Made by a program: the position numbers and the translations under genes
Notes under the pieces: model-generated
The model's database searches: none
Seen by the model: only the letters and a program-made list of their open reading frames with translations
Told to the model about the DNA's origin: nothing
Shown here: positions 1-64,000 of the stretch, one piece after another
Layout: every line of letters begins with the position of its first letter
Position numbering within the stretch: the stretch's first letter is position 1
Assembly: GCF_014268805.2 (NCBI RefSeq)
Contig: NZ_JABWRF020000001.1
Span: 62,001-126,000 of the forward strand
Length of the DNA: 64,000 nucleotides
Direction of reading: 5' to 3'
Source: Pseudomonas farsensis
GTDB taxonomy: Bacteria; Pseudomonadota; Gammaproteobacteria; Pseudomonadales; Pseudomonadaceae

Positions 1-145
1 CGGTGAAGGAGCGGCGGGTGATACCGGTGAGCGAAACACATATTTAGCCAATCACCAGCAATTACAGGACCGCTCCCACCCTCCAGAGGCCCAATGCCTG
101 ACATACCTCGCGGTTAGAAAGCAGCAACCTGCCGGTGTAGTCTCA

Positions 146-409
146 ATGAGCGACACGATGAAAATTTCCGACTTTACCGAGGCTGAATTTCTCGACTTCA
201 TTATTTCTATCACCGATCCGGCGCACGAGACCAGCGAACGTGAACTAGACGCTCGCATAGTGAAATTCAACGAGCTGTCAGAGCACCCTAGTGGATCAGA
301 TTTAATTTACTGGCCTGAAGCCGGCGGATTAGATACACCTGATGAAATTTTGCGGCTTGTAAAAGAGTGGCGGGCCTCTAACGGTAAGCCGGGCTTCAAA
401 ACCGACTAA
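146..409 (+). CDS. Im9-like bacteriocin (colicin/pyocin DNase) immunity protein
   Basis: The 87-aa protein matches the colicin E/pyocin S immunity family (Im2/Im7/Im9) along its whole length. The N-terminus 'ISDFTEAEF' aligns with Im9 helix I. The helix III region 'HPSGSDLIYW' carries the toxin-binding Asp and Tyr (D52, Y55), with Trp where Im9 has a second Tyr. The C-terminus 'KEWRASNGKPGF' is nearly identical to Im9. The ATG at 146 leaves six residues before ISDF, as in Im9, although no clear ribosome site precedes it. ATG 158 is an alternative. Such proteins bind the DNase domain of a cognate bacteriocin in the cytoplasm and block it. The toxin gene normally lies immediately upstream and would be off the left edge. 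Family assignment is firm; the toxin specificity is unknown. Confidence 0.9.
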   Translation: MSDTMKISDFTEAEFLDFIISITDPAHETSERELDARIVKFNELSEHPSGSDLIYWPEAGGLDTPDEILRLVKEWRASNGKPGFKTD

Positions 410-473
410 TCCCGCAGGCATCGCCTCCTCGAAAAAAACGATTCCACCATAGGTTTTCATGCAAGCACCCAAT

Positions 474-500
474 AAAAAAACCCGCCGTAGCGGGTTTTTT
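474..500. terminator. Bidirectional rho-independent terminator
   Basis: A GC stem CCCGC/GCGGG (481-485 and 490-494) with a four-base loop is flanked by seven A on the left and six T on the right. It can therefore terminate both the immunity gene (plus) and cysNC (minus), which converge here. Confidence 0.9.
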
Positions 501-521
501 CATGTCACCTGAAGCAACCGA

Positions 522-2423
522 TCAGATCGCACCACGCTGACGCAGCGCATCAAGCACCAGCTTGACGCCTTCATCGACGCTGAGCGACTGGGTGTTGATC
601 ACCACATCCGCATCCAGCGGCACATCGTACGGGAAGCTCTCACCCGGGATGTTGTCGCCACCGGCAGCGTACAGGCCCTGCGGGTCACGCTCACGGCACA
701 CCAACGGCGAAGCCTGAACGTAGACGGTTACCAGACGCTCCTTACCCAACAGCGCCTTGGCCTGTTCGCGGCCTTCGGCATCCGGGGCAACGAACGCGGC
801 CAGGGTGAGCATGCCGGCTTCGTTGAACTGGCGCGCCACATGGGCGGCGCGGCGCCAGTTTTCGGTACGCCCGGCACGGTCCTGGGGCAGGCCCTTGTTC
901 AGGTCGTGGCGCAAGTTCTGGCCATCGAGCACGTAGACCGCACGGCCCATGTCGAACAGCTTGCGTTCCACGGCATAGGCCAGGGTGCTCTTGCCAGCGC
1001 CGGACAGGCCGCTGAACAGCACGGTGGCCGGCTGCTGGCCGAAGCGCAGGGCGCGTTCTTCAGTGGAAACATGGGCCAGCTTGCCGTGTTGCCCGGTGCT
1101 GCCATGGGGCAATACCGGTGGCGCGATGATCATGCCGGCGCCGACGGTGCCGTTGGTCAAGCGATCGATGACGATGAACGCACCGGTGGTGCGGTTGCTG
1201 TCGTAGCCGTCCAGGGCAATGGCGCTGTCCAGCGCAACCTTGACCCGGCCGATTTCGTTCAGCTGCAGCGCGCTGGCCGCGCCATGCTCAAGGGTGTTCA
1301 CATCGACCTTGTGGGTGATGCTGGCAATCGAGCCCGGCACGTAGCTGGTGGCCCGCTTGATGTCGTATTTCTTGCCCGGCAGCATCGGTTCTTCGGCCAT
1401 CCATACCAGCATGGCGTCGAATTGGTCGGTCACCTGCGGTACGTTGTCAGCGTGCACCAGCAAATCGCCACGGGAGATGTCGATCTCGTCTTCCATGGTC
1501 AGGGTCACGGCCTGGCCTGGGCCTGCGCATTCCAATTCACCTTCGTAGGTGACGATGGACTTGACCCGGCTGCTCTTGCCCGACGGCAGCACGACGATTT
1601 CATCGCCCTTGTGCACCACGCCACCGGCGATGGTGCCGGCGAAGCCACGGAAGTTCAGGTTCGGGCGGTTGACGTACTGCACCGGGAAGCGCAGGTCGGT
1701 CACGTTACGGTCGACGGCAACCTCGACGCTTTCGAGAATTTCCATCAGCACAGGGCCGGTGTACCACGGCGATTGCTCGCTGCGGTTGACCACGTTGTCG
1801 CCCTTGAGCGCCGACATGGGCACGAAGTGCAGGCTCGAAGGCTTGAGGTTGATGCTCTCGGCGAACTTCAGGTAATCGGCCTTGATCGACTCGAACAGCT
1901 GCTGGTCGAAGCCCTTGAGGTCCATCTTGTTGACCGCGACGACGATGTGCTTGATGCCCAGCAACGAGGCGATGTAGCTGTGCCGGCGGGTCTGGGTCTG
2001 CACGCCGTAGCGGGCATCGACGAGGATGATCGCCAGGTCGCAGGTGGACGCACCGGTGGCCATGTTGCGGGTGTACTGCTCGTGGCCCGGGGTGTCGGCG
2101 ATGATGAACTTGCGCTTGGCGGTGGAGAAGTAGCGGTAGGCGACATCGATGGTGATGCCCTGCTCACGCTCGGCCTGCAGGCCATCGACCAGCAGCGCCA
2201 GGTCGACTTCTTCGCCAGTGGTGCCGGACTTTTTCGAGTCGCGGGTGATGGCCTCGAGGTGGTCCTCGTAGATCATCTTGGAATCGTGCAGCAGGCGCCC
2301 GATCAGGGTGCTCTTGCCATCATCGACGTTGCCGCAGGTGAGGAAACGCAGCAGTTCTTTGCGCTCGTGCTGAGCGAGATAAGCGAGGATGTCTTCGCTG
2401 ATCAAATCGGATTGGTGCGACAT
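522..2423 (-). CDS. cysNC: Bifunctional sulfate adenylyltransferase subunit 1 / APS kinase (CysNC)
   Basis: This 633-aa fusion catalyses the GTP-dependent part of ATP sulfurylase and then phosphorylates APS to PAPS. The N-terminal part is an EF-Tu-like GTPase with P-loop 'GNVDDGKST' near residue 31, 'DTPGHEQY' and 'NKMD'. The C-terminal ~165 residues are an APS kinase with a second P-loop 'GLSGAGKST' near residue 470 and the 'DGQNLRH' motif. The gene lies 15 nt behind cysD in the same direction, so the two form the cysD-cysNC operon. The fused arrangement is common in pseudomonads, whereas enterobacteria have separate cysN and cysC. It ends at the bidirectional terminator at 474-500. Assimilatory sulfate activation is near certain. 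Confidence 0.97.
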
Positions 2424-2438
2424 GGAGTAACCCTGAAG

Positions 2439-3356
2439 TTAGAAGTAGCCCTGACGTTTCTTGTCTTCCATGGAGCCTGCACCATCGTGGTCGATGACGC
2501 GGCCCTGACGCTCGGAAGTACGCGTCAGCAGCATTTCCTGAATGATGTCGGTCAGCGTTTCGGCCTCGGACTCGACAGCACCCGTCAACGGGTAGCAGCC
2601 CAGGGTACGGAAACGCACCTTCTTCTTGACGATGCGCGCTTTTTCTTCCTCGGAGAGGTGCTCCAGGATGCGATCGTCGTCGATCATGATCAGGGTGCCG
2701 TTCTTCTCGATGACTTCCCGCTCGGCGGCGAAGTACAGCGGCACGATCGGGATGCCTTCGAGGTAGATGTACTGCCAGATATCCAGCTCGGTCCAGTTCG
2801 ACAGCGGGAAGACGCGGATCGACTCGCCCTTGTTGACCTTGCCGTTGTAGATGTTCCACAGCTCCGGGCGCTGGTTCTTCGGGTCCCAGCGGTGCTTGCT
2901 GTCGCGGAACGAGTACACGCGCTCTTTGGCGCGGGACTTCTCTTCATCGCGGCGTGCACCACCGAAGGCGGCATCGAAACCATGCTTGTCCAGCGCCTGC
3001 TTGAGGCCCTGGGTCTTCATGATGTCGGTGTGCTTGGAGCTACCATGGGTGAACGGGTTGATGCCCTGCGCCACACCCTCAGGGTTGACGTGGGTGATCA
3101 GCTCCAGGCCCATTTCCTCGACCATCTTGTCGCGGAAGCTGTACATCTCCTGGAATTTCCACTGGGTGTCGACGTGCATCACCGGGAACGGCAGCTTGCC
3201 CGGGAAGAAGGCCTTGCGCGCCAGGTGCAGCATGACCGCGGAATCCTTGCCGATCGAGTACAGCATCACCGGGTTGTCGAACTCGGCGGCCACCTCGCGG
3301 ATGATGTGGATGCTTTCCGCCTCCAGCTGTTTCAAGTGCGTCAGATTGTCGACCAT
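2439..3356 (-). CDS. cysD: Sulfate adenylyltransferase subunit 2 (CysD)
   Basis: The 305-aa protein is the catalytic, PAPS-reductase-like subunit of ATP sulfurylase, which makes APS from ATP and sulfate together with the CysN GTPase. Visible motifs are the PP-loop-type '[11 protein letters not shown]' near residue 54, '[15 protein letters not shown]', and a C-terminal 'GYF' end. Length matches the family (about 302-305 aa). It is the first gene of the cysD-cysNC operon. A CysB-controlled promoter is expected upstream from knowledge of other Pseudomonas, but I could not pick out a site; the spacer contains mainly palindromic repeats. Confidence 0.97.
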
Positions 3357-3506
3357 GGCTACTCACGAAAAACGATCTTATGGACGGCCTACGGGCCGTG
3401 TTCGAGCGAGCCACTTTATCACAGCGCCTGATTCTATTTAGGCGGCGGGCTAGATCGAAACAATCTAACCATATGACTGGGGGTTTGGGCCGGGCCAGGG
3501 CTTTCA

Positions 3507-3540
3507 CGAGACCGCGCATAGCCGCGCTATGCAGGTCTCG
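3507..3540. repeat. Palindromic element upstream of cysD
   Basis: 'CGAGACC' plus 'GCGCATAGC' is mirrored by 'GCTATGC' plus 'AGGTCTCG', giving an imperfect hairpin with one offset base. It lies about 150 nt upstream of cysD. It could be a REP variant or a terminator-like stem; no function can be read from it. Confidence 0.5.
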
Positions 3541-3550
3541 CCCTGATTTC

Positions 3551-3580
3551 TGTGGGAGATCCCATGGTTTTGCACAAGCT
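3551..3580 (+). repeat. Short interspersed element 'TGTGGGAGATYCYATGGTTT'
   Basis: This roughly 30-bp sequence recurs at 17845-17874 (plus) and, inverted, at about 43495-43524 and 61551-61582, always next to a REP palindrome. It is not itself a palindrome, which separates it from the REP arms it accompanies. Confidence 0.6.
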
Positions 3581-3698
3581 TGTGCCGGCCTCATCGCAGG
3601 CTATCGCCAGCTCCCACAAAAACATTCTCAGCCCTAAAATCGAGGTCTGGCCAAGCTACCTGTGGGAGCTGGCGATAGCCTGCGATGAGGCCGGCACA
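3581..3698. repeat. REP pair (BIME), perfect 38-bp inverted repeat
   Basis: Positions 3581-3618 are the exact reverse complement of 3661-3698 (family 'TGTGGGAGCTGGCGATAGCC'), separated by 42 nt. The pair lies between cysD and the Nif3 gene. The 3357-3728 spacer otherwise holds the cysD promoter region and no coding potential that I can support. Confidence 0.9.
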
Positions 3699-3728
3699 GG
3701 GTTGCTCGGAGCGCACTGCGGCGGGCTG

Positions 3729-4487
3729 TCAGATCGGGTTGGGGATGTCGATGAACAGATGCTCCAGCGCAAAACGCCGCGCCAGGTAGTCGCCCAGCGC
3801 CTGCACGCCATAGCGCTCGGTGGCGTGGTGGCCGGCAGCGATGAAGCTGATGCCGTTTTCGCGGGCGCTGTGGAAGGTCTGCTCGGACGCCTCGCCACTC
3901 AGGAACAGGTCGACGCCTGCCGCAATGGCGGTATCGATGTAGCCCTGCCCGCCGCCTGTGCACCAGCCCACCCGGCGGATCATCTGCTCGCCCTCGATGA
4001 CCAGCGGCTCACGGCCCATGGCCTCCTGCACGCGGCGCGCGAAATCACGCGCCGACAGTGGCTCGGCCAGCGAGCCGACCAGGCCTACAACTTTGGGGTT
4101 GGCCGGGTCCAGCGGGCCTTCGACGGTGATATCGAGTTGGCGCGCCAACTGCACGTTGTTGCCCACCTCAGGGTGGACATCCAGCGGCAAGTGGTAGGCC
4201 AGCAGGCTGATATCGTTTTTCAGCAAGGTCTTCAGCCGGCGCTGCTTCATGCCGGTGATGCACGGGTTTTCGCCCTTCCAGAAGTAACCATGATGCACCA
4301 GCACCAGGTCAGCCCCCGCTTCGACTGCTGCATCGAGCAGTGCCTGGCTTGCGGTGACGCCCGTCACGATGCGGCTGACCTGCGGCCGGCCTTCAACCTG
4401 CAAGCCATTGGGGCAGTAGTCCTGAATGCGGGAGCTGCCCAGGTAGCGCTCGGCTTCCTCGACCAGGGTATTGAGGGCAACGGCCAT
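3729..4487 (-). CDS. Nif3-like dinuclear metal-centre protein (YbgI family)
   Basis: The 252-aa protein belongs to the Nif3/YbgI/DUF34 family of hexameric di-metal proteins. Metal-ligand motifs are visible in order: 'HHGYFWKG' near residue 63, 'HLPLDVHPEVGNN' near 97, and 'AAGHHATERYG' near 215. The start at 4487 is chosen because an AGGAGA site precedes it and the family begins '(M)A.ALNTLVEEAERYL'. The reading frame stays open far upstream, but that part is antisense to algW and is not coding. The molecular role is unsettled in the literature; GTP cyclohydrolase-like and ring-opening hydrolase activities have been proposed. It is divergent from algW. Confidence 0.92.
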   Translation of the reverse strand: MAVALNTLVEEAERYLGSSRIQDYCPNGLQVEGRPQVSRIVTGVTASQALLDAAVEAGADLVLVHHGYFWKGENPCITGMKQRRLKTLLKNDISLLAYHLPLDVHPEVGNNVQLARQLDITVEGPLDPANPKVVGLVGSLAEPLSARDFARRVQEAMGREPLVIEGEQMIRRVGWCTGGGQGYIDTAIAAGVDLFLSGEASEQTFHSARENGISFIAAGHHATERYGVQALGDYLARRFALEHLFIDIPNPI

Positions 4488-4682
4488 GAAATTCTCCTCG
4501 AAAACTGCCTTTTTGCAGGTTTTAACACCCGTATAATGCCCGCCATTATGGGCCGTCCCCGGTGCCGGCGAAACCTGCGGCAAACGCCGCAGTTTTCGCG
4601 CCGTAGCGCTCAAGGTATGATCCCGCGCGCTTGCATTCAGGCTGCACCGAAGCGGCCCCTGCCCTATTTTCAGGACTCGTTC

Positions 4683-5843
<1,161 letters not shown>

Positions 5844-5854
5844 TTAAGTGCACC

Positions 5855-5882
5855 GCGGTGGTTCGCAAGACCGAACCACCGC
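5855..5882. terminator. Hairpin between convergent algW and aapP
   Basis: A perfect 11-bp stem (5855-5865 with 5872-5882, GCGGTGGTTCG) with a six-base loop lies 11 nt after the algW stop and just before the aapP stop on the other strand. No T tract follows, so it may be a weak terminator or a 3'-end protecting stem. Confidence 0.6.
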
Positions 5883-5893
5883 AATGCCTTCGG

Positions 5894-6658
5894 TCAGTGC
5901 AGAATCTGGCTGAGGAACAATCGGGTGCGGTCACTGCGTGGCCGGTCGAAGAAATCATCCGGTGCCGCCTGCTCGACGATCTCGCCCTTGTCCATGAAGA
6001 TCACCCGGTTCGCCACGGTGCGGGCAAAGCCCATCTCGTGGGTTACGCAAAGCATGGTCATGCCGTCCTCGGCCAGGCTCACCATGGTGTCGAGCACTTC
6101 CTTGACCATTTCCGGGTCCAGCGCCGAGGTGGGCTCGTCGAACAGCATGATCTTAGGCTTCATGCACAACGCCCGGGCAATCGCCACGCGCTGCTGCTGA
6201 CCGCCCGACAACTGCCCCGGAAACTTGTGCGCCTGCTCCGGAATACGCACGCGCTCCAAAAAATGCATGGCGATTTCCTCGGCCTTGCGCCGCGGCATCT
6301 TGCGCACCCACATGGGCGCCAAGGTGCAGTTTTCGAGGATGGTCAGGTGCGGGAACAGGTTGAAGTGCTGGAACACCATGCCGACTTCGCGGCGGATGGC
6401 CTCGATCTGCTTGAGGTCGTTGGTCAGCTCCACACCGTCAACGACGATACGCCCCTGCTGGTGCTCCTCCAGCCGGTTGAGGCAGCGAATGGTGGTGGAC
6501 TTGCCCGAACCCGACGGCCCGCACAGCACGATGCGCTCGCCCTGGCGCACGTCCAGGTTGATGTCCTTGAGCACATGAAACTGGCCATACCACTTGTTCA
6601 CGCCCTGCATCTGGATAATGCCTTCAGCGCCGACAGGCTGCTTGATCGCTTCACTCAT
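5894..6658 (-). CDS. aapP: General L-amino acid ABC transporter, ATP-binding protein AapP
   Basis: The 254-aa ATPase energises uptake through AapQM. It shows Walker A 'GPSGSGKST' near residue 44, Q-loop '[10 protein letters not shown]', signature 'LSGGQQQR', Walker B '[12 protein letters not shown]' and switch His in 'VTHEMGF', typical of polar-amino-acid (GlnQ/HisP) ATPases. The start at 6658 has a GGAG site 8-11 nt ahead and gives the usual length; an in-frame open stretch upstream overlaps aapM and is discarded. It is the last gene of aapJ-Q-M-P, 10 nt behind aapM. Confidence 0.95.
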
Positions 6659-6668
6659 TTCGAAACTC

Positions 6669-7766
6669 CTAACGCTTGTGGCCGGTGTCCAGCTTGCGCT
6701 CCAGATGCATGGAGTAGCGGGACATGCTGAAACAGAAAACCCAGTAGACCAGGGCTGCGAATACATAACCTTCGGTCGCCATGCCCAACCACGCAGGGTC
6801 GGCAGTGGCTTGACGGACGCTGTTGAGCAGGTCGAACAGGCCGATGATGATGACCAGGCTGGTGTCCTTGAACAGGGCAATGAAGGTGTTGACGATACCG
6901 GGGATCACCAGCTTCAGCGCTTGCGGCAAGATCACCAGCGCCATCGCCCGCCAGTAGCCCAGGCCCATGGCCGCCGCCGCTTCATACTGGCCTTTTGGAA
7001 TGGCCTGCATGCCGCCGCGCACCACTTCGGCGATATACGCCGACTGGAACAGGATGACGAAGATCATCGCCCGCAGCAGCTTGTCGAAGCTCATGCCTTC
7101 GGGCATGAACAGCGGCAGCATCACCGAGGACATGAACAGCACGGTGATCAGCGGAATACCCCGCCAGAACTCGATGAAGGTCACCGACACGGCCTTGATC
7201 ACCGGCATCCGCGAACGCCGGCCCAGGGCCAGCAGAATGCCCAGCGGCAAGGCCGCCGCGATGCCTACCGTGGCGATCACCAGAGTCAGGGTCAGCCCGC
7301 CCCACTGCGAGGTCGGCACCTGCACCAGGCCAAAGCTGCCACCGTGCAGCAACAGGTACGCAAGGATCGGGTAGATCACCAGGTAACCGATGCCATAGGC
7401 GGCCTTGCGGGTGAAGCTGCGAATGAACAGCGGCGCCGCACCGATCACCCCAAGCCAGGCAGTGAGGTCGACGCGCCAGCGCAGTTCGCTGGGGTAATAG
7501 CCATACATGAACTGGCCAAAGCGCTGCTGCACAAAGACCCAGCAGGCGCCGTCCTTGGTGCAATCGGCGCGGGTGGTGCCGGACCAGTTGGCGTCCAGAA
7601 ACGCCCACTGCACCAGCGCCGGCACGATCAGCCAGACCAGGTACAGCGCGAACAGCGTCAACAGGGTATTGACCCAACTGGAGAACAGGTTGGCGCGCAT
7701 CCAGGCCAGCACGCCGACGGTCTTCACCGGCGGCGGCATATCAGGTTTGAAAACATGAGCGTTCAT
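6669..7766 (-). CDS. aapM: General L-amino acid ABC transporter permease AapM
   Basis: The 365-aa inner-membrane permease has an N-terminal extension and large periplasmic loop and then the HisMQ-type permease core. That core includes '[30 protein letters not shown]' split around the conserved EAA region '[24 protein letters not shown]' (cited here by its key residues EAA...G...I.LP). It pairs with AapQ to form the channel, as in Rhizobium AapM. It sits 9 nt behind aapQ and 10 nt ahead of aapP. Confidence 0.94.
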
Positions 7767-7775
7767 GCGCGTCTC

Positions 7776-8954
7776 CTACCGCTCGATCAGCGCAATGCGC
7801 TTGTTGTACCAGTTCATCAGCAACGAGATGCTGATGCTGATAGTCAAATACACCGCCATGGTGATGCCCATGACTTCAACGGACTGGCCGGTCTGGTTCA
7901 GTACGGTGCCGGCGAACAACGAGACCAGTTCCGGGTAGCCGATGACGGCGGCCAGGGATGAGTTCTTGGTCAGGTTGAGGTACTGGCTGGTCAGCGGCGG
8001 AATGATCACCCGCATCGCCTGGGGGATGATCACCTTGCGCAGCGTCGGGCCTTCGCGCAGGCCCAGCGAACGGGCCGCCTCGGTCTGGCCGTGGCTGACC
8101 GACTTGATGCCGGAACGTACGATTTCGGCGATGAACGCTGCGGTGTAGATCGACAGCGCCAAGGTCAGCGCCATGAACTCAGGAATCAGCACCCAGCCAC
8201 CGACGAAGTTGAAGCCCTTGAGCTGCGGCACCTCCCACTGCAGTGGGTTGCCGAACAGCAGTACGCTGCAGGTGGGGATTACCAACAACAGCGCCAGCCC
8301 CGCCCAGAACTTGTGGAACGGCTGGCCGGTTTCATCGAAGCGCTTGTTGGCCCGGCGCACCATCAGCACGATGGCCAGCACCGCCAGCACCAGTGCCACG
8401 ATGAACGGCCAGAAACCTGCGGCCATCGACGCACCGGGCATGTTCACGCCACGGCTGCTGATGAAGAACAGGTCTTCGATATTGATACTGCCCCGAGGCC
8501 CCGGCAGCGCGGTGAACACCGCGAAATACCAGAAGAGAATCTGCAGCAAAGGCGGGATGTTGCGGAAGGTCTCGACGTAGATGGTGGCCAGCTTGCTGAT
8601 CACCCAGTTGGACGAAAGCCGCGCCACACCGACCACAAAACCCAGCAAGGTGGCGATGACGATGCCGATGACGCTGGCCAGCAGCGTGTTCAGCAGGCCC
8701 ACCAGCAGTACCCGCGCATAGCTGTCGGCTTCGGTGTAGTCGATCAGGTGCTGGGCGATGCCAAAGCCGGCACTGCGCTCGAGAAAGTCGAAGCCCGAGG
8801 TGATGCCTCGGTGCTGCATGTTGGTCTGGGTGTTATGGATGAGGTACCAGCCCAGAGCGATCACGGCAACCACCGTGAGTATCTGGAACAGCCACGCGCG
8901 CACACGTGGATCGCTCAGGGATAACCCTTTCCGTGCGCCGATTTGATTTTGCAT
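7776..8954 (-). CDS. aapQ: General L-amino acid ABC transporter permease AapQ
   Basis: The 392-aa permease has the split HisMQ architecture of AapQ, with 'YARVLLVGLLNTLLAS' at the start of the first half and the EAA loop 'TEAARSLGLREGPT' plus 'IIPQAMRVIIPPL' in the second half. Length is typical of Aap/Bzt permeases, which carry an insert between the first and second membrane spans. It follows aapJ after a strong hairpin (8986-9012), and aapM begins 9 nt after its stop. Confidence 0.94.
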   Translation of the reverse strand: MQNQIGARKGLSLSDPRVRAWLFQILTVVAVIALGWYLIHNTQTNMQHRGITSGFDFLERSAGFGIAQHLIDYTEADSYARVLLVGLLNTLLASVIGIVIATLLGFVVGVARLSSNWVISKLATIYVETFRNIPPLLQILFWYFAVFTALPGPRGSINIEDLFFISSRGVNMPGASMAAGFWPFIVALVLAVLAIVLMVRRANKRFDETGQPFHKFWAGLALLLVIPTCSVLLFGNPLQWEVPQLKGFNFVGGWVLIPEFMALTLALSIYTAAFIAEIVRSGIKSVSHGQTEAARSLGLREGPTLRKVIIPQAMRVIIPPLTSQYLNLTKNSSLAAVIGYPELVSLFAGTVLNQTGQSVEVMGITMAVYLTISISISLLMNWYNKRIALIER

Positions 8955-8985
8955 GAAGTGCCCCGAAAAGAAGGGAGTCGAACGA

Positions 8986-9012
8986 CCCGCGACGGCGGGA
9001 TGCCGTCGCGGG
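8986..9012 (-). terminator. Intra-operon hairpin between aapJ and aapQ
   Basis: An 11-bp perfect stem (8986-8996 with 9002-9012, CCCGCGACGGC) with a five-base loop lies 9 nt after the aapJ stop. There is no T run. Stems at this place in ABC operons usually stabilise the binding-protein mRNA or attenuate read-through, so that more binding protein than permease is made; that role is an inference here. Confidence 0.75.
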
Positions 9013-9021
9013 GTGCAGCGA

Positions 9022-10050
9022 TCAGCGCACCGGTGGTGCGTACTGGATGCCGCCGTTGTTCCACAGGGCGTTCAGACCGCGGTCGATCTGCAGCGGGGTG
9101 CTCTTGCCGAGGTTCTTCTCGAACACTTCACCGTAGTTGCCGACTTGCTTGACGATCTGCACGACCCAGTCCTTGGGCAGTTTCAGGTCCTTGCCGTATT
9201 CGCCATCGGCGCCCAGCAGGCGAGCCACGTCGGGGTTCTTGGTGGATTTGGCTTCAGCCTCGACGTTTTTCGAGGTGATACCGGCCTCTTCGGCATTGAG
9301 CATGGCGAACAGGGTCCACTTGACGATGCTGAACCACTCCTCGTCGCCCTTGCGTACCACTGGGCCCAGTGGTTCCTTGGAGATGGTCTCTGGCAGCACC
9401 ACGTAGTCGGTCGGGGCCGCAAGCTTGGAGCGCTGGGCGAACAGCTGCGACTTGTCCGAGGTGAGCACGTCGCAACGGCCCGATTCCAGCGACTTGGCGC
9501 TTTCGTCAGAGGTATCGAAGGTGATCGGGGTGTATTTCAGGCCATTGCCGCGGAAGTAATCCGAGACGTTCAGCTCGGTGGTGGTACCGGCCTGGATGCA
9601 GATGGTCGCGCCATCAAGTTCCTTGGCGCTGGAAACACCCAGCTTTTTATTGACCAGGAAACCTACGCCGTCGTAGTAGGTGACGCCGGCAAACACCAGG
9701 CCCATGCCGGCATCGCGTGAGCTGGTCCAGGTGGTGTTGCGCGACAGCACGTCGACTTCGCCGGACTGCAGCGCAGTGAAGCGTTCCTTGGCGTTGAGCT
9801 GGCTGAACTTGACCTTGCTGGCGTCGCCGAACACAGCGGCGGCTACAGCGCGGCAGACGTCAGCATCGATGCCGACGATCTTGCCCTGGGCGTCCGGTAC
9901 CGAGAAGCCCGGCAAGCCGTCACTCACGCCACACTGGACGAAGCCCTTCTTCTTTACCGCATCAAGCGTGGCACCGGCCTGGGCGAAACTGGTCGCGCCC
10001 AGCGCGGCGGCAGCGGTCAGGACTGCCAGGGTGGTTTTCAACATCTTCAT
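9022..10050 (-). CDS. aapJ: General L-amino acid ABC transporter, periplasmic binding protein AapJ
   Basis: The 342-aa protein begins with a Sec signal peptide ('MKMLKTTLAVLTAAAALG', cleavage after ...SFAQA). It then shows the SBP_bac_3 fold: 'GFVQCGVSDGLPGFSVPD', 'GIDADVCRAVAAAVFGD', 'GEVDVLSRNTTWT' and 'SDESAKSLESGRCDVLTSD'. It captures polar and aliphatic L-amino acids in the periplasm for AapQMP. It is the first gene of the operon and the promoter must lie in 10051-10384. Confidence 0.95.
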   Translation of the reverse strand: MKMLKTTLAVLTAAAALGATSFAQAGATLDAVKKKGFVQCGVSDGLPGFSVPDAQGKIVGIDADVCRAVAAAVFGDASKVKFSQLNAKERFTALQSGEVDVLSRNTTWTSSRDAGMGLVFAGVTYYDGVGFLVNKKLGVSSAKELDGATICIQAGTTTELNVSDYFRGNGLKYTPITFDTSDESAKSLESGRCDVLTSDKSQLFAQRSKLAAPTDYVVLPETISKEPLGPVVRKGDEEWFSIVKWTLFAMLNAEEAGITSKNVEAEAKSTKNPDVARLLGADGEYGKDLKLPKDWVVQIVKQVGNYGEVFEKNLGKSTPLQIDRGLNALWNNGGIQYAPPVR

Positions 10051-11041
<991 letters not shown>

Positions 11042-11134
11042 ACCGGCAGTTTGTAGCCCGCCGAGCATTGCACTACGCCGCGCCCGGTTCTTGCATTACA
11101 CTGGCCGGCGTACATTCCTTAACCAGTCGACGAG

Positions 11135-12607
11135 ATGACCGTGCTCAAGGCACTCAAAAAAATATTCGCAAAAGGTGACGCCACGCCGTCAGCCGCCGAG
11201 CCTGTAGCCGTGAGCGCCCCCGCGCAGGCCCCGCAACCACAAGCGCCGGCGCGCAACAGCGCCAAGCCAAAGCCATCCCACCCGCCGCGCAGCCAGGCCA
11301 AGCCTGCACAAGCTGCAGAGCCTGCGCCAGCGCCCCAGCCCACCGCGCCCAAGCCTCGCCGTGAGCGTAAACCCAAGCCGCAGGCGAGCCTGTGGAAACC
11401 CGAGGACTTCGTGGTCGAGCCGCAAGAAGGCAAAACCCGTTTCCACGACTTCAAGCTGTCCAACGAGCTGATGCACGCCATCCACGACTTGGGCTTCCCC
11501 TACTGCACGCCTATCCAGGCGCAAGTGCTCGGCCACACCCTGCGCGGCCAGGACGCCATCGGCCGTGCCCAGACCGGCACCGGCAAGACCGCCGCGTTTC
11601 TGATCTCGATCATTGCGCAGTTGCAGCAGACCCCGCCGCCCAAGGAACGCTACATGGGCGAGCCGCGCGCGCTGATCATCGCCCCTACCCGTGAGCTGGT
11701 GGTGCAGATCGCCAATGACGCCCTGGCGCTGACCAAGTACAGCGGGCTGAACGTGATGAGCTTTGTCGGCGGCATGGATTTCGACAAACAGCTCAAGGCC
11801 CTCGAAGCCCGCCATTGCGACATCCTGGTGGCCACACCGGGCCGCTTGCTGGACTTCCAGCAACGCGGCGAAGTGCACCTGGACATGGTCGAGGTCATGG
11901 TGCTGGACGAAGCCGACCGCATGCTCGACATGGGCTTCATCCCGCAGGTTCGCCAGATCATTCGCCAGACCCCGCCCAAGAGCGAGCGCCAGACCCTGCT
12001 GTTCTCGGCCACGTTCACGGACGATGTGATGAACCTGGCCAAGCAGTGGACCACGGACCCGGCCATCGTCGAGATCGAGCCGGAAAACGTCGCCAGCGAA
12101 ACCGTCGAGCAGCACGTCTATGCCGTTGCCGGCAGCGACAAGTACAAGCTGCTGTACAACCTGATTACGCAGAACAAGTGGGAACGGGTGATGGTCTTTG
12201 CCAACCGCAAGGACGAAGTGCGGCGTATCGAAGAAAAACTGCTGCGCGACGGCGTCAATGCAGCGCAGTTGTCCGGGGATGTGCCGCAGCACAAGCGTAT
12301 CCGCACCCTGGAGAACTTCCGCGAAGGGCGCATCACGGTGCTGGTGGCAACCGATGTGGCGGGCCGTGGCATCCACATTGAAGGGATCAGCCACGTGATC
12401 AACTTCACCCTGCCCGAAGACCCGGACGATTACGTGCACCGTATTGGCCGTACAGGGCGTGCGGGAACCAGCGGTGTGTCGATCAGTTTTGCCGGTGAGG
12501 ACGATTCCTACCAGTTGCCAGGCATCGAAGCGCTGCTGGGGCGCAAGATCAAGTGCGAGATGCCGCCTGATGAGCTGCTGGTCGCGGTGCCGCGCAAGCA
12601 GCACTGA
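11135..12607 (+). CDS. rhlB: DEAD-box ATP-dependent RNA helicase (RhlB type)
   Basis: The 490-aa protein has a low-complexity N-terminal extension rich in Ala, Pro and Lys (about residues 10-85), then a complete DEAD-box core. Motifs in order are 'AQTGTGKT' (I), 'PTRELVVQ' (Ia), 'TPGRLLDF' (Ib), 'VLDEADRM' (II), 'FSATF' (III), 'FANRKDEV' (IV), '[11 protein letters not shown]' (V; His where most families have Asp) and '[10 protein letters not shown]' (VI). The extension plus motif V variant is what P. aeruginosa RhlB looks like. It unwinds RNA duplexes and probably works with the RNA degradosome and ribosome assembly. It converges with moaE across a REP pair. Confidence 0.9.
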
Positions 12608-12636
12608 CCTGCCAGGCTGCCGGGGCCGCTATGCGG

Positions 12637-12711
12637 CCCATCGCGGGGCAAGCCCGCTCCTGCACCAGAATGAACGCGATCCTTGTAGGAGCGGGCTTGC
12701 CCCGCGATGGG
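12637..12711. repeat. REP pair (BIME) between rhlB and moaE
   Basis: 12637-12664 is the reverse complement of 12684-12711 with one mismatch; the family is 'GGAGCGGGCTTGCCCCGCGA'. It lies between two convergent genes and could serve as a shared transcript end. Confidence 0.85.
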
Positions 12712-12741
12712 CTGCGTAGCAGCCCCAACCTCCTCAACAGC

Positions 12742-13188
12742 CTACCACCGCCCCGCCGCATCCCGATCACTCTGCCGCCCTTCCACCCAGCGCGGCCCAT
12801 CCTCGGTGTTTTCCTTCTTCCAGAACGGCGCCCGGGTTTTCAGGTAATCCATCACAAAGTTGCAGGCATCGAACGCCGCCTGCCGGTGCGCACTGGCAAC
12901 CCCGACAAAGACAATCGGCTCGCCCGGCTCCAGGGCGCCAATGCGGTGCAGCACTTCGACCTTGAGCAACGGCCAGCGTTGTTCGGCCTCGGTCACGATC
13001 TTGGCCAGGGCTTTTTCGGTCATGCCTGGGTAATGTTCAAGGAACATCCCCGCCACCTCCCGCCCTTCATTGAAATCGCGCACATACCCCACGAAAGCGA
13101 CCACCGCCCCCACCCCGGCGTTGGCCGCATGCATGGCGTTGACCTCCTGCCCTGGGTCGAACGGCGCCTGCTGAACCCGGATACCCAT
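12742..13188 (-). CDS. moaE: Molybdopterin synthase catalytic subunit MoaE
   Basis: The 148-aa subunit converts precursor Z (cPMP) to molybdopterin using sulfur from MoaD thiocarboxylate. Family motifs are 'VGAVVAFVGYVRDFN', 'LEHYPGMTEKAL', 'HRIGALEPGEPIVFVGVAS' and the catalytic Lys in 'DYLKTRAPFWKKE'. It starts 2 nt after the moaD stop, and is the last gene of moaC-moaD-moaE. Confidence 0.96.
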   Translation of the reverse strand: MGIRVQQAPFDPGQEVNAMHAANAGVGAVVAFVGYVRDFNEGREVAGMFLEHYPGMTEKALAKIVTEAEQRWPLLKVEVLHRIGALEPGEPIVFVGVASAHRQAAFDACNFVMDYLKTRAPFWKKENTEDGPRWVEGRQSDRDAAGRW

Positions 13189-13190
13189 GC

Positions 13191-13436
13191 TCAGCCTCCG
13201 GTCACAGGCGGGAAAAACGCCACGTCGTCGCCCTCGGCAAGCGGCTCATCAAGCTTGCACAGCTCTTCGTTGCGCGCGCACATGAGGTTCTGCTCGGCCA
13301 GCAGCGAATACGGGCCGCCTTTGGCCAGCAACGCCTGGCGCACGTCATCGAGCACCTTGAATTCACCGTCCAGCGTTTCGCCATCGAGCCCCAGTTGCTC
13401 ACGGTAACGGGCGAAATACATCACCTTGATTTTCAT
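13191..13436 (-). CDS. moaD: Molybdopterin synthase sulfur carrier subunit MoaD
   Basis: The 81-aa ubiquitin-like protein ends in the required C-terminal Gly-Gly ('FFPPVTGG'), which is adenylated and thiocarboxylated before sulfur transfer to MoaE. The ATG at 13436 shares its A with the moaC stop (TGATG), so it is translationally coupled to moaC. The open frame extends further upstream inside moaC but the family starts at '[13 protein letters not shown]'. Confidence 0.95.
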   Translation of the reverse strand: MKIKVMYFARYREQLGLDGETLDGEFKVLDDVRQALLAKGGPYSLLAEQNLMCARNEELCKLDEPLAEGDDVAFFPPVTGG

Positions 13437-13906
13437 CAGCCTTGCACCTGGTAGTGGCCACTCTTGCCGCCGATCTTCTCCAGCAGGCGCACCTGCTCGA
13501 TGACCATGCCTTTGTCTACCGCCTTGCACATGTCATAGATCGTCAGCGCGGCGACGCTGGCGGCGGTCAGTGCTTCCATTTCCACCCCGGTCTGCCCGGC
13601 CAGCTTGCAACGCGCAACGATATGCACCACGTCATCGCCCTCGGCAGCCAGCTCGACCTTGACGCTGGTCAGCATCAACGGGTGGCACAACGGGATCAGG
13701 TCGCTGGTCTTCTTCGCCGCCTGGATACCGGCAATGCGCGCCACCGCGAACACATCCCCCTTGGGGTGCGCGCCATCGACGATCATGCGCAGCGTGGCCG
13801 GCAACATGCGCACCCGCGCCTCGGCGAGGGCCTCGCGGGCGGTGACGGCTTTTTCAGTGACGTCGACCATATTGGCGCGCCCCTGGGAATCGAGATGAGT
13901 CAGCAC
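13436..13906 (-). CDS. moaC: Cyclic pyranopterin monophosphate synthase MoaC
   Basis: MoaC converts the MoaA product to cPMP in molybdenum cofactor synthesis. Motifs are '[15 protein letters not shown]', 'LIPLCHPL' and '[20 protein letters not shown]', the last with key residues E-M-E and the C-terminal Lys/Asp pair of 'CKAVDKGM'. The start is placed at a GTG (13906), because the family begins at '(M)LTHLD' and GGAG lies about 8 nt ahead; no ATG gives that N-terminus. This gives 156 aa, close to the usual 160. No moaA or moaB is nearby. Confidence 0.94.
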
Positions 13907-13973
13907 TGCTCTGCTCCTGTGAAGGGAGCACAGAGTGTAAACCCGTGGGTCAGCTTTGAGCAGGGGCAAGTGC

Positions 13974-14008
13974 CCGGCTCATCGCGGGGTGACACCGCGA
14001 TGAGCCGG
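13974..14008 (-). terminator. Terminator-like hairpin after the PhoH gene
   Basis: A 14-bp perfect stem (13974-13987 with 13995-14008) and a seven-base loop begin 7 nt after the PIN-PhoH stop codon and separate that gene from moaC downstream on the same strand. There is no T tract. Confidence 0.7.
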
Positions 14009-14014
14009 AGCGGG

Positions 14015-15409
14015 TTACATATGCGACTCGGCGTACTCGGCCAGGACCGAGCGCGGTACACCCTGCAGGGTGATGTGCACGCCGTGGGGGAAGTCCTTGA
14101 AGCGTTCGGTAAGGTAGGTCAGCCCGGAGCTTGTGGCCGACAGGTAGGGGGTGTCGATCTGCGCCAGGTTACCCAGACAGACCACTTTCGAGCCGCTGCC
14201 GGCGCGGGTGATGATGGTCTTCATCTGGTGCGGGGTGAGGTTCTGGCATTCGTCGATGAGGATCAGGCTCTGCTGGAAGCTGCGCCCACGGATGTAGTTC
14301 ATCGACTTGAACTGCAGCGGCACCCTTTCGAGAATGTACTCGACACTGCCATGGGTGCTTTCGTCGTCCATGTGCAAGGCTTCGAGGTTATCGGTGATGG
14401 CGCCCAGCCAGGGTTCCATCTTCTCGGCCTCGGTGCCTGGCAGGAAGCCGATCTCCTGGTCCAGCCCCTGCACGCTGCGGGTGGCGATGATGCGGCGGTA
14501 ACGCTTGCTGACCATGGTTTGTTCGATGGCGGCGGCCAGCGCCAGGATGGTCTTGCCGGAGCCCGCGGCGCCGGTCAGGTTGACCAGGTGGATATCCGGG
14601 TCGAGCAGGGCGAACAGCGCCAGGCTCTGGTGAATGTCACGCGGTTTGAGGCCCCAGGCTTCCTGGTGCAGCAACGGCTCCTGGTGCAGGTCGAGCAGCA
14701 GCAGTTCGTTTTCGCGCACGCCTTTGACCCAGCCTACGAAGCCTTGCTCGTCAATGATGAACTCGTTGATGTGCACCGAGGGCAGGTTCTCGATCATCTG
14801 CACGCGATGCCAGGTGCGGCCCCGTTCCTGGCGGGTGTCGACCTTGTTGACGCGGTCCCAGAAGGACCCGGTGACCGAGTGGTAGCCCTTGGACAGCAAC
14901 GACACGTCGTCGACCAACTGGTCGGTACTGTAGTCCTCGGCGGCGATGCCGCAGGCGCGCGCCTTCAGGCGCATGTTGATGTCTTTGGTCACCAGCACCA
15001 CGTCGAGGTCCGGGCGTTTGGTGCGCAGGTCGAGCAGTTGGTTGATGATGATGTTGTCGGCGAGGTTCTCGGGGAGCAGGCGATTGGGTTCGTTTCGCGT
15101 GCTCATGAGGATGGACAGAAAGCCCTTCGGCCCGCTCTTGCCACGCTGGATAGGCACGCCGATTTCGACAGCGCTGGGCGAGGCGTCACCGAGGGTCTGG
15201 TCGATCAGGCGGATGGCCTGGCGGCAATCGGCGGCGATGGTGTGTTTGCCAGTCTTGAGCTTGTCGAGTTCCTCCAGCACCGTCATCGGTATGGCGACGT
15301 GGTGCTCCTCGAAGTTGAGCAGGGCGTTGGGGTCGTGAATCAGGACGTTGGTATCGAGCACATACAGGATTGGCTGTGTGGAGGAAGTGGTGCGTCCTTG
15401 GTCATCCAT
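14015..15409 (-). CDS. PIN-PhoH fusion protein (putative RNA helicase/nuclease)
   Basis: The 464-aa cytoplasmic protein has an N-terminal PIN nuclease domain ('YVLDTNVLIHDP', then 'EELDKLK' and 'VVLVTKDINMR', which supply the acidic metal ligands). It has a C-terminal PhoH ATPase (Walker A 'TGAAGSGKTILAL' near residue 285, Walker B 'LILIDECQN', sensor 'VCLGNLAQID'). The PIN-PhoH arrangement corresponds to PhoH2/YlaK-type proteins, characterised in mycobacteria as ATP-driven RNA unwinding and cleavage enzymes. It is a single gene with its own downstream hairpin; the biological role in Pseudomonas is not established. Confidence 0.92.
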   Translation of the reverse strand: MDDQGRTTSSTQPILYVLDTNVLIHDPNALLNFEEHHVAIPMTVLEELDKLKTGKHTIAADCRQAIRLIDQTLGDASPSAVEIGVPIQRGKSGPKGFLSILMSTRNEPNRLLPENLADNIIINQLLDLRTKRPDLDVVLVTKDINMRLKARACGIAAEDYSTDQLVDDVSLLSKGYHSVTGSFWDRVNKVDTRQERGRTWHRVQMIENLPSVHINEFIIDEQGFVGWVKGVRENELLLLDLHQEPLLHQEAWGLKPRDIHQSLALFALLDPDIHLVNLTGAAGSGKTILALAAAIEQTMVSKRYRRIIATRSVQGLDQEIGFLPGTEAEKMEPWLGAITDNLEALHMDDESTHGSVEYILERVPLQFKSMNYIRGRSFQQSLILIDECQNLTPHQMKTIITRAGSGSKVVCLGNLAQIDTPYLSATSSGLTYLTERFKDFPHGVHITLQGVPRSVLAEYAESHM

Positions 15410-15723
15410 ACTCTGTCACCTTATCTGGTAGCGACACGGCGCGTACTACTGCGCCGCAGAGTGACCGCCGATCTCCCCGTATCCGTGTCGTTGCGGGCGG
15501 GGAGCGCACCTGGCAGGAGGGCCTGGATGACGCCACCTGTGCTGCAGGGTTCGGCTGTCTGATTCCTTGATACCGCAAAAACCATGACCGGAAAAAGTCT
15601 TTTTACGCTGCGATGAAGTTTATTTTTCCAAATGACGAACAGGGCTTGGCGGGTGGGCTGGACGGGACTAGAGTCATAGGTCAGGTAATAGCGAATACAC
15701 CTGCCCGCCTCATCGCAACGCGC
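15410..15723. other. Spacer between PIN-PhoH gene and the NodB-like gene
   Basis: 314 nt with no gene I can support. It should contain the promoter of the PIN-PhoH gene (minus) and the 3' end region of the deacetylase-like gene. A small AT-rich mirror 'AAAAAGTCTTTTT' sits near 15592-15604. No REP element was seen. Confidence 0.45.
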
Positions 15724-16848
15724 CTACCGCACGCCATACTCCCGGCACCCTTCCCAGCCGATCCCGCTCTGCGCCGTGCTCTGCAGCAGCCACTCCAGCG
15801 CTGGCTGGGCCTTGGGCAGGCTGTCGTGGAACTGGATCACGCCTTTGCGCCACAGCAACATCAGGGTCAACACCCGCTGCGCCGAGGCCTCGGCGGTCAA
15901 CGGGCCGTCATCCTGGGCATCGATATCCCACAACGACACCCGCAGATGCTGGCTGGCCATGAAGCCCTCGCCATCACTGCGCCGCTGGCCATAGGGCGGG
16001 CGGAACAGCGGGACGTACTGCTCGGGCAGGTCGGCCTGCACGCGCGCCTGGCTGCGCCGCAGCGAGTCTTCCCACCCCTGCCACTGCGCATGGGAGCGAT
16101 ACTCCCAGCCCTGGATGCCCACGCACTGCCCGGCATACAACCTGGCCACAGGCCCTGCATCACGGCGCTGCTGCAGGCGGTTGCCGAGCACGAAGAAAAT
16201 GCCATCGAGCTTCTGCCGGCGCAGAAACTCGGCCAACGCATCGGAACTACCACCGGCAGGCGTCGGCCCGCCAACGAACGTCAGCAGAAACATCCGGTCA
16301 TTGAGTTCCTCACCGCTGCGCTCGCGGCTGGAGAGCTTTTCGACCTCGCTGGTGGTCTGCGGGAACAGCGCCGCCTTGCGCAGTTGTTCATCGAGGTAGC
16401 GGCTGTGGAACTGATGGCTGGGCTCGACCCAACCGCTATAAAAGGTGCCCACATCGGCGGCGAAGGTTGCAGCCTGGGTGCGCAGATCGGCCATCGACTC
16501 CACCGGGTAGCAAAACGAGGCATCCTGCTCGCAACTGCGCTGGGCCTGCTGGTAGCTGCTCCACAAGCGCTGCCACATGCGCGCGCGCACTGCACGCACC
16601 ACCGCCAGGTTGACCTGGCGCAGGCCCAGGCGCTGGGTCAGGGCGTGTTCATCGAGCATCTCGCTTTCGTGCAACACACGGCCAAACGACAGGATCTCGG
16701 CCCGCGACGCCACATCGAACAGCGCCGGGCTGTCGACCTGCTCGGGCCAGAGCTTACGGTCGAAGCTGACGAAATCCGCCGGAGCGGCCTGCGCGCCGAG
16801 GCTGAGCAGCCCGGCCAGCATGGCAAAAGCGATACGCACGATGGGCAT
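15724..16848 (-). CDS. Secreted NodB-like polysaccharide deacetylase homolog, catalytic motif altered
   Basis: From the ATG at 16848 the 374-aa protein starts with a signal peptide ('IAFAMLAGLLSLGAQA'). Roughly 210 residues of unrecognised, mostly charged sequence follow, and then a C-terminal NodB-like domain. Recognisable pieces are 'LLTFVGGPTPAG' at the position of motif 1 (normally TFDDGP), 'FRPPYGQRRSDG' (motif 3), 'VSLWDIDAQDD' (motif 4) and 'IQFHDSLP' (motif 5). The two Asp of motif 1, catalytic base and metal ligand, are replaced by Val-Gly. It is therefore either inactive or works differently. It lies next to yaaA, divergently, and near the alginate genes, but nothing shows a link to alginate. 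Confidence 0.8.
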   Translation of the reverse strand: MPIVRIAFAMLAGLLSLGAQAAPADFVSFDRKLWPEQVDSPALFDVASRAEILSFGRVLHESEMLDEHALTQRLGLRQVNLAVVRAVRARMWQRLWSSYQQAQRSCEQDASFCYPVESMADLRTQAATFAADVGTFYSGWVEPSHQFHSRYLDEQLRKAALFPQTTSEVEKLSSRERSGEELNDRMFLLTFVGGPTPAGGSSDALAEFLRRQKLDGIFFVLGNRLQQRRDAGPVARLYAGQCVGIQGWEYRSHAQWQGWEDSLRRSQARVQADLPEQYVPLFRPPYGQRRSDGEGFMASQHLRVSLWDIDAQDDGPLTAEASAQRVLTLMLLWRKGVIQFHDSLPKAQPALEWLLQSTAQSGIGWEGCREYGVR

Positions 16849-16976
16849 TCTCCCTGTGTAGGCATGGCGCGCACTATAGCGCGCCAGTGGCTGATGGTCG
16901 GTGACTATCGTCGCCATAGTTTGGCGTTCCAAGGCTCGCCCCGTAGAATTGCCCGACGATTCCAGGAGCCGACCCG

Positions 16977-17756
16977 ATGCTGACGGTGATTTCCCCCGCC
17001 AAGACCCTCGACTACGACACCCCGCCGGCCACCCAACGCCATACGCTGCCGCAGTATCTGGACGATTCCCAGGTGCTGATCGAGCAACTGCGCGAGCTGG
17101 CCCCGGCGCAGATCGCCGAACTGATGCACCTGTCGGACAAGCTCGCAGGCCTGAACGCCGCCCGCTTTGGCAGCTGGACGCCCGACTTCACACCGGCCAA
17201 CGCCAAGCAGGCATTGCTGGCGTTCAAGGGCGATGTGTACACAGGGCTCGACGCAAACACCCTGAGCGAGGACGATTTCAGCTACGCCCAGGATCACCTG
17301 CGCATGTTGTCCGGCCTGTATGGCCTGCTGCGCCCGCTGGACCTGATGCAGCCGTACCGCCTGGAAATGGGCACCAAACTGGCCAACGCCCGTGGCAAAG
17401 ACTTGTACGCATTCTGGGGCACGCGCATCAGCGAGTGGCTGAACCAGGCCCTGGCCGAGCAGGGTGATGACCTGTTGCTGAACCTGGCCAGCAACGAGTA
17501 TTTCAGCGCGGTGAAGAAATCCGCCTTGAATGCGCGGGTGATCGACGTCGATTTCAAGGATTGGAAAAACGGCCAGTACAAGATCATCAGCTTCTATGCC
17601 AAGAAAGCCCGCGGCATGATGACCCGCTTCGTGATCGAGCAGCGCATCAACGACCCTGAACAGTTGAAGGGCTTCGATGTGCAGGGCTACTACTACAGCG
17701 CCGAGCAGTCCAAGCCAGACCATCTGGTGTTTCTGCGCGATCATGCCCAAGACTGA
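16977..17756 (+). CDS. yaaA: Peroxide stress protein YaaA (DUF328)
   Basis: The 259-aa protein aligns with the YaaA family end to end: '[17 protein letters not shown]', '[10 protein letters not shown]', '[19 protein letters not shown]' (cited in part), '[10 protein letters not shown]' and '[12 protein letters not shown]'. In E. coli YaaA lowers free intracellular iron during peroxide stress and has a DNA-binding fold. No neighbours share a pathway. In P. putida KT2440, from memory, algD follows this gene directly; here about 8.8 kb intervenes. Confidence 0.94.
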
Positions 17757-17770
17757 GATCAGCCTGTAAG

Positions 17771-18110
17771 GGCCTCATCGCAGGCTGGCGCCAGCTCCCA
17801 CAGGGACCGGGCACAGCCGTGATATTGTGGGTTGACCCAGACCTTGTGGGAGATTCTATGGTTTTGTACAAACCTGTTCCCGCCAGACTTATCTCCTTGT
17901 GGCGAGCTCCTTCGTGGCGAGCGGGCTTGTCCCGCGTTGGGCTGCGCAGCAGCCCTGAAAACCCAAGGGGCTGCTGCGCAGCCCAACGCGGGACAAGCCC
18001 GCTCGCCACAACGCTCTATTATTTCCCACAGGATTGGGTCCAACCAGTAATGTTGCAGTTGAACATGGCCTCTGTGGGAGCTGGCGATAGCCTGCGATGA
18101 GGCCCCCACA
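17771..18110. repeat. Nested REP cluster between yaaA and the ABC-exporter operon
   Basis: Two 'GGGAGCTGGCGATAGCC'-family arms (17771-17802 and 18073-18110, opposite orientations) flank a copy of the 'TGTGGGAGATTCTATGG' element (17845-17874) and a perfect palindrome at 17914-18009. The cluster fills the 374-nt spacer between two convergent genes and carries no coding sequence. Confidence 0.8.
17914..18009. repeat. Perfect 42-bp inverted repeat
   Basis: 17914-17955 is the exact reverse complement of 17968-18009 with a 12-nt loop. The arm combines 'GGCGAGCGGGCTTGTCCCGC' with 'GTTGGGCTGCGCAGCAGCCC', the latter being a small hairpin of its own. Such a structure would be a strong RNA stem at the ends of both yaaA and the exporter operon. 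Confidence 0.9.
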
Positions 18111-18131
18111 GGCTTGCGCTTGCGGATGGCC

Positions 18132-19361
18132 TCACGGCAACAGCACCTCCCCCGCCTGCAGCCCCTCGACTTCAACCCCCTGCACCAGCACCTCTCCAAC
18201 CACCACTGCCACCTGGCTTTCCACGTGCCCTGGGCCTGCCCGATACAGCACATACTGGCGCCCATCTGGCCCACTGCGCAGCGCTTGCTCCGGCACCGCC
18301 ATCCCCTGTTCCTTGCGATACAACAGCACCGTCACCTGCGCACTCATACCCAGGCGCACCCCCAACGCCAAAGGGTCCGGCTGGATGGCCAACTGCACAC
18401 GCACATCGAACCACGCGCCCTGCCCTTCATCATCACGCGCCTGCAACCCCAGCGATTGCACCGTGCCTTGCAGCAACTGCCCAGGGAACCCGTCACCGGT
18501 CACCTGCACCGCCATCCCCTCGCGCACCTTGCCCAGATCGCCCTGTTCCACTGCCGCCAGCACCTGCAAACGGCCCAGCTCCACCAGGCCCAGCAAGGGC
18601 ATGCCCTGGCTCACCAACTGGCCGGCCTGGACCAGGCGCTGCTGGCCTTCGGTTTCTGCCGCCGCCCGCGTTACCAGGCCCGCAAAGGGCGCCTTGACCA
18701 CACGCTGTGCGCGCAACGCGGCAAGCGCGTCGTAGCGCGCCTGGGCATTGCTCAGCTCCATACCGGCGATGTGCAGGTACTCGCCTTGGCCACGGGTTTT
18801 GGTCTGTTGCAGTTCGTCTGCGGCACTGACCAGTTCCAGGCGCTGGGCACTCACCTGCTGCTCCAGGGTATCGAGCTCCTGCCGGGCCACGATGCCGCGC
18901 GCCAGCAACCGCCGGGTATCGGCCAGCGCCGCCTCGCTGTGCTGCAAGGTGCGCCTGGCAACCGTCAGCGCACGCTGCGCGCGGGTGACCTCCGGGCCGC
19001 TCTGCCAAGCCTGCAACTCGCGCAGCGCGCGGCTGGCCTTGAGCCGCTGGGCATCGGCTTCGCGCAGCTGGATATCCAACTGCGCGGTGTCCAGCGCCAG
19101 CAGTGTCTGCCCCGCTGCCACTTGCTCACCCTCACGCACCGCAAGCACCTGCACAGTGCCTTCGAACGGGGCGGCCAGCGTGACCTGCTGCGCCGGCTGG
19201 ATACGCCCCAGCACCCCCAGGCGCCGTTCGAGCAACTGCGGCTGCACCCGCAGCCAGTGGCCCTGGCTGGCAACCGGGGCACTCGCCTGCCAGGGCTGCC
19301 ACAGCAGCAGGATCGCCCCCGCCAGCAGCGCCGCCAGCACACCTTGAATCAACCTAATCAT
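18132..19361 (-). CDS. HlyD/MacA-like periplasmic adaptor of a tripartite ABC exporter
   Basis: The 409-aa protein has one N-terminal membrane span ('GVLAALLAGAILLLW'). It then has a lipoyl/beta-barrel hybrid: 'RIQPAQQVTLAAPFEGTV' and 'VREGEQVAAGQTLLALDTA' form the first half-lipoyl, followed by a long coiled-coil hairpin (about residues 95-215, heptads with many Ala/Arg/Leu/Glu) and 'VKAPFAGLVTRAAAETEGQ' as the second half-lipoyl. It would bridge the permease and outer-membrane factor. The ATG at 19361 overlaps the stop of the outer-membrane factor gene (ATGATTAG), so it is translationally coupled; the open frame above it lies inside that gene. It is last in the operon, unlike usual macA-macB-tolC order. 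Confidence 0.88.
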   Translation of the reverse strand: MIRLIQGVLAALLAGAILLLWQPWQASAPVASQGHWLRVQPQLLERRLGVLGRIQPAQQVTLAAPFEGTVQVLAVREGEQVAAGQTLLALDTAQLDIQLREADAQRLKASRALRELQAWQSGPEVTRAQRALTVARRTLQHSEAALADTRRLLARGIVARQELDTLEQQVSAQRLELVSAADELQQTKTRGQGEYLHIAGMELSNAQARYDALAALRAQRVVKAPFAGLVTRAAAETEGQQRLVQAGQLVSQGMPLLGLVELGRLQVLAAVEQGDLGKVREGMAVQVTGDGFPGQLLQGTVQSLGLQARDDEGQGAWFDVRVQLAIQPDPLALGVRLGMSAQVTVLLYRKEQGMAVPEQALRSGPDGRQYVLYRAGPGHVESQVAVVVGEVLVQGVEVEGLQAGEVLLP

Positions 19362-20814
19362 TAAGCGCCACCTCCCAGCTATCGAGCGTGGTGCCCAGTG
19401 CCAGGTCGAGTTCGGCCTGGGCATTCAGGTAGCCGATCAAGGCATCGAGCTGCACGCTCTGGGCATCGCGCAGATCACCTTCAAAGCTGAGCACCTGAAA
19501 GTTGCTCGACCGCCCCAAGGCCAGTTTTTCCTGTTCGATTTCCAGCTTGCGCCGCGACAGCGCCAAAGCCCGCCCGGCAATTTCCAACTGCCGCCAGCGC
19601 ACCTCGGCTTCGCGCACGCCATCGGTCACCTGGCGTTGCAGTTGTTGCAGGCTCTCGGCCATGCGCTCCTGCTGGGTCGCCAGCGACACCTCGGCGCGCA
19701 CCAGTGCCTGGCGCCGGCTGAGGTCGCCAATGGGGATTTCCAGCTCCAGCCCGACGTATTGCTCCCAGTCGCGCTGGCTGCCGGGGCGCTCGCGGGCCTG
19801 GCTGGCACCGGCCAGCAACGACAGGTCCCAGCGCTGCTCATCGCGGGCCAGACGCACGCCGATGTGGGCCTGCTGCTCGGCAATCAGTTGCATGAGGTAC
19901 CCCGGTTGCAGAGCCTTGGCCTGCTGCAAGGCCTGCCCCACATCTACCTGCACGTGCTGCGCCTGCGGCCGCTCGGTAGCCAGCAATGGCGTAGCAAGGT
20001 CTAGCGCCAGGGCCTGCAACAACGCCAGGCGGCTGGCATGCAAGCGGTTGCGGCTGTCCTCCAGCGCCAGTTCCTGGCTGGCCACCTGCGCCTGGGCCTG
20101 GACGATATCGAAGGCCGGCATGCGCCCAGCGGCGATCAGCGAGCGGTTGACCTCCACCAGTTGGTTCGAGCGCTGCAAGGCATCGGTGGCGATACGCAAC
20201 TGCTCCTGGGCCCGCAACAGCTCGCGGTAAAGGCCGATGGTTTGGGTGATGGTCTGCGCCACGGTGTCTTTGAGCGCCAAGCGGTTGGCCTGCTCGCTCA
20301 GTTGCGCCTGCAACAACGGCGCGCCCGCTATCGCCGGGCCTGCGCCGCGCAGCAGCGGCTGGATGACCAGCAGGTTGGCGCCGTCGCGATAACGCGGCCC
20401 GGCGTCATCGGCACGGGTATGGCCATAGGCCCAGTCGAGGCTGAGCCGGGTGCCATAGGGGGTCAGCAGGCTGGCTGCCGGGGTGAGGTCGGCTTGTCGA
20501 TAACGGTCCTGGCGGTTGCGATTGCCCAGGTAGCGCGCCTTCAGCGCCAACTGCGGGGCGAAGCGGTCACCGGCCACGCGCAGCTCGAACTTCTGCGCAA
20601 TCCGCTCCAGGTACGCGCTGCGGATAGCGCGGTTGTCGCGCAGCGCCAAGGCCACCGCATCGGCCAGCGCCAGCTCGACCTGTGGCGCCTGTGCGGCGCG
20701 GTAGGCCCGTGCTGAAACCCCTGCCCCCTGGCTTGGCTGCGACGGCGCAAGGCTTTGCCCGGCCAGCAATGCAGGGCACACCAGCAGTAGCAGCAACCCC
20801 CGCAGCTCAGTCAT
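19354..20814 (-). CDS. TolC-like outer-membrane factor of the ABC exporter
   Basis: The 486-aa protein starts 'MTELRGLLLLLVCPALLAG' (signal peptide, no lipobox Cys). It has two OEP (PF02321) repeats of coiled-coil helices: 'VELALADAVALALRDNRAI' begins the first and 'QALQQAKALQPGYLMQLIAE' the second. It would form the trimeric channel across the outer membrane for the adjacent permease and adaptor. The start at 20814 overlaps the permease stop (ATGACTGA). The longer open frame upstream is the wrong frame inside the permease gene. Confidence 0.87.
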   Translation of the reverse strand: MTELRGLLLLLVCPALLAGQSLAPSQPSQGAGVSARAYRAAQAPQVELALADAVALALRDNRAIRSAYLERIAQKFELRVAGDRFAPQLALKARYLGNRNRQDRYRQADLTPAASLLTPYGTRLSLDWAYGHTRADDAGPRYRDGANLLVIQPLLRGAGPAIAGAPLLQAQLSEQANRLALKDTVAQTITQTIGLYRELLRAQEQLRIATDALQRSNQLVEVNRSLIAAGRMPAFDIVQAQAQVASQELALEDSRNRLHASRLALLQALALDLATPLLATERPQAQHVQVDVGQALQQAKALQPGYLMQLIAEQQAHIGVRLARDEQRWDLSLLAGASQARERPGSQRDWEQYVGLELEIPIGDLSRRQALVRAEVSLATQQERMAESLQQLQRQVTDGVREAEVRWRQLEIAGRALALSRRKLEIEQEKLALGRSSNFQVLSFEGDLRDAQSVQLDALIGYLNAQAELDLALGTTLDSWEVALND

Positions 20815-21994
20815 CACGCAACGCCACCACCGGTTGCAGACGCGCTGCCGCCAAGACCGGCTGCAACCCAAAAAACACGCCACTGGCCAACGCACTGCCC
20901 ACCCCTAGCGGTATCGACAGCGGGTCCAAATGCAACTGCCAACCACTAGCAGCGGTAAAGCCCCAGGCCGCCAGCACCCCGAGCAAAGCCCCCAGCAGCG
21001 CCCCAGCGGCGGCCAAAAGCAGCGCTTCGAGCAGGAACAACCAGGCGATATCGGCAGGCCGTGCGCCCAACGCCATACGCACGCCGATTTCGCGCCGGCG
21101 CTCGCTGACGTTCATCAGCATCACGTTCATCACCCCCACCCCGCCCACCAGCAAGGCGATCCCCCCCAGCCCGGCGAGCAGCCCGGTGAACAGCCGTGAC
21201 TGGCGCGCCATGCCATCGAGCAGTTGCTGCGCCAGCAACACCTCGACCTGCATGGCCGGCATCTGCACCTGCAAGAACAACTGCAGCACCGCAGCCGCCT
21301 CCGCCATGCGCGTGTCATCAGCCGCCAAGGCCAGCACCACGCTGATCTGGCTCGATGCCGACAGCCGCCGCAGGCCCGCCAGCGGCATCAGCACTGCATC
21401 ATCCACAGCCAGCGGCACCATAGGGTTGTAGCCACGCGGCGCCAGCACGCCCACCACCTCGAACAGGTAGCGCCCCAGTTGCACACGGTCACCGACCCCA
21501 GCCTGCAACTGGCTGGCAACCCCGGCCCCGAGCAGCACATGGGTACTGCCCGCATCCCGCGCAGCCAGCAAACGCCCGTGCTGCACCTGCAAGCCCAGCA
21601 CCTCGGCCAGCGCCGGCGTGCTGCCGGCCACCATGAGCGACTGGCTGGCAGCGCCGCGTCGGGCATCGGCCACGGTCATGGCCAATGGCGCCAACCCGCG
21701 CACGGCGCCTGGGGCCGCGGCAAAGCCGGTAGCCACCGGCGCACGGGCACCGCCGTCGGCAACAGGCATCAAGTTGGCGACCATCAGCTCGCTGCCCATG
21801 CCCTGAAACACCTGCCGCGCATGCTGCGCCGCGCTGTGCCCGACATCGAGCAGCGCCACCACCGCCGCGCAGCCCATGGCGATACCCAGCAACGCCAGCC
21901 ACGCCCGCCGCCCGAGCTGGTGCAAGCTAGCCAGGCTTTCGCCCAGGCGCATGCGCAGGCCTGGGCCATAGCGTTCAGGCTGCATGCCCATCAC
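20807..21994 (-). CDS. MacB/FtsX-type ABC permease (without fused ATPase)
   Basis: The 395-aa protein has the MacB membrane topology. There is one N-terminal span ('WLALLGIAMGCAAVVALLDV'), a periplasmic domain of about 220 residues ('SQSLMVAGSTPALAEVLGLQ' region), then three C-terminal spans ('LLAGLGGIALLVGGVGVMNV', 'EALLLAAAGALLGALLGVL', 'GVGSALASGVFFGLQPVLA'). The FtsX motif 'RRREIGVRMALGARP' is present. In E. coli MacB the ATPase is fused in front; here it is the separate upstream gene, with a 20-nt overlap at most. Start could also be the ATG at 21985. These mechanotransmission permeases push periplasmic substrates out through TolC rather than pumping across the inner membrane. Confidence 0.9.
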   Translation of the reverse strand: MMGMQPERYGPGLRMRLGESLASLHQLGRRAWLALLGIAMGCAAVVALLDVGHSAAQHARQVFQGMGSELMVANLMPVADGGARAPVATGFAAAPGAVRGLAPLAMTVADARRGAASQSLMVAGSTPALAEVLGLQVQHGRLLAARDAGSTHVLLGAGVASQLQAGVGDRVQLGRYLFEVVGVLAPRGYNPMVPLAVDDAVLMPLAGLRRLSASSQISVVLALAADDTRMAEAAAVLQLFLQVQMPAMQVEVLLAQQLLDGMARQSRLFTGLLAGLGGIALLVGGVGVMNVMLMNVSERRREIGVRMALGARPADIAWLFLLEALLLAAAGALLGALLGVLAAWGFTAASGWQLHLDPLSIPLGVGSALASGVFFGLQPVLAAARLQPVVALRDD

Positions 21995-22649
21995 TCACCC
22001 GCCCATCGCTGACCTGAATGCAGCGCTGCATGTGCCTGGCCATCTGCGGGTCGTGGGTCACCATCACCAAGGTCAACCGGCGCTCGTGGTTGAGCGCCAG
22101 CAGCAGTTGCAGGATGTCATCGGCGGTGCTGCGGTCCAGGTTGCCGGTAGGTTCGTCGGCCAGCAGCAAACGCGGCTCGGTCACCAGCGCCCGAGCGATG
22201 GCCACGCGCTGACGCTGGCCGCCGGACAACTGCGCCGGGTAATGGCGCGCCCGCGCTTGCAGGCCGACCGCAGCCAACTGCCCTTGCGCAACACGCCGCG
22301 CCGCATGCAGGCCGACGCCGCGGTAGCTCAAGGGCAGCGCCACATTGTCCAGCGCCGACAGGCGCGGCAACAGGTTGTAGCTCTGGAACACGAAACCCAA
22401 CGCCCGGTTGCGCATGATCGCCCGCTGCGCGGCACTGGCGTGGGTCATGTCCTGGCCGTCGAGCAGCAGTTGGCCCGTGCAAGGCTGGTCGAGCAGGCCG
22501 ATCAGGTTCAGCAGCGTGCTCTTGCCCGACCCCGACGGGCCGACGATGGCGCAGGTCTGCCCGCAAGGGATGGCCAGCGAGACGGCATGCAGAATGGTCT
22601 GCTCGCCGTGGCGCCGGGTGATGTCTGTCAACCTGATGATGTCCGGCAT
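21975..22649 (-). CDS. LolD/MacB-type ABC ATPase of the exporter
   Basis: The 224-aa ATPase has Walker A 'GPSGSGKST' near residue 38, Q-loop '[11 protein letters not shown]', signature '[15 protein letters not shown]', Walker B '[12 protein letters not shown]' and switch His in 'VTHDPQ'. This is the subclass that works with FtsX-fold permeases. Its start codon overlaps the stop of the upstream paralog gene by one base (TGATG), so its translation is coupled to that of the unknown protein. A diverged duplicate of its first ~20 codons survives at 24257-24358. Confidence 0.93.
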
Positions 22650-23428
22650 CAGTCGGGGGTCTTGCCCAGGTTGGCGTCGGGCTTGCCGGTGCGGTCGGGT
22701 TCAACCTCCTCTTCGGCGTGCCCCCAGTTGTTGGCGAGCATGTCGAGCAGTGAGGTATTGAATTCGGGCCAGTCGATTTCAAAGTCGGCGCCCTGAATAC
22801 TTGAATTGATTTTGTAACTGCCGATGAGCTTTGCCTCCTCGATAGGAGGGAGAGACTGGTAATAAGCCAGAATCTCGCGCTGCCCATTGTCAATCCGACC
22901 GGTGAGCTGGCGCTCGGCATCAAGTTTCTGGCAGATATCCCGAGTCCATTGGCATTCCCGCATGTTGATTTCCTTCCATGCGGCGTGACGTTCGTTGACC
23001 GTAAAGACATCGGCTTGGTCGTAGACGATGGCGCTCAACTCTTCCCGGCCCAATGCCTTGAAAGGGTTATCACCTTTACCATTAACGAATGCGGTTGCCT
23101 GTTTGGCTCTTTCGAGCAAACTCGGGTCGTTCGTGTCAGGCACAAATTCGTCATAAGATTGTTTGCTGAAGTAATAACTTTGCCCGGCAATTTTTTCCCA
23201 AAGGGCCCCTGCAAGCGCCCCCAGTTCCTTGCGCGTCAGCGAGGCGTCGCGGGCTGCGGCCCTATCAACTGCAGCACTGAGTTGTTTAGCTAAAGATGAA
23301 AGCTCTGGTTCTTGCGGCGCAGGCAATGCCACCGACTCGGTGCTAGGGGTTGGGGCGTTTTCAGGAGAACGTCTGACGCTCGCGGCAGACGGCGGCGTAT
23401 CGATATGGCCAGATCGAATAGATTCCAT
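22649..23428 (-). CDS. Unrecognised protein, exporter-linked paralog 1
   Basis: 259 aa, family not recognised. There is no signal peptide or membrane span. Residues 1-45 are rich in Pro, Ser and Glu and look disordered ('RRSPENAPTPSTESVALPAP'). A helical, charged core follows with 'SSLAKQLSAAVDRAAARD', 'FSKQSYDEFVPDTNDPSLL', 'FVNGKGDNPFKALGREEL' and 'DVFTVNERHAAWKE'. The C-terminal block is 'EIDWPEFNTSLLDMLANNWG' plus an acidic tail. The stop overlaps the start of the ABC ATPase (TGATG), which ties its expression to the exporter. It is almost identical to paralog 3 over the first ~175 residues but diverges from it over the last third. Possible roles are substrate, partner or regulator of the exporter; none is shown by sequence. 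Confidence 0.85.
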   Translation of the reverse strand: MESIRSGHIDTPPSAASVRRSPENAPTPSTESVALPAPQEPELSSLAKQLSAAVDRAAARDASLTRKELGALAGALWEKIAGQSYYFSKQSYDEFVPDTNDPSLLERAKQATAFVNGKGDNPFKALGREELSAIVYDQADVFTVNERHAAWKEINMRECQWTRDICQKLDAERQLTGRIDNGQREILAYYQSLPPIEEAKLIGSYKINSSIQGADFEIDWPEFNTSLLDMLANNWGHAEEEVEPDRTGKPDANLGKTPD

Positions 23429-23473
23429 TGCACACTCGTTTTCTAGAAGGGATAACTTAACTGCGCGTCGCCT

Positions 23474-24241
23474 TTAACAAGGGTTATCTATCTTGCGCAG
23501 CACCCGGTCGGGTTCAACCTCCTCTTCGGCGTGCCCCCAGTTGTTGGCGAGCAGGTCGAGCAGTGAGGTGTTGAATTCTGGCCAGTCGATTTCGGCCCCG
23601 CTGAGTTGCATCCTGAGGTTGACGTCGTAATTACCCAGGATCTGCGCTTCCTCTATGGGAGGAAGAGCGTGCAAGTAATCAAGAATTTCGCCAACTCCCT
23701 GATCAATGCCTCCCGTGCGCTGGCGTTCGGCATGGAGTTTCTGAGTTACAGCCTGAGTCCATTTTCCGTGCCGGTCGGCTAGCTCGATTAACGCGGCACG
23801 ACGCTCATTCACGGTGAATTCACCGCCTTCGTCGTAGGTAATAAAGCTCAATTGTTCATGGGAAAGGCCCGAGAACGGATTGCTGCCTTTACCGTTGGCA
23901 AAGTCAGTAGCCTGCTCGGCGCGTAGCAGAAGCTCGGGGTCGTCCGTTGACGGCCGGTAACCGTCATGAGCAGACTTTGACAATAAATAGCTACCACCAG
24001 AAAGTCGCTCAAGAATATCTTTAGCCAACGTCGCTAGTTGATCACGCGACAATATCCGATCACGCTCTGCTGCGCGCTCCGCAGCCGCTTGAATTTGTTT
24101 AGCCAAACTTGATAGTTGCTCGCGTGGCTGCTCGCTCCGCTCGTTTTCAACGATGCCAACTTCAGTGCCTTGCGATGTTCCTGCATTAGCAGAGACTATC
24201 GAGGCCTTCCTGAAACCACCACCGTGTATACCTTCTATCAT
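23474..24241 (-). CDS. Unrecognised protein, exporter-linked paralog 2 (divergent N-terminus)
   Basis: The 255-aa protein belongs to the same family as paralogs 1 and 3. The start is the ATG at 24241, because GGAGGA lies four bases ahead; a GTG 12 nt upstream is in frame but has no site. Residues 1-50 are unlike the others ('MIEGIHGGGFRKASIV'). The core is related but diverged ('SSLAKQIQAAAERAAERD', 'FANGKGSNPFSGLSHEQL', 'GEFTVNERRAALIE'). From 'ERQRTGGID' to 'EEEVEPD' the protein is essentially identical to paralog 3. This pattern suggests recombination or gene conversion at the 3' end. No signal peptide. It ends 45 nt before paralog 1. Confidence 0.83.
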   Translation of the reverse strand: MIEGIHGGGFRKASIVSANAGTSQGTEVGIVENERSEQPREQLSSLAKQIQAAAERAAERDRILSRDQLATLAKDILERLSGGSYLLSKSAHDGYRPSTDDPELLLRAEQATDFANGKGSNPFSGLSHEQLSFITYDEGGEFTVNERRAALIELADRHGKWTQAVTQKLHAERQRTGGIDQGVGEILDYLHALPPIEEAQILGNYDVNLRMQLSGAEIDWPEFNTSLLDLLANNWGHAEEEVEPDRVLRKIDNPC

Positions 24242-24256
24242 TAGTTCCTCCACTTC

Positions 24257-24358
24257 TCACTCAGCTTCCTTCGCCAAATGAATAACGTTGCGCGCTGGCA
24301 GAATGGTCTGCTCCCCGTGGCGACGGGTGATGTCTATGAACCTGATGGTGTCCGGCAT
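24257..24358 (-). pseudogene. Relic of the 5' end of the ABC ATPase gene
   Basis: A 33-codon open frame begins '[20 protein letters not shown]', matching the first 20 residues of the intact ATPase at 22649 with three substitutions, and then runs into unrelated codons and a stop. At DNA level 24298-24359 matches 22589-22650 with 5 differences in 62 bases. The TGATG junction with the upstream paralog gene is preserved. It is a scar left by tandem duplication of a unit containing a paralog and the start of the ATPase gene. It might still be translated as a 33-aa peptide. Confidence 0.88.
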
Positions 24359-25137
24359 CAGTCGAGAGTCTTGCCCTGGTTGGCGTCGGGCTCGCCGGTA
24401 GGGTCGGGTTCAACCTCCTCTTCGGCGTGCCCCCAGTTGTTGGCGAGCAGGTCGAGCAGTGAGGTGTTGAATTCGGGCCAGTCGATTTCGGCCCCGCTGA
24501 GTTGCATCCTGAGGTTGACGTCGTAATTACCCAGGATCTGCGCTTCCTCTATGGGAGGAAGAGCGTGCAAGTAATCAAGAATTTCGCCAATTCCCCGATC
24601 AATGCCTCCCGTGCGCTGGCGTTCGGCATCCATTTTCTGTGTCATCTGCAGAGTCCATTCACTGTCCCGCTTATTGACCTCCTTCCATGCGGCATGACGC
24701 TCGTTAACCGTAAACACATCGGCTTGGTCGTAGACAATGGCACTCAACTCTTCACGGCCCAACGACTTGAACGGATTTTCACCTTTCCCATTAACGAATG
24801 CCGTCGCCTGTTTAGCTCTTTCGAGCAAACTTGGGTCGTCGGTGTCGGGCACAAAATCGTCATGCGACTGCTTGCTGAAGTAATAACTCTGCCCGGCGAT
24901 TTTTTCCCAAAGGGACTCTCCAAGCGCCCCCAACTCCTTGCGTGTAAGCGAGGCGTCGCGGGCTGCGGCCCTATCAACTGCAGCACTAAGTTGTTTAGCT
25001 AAAGATGAAAGCTCTGGTTCTTGCGGCGCAGGCAATGCCACCGGCTCGGTGCTAGGGGTTGTGGCGTTTTCAGGGGAGCGTCTGACGCTCGTCGCAGAAG
25101 GGTAAGTATCAATTCGGCCAGCTCGGATAGATTCCAT
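24358..25137 (-). CDS. Unrecognised protein, exporter-linked paralog 3 (operon-first)
   Basis: 259 aa, same unknown family. It has the Pro/Ser-rich N-terminus 'SVRRSPENATTPSTEPVALP', the core motifs 'FSKQSHDDFVPDTDDPSLL', 'FVNGKGENPFKSLGREEL' and 'VFTVNERHAAWKEVN', and the C-terminal 'WPEFNTSLLDLLANNWGHAE'. The upstream 'CGAGTGTGCA' immediately before the ATG is shared with paralog 1, so the translation initiation region was duplicated too. It is probably the first gene of the seven-gene cluster running down to 18132. The stop overlaps the ATPase relic start, copying the junction seen at 22649. Function unknown. Confidence 0.85.
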   Translation of the reverse strand: MESIRAGRIDTYPSATSVRRSPENATTPSTEPVALPAPQEPELSSLAKQLSAAVDRAAARDASLTRKELGALGESLWEKIAGQSYYFSKQSHDDFVPDTDDPSLLERAKQATAFVNGKGENPFKSLGREELSAIVYDQADVFTVNERHAAWKEVNKRDSEWTLQMTQKMDAERQRTGGIDRGIGEILDYLHALPPIEEAQILGNYDVNLRMQLSGAEIDWPEFNTSLLDLLANNWGHAEEEVEPDPTGEPDANQGKTLD

Positions 25138-25237
25138 TGCACACTCGATTTATTGGGGGATGGCTTAAGTGCACTTCGCAGCAGAGAGGTATTCTGCTGC
25201 GAAGCGCAGGCTCAACTTGCATCAGTCGGCAGAGTGC

Positions 25238-25681
25238 TTACTTCATGGTGAACTCAACCGCCCACGAGTAATCGGCGTTCATTCGAGTGATGGTGGCTGT
25301 GCAGGTTGCGCCCCCACTAGGCGTCGCGGTCTTGGTCCACTGGGGTTGAGTAATACCTCCCGGCAGTACCCGCATCTGGTAGATCGTTCCGAACGCGCAG
25401 GTTTTACTGCCCATCGTGTAGCGCACCTGCGCGCTATTGACGTCGGGACTGATGACCCGTTGAACATCGAAGTTAGTAAAACTTCCAGAATCAACCTTTT
25501 GCAGCGGCGGAGGGCTGGCGATCTGGAAAGTGCTGCTCTCGTTCGATGTCACGATCTTGAGCACGGCGGTCTGCGTCCCCACGTTCTTGAACGTCACATT
25601 GACTTTGGGCCCCGCCTCAGCCAGCCCGGTTGCCAGCAACGCAAACGCCGCAACCACGCCACTCATCTTTGTTTTTTTCAT
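25238..25681 (-). CDS. Small Sec-secreted protein of unknown function
   Basis: The 147-aa protein has a clear signal peptide ('MKKTKMSGVVAAFALLATGL', cleavage near AEA-GP). A mature domain of about 124 residues follows, predicted mostly beta from its alternating pattern ('KVNVTFKNVGTQTAVLKIV', 'QVRYTMGSKTCAFGTIYQM', 'ATCTATITRMNADYSWAVEF'). Exactly two Cys are present in the mature part, fitting one disulfide. The 'TFKNVGTQTAVLKI' segment resembles Ig-like/aegerolysin-type beta sandwiches only loosely, and I do not recognise the family. It lies about 100 nt upstream of paralog 3 on the same strand and could be part of the same island or operon. Confidence 0.75.
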   Translation of the reverse strand: MKKTKMSGVVAAFALLATGLAEAGPKVNVTFKNVGTQTAVLKIVTSNESSTFQIASPPPLQKVDSGSFTNFDVQRVISPDVNSAQVRYTMGSKTCAFGTIYQMRVLPGGITQPQWTKTATPSGGATCTATITRMNADYSWAVEFTMK

Positions 25682-25895
25682 TTTTGTAACTCACGCTTTC
25701 CATGTCCATGAATGAAGCGGCCGGGCTTATGACCCGAACTCCCACGTCGTTCCCTCGATCGTGCGAAGCTCACCCGAGCACCCCATGGGATCGGCACATG
25801 CCGAGACCCGGTTATTGCCTGTGCGCCCAACACGGGTGCAAGACCTGCTCATTAACGCACTGGCGCAACTACTTTAGCCAATTTCTTGGCGTCAA

Positions 25896-25918
25896 AAAAT
25901 AAACATTACGTTTATTTT
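25896..25918. repeat. AT-rich perfect palindrome in the island/alginate spacer
   Basis: 'AAAATAAAC' (25896-25904) and 'GTTTATTTT' (25910-25918) form a 9-bp perfect inverted repeat with a five-base centre. It stands out in a GC-rich genome and lies about 215 nt upstream of the small secreted protein gene on its promoter side. The 'AAAC...GTTT' core is reminiscent of TetR/PsrA-type operators but the spacing does not match that consensus exactly. Confidence 0.5.
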
Positions 25919-26112
25919 CGGGGTGCGCCATCAGATCGTTCGTACAAAAATTGACGATTTCTGAAAAATTTTTTTACATGATGGCAATCCACTACCCCGC
26001 CTCGTTTTGACCCTTTACAGCCGGGGACAAAACCGTGCCGTGCTATCAAAGTGAAAGTATCGAAGGCTGAATAAATATTTAGAAATCTTTCATCTGAGCT
26101 GAATCGGGTCAG

Positions 26113-26140
26113 GAACTTCTTCTACGACCAATCGCTCATA
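26113..26140 (+). promoter_or_regulatory. Predicted AlgU (sigma-22) promoter of the alginate operon
   Basis: 'GAACTT' at 26113-26118 and 'TCATA' at 26136-26140, 17 nt apart, match the extracytoplasmic AlgU consensus GAACTT-N16/17-TCtgA. The predicted start, near 26147, leaves a leader of about 430 nt before algD, similar to the long leader known in P. aeruginosa. A weak AlgR-like box ('TCGTTCGTA', 25936-25944, 7 of 9 to CCGTTCGTC) lies about 200 nt upstream. Confidence 0.7.
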
Positions 26141-26146
26141 GCACCC

Positions 26147-26580
26147 GTAACGAGTTTCAAGCGTGCAACGTGAGAGATGACTTACAGATGACAACCGGCG
26201 GGCATCCACTGCCCGTAACGGAAACTAAGGCAGGCGTAACGGGAAACCCCGAATGGCCTGCCTGCGAAGCAGAGAGGCGTTCCTACTAATCGTCCTAGTG
26301 GTTGATTTCAAAAGGTTTTTTCCAATTGAAAGAACAAGCACAGCAGCGCGCAAAGTTCGAGCTGCAATAAAGACGGCTGCATTTCAGGGCACGCCTTTCA
26401 ATAACGGCCTTTGACTGCCAACTTTGAGTGCATAACGTTTTGCGCTCCGGATTTATTCATGTCTGCGCTCGGTGAAGTGTGCATTCGCCATGGCACCGTG
26501 CGCCCGAAAACTGCTGGTTAATCTACCCGGTCGGCTCTTGCGAGCAAGGGCTGGCGAGATAAACACACGAGGTGAATGCG
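26147..26580 (+). other. Long algD leader region
   Basis: About 430 nt between the predicted AlgU start site and algD, with no supportable open frame. It contains an inverted pair around 26229-26270 ('GGCAGGC' with 'GCCTGCC') and several AT-rich tracts. In P. aeruginosa the corresponding leader binds regulators; nothing specific can be claimed here beyond its length and the ribosome site GAGGTG at 26567-26572. Confidence 0.45.
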
Positions 26581-27897
26581 ATGCGTATCAGCATCTTTGG
26601 TTTGGGTTATGTAGGTGCAGTCTGTGCAGGTTGCCTGTCGGCACGTGGCCACGAAGTGATTGGTGTAGACGTCTCGCGCACCAAGATCGACCTGATCAAC
26701 CAGGGCAAGTCGCCCATCGTCGAACCGGGCCTGGAAGAACTGCTGCAACAGGGCCTGGCCAACGGCCGCCTGCGTGGCACCACCGACTTCGCCGAAGCCA
26801 TCCGCGCCAGTGACGTGTCGATGATCTGCGTCGGTACCCCAAGCAAGAAAAACGGCGACCTGGGCCTTGAGTACATCGAGTCGGTGTGCCGCGAAATCGG
26901 CTACGTGCTGCGCGACACCACCCGCCGCCACACCATCGTGGTGCGCAGCACCGTGCTGCCGGGCACCGTCAAGAACGTGGTCATCCCAATCCTTGAAGAC
27001 TGCTCGGGCAAAAAAGCCGGCGTCGACTTCGGCGTTGCGGTCAACCCTGAGTTCCTGCGTGAAAGCACCGCGATCAAGGACTACGACCAGCCACCGATGA
27101 CCGTCATCGGCGAACTGGACAGCGCCAGCGGCGACGTGCTCCAGGCCCTGTACGAAGAACTCGACGCCCCGGTGATCCGCAAGCCCATCGAAGTCGCCGA
27201 GATGATCAAGTACACCTGCAACGTGTGGCACGCCACCAAGGTGACCTTCGCCAACGAAATCGGCAACATCGCCAAGGCCGTCGGCGTCGATGGCCGCGAA
27301 GTAATGGATGTGGTCTGCCAGGACAAAGTGCTCAACCTGTCGCAGTACTACATGCGCCCAGGCTTCGCCTTCGGCGGCTCGTGCCTGCCCAAGGACGTAC
27401 GCGCCCTGACCTACCGCGCAGCCAGCCTGGACGTCAAGGCGCCGCTGCTCGACTCGCTGATGCGCAGTAACGAGTCCCAGGTCCAGAACGCCTTCGACAT
27501 CATCGAAAGCCACGAAAAACGCAAGGTCGCCCTGCTGGGCCTGTCGTTCAAGGCCGGCACCGACGACCTGCGCGAAAGCCCGCTGGTCGAGCTTGCCGAG
27601 CGCCTGATCGGCAAAGGCTACGAGCTGAACATCTATGACCAGAACGTCGAGTACGCCCGCGTTCACGGCGCCAACAAAGAGTACATCGAGTCGAAGATCC
27701 CGCACGTCTCGTCGCTGCTCAATTCCAACTTCGAACAGGTGGTAGGCGAGGCCGACATCATCGTCCTGGGCAACCGTGACGAGCAGTTCCGCGCCCTCGC
27801 CCAACAGGCGCCGGCCGGCAAGCAGGTGATCGACCTGGTTGGCTTCATGACCAAGCCAACCTGCGCCACCAGCGGCACCGAAGGCATCTGCTGGTAA
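26581..27897 (+). CDS. algD: GDP-mannose 6-dehydrogenase AlgD
   Basis: The 438-aa cytoplasmic enzyme oxidises GDP-mannose to GDP-mannuronate with two NAD+, the committed step of alginate synthesis. It has the N-terminal Rossmann motif '[15 protein letters not shown]', the '[11 protein letters not shown]' region, and the catalytic Cys loop '[15 protein letters not shown]'. A C-terminal UDP-binding-type domain follows ('[15 protein letters not shown]'). The ATG at 26581 is chosen because the family starts '[12 protein letters not shown]' and GAGGTG lies 8 nt ahead; an in-frame ATG or TTG three codons earlier is possible. First gene of the alginate operon. Confidence 0.98.
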
Positions 27898-27956
27898 CCC
27901 CGGTCGGGCGGCGCGTCGTTCGGCGCGCTGCCCTCCCCACCAAGAATTCTTCACGG

Positions 27957-29447
27957 ATGCCGAACATGCAAAGGTTCCAGACAGTGCTGCTGCATTGCGC
28001 CGGATGGCTGGCCTACATGAGCCTGCTCATGCTGATCGCCCTGGCCCTGCCCAGCGACATCTTCGACTCGCAGTCGAAGCACTTCATCTTCCTGGTCGGC
28101 GCTGTCGGCATCTGGCGCTATTCCATGGGCGCCACCCATTTCATCCGCGGCATGATCTTTCTGTACATCGTCTACCCCTACCTGCGCCGCAAAGTGCAGA
28201 AGCTGGGCAAGGCCGCGGACCCCTCGCATGTCTTCCTGATGGTCACCAGCTTTCGCATCGACGCGCTGACCACCGCGCAGGTGTACAGCTCGGTCATTCG
28301 CGAAGCCATCGACTGCGGCTACCCGACCACCGTGGTCTGCTCGCTGGTCGAGATGAGCGACGAACTGCTGATCAAGAGCCTGTGGGCCAAGTACAACCCA
28401 CCGGACCACGTCACCCTTGACTTCGTGCGCATCGCCGGTACCGGCAAGCGCGACGGCCTGGCGTATGGCTTCCGCGCCATCTCGCGGATGATGCCCGATG
28501 AAAACGCCGTGGCTGCGGTGATCGATGGCGACACCGTGCTGGCCCCGGGCGTGGTGCGCAAGACCGTGCCGTGGTTCAAGCTCTACCCCAATGTCGGTGG
28601 CCTGACCACCAACGAATTCTGCGAAGTGCGTGGCGGCTACATCATGAGCGAGTGGCACAAGCTGCGCTTCGCCCAGCGCCACATCAACATGTGCTCGATG
28701 GCCCTGAGCAAACGCGTGCTGACCATGACCGGGCGCATGTCGATGTTCCGCGCAACCGTGGTCACCGACCCCGAGTTCATCGCCGATGTCGAAAGCGACT
28801 CGCTGATGCACTGGCGCCTGGGCCGCTTCAAGTTCCTCACCGGCGACGACAAATCGAGCTGGTTCAGCCTGATGCGCCTTGGCTACGACACCTTCTACGT
28901 GCCGGACGCCGCCATCAACACGGTCGAGCACCCGCCCGAGAAGAGCTTCATCAAGGCCAGCCGCAAGCTGATGTACCGCTGGTACGGCAACAACCTGCGG
29001 CAGAACTCCCGCGCACTGGGCCTGGGCCTCAAGCGCCTGGGGCTGTTCACCAGCATCGTCTTGTTCGACCAGCGCGTGTCGATGTGGACCAGCCTGCTGG
29101 GCCTGACCGTGGCGCTGATCGCAAGCTTCAAGTTCGGCATGGGCTTTTTGCTGGTGTACCTGCTGTGGATCGGCATCACCCGCCTGATCCTCACCATCAT
29201 GCTGCTGTGCTCTGGCCACAGCATCGGGCCGGCCTACCCGCTGATTCTCTATTACAACCAGATCGTCGGCGCCCTGATGAAGATCTACGTGTTCTTCCGC
29301 CTCGACAAGCAGTCCTGGACCCGCCAGCCCACTGCCCTGAAACGTGACCTCGAAAGCTTTCAACAATGGTTCAACACCTGGTCCTCGCGGACTATGACCT
29401 TCTCGGCCGCGAGCATCTTCGTCGCCGTGCTGTTCATGGTCGTGTGA
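27957..29447 (+). CDS. alg8: Mannuronan polymerase catalytic subunit Alg8
   Basis: The 496-aa inner-membrane family-2 glycosyltransferase polymerises GDP-mannuronate into polymannuronate. Membrane spans lie at the N-terminus ('[15 protein letters not shown]', '[16 protein letters not shown]') and C-terminus ('[15 protein letters not shown]', '[20 protein letters not shown]'). The cytosolic GT domain has the DxD-like '[11 protein letters not shown]', '[10 protein letters not shown]' at the catalytic-base position and '[11 protein letters not shown]' at the product-binding QxxRW position. It follows algD by 59 nt. Activity requires c-di-GMP bound to Alg44. Confidence 0.97.
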
Positions 29448-29483
29448 GCCAAACCCGGATCGGATAACAGGAACGAAATCGCC

Positions 29484-30650
29484 ATGAATACCGCCGTGAA
29501 CGTCAATGTCGTGCATGAGTCCGAAGCGCAGCGCCAGCACGCCCGGGTTCGTATCCCCGCCAAGCTGCGCTACCGGGACAGCAACAACGAGCCGCACGAG
29601 GTCAAGGTCGACGATCTGTCCGCAGGCGGCCTGTCCTTCCACGCGCCCAAACCGCTGCCGGCCAACGAGGTGATCCGCGGCCGCCTGCAGTTCGTGGTCG
29701 ACAACCTTGGCCTGTCGATGGATGTGGATATTCTGGTGCGCACCAGCAACACGCAAACCGGCCGTGTCGGCGCCGAGTTCCAGAACCTCGAACCGCGCGA
29801 CATCGCCACCCTGCGCCACATCATCACCACCCACCTGTCCGGTGAGCTGATCAGTGTCGGTGACGTGCTCAGCACCCTGCAGCGCGACAACTTCACCAAG
29901 GCACGCAAGCAGCGCGACAGTGGCTCGGGCCTGAGCGCCTTCGGCCGCCTGCGCGCTGTCACCGTCACCGCCGGGGTATTCGCGGTCGGCCTGCTGGCAT
30001 TCGGTTTCGTGGCCAAGTCGCTGTACGGCCTGTACTTCGTCAGCCACGCCGAAGCCGGTGTGGTGGCAGTACCAACCACCAACGTCACCATGCCACGTGA
30101 CGGCAGCGTGCAGAGCCTGGTCGAAAACGGCGCAAGCGTCGCCAAAGGCGCGCCGCTGGCCACCTTCAACACCAGCATGCTGGACATGCTCAAAGGCCAC
30201 CTGGACGACGCGCAACTGGAGCCGGCCAAGGTTGAGGAACTGTTCGGCAAGCAACTGTCCGGCACCCTCACCAGCCCGTGCGACTGCGTGGTTTCGCGCC
30301 AGTACGTCGATGATGGCCAGTACGCAAGCAAAGGCCAGCCAGTGTTCGCCCTGGTGCCACGCACCACCATCCCGACCGTGCAGGCACGCTTCAGCTACCG
30401 CCAGTTCGATGAAGTCAAACCGGGCACCCGCGTCAACTTCCAGGTGGCGGGCGAAGACAGCGTGCGCACCGGCCACATCGTCGGCAGCGAAAGCCTGGAC
30501 ACCGACAACCTGGCGTCGGACATCCGCGTGCAGATCAAGCCTGACGAGAGCCTGCCATCGGAACTGGCCGGCCGCCCTGTCTCGGTCAACAGCGACCGTG
30601 GCCCGTCGCTGGATTGGCTGATCGACAAGGCCGTGGCCCGCGGGCTGTAA
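29484..30650 (+). CDS. alg44: Alginate co-polymerase / c-di-GMP receptor Alg44
   Basis: The 388-aa protein has an N-terminal cytosolic PilZ domain whose c-di-GMP residues are intact: R17xxxR21 ('RQHAR') and D44xSxxG ('DLSAGG'). One membrane span follows (about 164-182, 'VTAGVFAVGLLAFGFVAKS'). A periplasmic HlyD/MacA-like segment ends the protein ('MPRDGSVQSLVENGASVAKG', 'LTSPCDCVVSRQYVDDGQYA'). It activates Alg8 when c-di-GMP is high and may link the polymerase to the export complex. The numbering of the binding residues equals that of P. aeruginosa Alg44. Confidence 0.97.
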   Translation: MNTAVNVNVVHESEAQRQHARVRIPAKLRYRDSNNEPHEVKVDDLSAGGLSFHAPKPLPANEVIRGRLQFVVDNLGLSMDVDILVRTSNTQTGRVGAEFQNLEPRDIATLRHIITTHLSGELISVGDVLSTLQRDNFTKARKQRDSGSGLSAFGRLRAVTVTAGVFAVGLLAFGFVAKSLYGLYFVSHAEAGVVAVPTTNVTMPRDGSVQSLVENGASVAKGAPLATFNTSMLDMLKGHLDDAQLEPAKVEELFGKQLSGTLTSPCDCVVSRQYVDDGQYASKGQPVFALVPRTTIPTVQARFSYRQFDEVKPGTRVNFQVAGEDSVRTGHIVGSESLDTDNLASDIRVQIKPDESLPSELAGRPVSVNSDRGPSLDWLIDKAVARGL

Positions 30651-30662
30651 GAGGACCGATTG

Positions 30663-32105
30663 ATGATCGCCAATAACAGCAATCGCGGGCCAAGCCCGCT
30701 GCCACGGGCGGTTTCGCTGCTGGCCCTGGCCATCACCCTGGCCGGCTGTGCCGGCCTGCCAGACCAGCGCCTGGCCAATGAGGCGCTCAAGCGTGGCGAC
30801 ACCGCCACTGCCGAGCGCAACTACAAGGCCCTGGCCGACCTGGGTTACAGCGATGCGCAAGTGGGCCTGGCCGACATCAAAGTGGCTACCCGCGACCCCG
30901 CCAAGCTGAAGGAAGCCGAGGCCACCTACCGCGCCGCCGCTGCCACCTCGCCGCGCGCCCAGGCCCGCCTTGGCCGCCTGCTGGTGGCCAAGCCCGACAG
31001 CACCCAGGCCGAGCGCGAAGAAGCCGAAACGCTGCTCAAGCTGGCTGCGCAACGGGGTGAAAGCAACACGCTGATCCCACTGGCGATGCTCTACCTGCAA
31101 TACCCGCAGAGCTTCCCCAACATCAACGCGCAGCAGCAGATCGACCAATGGCGCGCCGCCGGCAACCCCGAAGCGGGCCTGGCCCAGGTGCTGCTGTACC
31201 GCACCCAGGGCACCTACGACCAACACCTGGGTGAAGTCGAAAGCATCTGCAAGGCAGCGCTTGCCAGCACCGACATCTGCTACGTCGAGCTTGCCACCGT
31301 CTACCAGAAGCGCGCCCAGCCCGACCAGCAGGCAGCGCTGATCAGCCAGCTGGAATCGGCCTATGCCCGTGGCACCGTGCCAGGCAGCCGGGTCGACAGC
31401 GTCGCCCGCGTACTGGCCGACCGCAGCCTTGGCCAGACCGACGAAAAAACCGCTAAAGAGCTGCTGGAAAAAGTCGCCCCGGCCAACCCGGCCTCGTGGG
31501 TGAGCCTTGCGCAGTTGCTGTATGACTTCCCGGAGCTGGGCGACACCGACCAGCTGATGGCCTACATCGACAAGGGCCGCGAGGCCGAACAGCCACGCGC
31601 CGAACTGCTGCTGGGCCGCCTGTACTACGAAGGCCGCACCCTGCCGGCCGATGCGCCCAAGGCCGAACAGCACCTGCAAGCCGCCGCCCAGGCCGGCGAA
31701 GTCAGCGCCGACTACTACCTCGGCCAGCTGTACCGCCGCGGCTACCTGGGCAAGGTCGAGCCGCAAAAAGCCGTCGACCACCTGCTGGCTGCCGCCCGTG
31801 GCGGGCAGAACAGCGCCGACTACGCCCTCGCCCAGCTGTTCAGCGAAGGCCACGGCATTCGCCCGGCGCCAACCAACGCCTGGGTATTCGCGCAGCTGTC
31901 CCAGGCCAACCCGACGCCGCAGTCCACCGAACTTGCCCAGCAGCTCGACCAGCAGCTCACGCCTGACCAGCTCGGCCAGGCCCGGCAGTTGCTGGCACAG
32001 GAACAAAAGGCCCGCGCCAGCCTGTTCCAGGGCGCCAACAGCACCCTGGCACTCGAGGCCCTGCAAGACGACGAAAAAGACGTAGACGCCGAGGACTCGC
32101 TATGA
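30663..32105 (+). CDS. algK: Alginate export scaffold lipoprotein AlgK
   Basis: The 480-aa outer-membrane lipoprotein has the lipobox 'ITLAGC' with Cys near residue 29. It consists of Sel1-like TPR repeats, for example '[20 protein letters not shown]' and '[20 protein letters not shown]'. It localises and assembles the AlgE pore and organises the periplasmic complex. The ATG at 30663 follows GAGGA by eight bases; a TTG three bases earlier is in frame but unlikely. Its stop overlaps the algE start (ATGA). Confidence 0.95.
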
Positions 32106-33580
32106 CGCTCAATCCCTTCGTGAAAGCCGGCATTGGCCTGAGCTTCGCGCTGCTGTGGTCGATGCCGACCCTGGCTGCTGAAACTGCGCAAAAAAACTTC
32201 GGCCTTGACGTGAAGATTACCGGCCAATCCGAAGACGACCGCGACCTGGGCACCCGCCCTGGCGGCGACGTCAACGGCCTGGGCCTGGACCTGCGCCCGT
32301 GGGTGTACGGCGAGCGCGGCAACTGGAGCGCCTTCGCCATGGGCCAGGCAGTGACCGCCACCGACACCATCGAAACCGACACCCTGCGCCAGAACGACGA
32401 CGGCACCACCACCGACACCGCCGCCAACGGCCGCGAGCAGGACAAAAGCTACCTGGCCATGCGCGAGTTCTGGGTCGGCTACAGCGGCCTGACCGCCTAC
32501 CCCGGCGAGCAACTGCGCCTGGGCCGCCAACGCCTGCGCAGCGACGACGGCATGTGGCGCGACACCAACATCGAAGCGCTGAACTGGACCTTCGACACCA
32601 CCCTGCTCAAGGCCGACCTGGGCGTGGCCCAGCGCTTCAGCGAGTACCGCACCGACCTGACCGAGCTGGCCCCGCAAGACAAGGACCGCACCCACGTCTA
32701 CGGCAACGTCGCGGCGCAGTGGACCCCTGGCCACTGGGTCGGCGTGCGCGCCCACCATACCCATGACAGCGGCAGTCTGAAGAACCCCGGCGAAAGCGTC
32801 GATGCGCTGGACAAGACGCGCACCGGCGACCTCACCTGGCTGGGCCTTGAGGCCAACAGCGACGCCTATAACTGGCGCAACGACCACACCGTCAACTACT
32901 GGGGCAGCGTGACCTGGCTGACCGGCGACCGTGACCGCCTGCGCAGCGACACCGTGGGCAACCAGCAGATCGCCCGCGACACGCAAAGCGGCGACGTCAA
33001 CGCCTGGGCCACCGACCTCGGTGTGCGCCTGCGCCTGGACCCGCAGTGGCAAGTCGGCGCGGCCTACGCCCGTGGCAGCGGCGGTGGCGGCGATGACGGT
33101 TCGAACAACTTCGAGCAGACCGGCCTTGAGAGCAACCGCTCCAACTACACCGGCACCCGCTCGCGCGTGCACCGCTTCGGCGAGGCATTCCGCGGTGAGC
33201 TGGGCAACCTGCAGGCCGCCACGCTGTTTGCCAGCTGGCAACTGCGCGACGACTACGACGCAAGCTTCATCTACCACAAGTTCTGGCGCGTGGATGACAA
33301 GCAGAACATCGGCTCCAGCGGCATCAATGCCGTGGTCGATGACGGCGGCGTGAACCGTCCGCTGATCAACGGCGAGAAAGACCTCGGCCAGGAAATGGAC
33401 GTAGTGGTCACCAAGTACTTCAAGCAAGGCCTGCTGCCGGCTTCGCTGAGCCAGTCGATCGACGAGCCGTCGGCGCTGGTACGCCTGCGCGCCGGTGTGT
33501 TCAAGCCAGGCGATGCCTATGGCAAAGAAGCCGACTCGTACATGCACCGCGCCTTCGTCGACGTGATCTGGCGTTTCTAA
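32102..33580 (+). CDS. algE: Alginate outer-membrane export pore AlgE
   Basis: The 492-aa protein has a signal peptide ending ...TLAA. An 18-strand beta-barrel porin sequence follows, recognisable from alternating aromatic/polar strands ('[18 protein letters not shown]', '[20 protein letters not shown]') and a C-terminal aromatic end 'VDVIWRF'. It exports acetylated, epimerised alginate through the outer membrane. Coupled to algK by a 4-nt overlap. Confidence 0.96.
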
Positions 33581-33598
33581 GGCCGGGAGAGGACCGAT

Positions 33599-35158
33599 AT
33601 GAACCTGCACCCGAACCTTCGCCACAGCCTTCTGGCCAGCGCCCTGCTGCTGGCCAGCAGCGTGGTCGCCGCAGCCGAGCCTGCGGTGATCGCCAAAGAG
33701 CTGCAACAGGCCAAGACCTACACCGTGGCCAGCGCTCCCATCGAGCCGCTGCATCTGGACCCGCCCAAGCTGCCCGACCTCAGCGGCTACACCGCCCAGG
33801 CCGTGGAGCAGAAGATCGACCGCCGCCACAAGGGCAAGGTCAGCGTGCGCCGCATGCTGCAGGAAGATTCGCTCAAGGAGTTCATTGGCGGTGACAACAA
33901 GGGCGCCGAGTGGGTCCGCCGCCAACACGGCATTCCGCAGGCGATCTTCATCGACGACGGCCATGTCGACCTGGTCGAACTGAGCAAGAAAGTGCCCGCC
34001 CAGTACCTGCGTGAAACCGCACCGGGCGTCTACCTGGCGCGCCTGCCGATCGTGGTCGGCGCAAAAGGCGTGCTGGAAGTGGACGGCAAGGTCAAGGAAC
34101 TGCGCCTGTCCGAAGAAGGCGGCGCGTTCATCGTCAACGACGGCAAGCTGTTCGTTCGCGACACCAAAGTCACCGGCTGGCGCGAGCAGGCCAACGGCCC
34201 GGCCACCTTCCGCAAGCCTGACCAGTTCCGCCCGTTCCTGCTCAGCTGGGGCGGCACCGAGACCTACATCGTCAACAGCAAGATGGCCAGCTTCGGCTAC
34301 TCCAAGTCCAAGTCGTACGGTGTGAGCATTTCGCAGTACACCCCGAACATGGCCAAGCAGATGGGCCGCCCGGAACCCACCGGCTGGATCATCGGCTCTG
34401 AGTTCAGCGACATGTGGTACGGCTTCTACTGCTACGAAACCAGCGACTTCGTGGTCAAGGACAACACCTACCGCGACAACATCGTCTACGGCATCGACCC
34501 GCACGACCGCTCGCACCGCCTGATCATCGCCGGCAACACCGTGCACGGCACCAAGAAAAAGCACGGCATCATCATTTCGCGCGAGGTCAACGACAGCTGG
34601 ATCATCAACAACAAGAGCTATGACAACAAGCTCTCGGGCGTGGTGATCGACCGCAACAGCGTCAACAACCTGATTGCCTACAACGAGATCTACCGCAACC
34701 ACACCGACGGCATCACCTTGTACGAAAGCGGCGACAACCTGATCTGGGGCAACAAGCTGATCAACAACCGCCGCCACGGCATCCGCGTGCGCAACAGCGT
34801 GAACATTCGCCTGTACGAAAACATCGCCATGGCCAATGGCTTGGTGGGTGTCTACGGGCACATCAAGGATTTGTCCGACACTGACCGCGACATCGCCCTG
34901 GACCCGTTCGACGCCAAGGTGTCGCTGATCGTGGTGGGCGGCGAGCTTGCGGCCAACGGTTCCGGCCCGTTGTCGATCGACTCGCCGCTGTCGGTGGAGC
35001 TGTACAAGGTGTCGATGCTGATGCCGCGCAAGTCCAGCGGCATCACCCTCAACGGCGTGCTTGGCGACCGCCAGGACGAAATCCTCGACCTGCTGGTGCG
35101 CCAGCAAAAGGCTGTGCTGATCGACCCGGTCGAACGCCAGACCGAAATGATCGACTAA
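33599..35158 (+). CDS. algG: Mannuronan C5-epimerase AlgG
   Basis: The 519-aa periplasmic enzyme converts mannuronate residues to guluronate in the polymer. A signal peptide ('LLASALLLASSVVAAAE') precedes a right-handed beta-helix with repeats such as 'NTYRDNIVYGIDPHDRSH' and 'NEIYRNHTDGITLYESGDN'. The catalytic motif DPHDRS is intact. It also helps shield nascent polymer from AlgL as part of the periplasmic scaffold. A GAGAGGA site precedes the ATG. Confidence 0.97.
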   Translation: MNLHPNLRHSLLASALLLASSVVAAAEPAVIAKELQQAKTYTVASAPIEPLHLDPPKLPDLSGYTAQAVEQKIDRRHKGKVSVRRMLQEDSLKEFIGGDNKGAEWVRRQHGIPQAIFIDDGHVDLVELSKKVPAQYLRETAPGVYLARLPIVVGAKGVLEVDGKVKELRLSEEGGAFIVNDGKLFVRDTKVTGWREQANGPATFRKPDQFRPFLLSWGGTETYIVNSKMASFGYSKSKSYGVSISQYTPNMAKQMGRPEPTGWIIGSEFSDMWYGFYCYETSDFVVKDNTYRDNIVYGIDPHDRSHRLIIAGNTVHGTKKKHGIIISREVNDSWIINNKSYDNKLSGVVIDRNSVNNLIAYNEIYRNHTDGITLYESGDNLIWGNKLINNRRHGIRVRNSVNIRLYENIAMANGLVGVYGHIKDLSDTDRDIALDPFDAKVSLIVVGGELAANGSGPLSIDSPLSVELYKVSMLMPRKSSGITLNGVLGDRQDEILDLLVRQQKAVLIDPVERQTEMID

Positions 35159-35171
35159 GGAAGCCCAGACC

Positions 35172-36614
35172 ATGACCCCACATCTGATGAAATTGCTGGG
35201 CCTGTCCGCCGCACTGCTGGCCATCAGCCAGGGCGTGCGCGCCGAAGACGTCCAGGCCCCGACCTTCAGCGCCGAGCCGTGCTGCCAACTGTGCCCCGAG
35301 GCCCATGACGCCAGCCGCTACACCACCCGCTACCAGCAGAACTTCACCACGCTGGTGCAGGCCCAGGGCGACTGGCTGTTCCGTACCCGCGAAGACCTGC
35401 GCACCGAGTTCGACACCACGCCAATGGGCTACAAGCGCCTGCAGCAGGTGCACGATGCGTTCAAGAAACGCGGCGTGGAACTGGTGGTGGTGTACCAGCC
35501 GACCCGAGGCCTGGTGAACCGCAACATGCTCAACCCGCAGGAGAAAGCGGCCTTCAACTACCAGAAGGCGCTGCACAACTACCAAGCCATGCTCGCCCGC
35601 TTCAGCAAGATGGGCTACAACGTGCCGGACCTGTCACCGCTGACCAACGAGCAGCTGGCCGCCGCCGACCAGGGCAAGGATTTCTACTTCCGTGGCGACC
35701 AACACTGGACGCCGTACGGCGCCGAGCGCGCCGCCAAGATCGTCGCCGACACCGTGCACAAGATGCCGGCCTTCGAAGGCATCCCGCGCAAGGAATTCGA
35801 GACCAAGAAATCCGGGCGCATGGGCAAGACCGGCACCCTGCACAACGTCGCCGGCCAGCTGTGCAACACCAGCTATGCGGTGCAGTACATGGACCAGTTC
35901 GCCACCGAGCCCAAGGGCGCAGCGGGTGACGACGACCTGTTCGGCGACAGCGGCAACGCGCAGATCACCCTGGTGGGCACCAGCCACAGCGGCAAGAACT
36001 ACAACTTCTCGGGCTTTCTTGAGCAGTACATCGGCGCCGACGTACTCAACGTCGCCTTCCCCGGTGGCGGCCTCGAAGGCTCGATGATCCAGTACCTGGG
36101 CAGCGAAGAATTCCGCAGCAACCCGCCGAAGATCCTGATCTGGGAGTTCTCGCCCCTGTACCGCCTGGACCAGGAAACCATCTGGCGGCAGATCCTCGGC
36201 CTGCTGGACGACGGTTGCGACGACCGCCCGGCACAGATGAGCGCCAGCGCCACCCTCAAGCCTGGCACCAACGCGCTGCTGGTCAACGGCAAGAACGGCG
36301 TGATCAAGGACCTGACCAACCGCAATCACCAGATCGACATCAAGTTCGAAGACACCTCGGTGAAAGTGCTGCAGGCCACCCTGTGGTACCTGAACGGCCG
36401 TCACGAGGACATCAAGATCGAGAAGCCCGAAACCTCCGATACCGACGGCCGCTTTGTGTTCCAGATGCGTGAAGACGAAGACTGGGCCGGCCAGAACCTG
36501 CTGGCGCTGGAGGTGCAAGGGCCGGAAAGCGGGACCCAGAAAGTCGAAGCCAAATTGTGCAAACGCAACAACTTTGCCAGCGCCGCGCAACGTACCGCGC
36601 ACGCCGGCCAGTGA
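35172..36614 (+). CDS. algX: Alginate O-acetyltransferase AlgX
   Basis: The 480-aa periplasmic protein has a signal peptide, an SGNH-hydrolase-like domain and a C-terminal carbohydrate-binding module. Catalytic elements are '[15 protein letters not shown]' (Asp/His) and '[15 protein letters not shown]' (Ser nucleophile). The C-terminal ~130 residues ('[20 protein letters not shown]' and on) form the alginate-binding module. It is the terminal transferase that puts acetyl groups on mannuronate residues. Starts 13 nt after algG. Confidence 0.96.
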
Positions 36615-36621
36615 GGCGAAA

Positions 36622-37725
36622 ATGACATCATTCAGCCGCAAGACCGCCCCCACCCTGCTCGCCCTGGCCCTGTTCGGCTCGGCCGCGCAGGCAGCGCTAG
36701 TGCCACCACAGGGCTACTACGCGGGGATCGACAAGCCCAAGACCGGCGAAGGCAACTTCACCTGTGAAGCCCCGCCCAAGCCCTACACCGGCCCGCTGCA
36801 GTTTCGCAGCAAGTACGAAGGCTCCGACAAGGCCCGCGCCACCCTCAACGTGGCGTCGGAAAAAGCCTTCCATGACTCCACCGCCGACATCACCACGCTT
36901 GAGCGTGGCATCAGCAAGATGGTCGGCCAGTACATGCGCGACGGCCGCCCCGCGCAGCTCGACTGCGTGCTGACTTGGCTCGATACCTGGGCCCGCGCCG
37001 ATGCGCTGGAGTCCACCGATTTCAACCACACCGGCAAGTCCATGCGCAAATGGGCGCTGGGCAGCATGAGTGGTTCGTGGCTGCGCCTGAAGTTCTCCAA
37101 CGCCCGGCCACTGGCCGCGCACCAGGCCCAAGCGCAGGAAATCGAACGCTGGCTGGCGCAACTGGCCGAGCAGACCGTGCGCGACTGGAGCGACCTGCCG
37201 CTCGAGAAAATCAACAACCACAGCTACTGGGCAGCCTGGTCGGTGATGGCCACCGCCGTCGCCACCGACCGCCGCGACCTGTTCGACTGGGCCGTGAAGG
37301 AATACAAGGTTGGCGCCAACCAGATCGACGACCAGGGCTTCCTGCCCAACGAACTCAAGCGCCGCCAGCGCGCCCTGGCCTATCACAACTACGCCCTGCC
37401 GCCGCTTTCGATGATCGCAAGCTTTGCCCAGGCCAACGGCGTGGACCTGCGCGCCGAGAACAACTTTGCCCTGCAGCGCCTGGGTGAAGGGGTACTGGCT
37501 GGCGCTCGCGACCCCATCCACTTCGTCAAGCGCACCGGCCAGAAGCAGGACATGAAAGACCTGAAAGTGGAAAGCAAGTACGCCTGGCTCGAGCCGTGGT
37601 GCGCGTTGTACCACTGCGTCGGCGACAGCCTTGAGCGCAAGCATGAAATGCAGCCGTTCAACAGCTTCCGCCTGGGCGGTGATGTAACGCGGGTCTACGA
37701 CCCGAACGCAGAACACAAGAAATAG
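36622..37725 (+). CDS. algL: Poly(beta-D-mannuronate) lyase AlgL
   Basis: The 367-aa periplasmic PL5 lyase degrades stray alginate in the periplasm. The signal peptide is '[18 protein letters not shown]'. The (alpha/alpha)-toroid catalytic motif '[11 protein letters not shown]' carries Asn/His, and the Arg/Tyr region lies near '[17 protein letters not shown]'. The ATG at 36622 lies 8 nt after the algX stop and gives exactly the P. aeruginosa length; the open frame continuing upstream lies inside algX. Confidence 0.96.
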
Positions 37726-37730
37726 CAAAC

Positions 37731-37826
37731 CCTTGTGGGAGCGGGCTTGCCCCGCGACGAGGCCCTGAAGGCCAGTGGCGCCCGGCATTGCCGACGCCGT
37801 CGCGGGGCAAGCCCGCTCCCACAAGG
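37731..37826. repeat. REP pair inside the alginate operon (perfect 28-bp palindrome)
   Basis: 37731-37758 is the exact reverse complement of 37799-37826 with a 40-nt loop; the family is 'GGGAGCGGGCTTGCCCCGCG'. It starts 6 nt after the algL stop and ends 81 nt before algI, splitting the operon into a polymerisation/export half and an acetylation/precursor half. Such a stem may stabilise the upstream message or attenuate the downstream genes. Confidence 0.92.
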
Positions 37827-37907
37827 TATTAGGTTGCTCCCCGGTCCAGGCTGGGGGGTTTGGGGGGCGCTTTGCCCCAGGTGCTGTGCATAACTAGGAG
37901 AACCGGG

Positions 37908-39368
37908 ATGGTCTTCTCGTCCAACGTGTTCCTGTTCCTGTTCCTGCCGGTTTTCCTCGGCTTGTACTACATAAGCGGAAACCGCTACCGCAACCTGCTG
38001 CTGCTGGTTGCCAGCTACATTTTCTACGCCTGGTGGCGCGTGGACTTCCTCGCCCTATTCGCAGGCGTCACCCTGTGGAACTACTGGATCGGCCTGAAGG
38101 TGGGCGCCGCCGGCGTACGCACCAAGCCCGCGCAGCGCTGGCTGCTGCTGGGCGTTGGCGTCGACCTGTGCATCCTGGGCTACTTCAAGTACGCCAATTT
38201 TGGCGTCGACAGCCTCAACGCGATCATGACTTCGTTCGGCCTTGAGCCGTTCATCCTGACCCACGTGCTGCTGCCGATCGGTATCTCGTTCTATATCTTC
38301 GAGTCGATCAGCTACATCATCGACGTCTACCGCGGTGATACCCCGGCCACGCGCAACCTGATCGACTTCGCAGCATTCGTGGCAATCTTCCCGCACCTGA
38401 TCGCCGGCCCCGTGCTGCGCTTCAAGGACCTGGTCGACCAGTTCAACAACCGCACCCACACCCTGGACAAGTTCTCCGAAGGCTGCACCCGCTTCATGCA
38501 GGGTTTCATCAAGAAAGTGTTCATCGCCGACACCCTGGCGGTGGTTGCCGACCACTGCTTCGCCCTGGAAAACCCAACCACCGGCGACGCCTGGCTCGGT
38601 GCGCTGGCCTACACCGCGCAGCTGTACTTCGACTTCTCCGGCTACAGCGACATGGCCATCGGCCTGGGCCTGATGATGGGCTTCCGCTTCATGGAAAATT
38701 TCAAGCAGCCCTACATCAGCCAGTCGATCACCGAGTTCTGGCGCCGCTGGCACATCAGCCTGTCGACCTGGCTGCGCGACTACCTGTACATCACCCTGGG
38801 CGGCAACCGCAAAGGCACCTTCAACACCTACCGCAACCTGTTCCTGACCATGCTGCTGGGCGGGCTGTGGCACGGCGCCAACTTCACCTACATCATCTGG
38901 GGCGCCTGGCACGGCATGTGGCTGGCAATCGAGCGAGCGCTGGGCCTGGACACCAACCCGCAGCGTTTCAACCCTGTGAAGTGGGCCTTTACCTTCCTGC
39001 TGGTGGTGGTCGGCTGGGTGATCTTCCGCGCCGAAAACCTGCATGTGGCCGCTCGCATGTACGGCGCCATGTTCAGCTTCGGCGAGTGGCAGCTGTCCGA
39101 GCTCAACCGCGCCCAGCTCACCGGGCTGCAAGTGGCCACCTTGGTGGTTGCCTACCTGACCCTGGCGTTCTTCGGCCTGCGCGACTTCTACCGCAACGCA
39201 GCCCCGGCCCAGGCGCCGCGTACCCCGGTGCAGGTCAATGCCGACGGTTCGGTCGGCATGGACTGGACCCGCGTCATGACCCGCGCCTTGGTGCTGCTGC
39301 TGTTCGTCGCCTCGGTGCTCAAGCTCTCGGCGCAGAGCTACTCACCGTTCCTCTACTTCCAGTTCTGA
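37908..39368 (+). CDS. algI: Alginate O-acetylation MBOAT protein AlgI
   Basis: The 486-aa inner-membrane O-acyltransferase has about 11 spans and the MBOAT signature: 'ITEFWRRWHISLSTWLRDY' and the catalytic His in 'LWHGANFTYIIWGAWHG'. It moves acetyl groups from a cytosolic donor across the membrane to AlgJ/AlgX. The ATG at 37908 follows TAGGAGAACC and gives the family N-terminus 'MVFSSNVFLFLFLP'; the open frame above starts with a TTG and is not used. Confidence 0.96.
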   Translation: MVFSSNVFLFLFLPVFLGLYYISGNRYRNLLLLVASYIFYAWWRVDFLALFAGVTLWNYWIGLKVGAAGVRTKPAQRWLLLGVGVDLCILGYFKYANFGVDSLNAIMTSFGLEPFILTHVLLPIGISFYIFESISYIIDVYRGDTPATRNLIDFAAFVAIFPHLIAGPVLRFKDLVDQFNNRTHTLDKFSEGCTRFMQGFIKKVFIADTLAVVADHCFALENPTTGDAWLGALAYTAQLYFDFSGYSDMAIGLGLMMGFRFMENFKQPYISQSITEFWRRWHISLSTWLRDYLYITLGGNRKGTFNTYRNLFLTMLLGGLWHGANFTYIIWGAWHGMWLAIERALGLDTNPQRFNPVKWAFTFLLVVVGWVIFRAENLHVAARMYGAMFSFGEWQLSELNRAQLTGLQVATLVVAYLTLAFFGLRDFYRNAAPAQAPRTPVQVNADGSVGMDWTRVMTRALVLLLFVASVLKLSAQSYSPFLYFQF

Positions 39369-39378
39369 GGCCCCGATC

Positions 39379-40539
39379 ATGAACCGGACACTTCGTATCA
39401 CTTATTCGCTGTCGTTCATGGGCCTGCTGGTTGGCCTGGGCGCATGGTCGCTTGGCGGGCTGGAAAGCTTCAACCGCACCGAGCAGATGACCGTGCTCAA
39501 CGGCAAGCTGGCCAAGGCCGCCGAAACCCACTACGACGAGCAGTTCCCGATCAAGCGCCTGGGCACCAACCTTTGGGCCGCGCTGGACTACAAGCTGTTC
39601 AATGAAGGCCGCCCTGGCGTGGTGCTGGGCCGCGAGCAGTGGCTGTTCACCGACGAGGAGTTCAACCCCGCTGCCGACGCCGAGCAACAGATGCAGGACA
39701 ACCTGGCACTGGTGCGCGGTGTCCGCGACACCTTGCAGCGCCAAGGCGTGCAACTGGTGCTGGCGATCGTGCCGGCCAAGGCGCGGCTGTATGCCGAGTA
39801 CATCGGCAAGGAAACCCCGGCCAGCCTGCACGACGACCTGTTCAACCGCTTCCACGCCCAGGCACGCCAGGCCAACGTGCTGGCCCCGGACCTGCTGGCG
39901 CCGCTGGAACAGGCCAAGGCCCGTGGCCAGGTGTTCCTGCGTACCGACACGCACTGGACGCCGCTGGGCGCCGAGGTGGTGGCCCAGGCCGTCGCCGAGA
40001 CGGTCAAGCGCCAGCAACTGCTCGACGCCGAGCCGCAGACCTTCATCACCGAAGCCGGCGCCAGCGCGCCGTACAAAGGCGACCTGACCAACTTCCTGCC
40101 CCTGGACCCGCTGTTCAGCAACCTGCTGCCAAGCCCGGACAACCTGCAACAGCGCAGCACTCGGCCCGCCGATGCTGAAGGCCAGGGCGGCGGCGATGCC
40201 CTGTTTGCCGACACGCAGATCCCGGTGGCGCTGGTGGGCACCAGCTACAGCGCCAACCCGCACTGGAACTTCCTCGGCGCGCTGCAGCAGGCGCTGCACA
40301 GCGACGTCGCCAACTACGCCGAGGACGGTCACGGCCCGCTGCTGCCAATGCTCAAGTACCTGCAAAGCGATGCCTTCAAGAACGCCCCGCCACAGGTTGT
40401 GGTGTGGGAATTCCCCGAACGCTATCTGCCGATGAAAAACGACCTCAGCAGCTTCGATCCGCAGTGGATCGCGCAGCTGAAAAACTCCCGAAAATCCGAA
40501 GAAAACCTGGCCTTGTCGTCCAACCGGACGAACCACTGA
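39379..40539 (+). CDS. algJ: Alginate O-acetylation protein AlgJ
   Basis: The 386-aa SGNH-like protein is anchored to the inner membrane by an uncleaved signal ('MGLLVGLGAWSLGGLE'). The DxH motif is visible in 'RTDTHWTPLGAE' and the Ser in 'VGTSYSANPHWN'. It is a paralog of AlgX that lacks the binding module, and acts as an acetyl carrier between AlgI and AlgX. It begins 10 nt after algI. Confidence 0.95.
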   Translation: MNRTLRITYSLSFMGLLVGLGAWSLGGLESFNRTEQMTVLNGKLAKAAETHYDEQFPIKRLGTNLWAALDYKLFNEGRPGVVLGREQWLFTDEEFNPAADAEQQMQDNLALVRGVRDTLQRQGVQLVLAIVPAKARLYAEYIGKETPASLHDDLFNRFHAQARQANVLAPDLLAPLEQAKARGQVFLRTDTHWTPLGAEVVAQAVAETVKRQQLLDAEPQTFITEAGASAPYKGDLTNFLPLDPLFSNLLPSPDNLQQRSTRPADAEGQGGGDALFADTQIPVALVGTSYSANPHWNFLGALQQALHSDVANYAEDGHGPLLPMLKYLQSDAFKNAPPQVVVWEFPERYLPMKNDLSSFDPQWIAQLKNSRKSEENLALSSNRTNH

Positions 40540-40556
40540 TAGAGAGGAACACGCAC

Positions 40557-41204
40557 ATGACTACTAAAACCACCATTGCCAAAGCCCTCACCCTCGCAGC
40601 CGGCCTTTCCCTGGCTTCGATGCAGGCCTTCGCCGGCGCCGATGCTGCCCTGTACGGCCCAAGCGCACCGAAAGGCTCGACCTTCGTGCGCCTGTACAAC
40701 GCCACCAGCGCCCCGACCGCAGCCTCGGTCGGCAACACCCAGATCAAACAGGTCGGCGCCCAGTCCAGCAGCGACTTCAGCTTCCTGCCAGGCGGCGACT
40801 ACACCGCCCAGGTGGGCGGCAAGAGCGTCCCGGTGAAACTGGCTTCGGACAAGTACTACACCCTGGTCAACAACGCCGGCGGCACCCCGCAGTTGATCGA
40901 AGAGCCGCCGTTCAAGAACAAGCAGAAAGCCCTGGTACGCGTGCAGAACCTGAGCGACCAGCAACTGACCCTGAAGACTGCCGACGGCAAGACCGAAGTG
41001 GTCAAGCCAGTAGCGGCCAAGGGCCGTGGCGAACGTGAAATCAATCCGGTCAAGGTCAACCTTGCCCTGTATGCAGGCGACAAGAAAGTCGGCGACGTCA
41101 AACCCGTCGCTCTGGAGCGCGGCGAAGCAGCCGTGCTGTACGTCACCGGTTCCGGCAACAGCCTGTCGCCGGTGTGGGTAACTCGCCCCGTGGCTAGCAA
41201 CTGA
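40557..41204 (+). CDS. algF: Alginate O-acetylation adaptor AlgF
   Basis: The 215-aa periplasmic protein has a signal peptide ('TLAAGLSLASMQAFAGA') and two small beta domains ('GSTFVRLYNATSAPTAASVG', 'QKALVRVQNLSDQQLTLKTA'). It is needed for acetylation and is thought to connect AlgJ and AlgX. The ATG at 40557 has AGAGAGGAA about 7 nt ahead; the open frame above overlaps algJ. Length equals the family. Confidence 0.95.
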   Translation: MTTKTTIAKALTLAAGLSLASMQAFAGADAALYGPSAPKGSTFVRLYNATSAPTAASVGNTQIKQVGAQSSSDFSFLPGGDYTAQVGGKSVPVKLASDKYYTLVNNAGGTPQLIEEPPFKNKQKALVRVQNLSDQQLTLKTADGKTEVVKPVAAKGRGEREINPVKVNLALYAGDKKVGDVKPVALERGEAAVLYVTGSGNSLSPVWVTRPVASN

Positions 41205-41236
41205 TCCCTCTGCCTCATAACGACTATTGGAGAAAC

Positions 41237-42694
41237 ATGATGATCCCGGTAATTCTTTCTGGTGGTAGCGGTTCGCGTCTGTGGCCTTTGTCGCGCAAAC
41301 AGTTCCCCAAGCAGTTCCTGGCCCTGACCGGCGAGCACACGCTGTTCCAGCAAACCATCGAGCGCCTGGTGTTCGAAGGCATGGACAGCCCGATCGTGGT
41401 CTGCAACAAGGACCACAAGTTCATCGTCCAGGAACAACTGGCCGCGCTGAACCTGGACACCCAGGCGATCCTGATGGAGCCGTTCGGGCGCAACACCGCA
41501 CCCGCCGTGGCGATGACCGCCATGAAGCTGGTCAACGAAGGCCGTGACGAGCTGATGCTGGTGCTGCCGGCCGACCACGTGATCGAGGACCAGAAGGCCC
41601 TGCAACGCGCCCTGGCCCTGGCCACCGTGGCCGCCGAGCGCGGCGAGATGGTGCTGTTCGGGGTGCCGGCGACCAAGCCTGAGACCGGCTACGGCTACAT
41701 CCGCTCCAGCCAGGACGCCCTGCTGCCTGAAGGCGTGGCGCGGGTTGCGCAGTTCGTCGAGAAACCCGACGAGAAGCGTGCCAACGAGTTCGTCCGCGCT
41801 GGCGGCTACTTCTGGAACAGCGGCATGTTCCTGTTCCGCGCCAGCCGCTTCCTCGAAGAGCTGAAAAAGCACGACCCGGACATCTACGACACCTGCCTGC
41901 TGGCCCTTGAGCGCAGCGATGAAGAGGCCGATGTGCTGAGCATCGACGAAGCCACCTTCGCCTGCTGCCCGGACAATTCCATCGACTACGCAGTCATGGA
42001 AAAGACCCAGCGCGCCTGCGTGGTGCCGCTGTCGGCGGGCTGGAGCGACGTGGGCTGCTGGTCGTCGCTGTGGGAAGTGCAGGAAAAAGACGACAACGGC
42101 AACGTCACCAAGGGTGATGTGGTGGTGCAGGACAGCCACAACTGCATGATCCACGGCAACGGCAAGCTGGTGTCGGTGATCGGCCTTGAGAACATCGTGG
42201 TGGTCGAAACCAAGGACGCCATGATGATCGCCCACAAAGACAAGGTTCAGGGCGTCAAGCAGATGGTCAACACCCTTGACCAGCAGGGCCGCAGCGAAAC
42301 CCAGAACCACCTTGAGGTGTACCGCCCGTGGGGCTCGTACGACTCGGTGGACATGGGCGGGCGTTTCCAGGTCAAGCACATCACGGTAAAACCCGGTGCT
42401 GCGCTGTCGCTGCAGATGCACCACCACCGCGCCGAGCACTGGATCGTGGTATCCGGCACCGCCGAGGTAACCTGCGACGAGAACGTGTTCCTGCTGACCG
42501 AAAACCAGTCCACCTACATTCCGATTGCTTCGGTGCACCGCCTGCGCAACCCAGGCAAGATCCCGCTGGAGATCATCGAAGTGCAGTCCGGCAGCTACCT
42601 GGGCGAGGATGACATCGAGCGCTTCGAGGATGTCTATGGGCGTACGTCCACGCCGGTCGAGCGCGGCGTTTCGGTGAAAACCATCGCGCAATAA
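41237..42694 (+). CDS. algA: Bifunctional phosphomannose isomerase / GDP-mannose pyrophosphorylase AlgA
   Basis: The 485-aa cytoplasmic enzyme supplies mannose-6-phosphate and GDP-mannose. The N-terminal nucleotidyltransferase has 'LSGGSGSRLWPLSRKQFPKQ' and 'EKPDEKRANEF'. The C-terminal cupin isomerase has 'HITVKPGAALSLQMHHHRAE' with the metal His cluster and 'VQSGSYLGEDDIERFEDVYG'. It starts at 41237 or the next ATG. As the last gene of the operon it feeds AlgD at the front. Confidence 0.97.
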   Translation: MMIPVILSGGSGSRLWPLSRKQFPKQFLALTGEHTLFQQTIERLVFEGMDSPIVVCNKDHKFIVQEQLAALNLDTQAILMEPFGRNTAPAVAMTAMKLVNEGRDELMLVLPADHVIEDQKALQRALALATVAAERGEMVLFGVPATKPETGYGYIRSSQDALLPEGVARVAQFVEKPDEKRANEFVRAGGYFWNSGMFLFRASRFLEELKKHDPDIYDTCLLALERSDEEADVLSIDEATFACCPDNSIDYAVMEKTQRACVVPLSAGWSDVGCWSSLWEVQEKDDNGNVTKGDVVVQDSHNCMIHGNGKLVSVIGLENIVVVETKDAMMIAHKDKVQGVKQMVNTLDQQGRSETQNHLEVYRPWGSYDSVDMGGRFQVKHITVKPGAALSLQMHHHRAEHWIVVSGTAEVTCDENVFLLTENQSTYIPIASVHRLRNPGKIPLEIIEVQSGSYLGEDDIERFEDVYGRTSTPVERGVSVKTIAQ

Positions 42695-42710
42695 AGCAGC
42701 TGCAAGGTTC

Positions 42711-42800
42711 TAGCTGCAAGCTGCAAGAAAAAGCGGGGCAGTGGTGGGTCGAAGGTTTTCGATTCAACACTGCCCCGCTTTTTCTTGTGGCTTGCAGCTA
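42711..42800. terminator. Nested palindrome closing the alginate operon
   Basis: An inner perfect 20-bp inverted repeat (42724-42743 with 42768-42787, arm 'CAAGAAAAAGCGGGGCAGTG') sits inside an outer 10-bp repeat (42711-42720 with 42791-42800, 'TAGCTGCAAG'). The right inner arm contains CGCTTTTTC. It starts 17 nt after the algA stop and is the likely operon terminator. Confidence 0.8.
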
Positions 42801-42852
42801 AAACCTAGCGGCTCCAAGATGAAGAGCCCCCTTCACCGAGGCCTGAATCACC

Positions 42853-43317
42853 ATGATCATCGGCGCTTTGCTCATCCTCACCTGGCTGGTCCTGCTGCTG
42901 CGCTATCCGGGCAAGGCCCTGCCGATCTCGCTGGCGGCGGTGTGCGGCCTGGGATTGGTGGCGCTGGGGGTGGCCTGGCAGGACAGCCGCGAGGCGGCGC
43001 AACTGGCGCGCCTGGATATTCGCCTGAGTTATGCGCCCGAGCAATGCCCTGCCGACCGTGCGCTGCTGGTACGCATGAAAAACGGTAACAAGGTGCCACT
43101 GACCGAGTTGCGCTGGCGGGTCGCGGCCTATGCGCCGGGCGACACCGTGAACCTTGCCGAGAACACCTACAATGCCCCGCGCTACCGCGGGCCTGGCGAA
43201 CTGCAGGCGGGCAGCGAGTGGCACGACTGCCTGCCGCTGCCGCCGCTACGCTCGGGGTATCGGGCGCAGACGCTGGAGTTTCGTGCCGAGCACCTGCAAG
43301 GTACATTTGCCAACTGA
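42853..43317 (+). CDS. Small membrane-anchored hypothetical protein
   Basis: 154 aa with two N-terminal hydrophobic segments ('IIGALLILTWLVLLL' and 'LPISLAAVCGLGLVALGVAW') and a periplasm-like soluble part of about 110 residues with two Cys ('APEQCPADRALLV' and 'EWHDCLPLPPL'). The pattern 'LLVRMKNGNKVPLTELRWRV' suggests a small beta domain. I do not recognise the family. It sits behind the alginate terminator and is likely expressed on its own. Confidence 0.75.
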   Translation: MIIGALLILTWLVLLLRYPGKALPISLAAVCGLGLVALGVAWQDSREAAQLARLDIRLSYAPEQCPADRALLVRMKNGNKVPLTELRWRVAAYAPGDTVNLAENTYNAPRYRGPGELQAGSEWHDCLPLPPLRSGYRAQTLEFRAEHLQGTFAN

Positions 43318-43371
43318 TTCGGCCCTGTCGCGGGGCAAGCCAGCTCCCACGGATGTCCGGGCGTGGCCCCG

Positions 43372-43482
43372 GTAGGAGCGGCCTTGTGTCGCGATGGGCT
43401 GCGAAGCAGCCCCAGCTATTCTGCATGAGGCACGAATCCTGGGGCCGCTTCGCAGCCCATCGCGACACAAGGCCGCTCCTAC
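43372..43482. repeat. REP pair, left part of a composite repeat
   Basis: 43372-43413 and 43441-43482 are reverse complements with one mismatch over 42 bases (family 'GGAGCGGCCTTGTGTCGCGA' plus 'GGGCTGCGAAGCAGCCCC'). A tail related to the 'GATTCCATGGTTT' element follows to 43524. The same order of parts recurs at 61427-61582. Confidence 0.88.
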
Positions 43483-43556
43483 ACGATCAAAAGCTACTTG
43501 CTTGAAACCATGGAATCGCCCACAGCACCTCCAACCAACCCACACAGGCCCAGCCA

Positions 43557-44369
43557 ATGCCCACCGTTCTTATCACCGGTTGTTCCAGCGGCATTGGCCG
43601 CGCCCTGGCCCACGCCTTTCGCGATGCCGGCCACCAGGTCTGGGCCACCGCCCGCAAGCCGCAGGATGTCGACCAACTGAACGCCGCAGGCTTCACCGCC
43701 CGGCAACTGGATGTGAACGACGCCGAGGCCCTGGCCCGCCTGGCCGAGGAACTGCCGCAACTGGACATCCTGATCAACAACGCCGGCTACGGCGCCATGG
43801 GCCCGCTGCTCGATGGCGGCGTCGAGGCCATGCGCCAGCAATTCGAAACCAACGTGTTCGCCGTGGTTGGCGTCACCCGCGCGCTGTTCGGGCACCTGCG
43901 CCGTTCACGTGGGCTGGTGGTGAACATCGGCAGCGTGTCGGGGGTGCTGGTGACCCCGTTCGCCGGGGCGTATTGCGCGTCCAAGGCTGCCGTTCACGGG
44001 CTGAGCGATGCCCTGCGCCTGGAGCTGGCGCCGTTTGGCATCCGAGTGATGGAAGTACAGCCAGGGGCGATTGAATCGCAGTTTGCCAGCAATGCGCAGC
44101 AACAGGCCGAGCAAGTGCTGGCGACCGATTCGCCGTGGTGGCCACTGCGTGAGCAGGTACAGGCTCGGGCGCGGGCCTCGCAGGACCGGCCTACGCCTGC
44201 CGCGGTCTTCGCCCAAGGGCTGCTGGCCGCTACGCGCAAGTCGCCGGTGCCGGCGCTGGTGCGTATTGGCAATGGCAGCACGGCGCTACCGCTGATTGCC
44301 AGGCTGCTGCCGCAGCGCGTGCTGGACGGGGTATTGCGCAAACGCTTCGGCCTGCTGCGCCCGCTCTGA
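43557..44369 (+). CDS. Short-chain dehydrogenase/reductase
   Basis: The 270-aa classical SDR has cofactor motif 'TGCSSGIGRALA' at residues 7-18, 'NNAGYGAMG', catalytic Ser in 'VVNIGSVSG' and 'YCASK' (Tyr/Lys). After the core, 'LRLELAPFGIRVMEVQPG' follows. 'TARKPQD' after beta-2 suggests NADPH preference. The C-terminal ~70 residues form a substrate region like that of eukaryotic-type 17-beta-HSD/retinol-like SDRs. Substrate unknown. It converges with the efflux operon across the 44412-44442 hairpin. Confidence 0.92.
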   Translation: MPTVLITGCSSGIGRALAHAFRDAGHQVWATARKPQDVDQLNAAGFTARQLDVNDAEALARLAEELPQLDILINNAGYGAMGPLLDGGVEAMRQQFETNVFAVVGVTRALFGHLRRSRGLVVNIGSVSGVLVTPFAGAYCASKAAVHGLSDALRLELAPFGIRVMEVQPGAIESQFASNAQQQAEQVLATDSPWWPLREQVQARARASQDRPTPAAVFAQGLLAATRKSPVPALVRIGNGSTALPLIARLLPQRVLDGVLRKRFGLLRPL

Positions 44370-44411
44370 GGCACCGCGGGGCAAGCCCCCGAACCACAAT
44401 CGACGCGGCCA

Positions 44412-44442
44412 TTGTAGGAGCGGCCTTGTGCCGCTCCTACAA
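44412..44442. terminator. REP-derived hairpin between convergent genes
   Basis: A perfect 13-bp stem (44412-44424 with 44430-44442, 'TTGTAGGAGCGGC') with the loop CTTGT lies between the SDR gene and the outer-membrane lipoprotein gene. It is a single REP unit that could end both transcripts. Confidence 0.75.
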
Positions 44443-44462
44443 CTGAGTGTGATCGAATGATT

Positions 44463-45971
44463 TCAGGCCTTGTCGAAGGCCTGCCACCCACCACCGAGTG
44501 CCTTGTACAGGCCAACCAAGGCCTGAGAAACAGCCGCCGAGCTGTCGATCCACTGCTCTTCGCTGGCCAGCAGCGCCGATTGCACCGACAGCACGTTGAG
44601 GAAATCCACCGCCCCTTCCACGTACCGGCGCTGCGCGGTCTCAAGCGCGATACGGTTCTGCCGCACGGCTTCGGCCAAGTGGTCGCGGCGCAGCTGGCTG
44701 GCGTTGTACAACCGCAATACATCGTCGATTTCATGCCACGCCCCCAGCACCACCTTGCGGTAATTCAGCGCCGCTTCCTGCTGCTGCGCCTCGCGCAGTT
44801 GCAAGGTGCCCTTGAGCCGCCCACCTTCGAAAAGCGGCAGCGACAGTTGCGGGCCGAAGGCGAAGCGGCGCGAATCCCAGGCGCCGAAGTCCGACAGCTG
44901 CATGGCCTGAAAACCGACGCTGCCCGACAGCCGAATGCTCGGGTAGAAGTCAGCCTTGGCCACGCCGATACTGGCCGTTGCGGCATGCAACCGCGCCTCG
45001 GCCTGGCGGATATCAGGCCGGCGCTGTGCAAGCTCCGACGGCACGCCAATGGCAAAACGCTGCTGCGGCGCCGGCAGCTCGCCGCCTGGCTGCAACAGGC
45101 CCTGCAAACTACGCGGTGGCTCGGCAGCCAGCAGGCTCAGCGCGTTGATCAGGTCGTCGCGGCGGGCTTCAAGGCTGGGCAGCCGCGCTTCGATCGAAGC
45201 AACCTGGGCGCTGGCCTGGGCAACGTCCAGACGCGTGGCGACGCCTTCGGCCTGACGGTCTTCGGACAGTTTCAGGCTGTGCCGGGCCACCTTGAGGTTG
45301 TCCTCGGTCACCTGCAACGTATGCTGCACGGCGCGCAACTGGATGTAATCACCGGCGGTCTCTGCAAGCAGCGCAAGCAGCACGCCACGGCGGTCGTTCT
45401 CGGCCACCTCGACACTGGCATCGGCGGCCTCGACCTGGCGCCGCACGCGGCCCCAGAGGTCCAGCTCCCAACCGGCAACCAGGTCGCCCTGCCACAGGTT
45501 GTAGGCCTTTTTGCCCGCGTTGCCAGACGGGTCGTTCAAGCCTTGGGCACTGTTGCGGGCGCGGCTGTAGCCGGCGTCGGCATCCACCGAAGGCGCTTGC
45601 TCGGCGGCCACCGTGCCACGTATGGCGCGGCTTTGCAGCAGGCGCGCGCTGGCCATCTGCAGGTCGAGGTTGCGCTGGGCGACCTTTTCGATCAGGGCGC
45701 TGAGTTGGGCATCATGAAAGCCGTCCCACCAGCGCAGCTCCAACGGTTCGGCGACCGGCTGGCTGGCCGCGGCCTGGGCTTGTAGCGCGGCCCAGTTTTG
45801 CGGGGCCTGGCTGGCAGGGGATTGGAAGTCGGGGCCGAGGGTGCAGCCGGCGAGCAGTATGGGAGCAGCCCATGCGACCGCGATCCCTTGCAGGAGCGGC
45901 CTTGTGCCGCGAAAGGGCTGCGCCGCAGCCCCAGCAATCTCGGCACGATCACACATCCGCAGCCCACTCAT
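44463..45971 (-). CDS. NodT-family outer-membrane efflux lipoprotein, signal region contains a REP
   Basis: The 502-aa protein has lipobox 'ILLAGC' (Cys near residue 43) and two OEP repeats typical of OprM/NodT channels ('LSALIEKVAQRNLDLQMASA', 'FAIGVPSELAQRRPDIRQAE'). It would be the outer-membrane exit for the EmrAB pair upstream. The ATG at 45971 overlaps the adaptor stop (ATGA). No usable start exists between residue 6 and the lipobox, so residues about 14-28 ('AAAQPFRGTRPLLQ') must be translated from a REP palindrome at 45890-45932. The signal peptide is thus unusually long. Confidence 0.88.
   Translation of the reverse strand: MSGLRMCDRAEIAGAAAQPFRGTRPLLQGIAVAWAAPILLAGCTLGPDFQSPASQAPQNWAALQAQAAASQPVAEPLELRWWDGFHDAQLSALIEKVAQRNLDLQMASARLLQSRAIRGTVAAEQAPSVDADAGYSRARNSAQGLNDPSGNAGKKAYNLWQGDLVAGWELDLWGRVRRQVEAADASVEVAENDRRGVLLALLAETAGDYIQLRAVQHTLQVTEDNLKVARHSLKLSEDRQAEGVATRLDVAQASAQVASIEARLPSLEARRDDLINALSLLAAEPPRSLQGLLQPGGELPAPQQRFAIGVPSELAQRRPDIRQAEARLHAATASIGVAKADFYPSIRLSGSVGFQAMQLSDFGAWDSRRFAFGPQLSLPLFEGGRLKGTLQLREAQQQEAALNYRKVVLGAWHEIDDVLRLYNASQLRRDHLAEAVRQNRIALETAQRRYVEGAVDFLNVLSVQSALLASEEQWIDSSAAVSQALVGLYKALGGGWQAFDKA
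45890..45932. repeat. REP unit embedded in the coding start of the efflux lipoprotein
   Basis: 'AGGAGCGGCCTTGTGCCGCG' followed by 'AAAGGGCTGCGCCGCAGCCC' matches the REP family seen at 58291 and 61427, but lies inside the reading frame rather than in a spacer. It encodes about 15 residues ahead of the hydrophobic part of the signal sequence. Confidence 0.85.
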
Positions 45972-47029
45972 CGCGCACTCACCTCTTTGCCATCCACCAA
46001 ATCCCCCCCGGTGTCTATGGTCGCCTCCACCGACATACCCACCCGCAAGCGCTCAAGCAACGGCTGCCCATCATCGAAGACGATCTTCACCGGAATACGC
46101 TGCACCACCTTGGTGAAGTTGCCAGTGGCGTTGTCAGGCTTCACCGCCGCAAACGTCACCCCGGTGGCCGGGGCGATGCTCTGCACATGGCCGTGCAGTT
46201 TTTCACCCGCAAACGTATCGACGCTGATGCTCACCGGCTGCCCCGGCTGCACATGGGTCAGCTGGGTTTCCTGGAAATTGCCAACGATGTACGCCTGCGC
46301 CAATGGCACCACCGAGAGCAACCGCGCCCCCGGGTTTACATACGCACCAACGCGCAGGGCACGCTCGCCGACCATGCCATCCACCGGTGCGGTGATGCGG
46401 GTGTACGACACGTCCAGGCGCGCCTTTTCAAGCCCGGCCTCCGCGCGTTTGAGCTGGCCATCGGCGCTGGCAACCTGGGCGCTGAGCACATCCACCTGCT
46501 TGCGCGCCGCCAGCAGCGCCGCCTGGGTGTTGGCCAGCCGGGCGCGGGCCTGGTCGACCCGGCTGCGCGCTTGCTGGGCGTTCTGCACGGTGCCGGCGCC
46601 CTGCTCGGCCAGGCGGCTGTAGCGCCCGACTTCATGGTCGGCAAAGGCCACTTCAGCAGCCGCGGCGTTCACCGCCGCTTGCGCCTGGGCAATCAGCGCG
46701 GCCTGGCGATCCAAGGTAGCGCGGGCATCCAGGCTCTGCGCCTTGGCCACCAACAACTGCGCCTCGGCCGCATCGAGGGCGGCCTGGTAGTCGCGGGCAT
46801 CGATGGTGGCCAGCAACTGGCCGGCGCTGACCTGCTGGTTATCCTCAACCAGCACCTCCTTGATAAAGCCCGCAACCTTGGGCGCGACCACTGTGTAGTC
46901 GGCGCTGACATAGGCATCGTTGGTGCTCTGGTGGTGGTCGCTGCCAAACAGCCAGGGGCCGGCGATGGCGGCCAGCACGGCGACGGCGAGGACCGCGCCG
47001 ATAAACAGGGTTTTACGTTTCTGGGTCAT
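45968..47029 (-). CDS. EmrA-like membrane-fusion protein
   Basis: The 353-aa protein has an N-terminal span ('TLFIGAVLAVAVLAAIAGPW') and the EmrA/HlyD_D23 pattern: 'YVSADYTVVAPKVAGFIKEV', a coiled-coil hairpin (about 95-195), 'ITAPVDGMVGERALRVGAYV' and 'VVPLAQAYIVGNFQETQLTH'. It links the MFS pump to the outer-membrane lipoprotein. The ATG at 47029 is chosen because it gives the family start 'MTQKRKTL'; the frame upstream runs into emrB. Second gene of the three-gene pump operon. Confidence 0.92.
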   Translation of the reverse strand: MTQKRKTLFIGAVLAVAVLAAIAGPWLFGSDHHQSTNDAYVSADYTVVAPKVAGFIKEVLVEDNQQVSAGQLLATIDARDYQAALDAAEAQLLVAKAQSLDARATLDRQAALIAQAQAAVNAAAAEVAFADHEVGRYSRLAEQGAGTVQNAQQARSRVDQARARLANTQAALLAARKQVDVLSAQVASADGQLKRAEAGLEKARLDVSYTRITAPVDGMVGERALRVGAYVNPGARLLSVVPLAQAYIVGNFQETQLTHVQPGQPVSISVDTFAGEKLHGHVQSIAPATGVTFAAVKPDNATGNFTKVVQRIPVKIVFDDGQPLLERLRVGMSVEATIDTGGDLVDGKEVSAR

Positions 47030-47057
47030 TTTGCTTTTCTCGAATTCATCCACAGGC

Positions 47058-48581
47058 TCAGGCCACCGCACGGGGCGGGTAGACCCGGGTGGGCACGAAG
47101 GGAATCAGGCAGATCAGGGCAATGGCGATGCCCGCCATCACCAGGTAAAGGTCGGCAGAGGTCAGCACCAGGGCTTGGTCATGGATGCGCTTGGCCAGGC
47201 CCGCCGCGTGGTCATCCAGCAGCGGCGCATTGCCCAGGCTGTCGACCAGGTGGCTGGAATGAAAATGCCGGCGCAAGGTGCCAACGGCCTCGATCAGGCC
47301 ACCGGCAATCACCGCTGCCAGGCCCTTGACCGTGTTGAACCAGGCCGAGGCGAACGGGCCTTCCTGGGGGCTCATGCCGTTGGTCGAGAGCATTAGCAGC
47401 GGCAGCACTGCCATCGGCTGGCCGAACACTTGCAGCAGGTAGAACGGGTAGAAGTCGCCGCGAATCCACTGGGAGGTCAGCAGGCTGCTGCCAACGCACG
47501 AGGCCGCCAGCATGGCCAGGCCCACGCCGAGCACCCAGCGGCAGTCCACCGCGCGGATGTTGCACAGCGCAGCGGCCAGCGGCAGGGCGAGCAACTGCGG
47601 CATGGCCACCAGCATCATCAAGGGGCTGGTCTGCGCCGGGCGATAGCCGTGCAACTGGGCCAGGTAGGCCGAAGGAATGCTGGCCGTGCCAGACAGCACG
47701 ATCAGTACCCCGGCCAGGGTCAGCAAGGCAAAGCTCAGGTTGCGCCGCGACAGCATGCGCAATTGGAAGAACGGCAGCGGTTCGGACCATTCGTTGTACA
47801 GAAACAGCACCAGCAACAGCCCACCGCCGCCCAGCAACCAGCAGATCAGCGGCGAATCGAACCAACCCCAGCGGTCGCCCAGCGACAAGCCGAGCACGGT
47901 GCAACTGATGGCCGGCAGGCCCAGCAGCACGCCGCGCCAGTCGAACTGCTTGAAGCGTTCCAGGCGCAGAGGGTCCTGGGGCAGGCCCCAGGCGACGCAA
48001 AGCATCGCCAGCAGCGACGGCAGGATGATCTGCCAGAACGCCCACTGCCAGCCGACGTACTCGGTCCACAACCCGGCCAGCGGGGTGCCGAGGTTGGGCC
48101 CGAAGGTAGCGGTCAGGGCATAGCAGGCCAGGCCGTAGATCTTGATGCCTGGCGGCAGAAAGCGCAGCGCCACGCTCATCAGCATGGGCGGCAAGGCCCC
48201 GGAGGCGAAGCCCTGCAACACGCGCAGCAGCATCAGGCTGTGCAGGTTGGGGGCGAAGGGTTGCAGCAGGCCAAGCAGGGCAAACAGGGCCACCGCGCAC
48301 AGGGTGAAACGGCGCAGTGAAAAGGTGGTGGCCAACCACGGCGCAAAGGCCATGGCCGAGACCGAGGCTGCGCTGTAGGCGGCCAGCAGCCAGGCACCCT
48401 CATCGGCGCCGATGCCCATCGCGCCACGGATATCGTTGAGCGAAATCTTGGTCACAGACTCGTTGAGGCCGGCGCAGAGCACCGCCAGCAGCACGCCGAA
48501 CAGCCCCACCACCACCTGCAGGCCAAACGCCGCCTGCACAGGCGCAGCGGGCGCGGCAGAGGGTGTGGTCAGGGAACTCAT
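47058..48581 (-). CDS. DHA2-family (EmrB-like) drug:H+ antiporter
   Basis: The 507-aa inner-membrane MFS transporter has 14 predicted spans. Motifs include 'DEGAWLLAAYSAASVSAMAF' in span 2 and 'RVLQGFASGALPPMLMSVAL' in span 4 (motif C-like), as in EmrB/FarB. It would expel amphipathic or aromatic compounds with EmrA-like and NodT-like partners. It is the first gene of the emrB-emrA-nodT operon, and the LysR gene 306 nt upstream points the same way. Confidence 0.92.
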   Translation of the reverse strand: MSSLTTPSAAPAAPVQAAFGLQVVVGLFGVLLAVLCAGLNESVTKISLNDIRGAMGIGADEGAWLLAAYSAASVSAMAFAPWLATTFSLRRFTLCAVALFALLGLLQPFAPNLHSLMLLRVLQGFASGALPPMLMSVALRFLPPGIKIYGLACYALTATFGPNLGTPLAGLWTEYVGWQWAFWQIILPSLLAMLCVAWGLPQDPLRLERFKQFDWRGVLLGLPAISCTVLGLSLGDRWGWFDSPLICWLLGGGGLLLVLFLYNEWSEPLPFFQLRMLSRRNLSFALLTLAGVLIVLSGTASIPSAYLAQLHGYRPAQTSPLMMLVAMPQLLALPLAAALCNIRAVDCRWVLGVGLAMLAASCVGSSLLTSQWIRGDFYPFYLLQVFGQPMAVLPLLMLSTNGMSPQEGPFASAWFNTVKGLAAVIAGGLIEAVGTLRRHFHSSHLVDSLGNAPLLDDHAAGLAKRIHDQALVLTSADLYLVMAGIAIALICLIPFVPTRVYPPRAVA

Positions 48582-48760
48582 GGGATGACATCTCCAGCAA
48601 CAAATTTTCGGCTGGGGGAAGTCTAAGAAGGTTGAATGATGACGGAAAGCGACTTATTGGCAGGTTTATGTTGCGCCAGACGCAATCCACCTTGGATCGA
48701 CGTCGCCTGGATCGCGGGGCAAGCCCGCTCCCACGGATTTGATTGGCAGTCCTGTTCTCG

Positions 48761-48861
48761 CCTCATCGCAGGCTGTCGCCAGCTCCCACAGGGACCGCGC
48801 ACAGTCGCAATATCAGGGCCTTGCCTTGAACCTGTGGGAGCTGGCGATAGCCTGCGATGGG
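48761..48861. repeat. REP pair between the LysR and emrB-like genes
   Basis: 48761-48790 and 48833-48861 are opposite copies of the 'GGGAGCTGGCGATAGCCTGC' family, followed by 'GGGCTGCAAAGCAGCCCC' at about 48868. A further arm 'GGGGCAAGCCCGCTCCCACG' lies near 48716. Apart from the emrB promoter region, the 306-nt spacer 48582-48887 holds nothing else I can identify. Confidence 0.8.
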
Positions 48862-48887
48862 CTGCGATGGGCTGCAAAGCAGCCCCT

Positions 48888-49793
48888 TCAGGTCTCGCTA
48901 CCACAGCAAGCCTTCAACGTCCTGCGCAACCATCGGTGCGCGGGGTCGTTGTCAAAGCGCGGATGCCAGGCCTGCATCACCCGCACCTTCTCCAGCGGCA
49001 CCGGGATCTCGAACGCGCGCAGCGGCAGGCCGAACTTGGCCACGCTGCCGAGGATGTTCGCCGGCATCGGCAGAATCAGGTCCGACTCCGGCAACGAGAA
49101 CATCGCTGAATGAAAACTCGGGGTGATCAGCGCTACCCGCCGGTGCACGCCGTAGTTGCCCAGCTCCACATCGATCGGCCCATTGGCCCGCCCGCGCCGC
49201 GACACGCTGATCTGCGGGTACCTGGCAAAACGTTCGGGGGTGATTGGCCCATCGAAGATCGGGTGGTCGGCCCGCGCCAAGCCAACGAACCAGGTATCGA
49301 ACAGGCTCTGCACCTTTATTTCAGGCCCAAGCTCGATGCTCGAGCTGACCACCAGGTCGATCTGCCCATGGCGCAGCACCAGGTCGTCATCACCCTGATG
49401 CTCGGGCACAAAGCGCAACACCGTGTTCGGTGCTTCGGCAAGCATCATGTGCAGCAGCCGCGCCCCATACAGGGCAATGAACAGGTCATTGGTGCGAATG
49501 TTGAACGCCCGGTCGAGGTTGGCCAGGTCGACCTCATCGCCGCTGCGAAACACCTGCCCAGCCTGCTCCACCAGCAGCCGCACCTGATCACGCAGCGCCA
49601 GCGCCCGTGGCGTCGGCACCAGGCCGCGGCCAGCGCGGACCAGAATCGGGTCGCCCATGGCATCGCGGATGCGCCCCAAGGTGCGGCTCATGGCTGCCGG
49701 GCTCAGGTTCATGCGCTGGGCTGCGCCCACCACACTGCCTTCGTCGAGCAGGGCATCGAGGGCGACCAGCAGGTTCATGTCCGGGAGTTGCAT
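48888..49793 (-). CDS. LysR-type transcriptional regulator
   Basis: The 301-aa LysR protein has an N-terminal winged helix ('LLVALDALLDEGSVVGAAQR', 'NLSPAAMSRTLGRIRDAMGD') and a co-inducer domain ('FNIRTNDLFIALYGARLLHM'). 'GDPILVRAGRGLVPTPRA' is the wing end typical of the NodD/SyrM-like branch. It is in the same direction as, and upstream of, the emrB-like operon and may control it; no LysR box was identified. The start at 49793 or the ATG five codons inside are both possible. Confidence 0.88.
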   Translation of the reverse strand: MQLPDMNLLVALDALLDEGSVVGAAQRMNLSPAAMSRTLGRIRDAMGDPILVRAGRGLVPTPRALALRDQVRLLVEQAGQVFRSGDEVDLANLDRAFNIRTNDLFIALYGARLLHMMLAEAPNTVLRFVPEHQGDDDLVLRHGQIDLVVSSSIELGPEIKVQSLFDTWFVGLARADHPIFDGPITPERFARYPQISVSRRGRANGPIDVELGNYGVHRRVALITPSFHSAMFSLPESDLILPMPANILGSVAKFGLPLRAFEIPVPLEKVRVMQAWHPRFDNDPAHRWLRRTLKACCGSET

Positions 49794-49914
49794 GGCGGGT
49801 GTTCCGTGACTACTGTGGGAAACGCGATGGTAGCAGGTTGCCGGATTGCGTCAGACGCAATGCCGCCGTGCGTGGCGGGCCATTTATCTTGGGCTGGTTA
49901 TGGGTCAGCCTTTA

Positions 49915-49998
49915 GCGGCCCTGTCGCGGGGCAAGCCCGCTCCCACGCTGGCGAGCGCCTGGACTTTGTGGAAGAGGGCTTGCCCCGCGACAGGCCGC
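49915..49998. repeat. REP pair upstream of the universal stress protein gene
   Basis: 49915-49947 and 49968-49998 are opposite, imperfect copies of the 'GGGCTTGCCCCGCGACAGG' family with a 20-nt loop. They end 21 nt before the downstream ATG, so the right arm is within the likely 5' leader of that gene. Confidence 0.75.
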
Positions 49999-50019
49999 CA
50001 CTGCCAACAAGGATCCCCC

Positions 50020-50475
50020 ATGCCACACGTCCTGATTGCCATCGACGCCTCCCCCGCCTCGGCCAGCCTGCTAGACCTTGCACGACGCTACTGCCGCCCC
50101 GGCGAGCACAGCCTGCACGTGTTGCTGGCCATCGACAGCACCTTCGCCGTGCACCACCAGCCCAAGGCCTACACCGAGCAGGAACTGGAGGAGTACCCCG
50201 CCGCCTGCGACGAACAACAACTGGCCGAGCGCGCGGTAGCCTTCGCCGTCGCCAACCTGCGCGAAGCAGGCTTCGAGGCCGTCGGCTGCATGGCGACAGG
50301 CCAACCGGCCGAGGCGATCATCGACAAGGCACAGGCGCTCGAATGCGAGCTGATCATCATGGGCCACCGCCACCTGTCACGCCTTGGGCGGCTGCTCGAC
50401 CCGTCGATCAGCGCCAAGGTGATCGACCGGGTGCAGGTACCGGTTTTGGTGGGTGTTGCTGACGATCCCCGTTGA
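50020..50475 (+). CDS. Universal stress protein (UspA family)
   Basis: The 151-aa cytoplasmic Usp has 'VLIAIDASPASASLLDLARR' at the N-terminus and an ATP-binding type C-terminus related to GxxG(9)GS: 'IIMGHRHLSRLGRLLDPSIS' followed by 'VQVPVLVGV'. The usual G-2x-G-9x-G(S/T) is not fully kept, because HRH-L replaces part of it, so ATP binding is uncertain. The ATG at 50020 lies 21 nt after a REP pair. It converges with hipA, 11 nt away. Confidence 0.9.
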   Translation: MPHVLIAIDASPASASLLDLARRYCRPGEHSLHVLLAIDSTFAVHHQPKAYTEQELEEYPAACDEQQLAERAVAFAVANLREAGFEAVGCMATGQPAEAIIDKAQALECELIIMGHRHLSRLGRLLDPSISAKVIDRVQVPVLVGVADDPR

Positions 50476-50486
50476 TCTGCCGGCAC

Positions 50487-51809
50487 TCAAGCAAGCGCAG
50501 TCGCCAGCAACTGAGGGCGTATACGCTCTGCCAATCGGGCAATGTCCATATCCTGATCCGGCAAGTTTTCGAAGGCAAAGGGGTTGAGCATCTGACGGGT
50601 GGCCAGCACATTCTGGTCGACATTGCTTATGGACGCCTCCAGGCAAATCGCTGACCAGTGCAATGCAATATTTTCCAGTTGCCCGATGACAATCTCACGA
50701 GCCTGCACTCGGTCGAGCAAGAACAAGTGCGCAGCATTGAGGCACAACGCTATCTGGCTCTGATTGGCCTGCCCAAGAATCAACATACCTTGGCTTGCCA
50801 CGTTCCCCGAACGACTCTGCGGGCAAATATCGTAGGCAGGGGTCAAGCTATAGGCCTGTCCATCAAAAAACGCCGCATGGTTACGCGCATGATCATCTGT
50901 GTTCCCACAGAGCACGTTGAATACCAGCCTTGCGAACAGTTCACGCAGATCGACGCGCGGATCGTGAAAGTCCCTGCGGATCACATGGGTCAACGCCTCA
51001 TAGCTGGTGTAACGAGCCATCATCTCGTCCAACCCTTGCAGAGTCAGTGCAGAAACCATGAGCCGACGCGCCCACCCATCGTCGAGCTTGACCCGGTCGA
51101 AACGCTCAATCAGCAGCACATCCTTGCCCAATACCTTTTCTAGCTTGACCGGTGCCGCATTCAGCCCTGACAGCCGCGCAAGACGCATCATGATGAACTC
51201 GGACTTCACCACACTGATGGTGTCACCGGAGGCAGAAAATTTTGCCACGTACTTGCGTTCATGCTCCTGGATAAGCGCTTTGGGCCTTGCCCCGCCAATG
51301 GATGAACCATGCCGCAGCGCCTGATCCAGTTCAGGGGTAAGGGGTATGCCTTGCTCAACCAGACTCGCCGCATTGAGCAATTCCTCAAGCGTGGCGTTGT
51401 CATTGCTTCGTGCAACGTAGTGGCTGGCGGAAGTCTGAAAATCCAACGCGCCAATGCGATCCGAACCAGACTCAAGCATGTAGGTCTGCTCGTCCAGATC
51501 CTGATCATAGGCCGCCAGACCCGCCTTGCCGTATAGCCGGTTGATGATCACGCGCCGCCCCCAGGCGTCTGGCGATGCGTCACGAATACCGCTCGCCAGC
51601 TTCATCCCGTCTGGCGGCTCTATCAGTTCGGAGCTCAGGCCCAGTTCCAGAGAGTTGAGTGCTATCGCGCGGGGGTTGGCCAAATAGCTGCGACCGTAGA
51701 TAAAGCCGAACCTGTCATCAGCCTGCCGGACCAAACGCCCAGCTACCACTGGAAGACTGGAACCCGGCAGCCAGGCCCAAACGAAGCAGGGCGTCGTGTC
51801 AGAAGTCAT
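50487..51809 (-). CDS. hipA: HipA-family serine/threonine kinase toxin
   Basis: The 440-aa kinase shows the HipA features: N-terminal 'GFIYGRSYLANPRAIALN' region, the phosphorylation/activation loop 'HGSSIGGARPKAL', ATP-binding Lys in 'YVAKFSASGD', 'LLIERFDR', the catalytic 'CGNTDDHARNHA' and the Mg-binding 'YDICPQ'. All catalytic residues appear intact. In E. coli HipA phosphorylates glutamyl-tRNA synthetase and causes growth arrest; the target here is unknown. The start overlaps the hipB stop by 11 nt. The module is flanked by core genes and has lower GC, fitting horizontal gain. Confidence 0.94.
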   Translation of the reverse strand: MTSDTTPCFVWAWLPGSSLPVVAGRLVRQADDRFGFIYGRSYLANPRAIALNSLELGLSSELIEPPDGMKLASGIRDASPDAWGRRVIINRLYGKAGLAAYDQDLDEQTYMLESGSDRIGALDFQTSASHYVARSNDNATLEELLNAASLVEQGIPLTPELDQALRHGSSIGGARPKALIQEHERKYVAKFSASGDTISVVKSEFIMMRLARLSGLNAAPVKLEKVLGKDVLLIERFDRVKLDDGWARRLMVSALTLQGLDEMMARYTSYEALTHVIRRDFHDPRVDLRELFARLVFNVLCGNTDDHARNHAAFFDGQAYSLTPAYDICPQSRSGNVASQGMLILGQANQSQIALCLNAAHLFLLDRVQAREIVIGQLENIALHWSAICLEASISNVDQNVLATRQMLNPFAFENLPDQDMDIARLAERIRPQLLATALA

Positions 51810-52125
51810 TGTCTACCTCTTGCCTGGTTTTCTGCACACGTGTGGGCAGCACTGCCAGCTTGTCTTGAATGCTGATAGCCAGGCTTTGATAACGCTCCGG
51901 CGCGTCGAACAAATGGATACCGAGCAAGTAGGCCAATTCAAAAAAAAGACCGATCTCGCATTTTGGATCACCTGCTTCCAGGCGGCGCAGCGTGCCTCGA
52001 GTCACGCCGAGCCGCTCTGCGAGATTTTGCTGGGTCAACCCTCTTTCACGACGCTTGAGGGCGATGAGTTGGCTAAAGAGCTGCAAAGCGCTCTGAGTGA
52101 TAGGCGAGTAGGTACGTTTTGACAT
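51799..52125 (-). CDS. hipB: HipB-like XRE-family antitoxin/repressor
   Basis: The 108-aa protein has a Cro/C1 helix-turn-helix ('LTQQNLAERLGVTRGTLRRL', residues about 29-48) and a C-terminal tail of about 30 residues. It is expected to bind HipA and repress the operon. A GAGGAGA ribosome site lies about 6 nt ahead of the ATG at 52125. Antitoxin-first order with a short overlap is the normal hipBA layout. Confidence 0.92.
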   Translation of the reverse strand: MSKRTYSPITQSALQLFSQLIALKRRERGLTQQNLAERLGVTRGTLRRLEAGDPKCEIGLFFELAYLLGIHLFDAPERYQSLAISIQDKLAVLPTRVQKTRQEVDNDF

Positions 52126-52198
52126 GCAGGACTCTCCTCAGGCATTGCACCAGTATGGGCTACGCAAGGATTATCGCAACAAAATGATCTACAAAACG

Positions 52199-52241
52199 AC
52201 CATTAAACCATTTAATGATCGATATAAAGACCATTTAATGA
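52199..52241 (-). promoter_or_regulatory. Repeated AT-rich motif upstream of hipB (possible operator)
   Basis: 'CCATTTAATGA' occurs at 52208-52218 and again at 52231-52241, 23 nt apart, and a third partial 'ACCATTAAA' sits at about 52198-52206. Direct repeats upstream of an autoregulated antitoxin gene are candidate HipB sites. The surrounding 52126-52266 spacer is AT-rich and must contain the promoter; no clear -35/-10 pair could be fixed. Confidence 0.45.
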
Positions 52242-52266
52242 ACATTGAAAGAAGGCGAATTCTCGG

Positions 52267-53127
52267 TCACTCCCCGCCTTGCTTCACCACCACCGTACAG
52301 GTGGTGCCCGCGGCCAGCAGATACCCCTCGGGCACTTCGTCGATATGAATGCGCACCGGCACCCGCTGCGCCAACCGCACCCAGTTGAACGTCGGGTTCA
52401 CGTCGGCGATCAGCTCGCGGCTTTGCGGGTTGTCGCGGTCGTAGATGCCGCGCGCGATGCTCTCTACGTGGCCGCTCAGGCGTTCGCCGCTCATCATCTG
52501 CAATTCGGCCTGATCGCCCACCTGCACATGGGGCAGCTTGGTTTCTTCGAAGAAGCCATACACCCAGAACGACTGCTCATCCACCACCGCCATGACCGCC
52601 TCGCCAGTGCGTGCGTAGTCGCCCTTGTGCACGTTGAGGTTGGTGACATAGCCATCGACGGTGGCGATGATCTGCGTGCGCTTGAGGTTCAGCTCGGCGG
52701 CGGCGAGCTCGGCCTGGGCGTGCTGGTAGTCGGCGAGCGCCGAATTGGCGATGTTGCTGGCGTCATCGCGGTTCTCCCTGGAAATGACCAGGTTGTCCAT
52801 GTCGGCGCGGCGCCGCGCATTGACCTTGCGCATCTCCCAAGTGGCCTTGCGCGAGGCCACCAGCGCCTTGGCCTGCTCCACCGCCAGTTGGTAGTGCTCG
52901 GGGTCGATGCGGATCAGCACCTCGCCCTTCTTGACCCGCTGGTTGTCCTTGACCGGCACCTCCACCACATAGCCCGGCACATCGGCGGCGACGTTGATGA
53001 TATCGGCGCGCACCCGCCCGTCGCGGGTCCACGGGGTGGTCATATAGTGCAGCCACAACTGCCGGCCAATCACCACGGCTGCGGTCAGCACCAGCAAGGT
53101 GGCGATCAGGCTGAAGAACTTTTTCAT
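52267..53127 (-). CDS. HlyD-family adaptor of the FUSC efflux system (AaeA-like)
   Basis: The 286-aa protein has an N-terminal span ('FFSLIATLLVLTAAVVIG') and the short AaeA/EmrA form: 'VPGYVVEVPVKDNQRVKKGE', a short hairpin, 'TQIIATVDGYVTNLNVHKGD' and 'SFWVYGFFEETKLPHVQVGD'. It works with the FUSC pump and DUF1656 protein upstream. The ATG at 53127 lies 10 nt after the DUF1656 stop and gives the family N-terminus 'MKKFFSLIATL'; the longer open frame is discarded. Last gene of the operon. Confidence 0.92.
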   Translation of the reverse strand: MKKFFSLIATLLVLTAAVVIGRQLWLHYMTTPWTRDGRVRADIINVAADVPGYVVEVPVKDNQRVKKGEVLIRIDPEHYQLAVEQAKALVASRKATWEMRKVNARRRADMDNLVISRENRDDASNIANSALADYQHAQAELAAAELNLKRTQIIATVDGYVTNLNVHKGDYARTGEAVMAVVDEQSFWVYGFFEETKLPHVQVGDQAELQMMSGERLSGHVESIARGIYDRDNPQSRELIADVNPTFNWVRLAQRVPVRIHIDEVPEGYLLAAGTTCTVVVKQGGE

Positions 53128-53137
53128 CGAAGGTTTC

Positions 53138-53338
53138 TCACCAGTAGAGCGACAGCGCCAAGGCGCCGAACAGGCAGACGAACAGGCACAGGCGCAGCAG
53201 CGCCGGGTGCCAGAAGAAGCGATAGCCGTCGTGGCTTGCGATAAACCGGTCCAACCCCCAGCCAAGGCCCAGGGCAAACAGGAACATCAAGGTCATGGTC
53301 GGCATGTACACGCCATGGAAGGCGATTTCACGGGGCAT
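53138..53338 (-). CDS. DUF1656 small membrane protein (AaeX-like)
   Basis: The 66-aa protein has two membrane spans ('YMPTMTLMFLFALGLGWGL' and 'LLRLCLFVCLFGALALSLYW') and begins 'MPREIAFHGVYMP', as DUF1656 proteins do. It always accompanies FUSC pumps and HlyD adaptors. The ATG at 53338 overlaps the FUSC gene's end by 11 nt, so it is translationally coupled. Confidence 0.92.
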   Translation of the reverse strand: MPREIAFHGVYMPTMTLMFLFALGLGWGLDRFIASHDGYRFFWHPALLRLCLFVCLFGALALSLYW

Positions 53339-55505
53339 GGTGCAGTCCTTGGGCCGGAGCCAGGGGCGATTGCGGGTCAAGCAGGGCGGTGCGGATGAAG
53401 TGCAGGTAGCTCTGCACCCGGCGCAGCACCGAGGTATCGAAGTGCCGGGCGAAGGGCTCGTCGGTGGCCTGCACGCGGCTGATAGCGTGGTCAACCGCCA
53501 CCAGCGCGCGCTCGTGGTTACTGGCGCTGGGTTGCAGGAACAGCCGCGCCAGCGCTCGCCCCATCACGCGGATGGCCTGGCGCCAGGGCTGGCTCTGGGC
53601 ATAGGCCGGGTGCACCGGCGCGCGCTCCTGCTCTTTGCGCAGCTCGATGACCGCGTGGCCGATTTCCAGCACAGTGAACATCCACCCCATCAGCTCGCTT
53701 TGCACCTTCGGCTGCCCGGCAGCCAGGCCATATGCCTGGTGCAGCAGGTCGCGGGTACGGCTTTCGAAGGCCGAGCCGAGGCCGCGCAGGCGCCCACTGA
53801 TGGCGAACAGCACCTGTTCGCGCAGCGCCTGCTCCAGGCGGCTCCACAGCCAGCGGCTGTTGGGCGGCAGAATGATCGCCCCGGCAGCGGCGCAGACGAA
53901 CATGCCGATGACCATGCCGATGTAGTCATTGATAAACGCGTAGGGGTCATACACGGTGAGGTTGTTCGGCACCGAGCCGATGGCGAAGAACACCAGCAAC
54001 CCCAGCCCGTAACCGGCATAGGCCGGGCGCGAGGCCAGGAACGCGCCCAGCGTGAACACCGGCGCCAGCACCATGCACAGCAGCGGGAAACCGTCGATCC
54101 AGGGGAACACGAAAAAGGTTTCGAAGAAGCCTACAAACGCCCCAACTGCCGTGCCGCAGGCCATCTGGAAGGCCATGCGCTTGGGGTTGGGCGATGCCGC
54201 CGACAGGCCCACGGTAACGGTCGCGATCAGGGTCATCATGGCGCCGCTGGGCCAGTCGCTGAGCAACCAGTAACTGCCCAGCAGCAACAGCACCGCCGAG
54301 GCGCGAAGCCCTGCGGCCAGCGACACCAGCCAGCTGGTCTGCGCCACATAGGGCTCGTCCCACTGCTCGCGGGCGTGGCTGTGGGCGGCCAGCGAGGCGT
54401 GGGTTTCGGCGTAGCTGTACATCTCGTCGATGAAGCGGTACAGCAACTCGAAGGCGGTATGGAAATCGAGCAACTCCGCCTCGCTCGGGCCGGTTTGCAG
54501 GTAGTCGGCGCGCAGCCCGCGTACCTGGGCCTGCAAGCCTTCCTTGTAACTGCCCAGCTCCAACGTCAGGCGCAGCGCATCGGCATCGGTGAGCGCGCGG
54601 CCAACGTAGGGTTCGAGCAGCTCTGCCAAGGTCGCAAGGCCCGGCTCGATGGCCCCGACAATCTGCACCGGCCCGCGCGCGCGCAGGCGTTCAAGCAGCC
54701 GGTGCAAGGCGTTGAAGCGGGTGGTGATGGCCATGAACTCGCTGTTCATGCGCACCAGCCGCCCGGAGCGCCGGCGCATGTGCGGGTCTTCGAAGGCGGT
54801 GACGTTGCGCAGGCTTTCCAGGCCCACCGCTTCGGCAACAAAACGCAGGTTGCTGGTTTCGAAACGGTCGCGCTGGCTGTCGCCGCGCAGGGCCTCGACC
54901 ACCACCCCGGCAAAGGTGCCAAAGCGCTGGTACAAGGCGTTGCGCATGGCGGCGCTGGCCGACTGCGGCAAGATCGCGGCGCTGACAAAGGTGGACACCA
55001 GAATCCCCAAGGCAATCTCCAGCACCCGCCACACCGCGGCCATGAAGGCCTGGTCGGGGTGCTGCAACACCGGCAGGCCGATCATCGCTGCCGTGTAGCC
55101 GGCCAGCACGAAGCCATAGGCCTGGAAGGTGCGGTAGCGCATGGCCCCGGCCGAACACAGCCCCACCCACAGCGCAAGGCTGGGCAAAAACAGCTCGGTG
55201 TTCTGCGGGAAGATGGCAATCAGCGCAACCATCATCGCCGAACCTGCCAAGGTGCCCAGCACCCGATAGAAACTCTTGGCGAACACATGGCCGCTTTGCG
55301 GCTGCATGACGATGAACACGGTGATCATTGCCGTGCGCGGCTGCGGCAGCTCGAGGCGCATGGCCAGCCACAGGGTGATGAAGGCCGCCGCCAGTACCTT
55401 GAAGATATACACCCAGGTCACGCCGTCGGTGCGCGCCCAGGCAAAAAAGCCCCGGCGCCATTCCAGGCTGTGCAGCCAACGCAGCGGCAAGCTCAGGGTG
55501 CTCAT
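53328..55505 (-). CDS. FUSC-family (AaeB-like) aromatic acid efflux pump
   Basis: The 725-aa inner-membrane protein has two bundles of about six spans ('YIFKVLAAAFITLWLAMRLE', 'TELFLPSLALWVGLCSAGAM' in the first; 'LLLLGSYWLLSDWPSGAMMT', 'LLCMVLAPVFTLGAFLASRP' in the second). A long cytosolic domain lies between them and a cytosolic tail follows. FUSC/AaeB pumps expel aromatic carboxylates such as p-hydroxybenzoate. It starts with a 4-nt overlap on the outer-membrane lipoprotein gene upstream. Confidence 0.92.
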   Translation of the reverse strand: MSTLSLPLRWLHSLEWRRGFFAWARTDGVTWVYIFKVLAAAFITLWLAMRLELPQPRTAMITVFIVMQPQSGHVFAKSFYRVLGTLAGSAMMVALIAIFPQNTELFLPSLALWVGLCSAGAMRYRTFQAYGFVLAGYTAAMIGLPVLQHPDQAFMAAVWRVLEIALGILVSTFVSAAILPQSASAAMRNALYQRFGTFAGVVVEALRGDSQRDRFETSNLRFVAEAVGLESLRNVTAFEDPHMRRRSGRLVRMNSEFMAITTRFNALHRLLERLRARGPVQIVGAIEPGLATLAELLEPYVGRALTDADALRLTLELGSYKEGLQAQVRGLRADYLQTGPSEAELLDFHTAFELLYRFIDEMYSYAETHASLAAHSHAREQWDEPYVAQTSWLVSLAAGLRASAVLLLLGSYWLLSDWPSGAMMTLIATVTVGLSAASPNPKRMAFQMACGTAVGAFVGFFETFFVFPWIDGFPLLCMVLAPVFTLGAFLASRPAYAGYGLGLLVFFAIGSVPNNLTVYDPYAFINDYIGMVIGMFVCAAAGAIILPPNSRWLWSRLEQALREQVLFAISGRLRGLGSAFESRTRDLLHQAYGLAAGQPKVQSELMGWMFTVLEIGHAVIELRKEQERAPVHPAYAQSQPWRQAIRVMGRALARLFLQPSASNHERALVAVDHAISRVQATDEPFARHFDTSVLRRVQSYLHFIRTALLDPQSPLAPAQGLHHAP

Positions 55506-57028
55506 CGGGCGTGGCCTGTACGGTCGAGCAGGGTCAGCGCCGGCGGGGTTGGCGGCGCCTCCTGATGCTGCTGGTCGGGCACGTCGCTGCCGGCCTGCAG
55601 GCCACCGCCCAGTGCAGTTACCAACTCTGCGTGGGCGATCAGCCGCGCCGCCTGCACCTGCTGCTGCACCTGCTGCTGGCGGAACAGCAGCGTCTGCGCC
55701 TGGAGCACATTGAGGTAGTCGGTAAGGCCGCGCTGGAAGGCCACGGTGGCGATGTCGTAGGTTTTCTGCGCGGCGGCCACGCTTTGGGCGGCAAAGTGCG
55801 CCTGTGCATTCATTGACTCGCGGCGGATGAGCTGGTCTGAAATGTTCTTTAACGCGCCGATAACGGTCTGGTTGTAGTGCGCCACTGCCAGGTCATACCC
55901 GGCGGCGGCCTTGCCCAGTTGTGCGCGCAGGCGGCCGCCATCGAAGATCGGCAAGCTGATGGCGGGGCCTGCGTTGTAGTTGAATTTGCGCCCGGTCAGA
56001 AACTCCAGCGGGCCGCCGCCGGTGGCCATGAAACCCAGGCTGCCGACCAGGTCGACGTTAGGAAAGAACCCGGCATGGGCGACGTCGATGCCGCGCGCCT
56101 GGGCAGCAACCTGCCAGCGGCTGGCGACCACATCGGGGCGCTGGCCGACCAGTTCGGCGGGCAGGCTCGAAGGTAGTTCCAGCGCTGCGCCAAGCGCCAG
56201 GGCCGGGCGCTGCAACTGGCTGCCCGCCCCCGGGCCTTTGCCGGCCAAGGCGGCGAGCTGATTGCGGGCCAGGGCAATCGCTTCGTCGAGGCTGTCGAGT
56301 TGGCGATGGGTTTCGGGCAGCGGCGCTTCGGCCTGGCTGACTTCGAAATGCGTGCCGATGCCGCCGTCCAGGCGCCGCTTGGCCAAGGCGACAATCTGTT
56401 CCTGCTGGGCCAACTGCGCCTTGACGATATCGCGCCGGGCATAGTGCAGGCTGAGCTGGATATAGCTGCGCACCACGTTGTTCTCAAGCTCAAGCTGCGC
56501 CTGGCGGGCCTCGGCGACGCTCATGTGGGCCTGGTCCAACGCCTGCTCGCTGGCGTTGCGCTCGCGGCCCCAGAGGTCAAGCGCGTAGCTGAAACCGATG
56601 GCCGCGTTGTTGTCCCAGGTGTTGGCGCCGGACAGCGCGCCAGGGCCGTAGAACTGATCCTCGGGCCAATTGTGGCGTTTGAGGGTGGCCTCGCCGTTGG
56701 CCTGCAACTGCTCAGCCGATTCGACCACGCCCGCCATTGCCCGCGCCTGGCGTACCCGTGCAGCGGCCATGGCCAGGCTCGGGCTGCCGGCCAGGGCCTG
56801 GGCCAGCCAGTCATTCAGTTGCGCATCGCCATAGGCGCGCCACCACTGACGCACGGGCCAGTGGGCATCACCGACCGCTTCGCGGATGGCGTGGTCAGTG
56901 GCCAGCTGGTTGGCCTGGATTGTCGTACTTTGCGGGGCAATCCCCCAGGTTCCGATACAGCCGCTCAAGGTCAAACTTAAAACACAGGCACTGAGCGCCC
57001 GGAGCGCTCCGATGTTGCGACGCGGCAC
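55502..57028 (-). CDS. NodT-family outer-membrane lipoprotein of the FUSC system
   Basis: The 508-aa channel protein has a lipoprotein signal ('LSACVLSLTLSGC') and two OEP repeats ('WLAQALAGSPSLAMAAARVR', 'LPAELVGQRPDVVASRWQVA'). It gives the FUSC pump a route across the outer membrane. First gene of the four-gene operon nodT-FUSC-DUF1656-hlyD, divergent from the LysR gene at 57209. The 180-nt spacer between them (57029-57208) should hold both promoters. Confidence 0.92.
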   Translation of the reverse strand: MPRRNIGALRALSACVLSLTLSGCIGTWGIAPQSTTIQANQLATDHAIREAVGDAHWPVRQWWRAYGDAQLNDWLAQALAGSPSLAMAAARVRQARAMAGVVESAEQLQANGEATLKRHNWPEDQFYGPGALSGANTWDNNAAIGFSYALDLWGRERNASEQALDQAHMSVAEARQAQLELENNVVRSYIQLSLHYARRDIVKAQLAQQEQIVALAKRRLDGGIGTHFEVSQAEAPLPETHRQLDSLDEAIALARNQLAALAGKGPGAGSQLQRPALALGAALELPSSLPAELVGQRPDVVASRWQVAAQARGIDVAHAGFFPNVDLVGSLGFMATGGGPLEFLTGRKFNYNAGPAISLPIFDGGRLRAQLGKAAAGYDLAVAHYNQTVIGALKNISDQLIRRESMNAQAHFAAQSVAAAQKTYDIATVAFQRGLTDYLNVLQAQTLLFRQQQVQQQVQAARLIAHAELVTALGGGLQAGSDVPDQQHQEAPPTPPALTLLDRTGHAR

Positions 57029-57208
57029 AGCGGCGATTTCCCGAGGAAGAGGTGAAGGGGCCAGGCAATTCTAGGGGCGGGTTTGATTGGCGATAAGCGT
57101 ATATTCCTGCGAATCTTTGTTACCAAAACAGCGATAATCCGGCTTTAGTCGCACGTTCAATCGCGTTACTTCATGTCACAATTTTGTCCTCTAAACCGAG
57201 AGTGACCC

Positions 57209-58156
57209 ATGGACACCCTGCAAAACATGCGTGCTTTCAGTTGCGTAGCCCAGCTCGGCAGCTTTACCGCTGCCGCGGCGCAACTGGATACGACCACCGC
57301 GAACGTGTCGCGAGCGGTCTCCAACCTGGAAGCCCACTTGCAAACCCGCCTGCTCAACCGCACCACCCGGCGCATTGCGCTGACCGAGGCAGGCAAGCGC
57401 TACCTGATGCGCTGCGAGCAGATTCTCACCTATGTGGAGGAGGCCGAAGCCGAGGCCAGCGATGCCCACGCCCGCCCCGCCGGGCAGTTGAAGGTGCATT
57501 CGATGACCGGCGTCGGCCAGCATTTCGTGGTCGATGCCATTACCCGCTACCGCGACTCGCACCCTGATGTCACCTTCGACCTGACCATGGCCAACCGCGT
57601 GCCCGACCTGCTCGAAGAGGGTTACGACGTGTCCATCGTGCTGGCCACCGAGCTGCCCGACTCAGGCTTCGTTTCGCAGCGCCTGGGCATCACCTACAGC
57701 ATTGTCTGTGCCGCCCCCGCCTACGTGGCCCGCCACGGTTTTGCGCAAAAGCCCTCGGATCTGCTCAAGCACGCCTGCCTGCGCATGGTCAGCCCGGTGA
57801 TCCCGCTGGAAAAGTGGTTATTCGACGGCCCGGAAGGCCAGGAGGTGGTCAACATCACCAACTCGCCGTTCCAGGTGAACTCGGCCGACGCCATGAGGAC
57901 CGCGATCCGCAGCGGCATGGGTGTGGGTGTGCTGCCGATTTACACAGCCATCGAGGGGCTGCGCGATGGCAGCCTGGTGCGGATTCTGCCGGAGTACCGC
58001 TTGCAGGAGCTGAACCTGTACGCCATCTACCCATCGCGGCAATACCTGGATGCCAAGATCAAGACCTGGGTCGAATACCTGCGCAACTCGCTGCCGGAAA
58101 TTCTTGCCGCCAACGAAGCCGACCTCAAGACCCACGAACTGCACATCGCCAACTGA
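57209..58156 (+). CDS. LysR-type regulator, probably of the FUSC efflux operon
   Basis: The 315-aa regulator has N-terminal helix-turn-helix 'AQLGSFTAAAAQLDTTTANV' and 'VSNLEAHLQTRLLNRTTRRI', and a CrgA/AaeR-like effector domain ('DVTFDLTMANRVPDLLEEGY'). It is divergently arranged with the FUSC operon, the usual position for a LysR activator such as AaeR. The effector is probably an aromatic acid, by analogy only. Confidence 0.92.
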   Translation: MDTLQNMRAFSCVAQLGSFTAAAAQLDTTTANVSRAVSNLEAHLQTRLLNRTTRRIALTEAGKRYLMRCEQILTYVEEAEAEASDAHARPAGQLKVHSMTGVGQHFVVDAITRYRDSHPDVTFDLTMANRVPDLLEEGYDVSIVLATELPDSGFVSQRLGITYSIVCAAPAYVARHGFAQKPSDLLKHACLRMVSPVIPLEKWLFDGPEGQEVVNITNSPFQVNSADAMRTAIRSGMGVGVLPIYTAIEGLRDGSLVRILPEYRLQELNLYAIYPSRQYLDAKIKTWVEYLRNSLPEILAANEADLKTHELHIAN

Positions 58157-58232
58157 AAAAGCTGCTGCATTGGGGGTGGGGACAATGGTAGGTTGCTATG
58201 CATTGACCCCAGCGTCTGGCAGACAGGGCCAC

Positions 58233-58314
58233 GGGAGGGCTTTGCCCTCCATCGCGACATAAGGCCGCTCCTACAAGGTCCTGCGCCACCTGTAGGAGCG
58301 GCCTTGTGTCGCGA
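58233..58314. repeat. REP pair with small hairpin
   Basis: 58252-58275 and 58291-58314 are reverse complements with one mismatch ('TGTAGGAGCGGCCTTGTGTC' family). A short 'GGAGGGCTTTGCCCTCC' stem precedes them. They occupy the spacer between the LysR gene and the reductase gene. Confidence 0.8.
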
Positions 58315-58380
58315 AAGGGCCGCACAGCGGCCCCGCTTTTCTGCCCGACTTCGTTCCCCGCCTTGCAGAGAAGCAGCCCG

Positions 58381-59355
58381 ATGAAAAAGACCGTCCTGGC
58401 CTTCAGCCGTATCACCCCGGCCATGGCCGAGCGCCTGCAGCAAGACTTCAACGTCATTCTGCCCAACCCGAAACAGGGCGATATCAACGCCCAGTTCAAC
58501 GAAGCCCTGCCCCACGCCCACGGCCTGATCGGCGTCGGCCGCAAGCTTGGCCGGGCGCAACTGGAAGGTGCGGGCAAGCTGGAGGTGGTGTCCAGCGTGT
58601 CGGTCGGCTACGACAACTACGACCTGGACTACTTCAACGAGCGCGGCATCGCCCTCACCAACACCCCCGACGTGCTCACCGAAAGCACCGCCGACCTGGG
58701 CTTTGCCCTGATCATGGGTTGCGCGCGGCGCACCGCCGAGCTGGACGCCTGGACCAAGGCTGGCCAGTGGCAAGCCACCGTCGGCCCTGCGCACTTTGGC
58801 AGCGACGTGCACGGCAAGACCCTGGGCATCGTCGGCCTGGGCAACATCGGCGCGGCCGTGGCACGCCGCGGCCGCTTCGGTTTCAACATGAACATCCTGT
58901 ACGCCGGCAACAGCCGCAAGGCTGCCCTTGAACAGGAGCTTGGCGCCCAGTACCGCAGCCTGGACCAGCTGTTGGCCGAGGCTGACTTCGTGTGCATCGT
59001 GGTGCCGCTGTCCGACGCCACGCGCAAGCTGATCGGCGCGCGTGAACTGAAGCTGATGAAGCCCAGTGCATTCCTGATCAACATCGCCCGTGGCCCGGTG
59101 GTGGATGAGGCGGCGCTGATCGAGGCCCTGCAAAACGGCACCCTTCGCGGTGCGGGCCTGGATGTCTATGAAAAAGAGCCGTTGAGCGATTCGCCGCTGT
59201 TCAAGCTGTCCAACGCCCTGACCCTGCCGCACCTTGGCTCGGCCACTGCCGAAACCCGCGAAGCCATGGCCAACCGGGCGCTGGACAACCTGCGCGCCGC
59301 CCTGCTGGGCGAGCGGCCACAGGACTTGGTCAACCCGCAGGTGTGGAAAGGCTGA
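58381..59355 (+). CDS. 2-ketoaldonate / glyoxylate / hydroxypyruvate reductase (GhrB/TkrA type)
   Basis: The 324-aa D-2-hydroxyacid dehydrogenase has 'VSSVSVGYDNYDLDYFNERG' in the catalytic domain and the nucleotide motif 'LGIVGLGNIGAAVARRGRFG'. Catalytic Arg, Glu and His lie in 'LINIARGPVVDEAALIEAL', 'GLDVYEKEPL' and 'LPHLGSATAETR'. 'AGNSRKA' after beta-2 suggests NADPH. This is the GhrB branch, which in Pseudomonas reduces 2-ketogluconate and glyoxylate. The ATG at 58381 is the family start; the frame above lies in a REP. Confidence 0.92.
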   Translation: MKKTVLAFSRITPAMAERLQQDFNVILPNPKQGDINAQFNEALPHAHGLIGVGRKLGRAQLEGAGKLEVVSSVSVGYDNYDLDYFNERGIALTNTPDVLTESTADLGFALIMGCARRTAELDAWTKAGQWQATVGPAHFGSDVHGKTLGIVGLGNIGAAVARRGRFGFNMNILYAGNSRKAALEQELGAQYRSLDQLLAEADFVCIVVPLSDATRKLIGARELKLMKPSAFLINIARGPVVDEAALIEALQNGTLRGAGLDVYEKEPLSDSPLFKLSNALTLPHLGSATAETREAMANRALDNLRAALLGERPQDLVNPQVWKG

Positions 59356-59362
59356 GCCGGCT

Positions 59363-60262
59363 TCAACGCGCCGGGGCGGGCATTGCTACCCTGGCGCGTG
59401 GTTTGCGAAACACCAGCACGTTACCAGCCATCACCACCACCAGCCCCAGCAGCGCCGGTGCCGTCCACACATACCCCTCCGCCACGGCCGACACATTCAG
59501 CGCCACCAGCGGGAACAGCACCGTGCAGTACGCCGCACGCTCCGGCCCCATGCGCCCGACCAAGGTCAGGTAGGCGGTAAAGCCGATCACCGAGCCTGGA
59601 ATCACCAGGTACAGCAGCGAGCCCACGTAGCGGGTGTTCCACTCCATGTCGAACGGTATGCCGCTGACCAGGCAGTACAGCCCCAGCATCGCCGCGCCGT
59701 AGGCCATGCCCCAGGCATTGGTGGTCATCGGCCGGAGGCCGGCCTTCTGTTGCATGCTCGACAGCATGTTGCCCGCCGAGAAGCACAGCGTGCCGAGCAG
59801 TGCCAGGCCCAGGCCGTACAGCGTCTCGCGGCTGGCGCTGTGGTGGCTGAGCTCGGGCCAGAACAACAGCCCGAGCCCGAGCAGGCCCAGCACGCCGCCG
59901 CCGAGCACATTGGCGGCAATTTTCTGGCCGAAGAAAACCCGCGCATTCAGCGCATTCCAAAGCGTGGCAGTGGAAAACACCACAGCGATCAGGCCGCTGG
60001 CAATCCACTGGCTGGCGGTGAGAAAGCACATGAAGTTGATGCAGAACAGGCACAACCCTTGGGCCAGGCAGATCATGTGGCCGCGCCGGTTCATCGGTTG
60101 CAGGCGCCGGGTCAGCCGCAGGATGGCGAACAGGATCAGGCCGGCCAGGGCGAAGCGGTAGGTGATCGATACCGGGATGGCGACCACGCCCAGTTGCAGC
60201 TTCAAGGCAATCCAGGTGGTGCCCCAGATCAGGACAGTGAGCAGGTACAACGACAGGTTCAT
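59363..60262 (-). CDS. EamA/DMT-family metabolite exporter
   Basis: The 299-aa inner-membrane protein has ten spans in two EamA repeats ('LLTVLIWGTTWIALKLQLGV' begins the first, 'LGLALLGTLCFSAGNMLSSM' the second). RhaT/YdcZ-like transporters of this type export amino acids or metabolites. It is divergent from the AraC regulator at 60475, which is likely to control it, and converges with the reductase gene 7 nt away. Confidence 0.9.
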   Translation of the reverse strand: MNLSLYLLTVLIWGTTWIALKLQLGVVAIPVSITYRFALAGLILFAILRLTRRLQPMNRRGHMICLAQGLCLFCINFMCFLTASQWIASGLIAVVFSTATLWNALNARVFFGQKIAANVLGGGVLGLLGLGLLFWPELSHHSASRETLYGLGLALLGTLCFSAGNMLSSMQQKAGLRPMTTNAWGMAYGAAMLGLYCLVSGIPFDMEWNTRYVGSLLYLVIPGSVIGFTAYLTLVGRMGPERAAYCTVLFPLVALNVSAVAEGYVWTAPALLGLVVVMAGNVLVFRKPRARVAMPAPAR

Positions 60263-60287
60263 GGCAGGCTTCCTTGGTCAGGCTTAT

Positions 60288-60318
60288 GGCCCTGTCGCGG
60301 GGCAAGCCCGCTCCCACA
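60288..60318. repeat. Single REP unit upstream of the EamA gene
   Basis: 'GGCCCTGTCGCGGGGCAAGC' followed by 'CCGCTCCCACAGG' is a lone arm of the 'GGGCTTGCCCCGCGA' family, 25-55 nt upstream of the EamA start in the divergent spacer 60263-60474. Confidence 0.7.
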
Positions 60319-60474
60319 GGGTGTGGAGGCAGGTTTGCCATGAGCCAGGGCCATCGCAGGCATCCAGTCTCTGCCCGGCACCGCCCCCGCGCTTGCACAA
60401 ACTTGCGCTTTTGCGCCGCTGCCTGCTGCCACCTGGCCACAGGCGCAGTAGGATGGCCAGCAGAGGATCCGCCC

Positions 60475-61350
60475 ATGTCTGCATTCGACCACCTGCAAGT
60501 CTTCACCGCCATGCACGCCTCCCCCCACGCTCAGCTGGAACTGAGCGCACAACTGGGCGACGGGCTGGCGGCTGCGTTGTGGAGCAACCGCAACGACGCT
60601 CGCGACTACCAGGCGCCCAGCCACCACACGCTGTCGTGCTACATCGCCGACGGTACCGGCACGTTTCGCCGGCAAAAGCCTGCCGACAAAGGCGCGCCCA
60701 ACAAGCTGTGCATCATGCCGGCCGGGCATGAGTCGAACTGGATCGTCAACGGCGAGATCCGCCTGGCGCATTTGTATGTGGGCGAGGCGCAGTTCGCCCT
60801 GGGCTGTACCCGCCTGCTGGACCGTGAGCCACGGGAAATGCAGTTGCATGAAGCGACCTTTCTCGATGACCCGCAGCAGGCCGTGCGCTTTCGCCAACTG
60901 GTCGCGCTGAACTGGGCCGAGCCCGGCGAGCGGCTACTGACCAACAGCCTGGCCCACGCGATCATCGACCATGCGGTGCTGCACCAGACAGGCCGGCGCG
61001 AAGGGCTGCGGGTCAAGGGAGGGCTTGCGCCGCACCAGCGCCGGCAACTGGTCGACTACATCGAGGCCAGCCTCGATCAGCCGCTGACCCTGGGCGAGTT
61101 GGCGCTGCGCTGCAACCTGTCCGAATACCACTTTGCGCGGATGTTCCGCGCAAGCTTCGGCCTGCCGCCCCACCAGTACGTATTGGCGCGTCGGCTGCAC
61201 CGCGCCTGCCAGTTGCTGCGCGTTGGCCACATGGCGCTGGGGCAAGTGGCGCTGGCGTGTGGTTTTGCCAGCGCCAGCCATTTCAGCAACCGGTTCAGGC
61301 AGGCGCTGGGCGCCACGCCTGGCGAATACCGGGCGGCGTTCGCAGGCTGA
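60475..61350 (+). CDS. AraC-family transcriptional regulator
   Basis: The 291-aa protein has an N-terminal cupin-like domain ('SHHTLSCYIADGTGTFRRQK', 'PAGHESNWIVNGEIRLAHLY') and a C-terminal double helix-turn-helix. The first HTH is 'LTLGELALRCNLSEYHFARM' with 'FRASFGLPPHQYVLARRL', the second 'LGQVALACGFASASHFSNRF' with 'RQALGATPGEYR'. It is divergent from the EamA gene. The ATG at 60475 begins the recognisable domain; the open frame upstream lies in a REP. Confidence 0.92.
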   Translation: MSAFDHLQVFTAMHASPHAQLELSAQLGDGLAAALWSNRNDARDYQAPSHHTLSCYIADGTGTFRRQKPADKGAPNKLCIMPAGHESNWIVNGEIRLAHLYVGEAQFALGCTRLLDREPREMQLHEATFLDDPQQAVRFRQLVALNWAEPGERLLTNSLAHAIIDHAVLHQTGRREGLRVKGGLAPHQRRQLVDYIEASLDQPLTLGELALRCNLSEYHFARMFRASFGLPPHQYVLARRLHRACQLLRVGHMALGQVALACGFASASHFSNRFRQALGATPGEYRAAFAG

Positions 61351-61426
61351 GCCTGTTCTCATCGCAGGCTGTCGCCAGCTCCCACAGAGCTCGCCCATCC
61401 CATATCGATGCCGTCTACGCGGTCAG

Positions 61427-61582
61427 TGTAGGAGCGGCCTTGTGTCGCGAAAGGGCTGCGAAGCAGCCCCCAGGATCGAGCAACCACCAGAATCGCTGGG
61501 GCTGCTTCGCAGCCCTTTCGCGACACAAGGCCGCTCCTACACAATCAAAAGCGACTCGCCCGAAACCATAGAATCTCCCACA
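61427..61582. repeat. Composite repeat: perfect 44-bp REP palindrome plus tail element
   Basis: 61427-61470 is the exact reverse complement of 61498-61541 (27-nt loop). It is followed by 'ACAATCAAAAGCGACTCGCC' and the inverted 'TGTGGGAGATTCTATGGTTT' element ending at 61582. The same order of modules is found at 43372-43524. Further 'GGGAGCTGGCGACAGCC'-family arms lie at about 61360-61386 and 61624-61650. The 325-nt spacer 61351-61675 holds only repeats. Confidence 0.88.
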
Positions 61583-61675
61583 GTGACCGCGTCCAGCCTC
61601 GATATTGTGGGTTGACCCAGACCCTGTGGGAGCTAGCGACAGCCTGCAATGAAGGGAACACCCATCAGGAGGCAA

Positions 61676-64000
61676 TCAGAACTCCAAAGTACTCGACAGA
61701 CTCACCTGCCGGGCATCACCCACGGCCACGAAGTAGCGGTTCACCGCCGAGCTGTAATACACCTTGTCGAACAGGTTCTTGACGTTCAACTGCAAGCGCA
61801 CCTTGTGGTCGTCCAGCTTGGTCTCGTAGCTGGCGAAGGCATCGGCCACGGTGTACGCCGGTAGGTCGAACTCGTTGTTGGCATTGCCCGCCCGCTCGCC
61901 CACATAGCACGCGCCGGCGCCCAGGCGCAGGCGGTCGCCGCCGAACACGCGGCCGTAATCGTAAACCGCCGAAACCGAGCCACTGTTGCGGGCGACGTTC
62001 TGCAGGCGGTTACCCTTGTAGTCAGGGTCGTCGGTCACTTCGGCGTCGGTGAAGGCATAAGCGCCCAGCAGGCTCCAGCGCTCGCTGAGCTGGCCGCTGA
62101 CGTCCAGCTCCACGCCGCGTGAGCGCACCTCGCCCGCCGCGCTGTACAGAATGCCGCCGGTGGCCGTGTCGCTGTTGGACACCAGCACGTTGCGCTTGGT
62201 GATGTCGAACAGCGCCAAGGTGCCGGTGATGGCGCCGGGCATGTCGAGCTTGGCGCCCACCTCCCACGCCTTGCCCTGCTCCGGGGCAAAACCGGAGTCC
62301 AGGGTCAGCGGCCGGGCTGGCCCGCTGCTGGCCTGGTTCAACGGGGCAATGGTCGAGTTGGGTTTGAACGACTCGCTGTAGCTGCCATAGAACGACAGCT
62401 GGTCATCCACCTGATACACCAGGCCCGCATGCGGCACCCAGGTTTGCCCGCTGGTATCGGTGTTGGCCCTGAACGGGCGGCCACGACCGGCGTACTGGTC
62501 ATACTGCTGGAAGCGCCCACCGGCCACCACGATCCAGTGGTCATCCAGGTGCCAGGCATCCTGCACAAACAGCGAGTCGGTGCGCAGCTTGTCGGTCTGG
62601 TCGCTGTCTGTGGCGCTAACGGTGGTGCCTTCAGCCTGCTGGCCATAAACCGGGTCCAGGTAGCTGAACGAGGTATTGCGCGCACCACGGATCAAATCGC
62701 CGCGAAACACCTTGCGGTCCTCATGGTCGACCCCAGCGATCAGCTCATGGCGCATGCCGGCCAACTCGACATTGCCGTTCAGGCTGAATGTCGCGAACTG
62801 GTTGCGGCTCATGGCGTTGTGGGTGCCGTCACTGTTGCGGGTGAGCGTGCCAGCCCTCTCGTTGACCGCCGTGACGCGCACCTGGCTGGCATCGTAGGTT
62901 TCGCGGTTGGCGCTGTAGCCGAAGTGGGCTTTCCAGTTGTCGCTGAGCTGGTGGTCGACTTCCAGCCGGTACAGGTCCGAGCGCCCTTCCATATCGTTGT
63001 AGGGCTCGTCCAGGCGCCGGGTAGCGGGGATCTTCAGCGGGTGGCCGTTGCTGCCAAAGGCGGTGCCACGGTCGAACGGGTAGAGAAACTCACGGTGCTC
63101 ATACGACAGCACCACCTGGGTGTCCTCGCCGAGCCAGGCCAGCGACGGCGCCAGCAGCGATTCGCGGTGGGTGCCGTAGTTGCGCCAGTAGTCTTCGTCT
63201 TCGTGGTCGACGATCAGCCGGTAGGCCAGGTTGCTCTCGCCCAGCGCGCCGGTACTGTCCAGGCCGCCGCCGCTGCCGTTCTTGCCACTGCCGTAGGTCG
63301 AGCCGCGCACGGTAACAGCGTTGTACTGCTCGCGTTGCGGGCGCTTGCTGACCACGTTGATCACCCCGCCTGGGTCCTGGATGCCGTACAGCAGCGAGGC
63401 CGGGCCCTTGAGCACTTCGACCCGCTCGGCACTGGCATTGAGCGAGCGGCCCTGCACCAGCGGCATGCCGTCGCGCATGATCGAGCCGTCGCGGTTGTCA
63501 CCAAAACCGCGCTTCATGACGGTGTCAGCGGTGCCGCCGAAGTTGTTGCCCTGGGTGATGCCGCTGACGTTGTACAGCGCATCGTCCAGGTTGCGCGGGG
63601 CCTGGTCGCGCAGCACTTGGGCCGGCACCACGTTGATGGCGTGTGGGATCTCCAGGCTCGGGCCCTGGCCGCGCATGATCGACGCCGTGGCGGGCGGCTG
63701 GTAGCTGTATTCATCCTGCTGCGAGGTGATGTTGATCGCCTGCAGGTTGAGGGCTGCGCCGGTTTCAGCGGCGTCCAGGGTCAAGGTGCGCGCATCCAGG
63801 CGGCGCCAGGTCAGGCCGGAATTGCCAAGCAATTGTTGCAGCGCCTGCTCGGCGCTGAACGAGCCGTTGAGCGCCGGTGCTTGTTGCTCTGGCAGTGCCA
63901 GGGTGTACACCACGCTCTGCCCGGTGGCACGGCTGAAGGCATTGAGCGCCTGGGCCAGCGGCAGGCTCGGCTGGGCGAAGGCATACGCTTGGCTCTGCTG
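61676..64000 (-). CDS. TonB-dependent siderophore receptor with STN signalling domain (truncated by window edge)
   Basis: 774 residues are visible; the frame is open to the last base, so the signal peptide lies outside and the in-frame GTG at 63913 is not the start. From the edge there is a secretin/TonB N-terminal signalling domain ('FAQPSLPLAQALNAFSRATG', 'SFSAEQALQQLLGNSGLTWR'). The plug follows ('GPSLEIPHAINVVPAQVLRD', 'SGITQGNNFGGTADTVMKRG'), then a beta barrel ending in the outer-membrane Phe ('VSLSSTLEF'). It imports a ferric siderophore, and the STN domain predicts control through a FecR-type anti-sigma and ECF sigma pair. FpvA/FoxA/ferrichrome-type substrates are all possible. Confidence 0.94.
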   Translation of the reverse strand, partial: QQSQAYAFAQPSLPLAQALNAFSRATGQSVVYTLALPEQQAPALNGSFSAEQALQQLLGNSGLTWRRLDARTLTLDAAETGAALNLQAINITSQQDEYSYQPPATASIMRGQGPSLEIPHAINVVPAQVLRDQAPRNLDDALYNVSGITQGNNFGGTADTVMKRGFGDNRDGSIMRDGMPLVQGRSLNASAERVEVLKGPASLLYGIQDPGGVINVVSKRPQREQYNAVTVRGSTYGSGKNGSGGGLDSTGALGESNLAYRLIVDHEDEDYWRNYGTHRESLLAPSLAWLGEDTQVVLSYEHREFLYPFDRGTAFGSNGHPLKIPATRRLDEPYNDMEGRSDLYRLEVDHQLSDNWKAHFGYSANRETYDASQVRVTAVNERAGTLTRNSDGTHNAMSRNQFATFSLNGNVELAGMRHELIAGVDHEDRKVFRGDLIRGARNTSFSYLDPVYGQQAEGTTVSATDSDQTDKLRTDSLFVQDAWHLDDHWIVVAGGRFQQYDQYAGRGRPFRANTDTSGQTWVPHAGLVYQVDDQLSFYGSYSESFKPNSTIAPLNQASSGPARPLTLDSGFAPEQGKAWEVGAKLDMPGAITGTLALFDITKRNVLVSNSDTATGGILYSAAGEVRSRGVELDVSGQLSERWSLLGAYAFTDAEVTDDPDYKGNRLQNVARNSGSVSAVYDYGRVFGGDRLRLGAGACYVGERAGNANNEFDLPAYTVADAFASYETKLDDHKVRLQLNVKNLFDKVYYSSAVNRYFVAVGDARQVSLSSTLEF

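Follow-up and report, generated by a model that had tools for sequence, protein, structure and literature searches.

REPs are defined as extragenic elements, and the gene described here offers a testable counter-example. In the window that we analysed (64,000 nucleotides of Pseudomonas farsensis), a REP lies within the open reading frame of a NodT-type outer-membrane efflux lipoprotein, ahead of the lipobox. This raises the questions of whether the REP is translated, how it came to be there and why the gene tolerates it. The reading that we hold with good confidence is that a REPIN inserted in an ancestor behind the stop codon of the upstream HlyD-type adaptor gene, that it would be translated from the ATG coupled to this stop, and that it would be cleaved off with the signal peptide.

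The three genes of the efflux operon are encoded on the minus strand, starting with an MFS pump (47058-48581; PF07690) and continuing with the HlyD-type adaptor (45968-47071) and the NodT-type lipoprotein of 502 residues (44463-45971), which matches the Pfam family OEP (PF02321, E 5.7e-44) in two stretches. The first-pass annotation had placed the NodT start in an ATGA coupling to the adaptor, and the overlap bears this out: the TGA stop of the adaptor shares four bases, ATGA, with the NodT ATG (45968-45971, minus strand), behind a likely Shine-Dalgarno sequence, GAGGTGA (45979-45985, minus strand). GAGGT occurs within 20 nt upstream of the start in 171 of 186 distinct orthologues. The leader, MSGLRMCDRAEIAGAAAQPFRGTRPLLQGIAVAWAAPILLAGC, comprises on the minus strand a left flank of codons 2-13 that runs from the start codon to the REPIN remnant (45933-45968), the remnant itself (45873-45932, residues 14-33) and the remaining end of the ancestral signal, P-I-L-L-A-G-C (45843-45863), whose lipobox LAGC holds Cys43; in REP-bearing relatives the signal has endings such as LAGC, LSAC and LTAC. 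The signal is overlong, as had been claimed, with 42 residues before the cysteine against 15-20 in most putida-group orthologues read. A decayed gene is ruled out by the strong constraint on the mature part: across its first 300 codons, differences fall 408:210:1981 by codon position in those of 29 pairs (leader identity of at least 70%, equal length) that are more than 80% identical without gaps. Between the window and its relative L003 the mature part differs 43:16:151 by codon position, so the function is kept.

The REP itself is real. Its 22-base core, TTCGCGGCACAAGGCCGCTCCT, is found exactly at 45892-45913 and its outer palindrome, GGGGCTGCGGCGCAGCCC, at 45915-45932, together making a REP unit at 45885-45932 that is followed by a partial loop at 45873-45884, all on the minus strand. 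The core has eight matches in the window with up to three mismatches (100 shuffles: mean 0.00, largest 0) and, with up to two, a high copy number of 480 in the 5.25 Mb of its own genome (243 forward, 237 reverse), where a reversed control pattern has none. Copy number and shuffles thus rule out a single chance match, and a strain artefact or misassembly is ruled out by the presence of the same REPIN in the genomes of relatives. The first-pass annotation gave residues ~14-28 to the REP; a REP is indeed encoded there, but comparison with relatives holding the intact pair widens the extent to residues 14-33. The same genome has one match to Y1_Tnp, a possible RAYT transposase (37 bits, cut-off 23; G000:C2:211700-212020). 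Three more REP pairs occur in the window, at 43374-43480, 58251-58315 and 61430-61538, and these are apparently intergenic.

A lone REP inserted in one strain, as first proposed, does not describe this locus: the REP is instead the remnant of a REPIN common to relatives. The commonest leader is short, with 19 residues including the cysteine in 63 of the 186 distinct orthologues (e.g., MKPALRLSPLLLAVLMAGC). Long leaders of 38-66 residues are found in close relatives, namely P. mosselii, P. entomophila COR5, P. sichuanensis, 'Pantoea' sp. Cy-639, G025, G102, G258 and G370. Six loci of this set (L003, L004, L005, L085, L086 and L113) have both REP cores, and the inverted pair keeps the frame and separates the start codon from the old signal core; in L006 the second REP is degraded, and L114 retains the second REP only, the mirror image of the window. 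The old signal is complete behind the REPIN in L004 (PALHLSPLLLAVLLAGC) and L006 (PALRLGPMLLAMLLAGC), which places the insertion near the start of that signal. What the window genome has lost is its second REP along with the initial portion of the old hydrophobic core; both deletions preserved the frame. The comparison with orthologues that had been suggested as a check gave no refuting case: the similar N-termini are also built from REPs, and where the REP is absent the signal is either short or long and unrelated (as in L030 and L036). In the clade of the putida-type REPIN, which we call P, four of 13 tips (L115, L116, L024 and L164) have short REP-free leaders, so losses, recombination or several gains are required. 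Together these leaders provide a natural series in which the pair is intact, either REP is lost, both are lost, or none was ever inserted. Four loci, L030, L036, L097 and L098, have leaders of 39-43 residues without a clear REP origin (with a single weak core match in L097), and the NodT n-region seems to accept varied extensions.

We propose the following history. An inverted pair of REPs would have inserted just behind the HlyD stop in the ancestor of the relatives resembling mosselii, entomophila and sichuanensis, and we infer that a RAYT transposase was responsible. Because NodT starts inside this stop, the place of insertion is the n-region of the lipoprotein signal. Translation would begin at the old coupled ATG and pass through the REPIN; since the old hydrophobic core and the lipobox come after it, signal peptidase II would remove the REP-encoded stretch before Cys43. 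Such a leader would need only an open frame without stops, its amino acids being nearly free. In the window genome, a later in-frame deletion would have taken the beginning of the old core together with the second REP, with the consequence that the REP-encoded RPLLQGIAVA would now be part of the hydrophobic region.

The phenomenon is not restricted to the relatives of the window genome. Leaders derived from REPs of about three families make up 78 of the 186 distinct orthologues in this non-random sample from which identical sequences were removed: 60 of the type that we name FA, nine P and nine FB/FC, with 108 REP-free. A search with L074, whose leader has 61 residues, revealed them in the fluorescens group. 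It matched 143 genomes, of which 73 were read: 30 selected automatically, 37 in consecutive further rows, three chosen (G105, G128 and G112) and three read earlier (G101, G090 and G122), the last three having 17-residue leaders. A fluorescens-type REP occurs twice, inverted, in leaders such as MKIFVDRADAFASKPAPTVDRIPLWERACSRRGHQPRLTLSALLVLSLSAC, and its 22-base core matches 901 to 1954 places (up to two mismatches) in G049, G300, G088 and G210. A third kind of REP (GGCGAGGGAGCTTGC and variants) is present in nine leaders, and seven of these have pairs with the order reversed. Matches to its core number 185 to 518 in G382, G183 and G348, the genomes whose leaders bear it, and elsewhere 416 in G049, 51 in G300 and 0 in G025. 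The 75-residue leader of L077 has a remnant like this third kind (SKLPRH).

The fluorescens clade of 69 tips contains 68 REP-derived leaders (60 FA and 8 FB), a share that is not a random estimate because a REP-bearing query supplied part of the sample; the exception, L157, lies inside the clade and has lost both REPs. On the gene tree, built with FastTree only and with low supports within the fluorescens group, the state of the REP family changed at least 13 times. P and FA occupy distant clades separated by REP-free ones, and at least two insertions are thus the simplest reading, whereas the scatter of FB/FC among FA needs new insertions, replacement or recombination. Matches to the core regex with two mismatches are not specific alone (116 in 259,125 nt of mature sequence), and two assignments were made by hand: L097 as REP-free, with one weak match, and L075 as REP-bearing by eye, with no core match.

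Is the REP translated? Among 219 loci with the gene, 217 have HlyD upstream and can be tested, the others being L147, at a contig edge, and L143, with a replaced neighbour. The NodT start codon overlaps the HlyD stop in all 217 (216 ATGA and one GTGA, in L198), and in all of them a single frame, free of stop codons, connects this stop with the lipobox, though selection by BLAST rank gives in-frame leaders a slight advantage. Among the 78 REP-bearing leaders, the n-part contains stops in none in frame 0, in 72 in frame +2 and in 18 in frame +1. When the observed substitutions were placed at random, a mean of 12.0 of the 29 pairs acquired a stop and none of 400 runs was stop-free; no stop was observed. 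Tree parsimony counts at least 37 changes of leader length among REP-bearing leaders (FA 28, FB 4, P 5), and all are multiples of three. Recombination could have inflated this count, but if only one third of these changes were independent, their pattern would still be very improbable had there been no frame to maintain.

The start is conserved as well. HlyD ends with the codon CGA in 166 of 186 orthologues, and this codon preserves the NodT ATG; in the genome sample described below, CGA accounts for 2.6% of 21,580 Arg codons and for 9 of 103 gene-terminal ones. GAGG is kept upstream of the start in 76 of 78 REP-bearing leaders. The absence of another start before Cys43, noted at first pass, stands: codons 7-42 contain no ATG, GTG or TTG, although the rare starts ATT, CTG, ATC and ATA do occur there.

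What selection maintains in the leader seems to be the frame rather than the residues. Substitutions in the n-part fall 180:165:206 by codon position, indicating a near-free choice of amino acids and ruling out a conserved encoded peptide; in the last 17 codons before the cysteine they fall 81:64:134. Alone, the near-equal positions of the n-part would also fit non-coding DNA. We read them as a leader peptide whose letters are probably indifferent and whose frame matters, as expected of a signal n-region. The best hydropathy over nine residues has medians of 2.72 in P, 2.49 in FA, 2.61 in FB and 2.61 in REP-free leaders, with the window lowest of P at 2.13; by this prediction, a hydrophobic core is kept across REP-bearing leaders. 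Frame, length changes, lack of stops and conserved start are properties of the sequences themselves, and they place the REP inside the NodT ORF and not in an extragenic location. We conclude that the REP in the NodT leader is very probably translated.

The position of the REPIN relative to its upstream gene offers a simple account of why it became coding. We sampled 1.244 of the 5.25 Mb of the genome (59 stretches plus the window, after dropping one stretch that overlapped it). For the REP cores of 70 clusters, the median distance to the 3' end of a gene is 36 nt, with 70 of 101 no farther than 60 nt away, and the median distance to a 5' end is 138 nt, with 4 of 39 as close as this. Scored with a shorter core, 74 of 77 REP-bearing leaders have the beginning of their first core 24-69 nt past the HlyD stop. 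The NodT REPIN is thus ordinary relative to HlyD; only the overlap of the two genes makes it coding. This suggests a rule: when a REPIN lands behind a stop and the genes overlap, the N-terminus of the next protein absorbs it, and a cleavable signal tolerates it.

Among the 126 REP units of the sample, 121 were counted as intergenic, three extend over a gene end and two lie in weak short ORFs. The score-based gene finder sets the NodT start inside the mature part and hence counts the NodT REP as intergenic; open frames upstream of called genes were for this reason scanned separately. The scan gave 19 of the 126 units in such frames; judged by eye, all but NodT have an ordinary start past the REP. 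In the one unclear case, L240, a TTG brought by the REP might have begun a large gene, but this candidate was ruled out because an ordinary ATG follows. Gene callers should be cautious about trimming such starts.

The initial view that a REP in coding DNA is unusual holds for the window genome. NodT is, by judgement, the sole gene with a translated REP among the 126 units in 1.244 Mb, but intragenic REPs have already been published: the available part of PMC3733652 surveys intragenic GTAG REPs and REP dimers in ORFs of several species, including P. putida. As in that survey, our REPs lie inside an ORF, at its N-terminus as some of those do, and close to the 3' end of the upstream ORF. The same part of the survey suspects that most N-terminal REPs of P. 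putida reflect misannotated starts and are possibly untranslated; unlike these cases, the NodT leaders have evidence from frame, start and stops over 186 distinct orthologues that favours translation, and they recur in one gene. SBW25 REPINs of P. fluorescens, as described in the portion of PMC3116915 at hand, are likewise inverted REP doublets that form hairpins and reach high copy numbers, but they are primarily extragenic, with 14 of 1,067 copies of the commonest 16-mer overlapping genes.

Other palindromes differ in further respects. Rickettsia palindromic elements resemble the NodT REPs in being mobile palindromes fused in frame with a host protein, but, according to the accessible text of PMC10969869, they occur in many unrelated genes and encode a conserved peptide. 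The NodT REPs reuse one gene position, and the peptide that they encode shows no conservation and would be removed by cleavage. A Rickettsia-like spread over unrelated genes was not seen, NodT alone being convincing among the 126 units in 1.244 of 5.25 Mb. E. coli REPs that affect translation (Liang et al. 2015, as summarised in the available part of PMC12306157) also lie shortly past an upstream stop, but their effect needs less than 16 nt from it, whereas the NodT core lies farther away in the 74 of 77 leaders and the REP itself would be translated. We found no published REP or REPIN in a signal peptide among the titles and abstract openings searched; NodT may be in the supplementary list of intragenic REPs of PMC3733652. 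As far as our searches show, the new elements are a well-supported, probably translated REP, its apparent recurrence with several families in one signal peptide, and a simple putative reason for its place.

A possible, if doubtful, alternative is that the fluorescens-group REPIN is retained as an RNA hairpin that tunes mRNA decay or translation between HlyD and NodT, the translated leader being its price. Four folded leaders (L087, L113, L192 and L139) lie 7.1 to 8.7 sd below shuffles, and an uninterrupted stem of at least 20 pairs is predicted in 45 of 60 FA, 5 of 9 FB and 4 of 9 P leaders and in none of the 108 REP-free genes. Across 19 FA leaders of equal length, the two REP halves diverge by 0.070 and 0.058, against 0.27-0.36 for flanks and spacer; mature third positions differ by 0.354 in the same leaders. 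In the stem, 98.6% of cells pair, and the covariation score (14 cells) was reached by none of 500 shuffles, but double-sided changes affect no more than two pairs, and 421 of the 500 shuffles reach that number. The hairpin is short in 12 of 60 FA leaders, and it is gone in the window, where one REP is left and the fold has a z of -0.19, which makes an RNA role there unlikely.

The conservation of the REP halves may have another cause. In 14 of 17 cases, counted by hand after leaving L155 and L185 (mixed second cores) out of the 19, the second REP of the leader is the commoner of the two variants in the genome; these include all nine genomes in which the other variant has at most four copies. 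As the leader follows the commoner variant, the conservation possibly results from homogenisation among REPs. The spacer motif, too, is present in other REPINs of the same genomes, which weakens the view of a spacer diverging neutrally in place. The pattern in the REP halves could be caused by selection on the hairpin, and it could also be caused by homogenisation.

A broader and rather doubtful version is that REPINs were co-opted in several Pseudomonas lineages for both purposes, as a signal extension that removes itself and as a maintained RNA hairpin that sets the ratio of adaptor to outer-membrane factor. If this were true, mobile palindromes would in general find a safe landing site in signal peptides behind overlapping stop and start codons.

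It is unlikely that some relatives use two starts, with the coupled ATG giving the long leader and the GTG of the second REP, preceded by its own AGGAG, giving a signal of normal length, in which case the REP would act as a movable translation start. The sequence AGGAGCGGCCTTGTG is in the frame of the signal in L085, L086, L113 and L114, with a near copy in L004, but the codon is GGG in L003 and L005, the second REP is deleted in the window, and the AGGAG sits in the predicted hairpin stem of the intact pair. In one orientation, the putida-type REP of the former four leaders (and, nearly, of L004) reads AGGAG, 7 nt, GTG and then an Arg/Lys-rich stretch. Judging from this arrangement, insertion of a REP could bring along a ready-made start site.

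The last alternative, that NodT starts behind the REP and the open frame upstream arose by chance, leaving the REP effectively extragenic, draws on the misannotation suspected for most REPs at the 5' end of P. putida ORFs (in the part of PMC3733652 available), on the neutral look of the n-part codon positions, on the in-frame AGGAG and GTG just described and on the 48 of 77 leaders that have some in-frame ATG, GTG or TTG after the first REP core, but it is very improbable given the stop-free frame and coupled start in all 217 loci, the GAGG kept in nearly all REP-bearing leaders, the stops predicted by the neutral simulation, and the window and 28 other leaders (29 of 77) that have no such codon at least 14 residues before the cysteine. 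After the last core, 66 of 77 leaders have no start codon, ignoring the GTG at the core end in L004 and L114; all these counts are rough, with cores taken at up to three mismatches. A downstream start may nevertheless be used in part of the leaders, for example among the 48.

Translation from the coupled ATG thus remains our preferred reading for the loci in which NodT follows HlyD. The locus L143 has another arrangement: the HlyD neighbour has been replaced by another gene and the frame of its REPIN leader is still open. By eye, only two candidate starts are seen past the upstream stop: a TTG that follows the first REP, and an ATG that precedes the cysteine by a few codons.
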